Source: an uncultured Faecalibacterium sp. (lineage in GTDB: Bacteria; Bacillota; Clostridia; Oscillospirales; Ruminococcaceae). Taken from it: a stretch of 9,845 nt of DNA. The notes beneath the pieces were generated by a model, which searched no databases, was not told the origin of the DNA, and saw nothing but the letters and a program-made list of their open reading frames with translations. The number at the start of each line of letters is the position of its first letter. Within the stretch, counting starts at the first letter, position 1. The DNA lies in the NCBI GenBank assembly GCA_937915335.1, contig CALDLZ010000032.1, forward strand, positions 1 through 9,845, in the 5' to 3' direction. This document shows, piece by piece, positions 1 through 9,845 of the stretch. A program made the translations under genes and the position numbers.

Positions 1-19
1 TGGAAACTTTAAGCAATTC

Positions 20-55
20 AAAATGCCGCCGCACAATTTTGTGCGACGGCATTTT
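20..55 (-). terminator. Intrinsic terminator after the amino-acid ABC operon
   Basis: A long hairpin: 20-28 pairs with 47-55, and 30-36 pairs with 39-45, with one C/A mismatch between the two parts. It begins 10 bases beyond the ATPase stop codon. A-rich and T-rich ends flank the stem on both strands, so it could stop transcription from either side. Its natural role is to end the minus-strand operon. Confidence 0.8.
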
Positions 56-65
56 TCAACGTCAA

Positions 66-833
66 TTACAGCATCTTGGAAAGGAATGCTTTCAGGCGGG
101 GATGCTTGGGGTTCGAGAAGAGCTCCTGCGGAGGCTCATCCTCCTGGATCTTGCCATCATCGATGAAAATGACGCGGTTGGAGACCTCACGGGCAAAGCC
201 CATCTCGTGGGTGACCACCAGCATGGTGATGCCGGTGTGGGCCAGCTCCTTCATCAGCTCCAGCACCTCACCGACCATCTCAGGGTCAAGGGCGCTGGTA
301 GGCTCGTCGAACAGGATAACGTCCGGGTCCATAGCCAGCGCGCGGGCGATTGCAATGCGCTGCTGCTGACCGCCGGAAAGGCTCTTGGGGAACACGTTGG
401 CCTTATCGGACAGGCCGACACGGGCCAGCAGCTCGTCCGCACGCTTGGAAGCTTCCTCCTTGCTCTTGAGCTTGAGCAGCTCGGGAGCCAGGCAGAGGTT
501 CTGCTTGACGGTCAGGTGCGGGAAGAGGTTGAAGTGCTGGAACACCATGCCCATCTTCTGGCGCACGGCATCGATATGGGCATCATCCACTTCCGTGCCC
601 TCAAACTTGATGGAACCACCGGTTGGGATCTCCAGCCGGTTCAGGCAGCGCAGGAAGGTGGACTTGCCGCAGCCGGAGGGGCCGATCAGGCAGACCACGT
701 CGCCGCGGTAGATATCAATGTCGATGCCCTTCAGAACATCCAGGGTGGGGGTGGGTTGCTTCGCGCCCGCCTTCTTTTCGCCGCCGTAGGTCTTTGTCAG
801 ACCACGGACTTCCAGAATCTTATCAGCGGTCAC
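66..833 (-). CDS. Polar amino-acid ABC transporter, ATP-binding protein (GlnQ/HisP type)
   Basis: This 255-residue protein is the cytoplasmic ATPase that powers the importer encoded just upstream. All nucleotide-binding motifs are intact: A-loop Tyr near 16, Walker A GPSGCGKS at 51-58, Q-loop Gln99, signature LSGGQ at 152-156, Walker B ILFDE at 173-177 and switch His209. Length and motif spacing match the polar amino-acid subfamily. A short Lys/Pro-containing insertion (about 18-31) follows the A-loop. The start is GTG at 833, preceded on the minus strand by AGGAGG about 9 bases away. It overlaps the permease gene by 11 bases, so the two are translationally coupled. The family is certain. The substrate (for example glutamine, glutamate, cystine or another polar residue) cannot be read from the ATPase. 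Confidence 0.96.
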
Positions 834-1587
834 CTTGCGCCATCCTCCTCTCGAACTTCGTCAGCAGCCAGCTGAACAGCATGACCAGAACCAGATAGAC
901 CAGTGCAACACCGCACAGGGGGAACATGGCCTCGTAGGTGCGGTTCATAATGCCCTGGGCCGCATACAGCAGCTCCTTGCCGCCAATGACAGTGATCAGC
1001 GAGGTATCCTTGAGCAGGATGATGAACTCGTTGCCCAGTGCCGGCAGCACGGCCCGCAGTGCCTGCGGGATGATGATGACCACCATGGTGGTCAGGTAGT
1101 TCAGGCCCAGGCTGCGGCCAGCCTCCATCTGGCCGGGATCCACAGCCATCAGACCGCCGCGGATGATCTCGGAGACATAAGCGCCCGAATTGATACCCAG
1201 AGCCAGTGCGCCGACCATGGTAAAGTTACGGCTGTTGGCAAAGATGACCATGCTCATAATGAGCAGCTGGACCATCATGGGGGTGCCGCGGATAATGGTG
1301 GTGTACACCTGGCAGATCGCATTGAAGAAGCCCAGCACCGGGTTCCTGTGGTTGGGACGCTGCTGGTCGTGTGCAACACGCACCAGCGCCACCACGCTGC
1401 CCAGCACCACGCCCATTGCCAAAGCAACGGCAGTGACCAGCAAGGTGGTGCCCACACCCTGGATGTACTGCATCCAGCGGTCGTTCAGGATGAACGCCTG
1501 ATAGAATTTGAAGAACATTTCCTGCCCGAAGCCCAGCTTCGTGCCGCTGTTGAGCAGCTCTTTCAGCAGTTCGTATTGTGCGGCCAT
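823..1587 (-). CDS. Polar amino-acid ABC transporter, permease protein (HisM/GlnP type)
   Basis: A 254-residue inner-membrane protein of the BPD_transp_1 family, which forms the channel of the importer, probably as a homodimer because only one permease gene is present. Hydrophobic segments begin near residue 44. The cytoplasmic EAA loop that docks on the ATPase is at about 155-174 ([10 protein letters not shown] then PQALR), and the conserved [10 protein letters not shown] follows at 193-202. The N-terminal 40 residues are a polar extension before the first membrane segment. I chose ATG at 1587 over ATG at 1593 because GCGAGG lies six bases before the former but abuts the latter. The 3' end overlaps the ATPase start. 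An intrinsic terminator separates it from the binding-protein gene, so its transcription probably depends on read-through. Confidence 0.95.
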
Positions 1588-1637
1588 TCGCATCCTCGCT
1601 TTCCGAAATTGTTAATCTTTTGTAACCTGTTTTTTCC

Positions 1638-1674
1638 AAAAAAGGGGAGGGGCCCCAATGGGGGCTGCCTCCCC
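1638..1674 (-). terminator. Intercistronic intrinsic terminator between binding protein and permease
   Basis: On the minus strand, GGGGAGG (1674-1668) pairs with CCTCCCC (1650-1644), and GCCCC (1656-1652 as read on the plus strand) pairs with GGGGC (1661-1665) around a four-base loop. Six U follow immediately (1643-1638). This is a very GC-rich stem with a proper U tract, 22 bases after the binding-protein stop and about 50 bases before the permease start. I found no separate promoter between it and the permease, so it is probably leaky and sets the subunit ratio. Confidence 0.85.
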
Positions 1675-1695
1675 GTGATGCAATGTACAGCCGGA

Positions 1696-2535
1696 TTATT
1701 CAGCGGTGATGTACTTGTCCACGATGGACTGCAGGGTGCCGTCAGCCTTCAGCTCTTCCAGAGCGGCATTGATGGCATCCTCCAGAGAAGAACCCTTTGC
1801 CATGCCGATGGCGTAATCCTCCTCGGCATAGCTGGTGTCCAGAATGACCAGACCGGGGTTGGCGGCGACGAACTCCTTAGCGGGGGCGTTATCGATAACA
1901 ACAGCATCGACCTGGCCGTTGTTCAGAGCCTGCACAGCGGTCAGACCGTTGTCGTAAGCAACAACATTCTCGTCACCGAAATCATCGGAGCAGTAGATGT
2001 AGCCGGTGGTGCCGCGCTGGGTGCCGATCTTCTTGCCAGCCAGATCATCGGGAGAGGTGATATCAGAGCCCTCGGGAACGATGATGGACTGGATGCCGGT
2101 AGCATAGCTGTCGGAGAAGTCCATCACAGCCTTGCGCTCGTCGGTGACAGTAACGCCAGCCATGACGATATCAGCCTTACCCTGCTGCACGCTCAGCAGA
2201 GCCGCGTCGAAATCCATGTCGTCGATCTGCAGCTCCAGGCCCAGCTTCTCGGCGATGGCCTGTGCGGTCTCGACATCGATACCCTCGAACTCGCCGGCAT
2301 CGGTGGTCATCTCGTACGGAGGGAAAGCAGCGTTGGTAGCCATGGTCAGCTTACCAGCCTCAACGGTGGTCAGCTCAGCGGCGGCAGCGCTGGTGGAAGC
2401 AGCCTCGGAAGAGGCCGCGCTGCTTGCGGTGGAAGAAGCGGTGCTGGAAGAGGAACCACCGCAGGCAGTCAGAGCCAGAGCGGCAGCGGTCAGACCAGCG
2501 GCAGCCAGGAAGCTGCGGCGAGTAATCTTTTTCAT
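1696..2535 (-). CDS. Polar amino-acid ABC transporter, substrate-binding lipoprotein (SBP_bac_3)
   Basis: A 279-residue extracellular binding protein tethered by lipid. Its signal peptide ends in the lipobox LTAC with Cys25 as the lipidated residue, followed by a flexible Ser/Ala/Thr linker (26-55). The family 3 solute-binding fold follows from about 60: FPPYE at 71-75, the TDERK stretch with the likely ligand-carboxylate Arg134, RGTTG at 174-178, and the Asp215 region that usually holds the ligand amino group. A twin-arginine-like TRRSFL sits at 5-10. ATG at 2535 is preferred to an in-frame TTG at 2541 because GAGGAG lies nine bases before the ATG and only three before the TTG. It is the first gene of the operon and would be expressed most strongly because of the terminator behind it. 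The exact amino acid bound is not decidable from sequence alone. Confidence 0.95.
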   Translation of the reverse strand: MKKITRRSFLAAAGLTAAALALTACGGSSSSTASSTASSAASSEAASTSAAAAELTTVEAGKLTMATNAAFPPYEMTTDAGEFEGIDVETAQAIAEKLGLELQIDDMDFDAALLSVQQGKADIVMAGVTVTDERKAVMDFSDSYATGIQSIIVPEGSDITSPDDLAGKKIGTQRGTTGYIYCSDDFGDENVVAYDNGLTAVQALNNGQVDAVVIDNAPAKEFVAANPGLVILDTSYAEEDYAIGMAKGSSLEDAINAALEELKADGTLQSIVDKYITAE

Positions 2536-2618
2536 ATTCAAACACTCCTCTGTTGATTGTATAAACTTTCATAGTTTCCGGCCCGACGCGATTCATCGAA
2601 ATACCGGACAACGGGATT

Positions 2619-2647
2619 AGTATAGATTGTACAAATAAAAAAGTCAA
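2619..2647 (-). promoter_or_regulatory. Sigma-A promoter of the amino-acid ABC operon
   Basis: On the minus strand, TTGACT (2647-2642) and TATACT (2624-2619) are separated by 17 bases, each box one base off consensus. It predicts a start near 2612 and an untranslated leader of about 75 nt before ATG at 2535. CCGG segments in the leader could pair weakly, but I see no recognisable riboswitch or T-box there. Confidence 0.85.
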
Positions 2648-2672
2648 GTGTTGTGCAAAAAATCGGAACAAA

Positions 2673-2686
2673 TGAAACCGTTTTGA
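2673..2686. promoter_or_regulatory. Possible cre-like (CcpA) operator upstream of the ABC operon
   Basis: TGAAACCGTTTTGA matches the catabolite-responsive-element consensus TGWAANCGNTNWCA except for G instead of C at the next-to-last position. It lies about 68 bases upstream of the predicted start of the ABC operon. A single short degenerate match is weak evidence. The rest of the intergenic stretch 2648-2807 shows no other element that I recognise. Confidence 0.22.
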
Positions 2687-2807
2687 AAACAATTATACAG
2701 GCATGGTCTATTTTTTAATGTATATATGCATCAAACTGGCAGCGGGAGCCCTTGGCATTCCGATACACTTTACTGGTGAACGGGCGCATAAGACTTAATC
2801 CCGGACG

Positions 2808-2837
2808 TTGACACGTTTTCCCTCGAAATGGTATAAT
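2808..2837 (+). promoter_or_regulatory. Consensus sigma-A promoter of the secreted CxxC protein gene
   Basis: TTGACA (2808-2813) and TATAAT (2832-2837) are both perfect consensus boxes with an 18-base spacer. The start is expected near 2844, giving an 80-nt leader before ATG at 2925. Confidence 0.9.
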
Positions 2838-2850
2838 CAGGCTGAAAAAA

Positions 2851-2891
2851 CAACGCGATAACGGCGAAAGGAACCAAATTTAACCGCGTTG
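2851..2891 (+). repeat. Inverted repeat in the 5' leader of the secreted CxxC protein gene
   Basis: CAACGCG (2851-2857) and CGCGTTG (2885-2891) are perfect 7-base complements flanking a 27-base loop that contains GCGAAAGGAACC. The hairpin would form at the very 5' end of the transcript. It has no U tract, so it is not a terminator. It may stabilise the messenger. Confidence 0.5.
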
Positions 2892-2924
2892 CCCCGCTGA
2901 GACGCAGGGAGAAAGGAATCTGTT

Positions 2925-3542
2925 ATGAGAAACCGTGTGCTGAAAGCCCTGGCAGCCTTTGGCCTGTCCGTCTGCGTGCTTGCGGGCAGTGCTGTGGTCG
3001 GCATGGCGGAAGAGAACCCGGACAAAACCGAGTGCAAGGAGCACGTCTGGAAGACCACGACAGAGTACAAGACTGAGTGCGTGGAGACCACCTTCCAGCA
3101 TAAGCTGCCCGACGGCACCACCGAGACGCTCACGCTCTGCCCCGAGTGTGGCAAGGTGAAGGACAATACCCAGCTGACCAAGGTGAACAATGTTTTTGCC
3201 AACTTCTCCGGCCTGACCGTTCACACCGGCACCCTGAAAAACGGCGAGCAGGTGATGACCGTCGCCTTCTACTTTCCCACCACCATTGAGCGGGTCGTCT
3301 GTGAGAAGTGCGGCACCGTGAAGAGCGAGGAGGTCACCCCCGCCCGCGTGATGACTTTCCCGGGCAGTGCCAACATCGAGATGCCCGCCAATGTCGTCTC
3401 CGGCTACACCCTGATGCGAGTGAACGCCGACGGCACCGAGACGCCGGTCAGCGTTTCCTACAACACCGAGCTGAACAAAGCCTACTTCCGGCTGGATGTC
3501 ACCACCGGTGCCCAGCTGCTGCGGATGGTGCCCACCGTCTGA
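2925..3542 (+). CDS. Secreted protein of unknown function with two CxxC pairs
   Basis: A 205-residue protein I cannot assign to a named family. It starts at ATG 2925 with GAAAGGA seven bases upstream. Residues 1-28 form a signal peptide (basic start, hydrophobic core, cleavage near GMA-EE), so it is probably exported. The mature part has six cysteines: Cys37 and Cys52, then CPEC at 72-75 and CEKC at 126-129. The two CxxC knuckles, each followed by Gly-x-Val-Lys, look like halves of a zinc ribbon separated by about 50 residues, and could bind metal or form disulphides. The C-terminal 60 residues are polar and beta-rich with no membrane anchor or sorting motif. It is a single-gene unit with a consensus promoter and its own terminator, so it may be well expressed. 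Confidence 0.88.
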   Translation: MRNRVLKALAAFGLSVCVLAGSAVVGMAEENPDKTECKEHVWKTTTEYKTECVETTFQHKLPDGTTETLTLCPECGKVKDNTQLTKVNNVFANFSGLTVHTGTLKNGEQVMTVAFYFPTTIERVVCEKCGTVKSEEVTPARVMTFPGSANIEMPANVVSGYTLMRVNADGTETPVSVSYNTELNKAYFRLDVTTGAQLLRMVPTV

Positions 3543-3556
3543 TCTTTCGCCCATAC

Positions 3557-3592
3557 AAAAACGAGACCGCCTTTTCGGACGGTCTCGTTTTT
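3557..3592. terminator. Bidirectional terminator between convergent genes
   Basis: AAAAACGAGACCG (3557-3569) pairs perfectly with CGGTCTCGTTTTT (3580-3592) around a 10-base loop. T tracts follow on both strands. It lies 14 bases after the secreted-protein stop and 2 bases beyond the stop of the convergent exporter operon, so it serves both. Confidence 0.92.
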
Positions 3593-3594
3593 GT

Positions 3595-4059
3595 TTATCC
3601 GTGATGTTTCTTCGGCAGGGGGATGCCCAGCACCAGTGCGATGCCCACGGCCAGCGCCACCGCGATTTTGAAGGTGGAGATGCCGTTGGCAAGAGAGAGG
3701 GCGTTGTTGCCCTGAATAAAGTAGTAGGCGGTGTAGTAGATCCCCGCGCCGGGCACCAGCGGGAAGATGCCGGAGAGCAGGAATACCGTCACCGGCGCTT
3801 TCAGCACAATGGCAAAGATGCGGGCCAATAACGTCAGCGGGATGACCGCCAGCAGCGAGGCCGCAAATGCTTCCAGCCCGAACAGCACCGCCACCTCGTA
3901 CACCAGCCAGCCCACGGCACCCACCAGCCCGCAGTAGGGCAGGGTGCGCTTGGGGCAGGCAAACAGGATCGCAAAGCTCAGGGTGCCCACCCCGGCCACA
4001 AGGAACTGCACCACCAACGGGCCGAACTGCCCCTTTAATAATAAAAGAACCTCTGTCAT
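3595..4059 (-). CDS. ThrE-type exporter, small membrane subunit (ThrE_2/DUF3815, YjjB-like)
   Basis: A 154-residue, almost entirely hydrophobic protein with about four or five membrane segments. The family hallmark SGIFPLVPGAG with PLVPG at 100-104 is present, followed by an aromatic-rich helix (YYTAYYF) and a basic tail (PKKHHG). In split ThrE systems this subunit pairs with a larger DUF1212 subunit to make one exporter; known relatives export threonine/serine (ThrE of Corynebacterium) or succinate (YjjPB of E. coli), so the substrate here is open. The start is ATG at 4059, which overlaps the stop of the large subunit in a 4-base ATGA, a sign of coupled translation. A longer in-frame extension to 4482 is only the shadow of the large-subunit gene. 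Confidence 0.92.
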   Translation of the reverse strand: MTEVLLLLKGQFGPLVVQFLVAGVGTLSFAILFACPKRTLPYCGLVGAVGWLVYEVAVLFGLEAFAASLLAVIPLTLLARIFAIVLKAPVTVFLLSGIFPLVPGAGIYYTAYYFIQGNNALSLANGISTFKIAVALAVGIALVLGIPLPKKHHG

Positions 4060-4850
4060 ACGACCGCCACCCCCGTCAGCATGGAATACAGGCTCAGAAT
4101 AAGGCCAGTGCCAATGGCGATGCTGGCCGCAATGAGCAGGGCATCGATCATGCGGATGGTACCTGAGAGGTAGTCGCCCTGCACAAAGTCCCGGATGCCC
4201 ATGGTAAAGGCGATACCGGGGGTCAGGATCATCAGGGTTCCGATGATGGCGTGGCTGGCTTCCACCCCCAGCAGGCTGCACCCCAGAATGCAGATCAGGG
4301 TGATAAGGGCCGCCGTGGAGATGGTCTTGAAGCCGCCGCCCACGCCGTGTTTCCCGCACAGCAGCAGATAGGCGTTGGCCGCGCAGCCCGCCACCGCCGC
4401 CGCCACCGCAGAGCGCAGGGTGCCGCCGAAGATCAGCGCAAAGCAGAACGCGCCCGATGCACCCGCCGCCAGCTGCACCCAATCCCTGGGGAACGGGATG
4501 TGCCGGGCCTGCACCAGCTTATCCTCTGCCTCGCCGATGGTGTGCACCTCCCCCGCCGCGATCTGCCGGGAGAGCTGGTTCACCGCCGCCACCCGGCCCA
4601 GATGGGTGGTGCGGGTGGGAACGTTACGCACCTCGCTGATCTCCGCCGTGCCCGCACTGGCAAAGATGCCGTTGGTCAGCACATAGACATGGAACTCCCG
4701 CAGGTGAAAGCTGGCCGCCATGATCTCCATGGTCTGCTCCACCCGGAACACCTCCGCGCCGTTTTCCAAAAGTGTCTGCCCCGCCGCCATGATAAAATCC
4801 ATAATGCGGCGGCGCTGCTCCTCGTCGGGATGCAGTTCCCTCTCTGTCAT
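4056..4850 (-). CDS. ThrE-type exporter, large subunit (ThrE/DUF1212, YjjP-like)
   Basis: A 264-residue membrane protein. The N-terminal soluble part (1-120) holds family signatures: MAAGQTLLENGAEVFRVEQT at about 21-40, HVYVLTNGIFAS at 54-65, and the basic Asn-Val-Pro-Thr-Arg stretch at 76-80. About five membrane helices follow, with the conserved TPGIAFTMGIRD at 210-221. It should form one export pathway with the small subunit encoded in the 4-base overlap downstream. I chose ATG at 4850 because GAGGAG lies nine bases before it; the reading frame continues to 4961 but that part lacks a ribosome site and runs into the terminator hairpin at 4944-4988. The promoter is uncertain. A weak TTGTCC/TAGCAT pair with a 16-base spacer lies at 4918-4891, and the strong promoter at 5077-5049 could also reach it through the intervening terminator. 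Confidence 0.93.
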   Translation of the reverse strand: MTERELHPDEEQRRRIMDFIMAAGQTLLENGAEVFRVEQTMEIMAASFHLREFHVYVLTNGIFASAGTAEISEVRNVPTRTTHLGRVAAVNQLSRQIAAGEVHTIGEAEDKLVQARHIPFPRDWVQLAAGASGAFCFALIFGGTLRSAVAAAVAGCAANAYLLLCGKHGVGGGFKTISTAALITLICILGCSLLGVEASHAIIGTLMILTPGIAFTMGIRDFVQGDYLSGTIRMIDALLIAASIAIGTGLILSLYSMLTGVAVV

Positions 4851-4942
4851 GCTGTGGTTCTCCTCGGATAATTGCAAAATATCGTTGCTTATGCTATACT
4901 TCCAAATCACATGGACAATCGCCACAAGCGATAAAAACGCAA

Positions 4943-5042
4943 GAAAAAATGACCGCTTCAACGTTCCCCAACCTGAGCGGTCACTTTTCTTGTGACAACA
5001 TTATGGTAAGGAGCTAGTCGTTTGGTGGCCAGCGCCTTTTCA
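4943..5042 (-). ncRNA. Predicted small RNA or attenuated leader upstream of the exporter
   Basis: A near-perfect promoter (5077-5049) directs transcription leftward from about 5042, and an intrinsic terminator with U-rich end lies 60-100 bases on, giving an RNA of about 100 nt with no plausible coding content. Read as RNA it has a first stem of AAGGCGCU with AGCUCCUU (5038-5031 with 5015-5008, one mismatch) and the terminator stem. A small alternative hairpin, GUCAC (4996-4992) with GUGAC (4984-4980), overlaps the 5' arm of the terminator stem and would compete with it. It may be a free small RNA, for example the antisense partner of a type I toxin, or a leader whose read-through feeds the exporter genes. 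I cannot name a family with certainty. Confidence 0.6.
4944..4988. terminator. Bidirectional intrinsic terminator
   Basis: AAAAAATGACCGCT (4944-4957) pairs with AGCGGTCACTTTT (4976-4988) with at most one G-U pair, around an 18-base loop. The minus-strand product ends UUUUUUCUU and the plus-strand product ends CUUUUCUU, so both directions have a U-rich tail. It ends the predicted 100-nt RNA. No obvious intact plus-strand gene feeds into it. Confidence 0.8.
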
Positions 5043-5048
5043 ATTTGT

Positions 5049-5077
5049 AGTATAGTCAATTTTGCGCGGGTTGTCAA
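5049..5077 (-). promoter_or_regulatory. Near-consensus sigma-A promoter of the small RNA/leader
   Basis: On the minus strand TTGACA (5077-5072, perfect) and TATACT (5054-5049, five of six) are spaced by exactly 17 bases. No protein-coding start with a ribosome site lies close downstream, which is why a non-coding product is proposed. Confidence 0.85.
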
Positions 5078-5153
5078 GGCTCAACCCTTTTGTCACCTCC
5101 CCTACAATTTTTCCTCCATTTTTGTGCAACTCTCCAATTCTTTCTTGTCTTTA

Positions 5154-5184
5154 TTGACATAAAAAAAAAAAAAAAGTGTAGTAT
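5154..5184 (+). promoter_or_regulatory. Promoter of the surface-protein gene with a poly-A spacer
   Basis: A perfect -35 TTGACA (5154-5159) is followed by T, 15 A and then GTGTAGTAT. Two -10 candidates exist: TGTAGT at 5177-5182 with a 17-base spacer, or TAGTAT at 5179-5184 with a 19-base spacer, each matching four of six positions. The A run lies wholly inside the spacer, so gain or loss of A changes box spacing directly. Transcription should begin near 5190 and run through the riboswitch. Confidence 0.72.
5161..5175. repeat. Homopolymer tract of 15 A
   Basis: Fifteen uninterrupted A on the plus strand, the longest mononucleotide run I see in the window. It sits between the -35 and -10 boxes of the surface-protein promoter and is long enough for slipped-strand length changes. 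Confidence 0.97.
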
Positions 5185-5214
5185 TTTTATGTAAGATGCT
5201 ACCAAGCAAGAATT

Positions 5215-5290
5215 GAAGAATCGGCAAACCAGTCGAAAGGCTGCGACGCAAAGCTACAGGGCCTGTTATATGGCAGCCAGCTGCACTTTC
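5215..5290 (+). promoter_or_regulatory. Cyclic-di-GMP class I (GEMM-I) riboswitch aptamer
   Basis: The conserved core of the GEMM-I aptamer is readable in order: GGCAAACC (5223-5230), the stem CAGTC-GAAA-GGCTG (5230-5243) with its GNRA tetraloop, the invariant GACGCAAAGC (5245-5254) followed by TACAGGGCC, a variable loop, and GGCAGCC (5272-5278), the expected tetraloop-receptor side. The tetraloop, receptor arm and ligand-pocket bases are all present. The closing P1 stem is short: GCA 5224-5226 with TGC 5282-5284, perhaps extended by GAAG 5215-5218 with CTTC 5296-5299. It lies in the leader of the surface-protein gene and is followed about 60 bases later by an intrinsic terminator, so it should control transcription elongation in response to c-di-GMP. 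Confidence 0.9.
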
Positions 5291-5349
5291 TAATACTTCT
5301 CTCCCCATACGGTTGCATGGGAACACGGGAAAGTTCCAAAGTACATTTC

Positions 5350-5392
5350 AGAGCGTTGTACCAGCCTATCCGGCTGGTGCGGCGCTCTTTTT
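5350..5392 (+). terminator. Riboswitch expression-platform terminator
   Basis: AGAGCG...ACCAGCC (5350-5366) pairs with GGCTGGT...CGCTCT (5372-5388). Counting G-U pairs, the helix is 17 continuous base pairs closed by a five-base loop, then TTTTTGTTT. It ends 48 bases before the surface-protein start, so it must be bypassed for expression. Part of the aptamer 3' side (CAGCC 5274-5278 or CCAGC 5277-5281) is complementary to its 3' arm (GGCTG 5372-5376, GCTGG 5373-5377), a possible antiterminator pairing. Whether ligand turns expression on or off cannot be settled by eye. Confidence 0.9.
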
Positions 5393-5440
5393 GTTTGGCG
5401 GCAAAGGGTCATTTGGGAGTATACACAAAGGAGGATCACT

Positions 5441-8269
5441 ATGAAAAAGCGGTTGGTCAGTCTCTTACTGGCGTTCAGTATGATGCTGACTTTTTTGCCG
5501 GCAATTCCTATATCAGCAGCAGCTGGTCAGAACACAACCACAATAGTGACAATTGACGGATGCACATATACATTAGATGAAGCCACTCACAAGGCCACAG
5601 TAACGCATTATGCTCCAACAAGAAATTCTTCCAGCTCAAAGAGGGCATTTGAGATTCTCTCTAAAGTTACGAAAGAGGGAGATTCCACCCCTTATACCGT
5701 AACAGCAATTGGGAAGAATGCCTTTGCTAACGTTGAATCAAATACTGCATATGACGTAAATGATATCTTGACTGGAATTACAATTCCCGATACTATTACA
5801 GAAATTGGTGAATATGCGTTCTGGGGTTGTCAGGGACTAACCAAAATCCAAATCCCCGCTTCGGTCAAAACAATTGGAAACTATGCTTTTTACAATTGCA
5901 CCAATTTGCAGAAGATCGTATTCCCGGAAGGTGTCACCCAAATTGGAGTATCTGTAGTAGGTTATAACACCAAATATACAAGTTTCCTGACTGAAGTTGT
6001 AGTTCCCAGTACAATAGATAACTCAGGCAATAATAGCGGCATGGATACTTCTTTTTCAGGCGCTTCCTTAACGACTGTCACCTTAACATCGGGGTTAGAA
6101 ATAATTGATTCGCGTGCTTTCAAGAACTGTAAAAACCTGAAGCAAATCAATATTCCAGCGAGTGTAAAGCAAATCCGTGATAATGCATTTAACGGTTCCG
6201 GTCTGGAATCCCTTGATTTTAAAGGCTCAAGCGAAATTTCCAGCTTTGCTTTTAAAAACTGCGAGAGCCTTAAAGATGTAACTGTCGAGTGCCGGTGGCT
6301 TGGTACGTCTGCATTTGAAGGATGTGCGGTGCTGACCAAAGTAGTTCTGTCTAGCAATGTTAAAACCATTCAAAACAATGCATTCAGGGATTGCACTAAT
6401 CTATCTGATGTAAAGTACAATGGTTACAAAAATGATTGGGATGCTGTTTGGACGAACTACTCCTCTAGTAAATCTGGCAATGAAACGCTGATTGACAAGG
6501 CGCAGTACCTTTGTGACATCAATTTTGATTTGAATGGCGGTACGATAAACGGCAGTGATGCAATTGCCAAACAGACTGTTTACAGCAAGGAAAAACTGAG
6601 CGAAGCAAATTGCTATGATAGCAAGCAGAATGATAAAGCATTTGTGATTCCTGCTGACCCGGTAAGAGAAGGCTGCACCTTTACTGGATGGTATAAAGAA
6701 GGCGAATCGACCCCTGTTACAAGCCTTGCTGAATATGCCGCCGATGACAATGTAACCTTTACCGCCGGTTGGGCAAAAACTTACAAGGTAACGTTTGATG
6801 GCAATGCAAATGGTGATACCGTAACCGGAATACCGGATGAACAGGTAGTCAATGAAAACGCCAATGCAACCAGCCCCAATACAGAACCACAGCGTATTGG
6901 CTATGATTTTGATGGCTGGTATGCCACTGCGGATGGCAACAGGAAATACACGTTTACGGAAGCCGTAAACGCAGACACTACCCTGTATGCCCATTGGAAG
7001 GCACACAACTATAACGTGACGCTGGATAATGATGGAAACAAGGAAACGAATCCGTACGATTATGGTGCCACTGTAACCGTTCCCACCCCCGCAAAAAAGA
7101 GTGGTTACAACTTTAATAGCTGGGATGTAACTGTACCCGAAGGTAAGACTGCACCGGCATTGAATGGCCCGGATGCAGACGGCAAGTACAGCTTTACGAT
7201 GCCGGACAACGAAGTGACTCTGACCGCAAAATGGACGCAGAAGGATGTAATTGACCCGGATGTTGACCTGAAATTTGACCCGGCGACTGGGGAAGTGACA
7301 TCGAATAACCCGAATGTCAAGGATAGCGATATTGTGAACAAGAAGGTTTACGATGAAAACGGAAATGAGGTTCCAAGTGACAAGCTGAATGAGAAAGGAT
7401 TGCCCACCGAACCGGGTGATTACATCATTAAAGTAGATGTCAAGGAAACCGATGCGACTGCTCCCGCTGACCAAATTACCGGTAATCAACCTCAATGGAA
7501 ATATAATGTTCCTAAGAAGGAAAAACCGAGTGATAACACGGATAAAGACAACCACGGCAAGGATGACCCCACACCCAAGCGTAAGCTGGATGTCGCCGAT
7601 GGCACCATTACCAAGGTCGTGGACAAGGATGGTAAGGATATCACCGACACCATCACCAAAGATGCCGACGGCAAGTATGAAATTCCCACAGGTGCTACTG
7701 TGACCATCACCGCCAAGGATGCCCCCGAAGGCATGAAATTTGGCGAGTGGACGATCAGTGATAAAAACCTGCTGGGCGACCCCGATGTTCCCTACACGGA
7801 GAAAGACCTGACCTTTACCATGCCGGATAATAAGGATGGCGTGAGTGTCAGTGTGGTCTATCTGGAAGAGAGCATTGGCGAAGAGCCCAACTTGCTCGAA
7901 AAGGGTGCTGTTGCTGGCACAGTCATCGTCGGCAGTGCAGCTCTGCTCTATCAGAGCCACATGCTGGGCACTGAGCTGTACCTGCGCTACCTGCTGCCCC
8001 ACGGGGCCATTATCCCGCAGAACCGTGCGGAACTGGCCGTCCTGCTGTGGCAGGATGCCGGGAACCCTGAACCGGTAAGCACTGCCCTTTACAGCGATAT
8101 CAGCGATGAGGACAGTGCCATCCAGCAGGCCGCCCGCTGGGCCGTGGAAAACGACCTGCTTGAGCTGTTGGACGAGGGTGAACACGCCGACCACTTCGAC
8201 CCGTTTGTGCCCGTAACTTTCACGGATTCTATCCACGCATGGAAAAAGGCACAGGAGTTGAAGAAATAA
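5441..8269 (+). CDS. Large secreted surface protein: BspA-type LRRs, InlB-type repeats, SLH-like C-terminus
   Basis: A 942-residue probable adhesin. ATG at 5441 follows AGGAGG by six bases. Residues 1-27 are a Sec signal peptide. Residues about 88-330 hold BspA-type (LRR_5) repeats, seen as recurring IPASVKTIGNYAFYNCTNL-like units, for example at 115-137, 138-160, 216-238, 239-261 and 286-325. Three InlB/Flg_new-type repeats follow at about 358-445, 447-520 and 523-600, with the typical Gly-Trp-Tyr and ThrLeuTyrAlaHisTrp-like ends. A further beta domain (605-690), a charged Lys/Asp/Pro linker (690-716) and a divergent repeat (716-808) lead to a hydrophobic segment (821-838) and a single SLH-like module (843-942, with RAELAVLLWQDAG, YSDI, ARWAVENDLL). 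There is no LPXTG motif, so anchoring would rely on the hydrophobic segment and SLH-like end. BspA-type proteins commonly bind host or bacterial surfaces; the ligand here is unknown. Confidence 0.93.
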   Translation: MKKRLVSLLLAFSMMLTFLPAIPISAAAGQNTTTIVTIDGCTYTLDEATHKATVTHYAPTRNSSSSKRAFEILSKVTKEGDSTPYTVTAIGKNAFANVESNTAYDVNDILTGITIPDTITEIGEYAFWGCQGLTKIQIPASVKTIGNYAFYNCTNLQKIVFPEGVTQIGVSVVGYNTKYTSFLTEVVVPSTIDNSGNNSGMDTSFSGASLTTVTLTSGLEIIDSRAFKNCKNLKQINIPASVKQIRDNAFNGSGLESLDFKGSSEISSFAFKNCESLKDVTVECRWLGTSAFEGCAVLTKVVLSSNVKTIQNNAFRDCTNLSDVKYNGYKNDWDAVWTNYSSSKSGNETLIDKAQYLCDINFDLNGGTINGSDAIAKQTVYSKEKLSEANCYDSKQNDKAFVIPADPVREGCTFTGWYKEGESTPVTSLAEYAADDNVTFTAGWAKTYKVTFDGNANGDTVTGIPDEQVVNENANATSPNTEPQRIGYDFDGWYATADGNRKYTFTEAVNADTTLYAHWKAHNYNVTLDNDGNKETNPYDYGATVTVPTPAKKSGYNFNSWDVTVPEGKTAPALNGPDADGKYSFTMPDNEVTLTAKWTQKDVIDPDVDLKFDPATGEVTSNNPNVKDSDIVNKKVYDENGNEVPSDKLNEKGLPTEPGDYIIKVDVKETDATAPADQITGNQPQWKYNVPKKEKPSDNTDKDNHGKDDPTPKRKLDVADGTITKVVDKDGKDITDTITKDADGKYEIPTGATVTITAKDAPEGMKFGEWTISDKNLLGDPDVPYTEKDLTFTMPDNKDGVSVSVVYLEESIGEEPNLLEKGAVAGTVIVGSAALLYQSHMLGTELYLRYLLPHGAIIPQNRAELAVLLWQDAGNPEPVSTALYSDISDEDSAIQQAARWAVENDLLELLDEGEHADHFDPFVPVTFTDSIHAWKKAQELKK

Positions 8270-8297
8270 CTTAACCATTCCCTGAATATTCCCAATA

Positions 8298-8346
8298 AAC
8301 CGCAGGAGCGCCTCATCCGTATGGATGGGGCGTTTCTGCGGTTTTT
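8298..8346 (+). terminator. Intrinsic terminator after the surface-protein gene
   Basis: AACCGCAG (8298-8305) pairs with CTGCGGTT (8336-8343), and the helix continues inward to TCC (8316-8318) with GGA (8323-8325) through several G-U pairs, giving about 21 continuous pairs around the loop GTAT. TTTTT follows. It isolates the surface-protein unit from the transporter gene downstream. Confidence 0.92.
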
Positions 8347-8348
8347 CG

Positions 8349-8377
8349 TTGAAATCCGGCCGATTTTATGGTATAGT
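8349..8377 (+). promoter_or_regulatory. Sigma-A promoter of the MATE transporter gene
   Basis: TTGAAA (8349-8354) and TATAGT (8372-8377) are separated by 17 bases. The start is expected near 8384, inside the inverted repeat described next, leaving a leader of about 50 nt before ATG at 8432. Confidence 0.8.
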
Positions 8378-8380
8378 AAT

Positions 8381-8397
8381 AAACGTTTTTAACGTTT
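8381..8397. promoter_or_regulatory. Candidate operator: 7-3-7 inverted repeat at the MATE start site
   Basis: AAACGTT (8381-8387), a 3-base spacer, and AACGTTT (8391-8397) form a perfect dyad three bases beyond the -10 box, covering the predicted transcription start. Position and symmetry suit a repressor site. No regulator gene is visible in the window, so the binder is unknown. Confidence 0.45.
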
Positions 8398-8431
8398 TAT
8401 CAATTGGCTATCCCGGTTGAGAGGAATTTCC

Positions 8432-9733
8432 ATGAACCTGAGCAAACAGTTTTTCAAGTATGTGTCGCAGAACATTTTCGGTCTGATCGGCACCTCGTGC
8501 TATATTCTTGCGGACACCTATTTTATCGCACAGGCGGCGGGTACTGACGGCGTGACACTGCTGAATCTCTGCCTGCCAATGTACAATTTCATCTTTGCGT
8601 TCGGCTCCATGATCGGCCTGGGCGCTGCCACCCGGTACGCCATCCTGCGGGCACAGGGCGACGAGAAAGCACAGCGGTACTTTTCCAACGCCATTTTCTG
8701 TTCCTGTCTGATCGCCATCCCGTTCATACTGGCGGGCGCGTTCTACCCGGGTGCCCTGCTGCGGATGATGGGCGGCGATGCAGGCATCGTGGCGCTGGGC
8801 CTGAACTACACCCGCATCTTCCTGCTGTTCACCCCCTTCTTCATGTGCAACTACATCGTGTCGGCCTTCGTCCGCAACGATGGCGACCCGTCCCTTGCCA
8901 TGGTGGCGACCCTGAGCGGCAGCTTATTTAATGTAGTGTTTGACTACATCTTCATCTTCCCCATGGGGTTGGGTCTGCCCGGCGCGGCACTGGCGACCGC
9001 CATCTCCCCCATCGTCAGTATTGCCATCTGCAGCCGCCACTTCTTCAAAAAGAGCAACACTGTCACCTTCGTCAGGCAGGTACCTTCGGCCCGGCTGCTG
9101 GCGCAGAGCTGTCAGCTGGGCATCTCGGGCTTTGTGGGCGAGCTTTCCTCCGCCGTGACGACCACGGTGTTCAACTTCCTGCTGCTCCGTCTGGCTGGCA
9201 ACGTGGGCGTTGCCGCCTATGGCGTGGTGGCAAACTTTGCACTGGTAGCAACGGCCATCTTCAACGGCGTGGCGCAGGGTGCCCAGCCGCTGATCAGCCA
9301 GTGCTACGGCAAAAACGAGATGGCCGGGGCAAGGAAGCTGCTCTTCCTGGGCTGCGGCACCGCACTGGCACTGGCGGCTCTGCTGTACAGCGCCGTGTTC
9401 GGCTTTACCGACACCTTTGTTGCCATCTTCAACAGTGAAAACTCCGCTCTGATGGCCGAATATGCCCACAGCGGAATGCGCATCTACTTCCTGGGCTACT
9501 TCTTTGCAGGCTGCAATATTGTTGCGGCAGGCTATCTGGGTGCGGTCAACCGCCCCACCGAGGCCACCATCACCTCGGTCAGCCGCGGCGTGGCGGCCAT
9601 CGTTGCCTGCTCGCTGATCCTGAGCGCACTGTTCGGCATGAACGGCGTGTGGGCCGCCTTCCCCGCTTCTGAAGCCATCACGCTGGCGCTGACCATATTC
9701 TTGCTCAAACACAAGCGGCGGGTCTATGCCTGA
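8432..9733 (+). CDS. MATE-family multidrug/organic-cation efflux transporter
   Basis: A 433-residue integral membrane protein with the usual MATE length and about 12 membrane helices in two homologous halves. Typical features are the N-terminal stretch with DTYFIAQAAGTDGVTLLNL (about 27-45) followed by GLGAATRYAI near 69-78, and the matching second-half motif with VAAYGVVANF and GVAQGAQPLISQCYG (about 262-295). Such proteins export drugs, metabolites or cations using a sodium or proton gradient at the cytoplasmic membrane. The start is ATG at 8432, with AGAGG about eight bases upstream; an in-frame TTG at 8417 is less likely. It has its own promoter and a dyad at the start site. The next gene begins 16 bases after its stop, so the two probably share a transcript. 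The substrate cannot be predicted. Confidence 0.93.
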   Translation: MNLSKQFFKYVSQNIFGLIGTSCYILADTYFIAQAAGTDGVTLLNLCLPMYNFIFAFGSMIGLGAATRYAILRAQGDEKAQRYFSNAIFCSCLIAIPFILAGAFYPGALLRMMGGDAGIVALGLNYTRIFLLFTPFFMCNYIVSAFVRNDGDPSLAMVATLSGSLFNVVFDYIFIFPMGLGLPGAALATAISPIVSIAICSRHFFKKSNTVTFVRQVPSARLLAQSCQLGISGFVGELSSAVTTTVFNFLLLRLAGNVGVAAYGVVANFALVATAIFNGVAQGAQPLISQCYGKNEMAGARKLLFLGCGTALALAALLYSAVFGFTDTFVAIFNSENSALMAEYAHSGMRIYFLGYFFAGCNIVAAGYLGAVNRPTEATITSVSRGVAAIVACSLILSALFGMNGVWAAFPASEAITLALTIFLLKHKRRVYA

Positions 9734-9749
9734 GAATGGGAGCAATGTT

Positions 9750-9845
9750 ATGGACAAGTATTATACCGCCAATATTTTCCTGATCGTCATTGCAATGGCG
9801 ATTATGATGGCGGCAGTCAATTTTAACGTCGTACTGGACCGGATG
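9750..9845 (+). CDS. Start of a membrane protein gene, truncated by the window edge
   Basis: An open frame from ATG 9750 runs to the last base (32 codons). GGGAG lies seven bases before the start. The residues are a short polar lead (MDKYYTAN) followed by a hydrophobic helix with IFLIVIAMAIMMAA, then a polar stretch ending LDRM. This is a signal-anchor-like start seen in many sensor or regulatory membrane proteins, but nothing identifies the family. It follows the MATE gene by 16 bases and is probably cotranscribed. Confidence 0.65.
   Translation, partial: MDKYYTANIFLIVIAMAIMMAAVNFNVVLDRM

Follow-up and report, generated by a model that had tools for sequence, protein, structure and literature searches.

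A homopolymer tract within the presumed promoter of a riboswitch-led surface-protein gene from Faecalibacterium: a candidate two-switch arrangement

Organization of the locus

The window, meaning the whole 9,845-nt stretch of DNA analyzed here, has a GC content of 54%. Its protein domains indicate amino-acid ABC transporter-like, ThrE-type exporter-like and MatE transporter-like products along with a 942-aa secreted protein. Comparisons were made with 31 genomes of the nearest genus, which by inference is Faecalibacterium. Bacteria of this genus rank among the most abundant commensals of the human gut. Over the ABC operon, the window and genome G176 are 87% identical, and a Faecalibacterium duncaniae leucine-rich repeat protein was 41% identical among the matches listed in a protein search. 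Searching 247 genomes, including G176, with the adhesin protein at E 1e-40 (at most three candidates scored per listed genome) gave no match, and the exact leader start was found in none of the viral contigs searched.

The presumed promoter occupies the gap between the divergent ThrE gene and the gene for the 942-aa protein. The features from this promoter through the gene are as follows, with A20 and A7 denoting related leaders described in the next section.

5154..5159, plus strand: presumed -35 hexamer TTGACA, also present in the aligned A20 and A7 relatives
5160, plus strand: T
5161..5175, plus strand: homopolymer of 15 A (A15), inside the presumed 19-nt spacer (5160-5178)
5176-5178, plus strand: GTG
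5179..5184, plus strand: presumed -10 hexamer TAGTAT, aligned with TATGAT of the A20 relative
5177-5182, plus strand: alternative -10 TGTAGT, giving a spacer of 17
5213..5288, plus strand: c-di-GMP-I riboswitch aptamer (RF01051), 55.1 bits against a curated cut-off of 35, E 7.7e-9
5239..5249, plus strand: aptamer strand GGCTGCGACGC, candidate antiterminator strand, chosen after its match with the terminator 5' arm was seen; 13 of 1000 shuffled arms gave as strong a duplex
5350..5388, plus strand: intrinsic terminator by prediction and sequence, a 17-bp stem then TTTTGTTT
5429..5434, plus strand: ribosome binding site AGGAGG
5441..8269, plus strand: 942-aa surface protein with ATG at 5441, a signal-peptide-like start (by eye), BspA-type LRRs, and List_Bact_rpt and InlB-type repeats

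The terminator lies between aptamer and gene and is the predicted expression platform. The gene itself is intact. Its product combines BspA-type LRRs with Listeria-Bacteroides/InlB-type repeats and ends in a C-terminal domain common to its relatives; matches to the LRR adhesin and internalin models fall far below the curated cut-offs.

Two further elements of the window were recorded. A dispersed unit upstream of ThrE, on the minus strand from 5079 to ~4899, consists of a TTGACA-17-TATACT promoter, a short hairpin and a strong U-tracted hairpin. It recurs at L230 and L235-L238, with ~40 matches to this stretch listed across the 31 genomes; it has no match in Rfam at E up to 1 and is a candidate multicopy small RNA or attenuator. 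On the plus strand (2808-3542), a promoter matching the consensus at 12 of 12 positions (TTGACA-18-TATAAT) precedes the gene for a secreted-looking protein of 205 aa, which lacks Pfam matches and has only weak, zinc-finger-like NCBIfam matches. A match to sraL at 3558-3690 on the minus strand was set aside at 29.9 against a cut-off of 39.

Homopolymers in the promoters of related genes

An earlier note on this DNA had described TTGACA, T, A15, GTG and TAGTAT with a spacer of 19, and TGTAGT with a spacer of 17; re-reading the sequence confirmed each letter and distance. A long simple repeat separates the two predicted hexamers. TATGAT at the aligned place in the A20 relative lends some support to TAGTAT as the -10. 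A promoter scan allowing spacers of 16-18 does not report the site. Within the window A15 is the sole run of at least nine A or T, or at least seven G or C. Runs of 15 or more arose in 7 of 20,000 simulations under a first-order Markov model of 4962-5440, which was trained on that region with the tract included. Among the 31 genomes, runs of A12 or longer occur in four, at 12 places, one of which is the A20 promoter. Six others were read: four, including a second in G618, adjoin an inverted repeat, as would be seen with a terminator T-tract on the opposite strand, and two do not. The pattern TTGA-N1-4-A10 is found at one place only in these genomes, the promoter of a related c-di-GMP riboswitch leader.

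The RF01051 search returned 30 aptamers in 13 of the 31 genomes, and their leaders were compared with that of the window by reading. One leader type shares the terminator core GGTGCGGCG. It has seven members: the window leader, five from G618, a genome in one 3.1-Mb contig, and one from G623. The seventh, L228, was identified through DNA similarity to the window leader and not through its tract, and its aptamer scores 26 bits, below the cut-off. With -35 and -10 hexamers chosen by eye, a homopolymer run of at least six lies in the presumed spacer of all seven (A15, A20, A7, G6, G8, G11 and G11).

Window: T-A15-GTG, spacer 19
L106: A19-GTTT, spacer 23 (A20 counting the last A of the -35)
L114: A6-GAG, spacer 9 (run A7)
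L111: nine bases then G6, spacer 15
L113: G11, spacer 19
L107: G11, spacer 20
L228: G8, spacer 15

Tract length thus differs between related loci, which are different genes and species rather than alleles. Presumed spacers extend from 9 to 23 and in none of the seven measure 16-18; for the A7 leader the -10, TATTTT at spacer 9, is a weak guess. The occurrence of A and G at the same place argues for a role of length rather than A-specific bending. Runs of at least seven within 75 nt upstream mark 6/7 of these leaders vs 2/25 other c-di-GMP-I leaders (Fisher p 2e-4); the corresponding counts are 7/7 vs 10/25 for runs of at least six (p 0.008) and 5/7 vs 1/25 for runs of at least eight. One of the 2/25, L087 in G624, reads TTGACA-CC-G10-TATGC-TATACT with a spacer of 17.

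The leaders of the window, L106 and L114 precede genes for LRR proteins, and those of L113 and L107 precede genes for beta-helix proteins. L228 is followed by an 885-aa protein without a convincing Pfam match. L111 leads into a 118-aa ORF (L116, 7591-7947, minus strand) that starts like the protein of L114 and is followed by unrelated ORFs; the gene behind this leader is a surface-protein gene reduced to this ORF. The end of a 5S rRNA gene lies shortly upstream of the G8 promoter (L228, 5067-5183). Elsewhere, tandem c-di-GMP-I aptamers ~100-130 nt apart were seen at L121, L122 and the G623 locus (L091, L098), behind ordinary-looking promoters; where read, they precede genes for CAP-domain proteins, assigned by Pfam for L121 and similar by eye for L122.

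Promoters with poly-G tracts are more widespread. Eleven of the 31 genomes contain a run of at least G8 with TATAMT no more than 7 nt beyond it, against 1 of 31 for the reversed control pattern. Twenty such sites were read, four of them too near a contig end; by eye, the genes behind the other 16 start like signal-peptide proteins or lipoproteins in 14 cases and have other membrane-like starts in two. The pattern TTGACACC-Gn-TATG(C/T)TATA(A/C)T defines 39 promoters in six genomes with spacers of 13 to 17, where n is 6 (two promoters), 7 (three), 8 (24), 9 (seven) or 10 (three). Their -10 is an extended -10 of the TGNTATAAT type, for which a well-placed -35 may be unnecessary, and it is accordingly less certain that they depend on spacing.

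Over its last 150 aa the window protein shares 43-46% identity with three riboswitch-controlled proteins of G618 and three proteins of G627. An alignment of these C-terminal domains, with six seed members, was used as a search query and gave 57 matches in 12 of the 31 genomes; upstream DNA was taken for 55. Long runs, defined as at least nine A or T or at least seven G or C, lie upstream of 21/55 family members vs 6/195 control genes from regions around riboswitches, ThrE, the ABC operon or a repeat (p 5e-11; this and the following p values are optimistic because paralogues are not independent). Four of the six control cases are tracts already named, three viewed from a divergent gene and one being L087 itself. 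A run close before TANNNT was found in 16/55 family members vs 7/195 controls (p 3e-7). Long runs persist in 16/49 members without the six seeds (p 2e-8) and in 12/40 without the seeds and G627 (p 1e-6), and 34/55 members have no long run upstream. Six genes for proteins with this C-terminal domain (L302, L303, L306, L308, L311 and L317) carry poly-C tracts of C7 to C11 in the form ATA-Cn-GTAAA, 36 to 45 nt before the called start.

Leader folding and the proposed control

In all seven leaders the terminator 5' arm is complementary to the aptamer strand GGCUGCGACGC (GGCUGUGACGC in L228), with 5 to 34 of 1000 shuffles as strong. We forced the aptamer fold and read the mean upstream pairing of the terminator 5' arm at the first truncation point. 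This constraint is crude, and it is imperfect for A20 and A7. Arm pairing fell from 0.65 to 0.33 in the window, from 0.72 to 0.27 in the G6 leader, from 0.63 to 0.44 and from 0.65 to 0.41 in the two G11 leaders, and from 0.62 to 0.45 in the imperfectly constrained A7 leader. It went from 0.57 to 0.58 in the imperfectly constrained A20 leader and stayed at 0.20 in the G8 leader. For the full leader, terminator probability under the forced aptamer shifted clearly only in G6, from 0.21 to 0.85. GGDEF domains are encoded in 30 of the 31 genomes. That c-di-GMP switches the gene off is the preferred guess rather than a demonstrated outcome.

Dual control of the gene is likely, because A15 lies in the presumed promoter and the leader has both a c-di-GMP-I match and a terminator. 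The earlier note had proposed a phase-variable switch at the promoter. That proposal draws partial support from a spacer homopolymer in the promoter of a surface-protein gene and from related genes with the same layout, other lengths and G in place of A. It overlooked two elements that lie between promoter and gene, the c-di-GMP-I riboswitch and the terminator, so that expression would not depend on promoter strength alone.

We hypothesize, as the probable explanation, that a slippage-variable promoter feeds a c-di-GMP riboswitch predicted to terminate transcription when c-di-GMP is bound. Tract length would change within a strain by slipped-strand mispairing, a process established for tracts of this kind in other species (PMC2715451, PMC10502178), and set promoter strength at random. 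The usual optimum for a promoter spacer is ~17. A spacer near this value would therefore give the strong state, and the window allele, at 19 nt, would have low or intermediate strength. In RNA without bound ligand, the aptamer strand would capture the terminator 5' arm and permit readthrough; bound c-di-GMP would lock the aptamer, so that the terminator forms and transcription stops. The outcome would be a random subset of cells with the capacity to produce the protein, and this only at low c-di-GMP. Against this two-switch reading, none of the seven presumed spacers measures 16-18, 34/55 family members lack a long upstream run, the A20 relative is at a different place (~15 kb from ThrE in G618), 24 of the 39 poly-G promoters have the same length (G8), and folding support for the off-switch is uneven.

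The same two-switch design could instead respond to c-di-GMP by turning on, if the P1 helix of the bound aptamer frees a pre-terminator segment that pairs with the terminator 5' arm; we consider this rather unlikely. An on-switch would suit an adhesin, and the Clostridioides difficile class II riboswitch before cmrRST activates (PMC8844915). By eye, both P1-like pairing and a local hairpin (GUACAAAACGC/GCGUUGUAC) fit the sequences of the A20 and G8 leaders. However, in the remaining leaders this hairpin is weak or absent whereas aptamer-strand pairing occurs in 7/7, and at the first truncation point none of the seven showed a rise in mean upstream arm pairing of more than 0.01 when the aptamer was forced.

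It is likewise doubtful that the tract is a fixed promoter feature, whether bent or stiff DNA or a tolerated run, with the present spacing functional and the riboswitch alone regulating. The prevalence of one length (G8) among the poly-G promoters fits such a role, as does the meningococcal nspA promoter, whose A tract acts without -35/-10 spacing as the cause (PMC6389960). A fixed structural role nevertheless explains poorly the exchange of G for A at the same place and presumed spacers of 9 to 23 in the seven leaders. A tract length produced by sequencing or assembly error, or by chance, is very improbable: homopolymer lengths are error-prone and the G627 draft has a distrusted G39 run at a contig end, but runs this long were rare in simulation, a run is present in all seven leaders, of which five belong to a single-contig genome, and the enrichment persists without G627.

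At the level of the genus, Faecalibacterium might possess a contingency system that switches families of surface proteins and lipoproteins through A, G and C homopolymers next to the -10. One branch would be gated serially by c-di-GMP riboswitches, giving each gene an AND logic of chance and signal. We regard the case for and against this wider system as evenly balanced. If slippage and c-di-GMP do switch the surface proteins of Faecalibacterium, strain and cell differences in host contact could be readable from tract lengths in existing metagenomes, and the DNA inversion of C. difficile would be joined by a second means of linking random switching with a c-di-GMP riboswitch.

Relation to known systems

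Slippage promoters and c-di-GMP riboswitches are both known; the proposed arrangement of the two in series would be new. Among the matches listed from open-licence PMC literature, at the level of titles and abstract openings, we recognized no slippage promoter feeding a riboswitch, and for Faecalibacterium neither homopolymer or slippage phase variation nor a c-di-GMP riboswitch.

Promoter-region homopolymers of surface-protein genes have two close precedents. In Mycoplasma hyorhinis, on/off expression of the vlp surface lipoprotein genes is tied to indels in a promoter-region poly-A (review PMC10502178), and the window shares a poly-A tract in the promoter region of a surface-protein gene. 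The passage on vlp in that review mentions no riboswitch, and relatives of the window gene also use G or C tracts. Helicobacter pylori sabA has a promoter-region poly-T that varies within a strain, with 13-16 T in 26695, and ArsRS as a second layer (PMC2715451). An adhesin-type gene, a promoter-region homopolymer and a second layer, signal-responsive in sabA and predicted to be so in the window, are common to both, but in sabA that layer is a protein two-component system rather than an RNA sensor, and a CT repeat lies in the coding part.

Phase variation also accompanies a c-di-GMP riboswitch within one leader in C. difficile cmrRST, where the riboswitch is of the activating class II, the variable part is an invertible element and the two act independently (PMC8844915). 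The nearest counterpart is the C. difficile flgB leader, which contains the c-di-GMP-I riboswitch Cd1 and the invertible flagellar switch (PMC5386303, PMC8844915). Cd1 is of the off-switch type (PMC5386303). Like the arrangement proposed for the window, flgB has two controls in series on a single transcript, a class I c-di-GMP riboswitch acting by premature termination and a random DNA switch (PMC5386303, PMC8844915). In flgB, however, the switch is a recombinase inversion located downstream of the riboswitch, after the transcription start, whereas in the window it would be a homopolymer in the presumed promoter, upstream of the riboswitch, and the gene encodes a surface protein.
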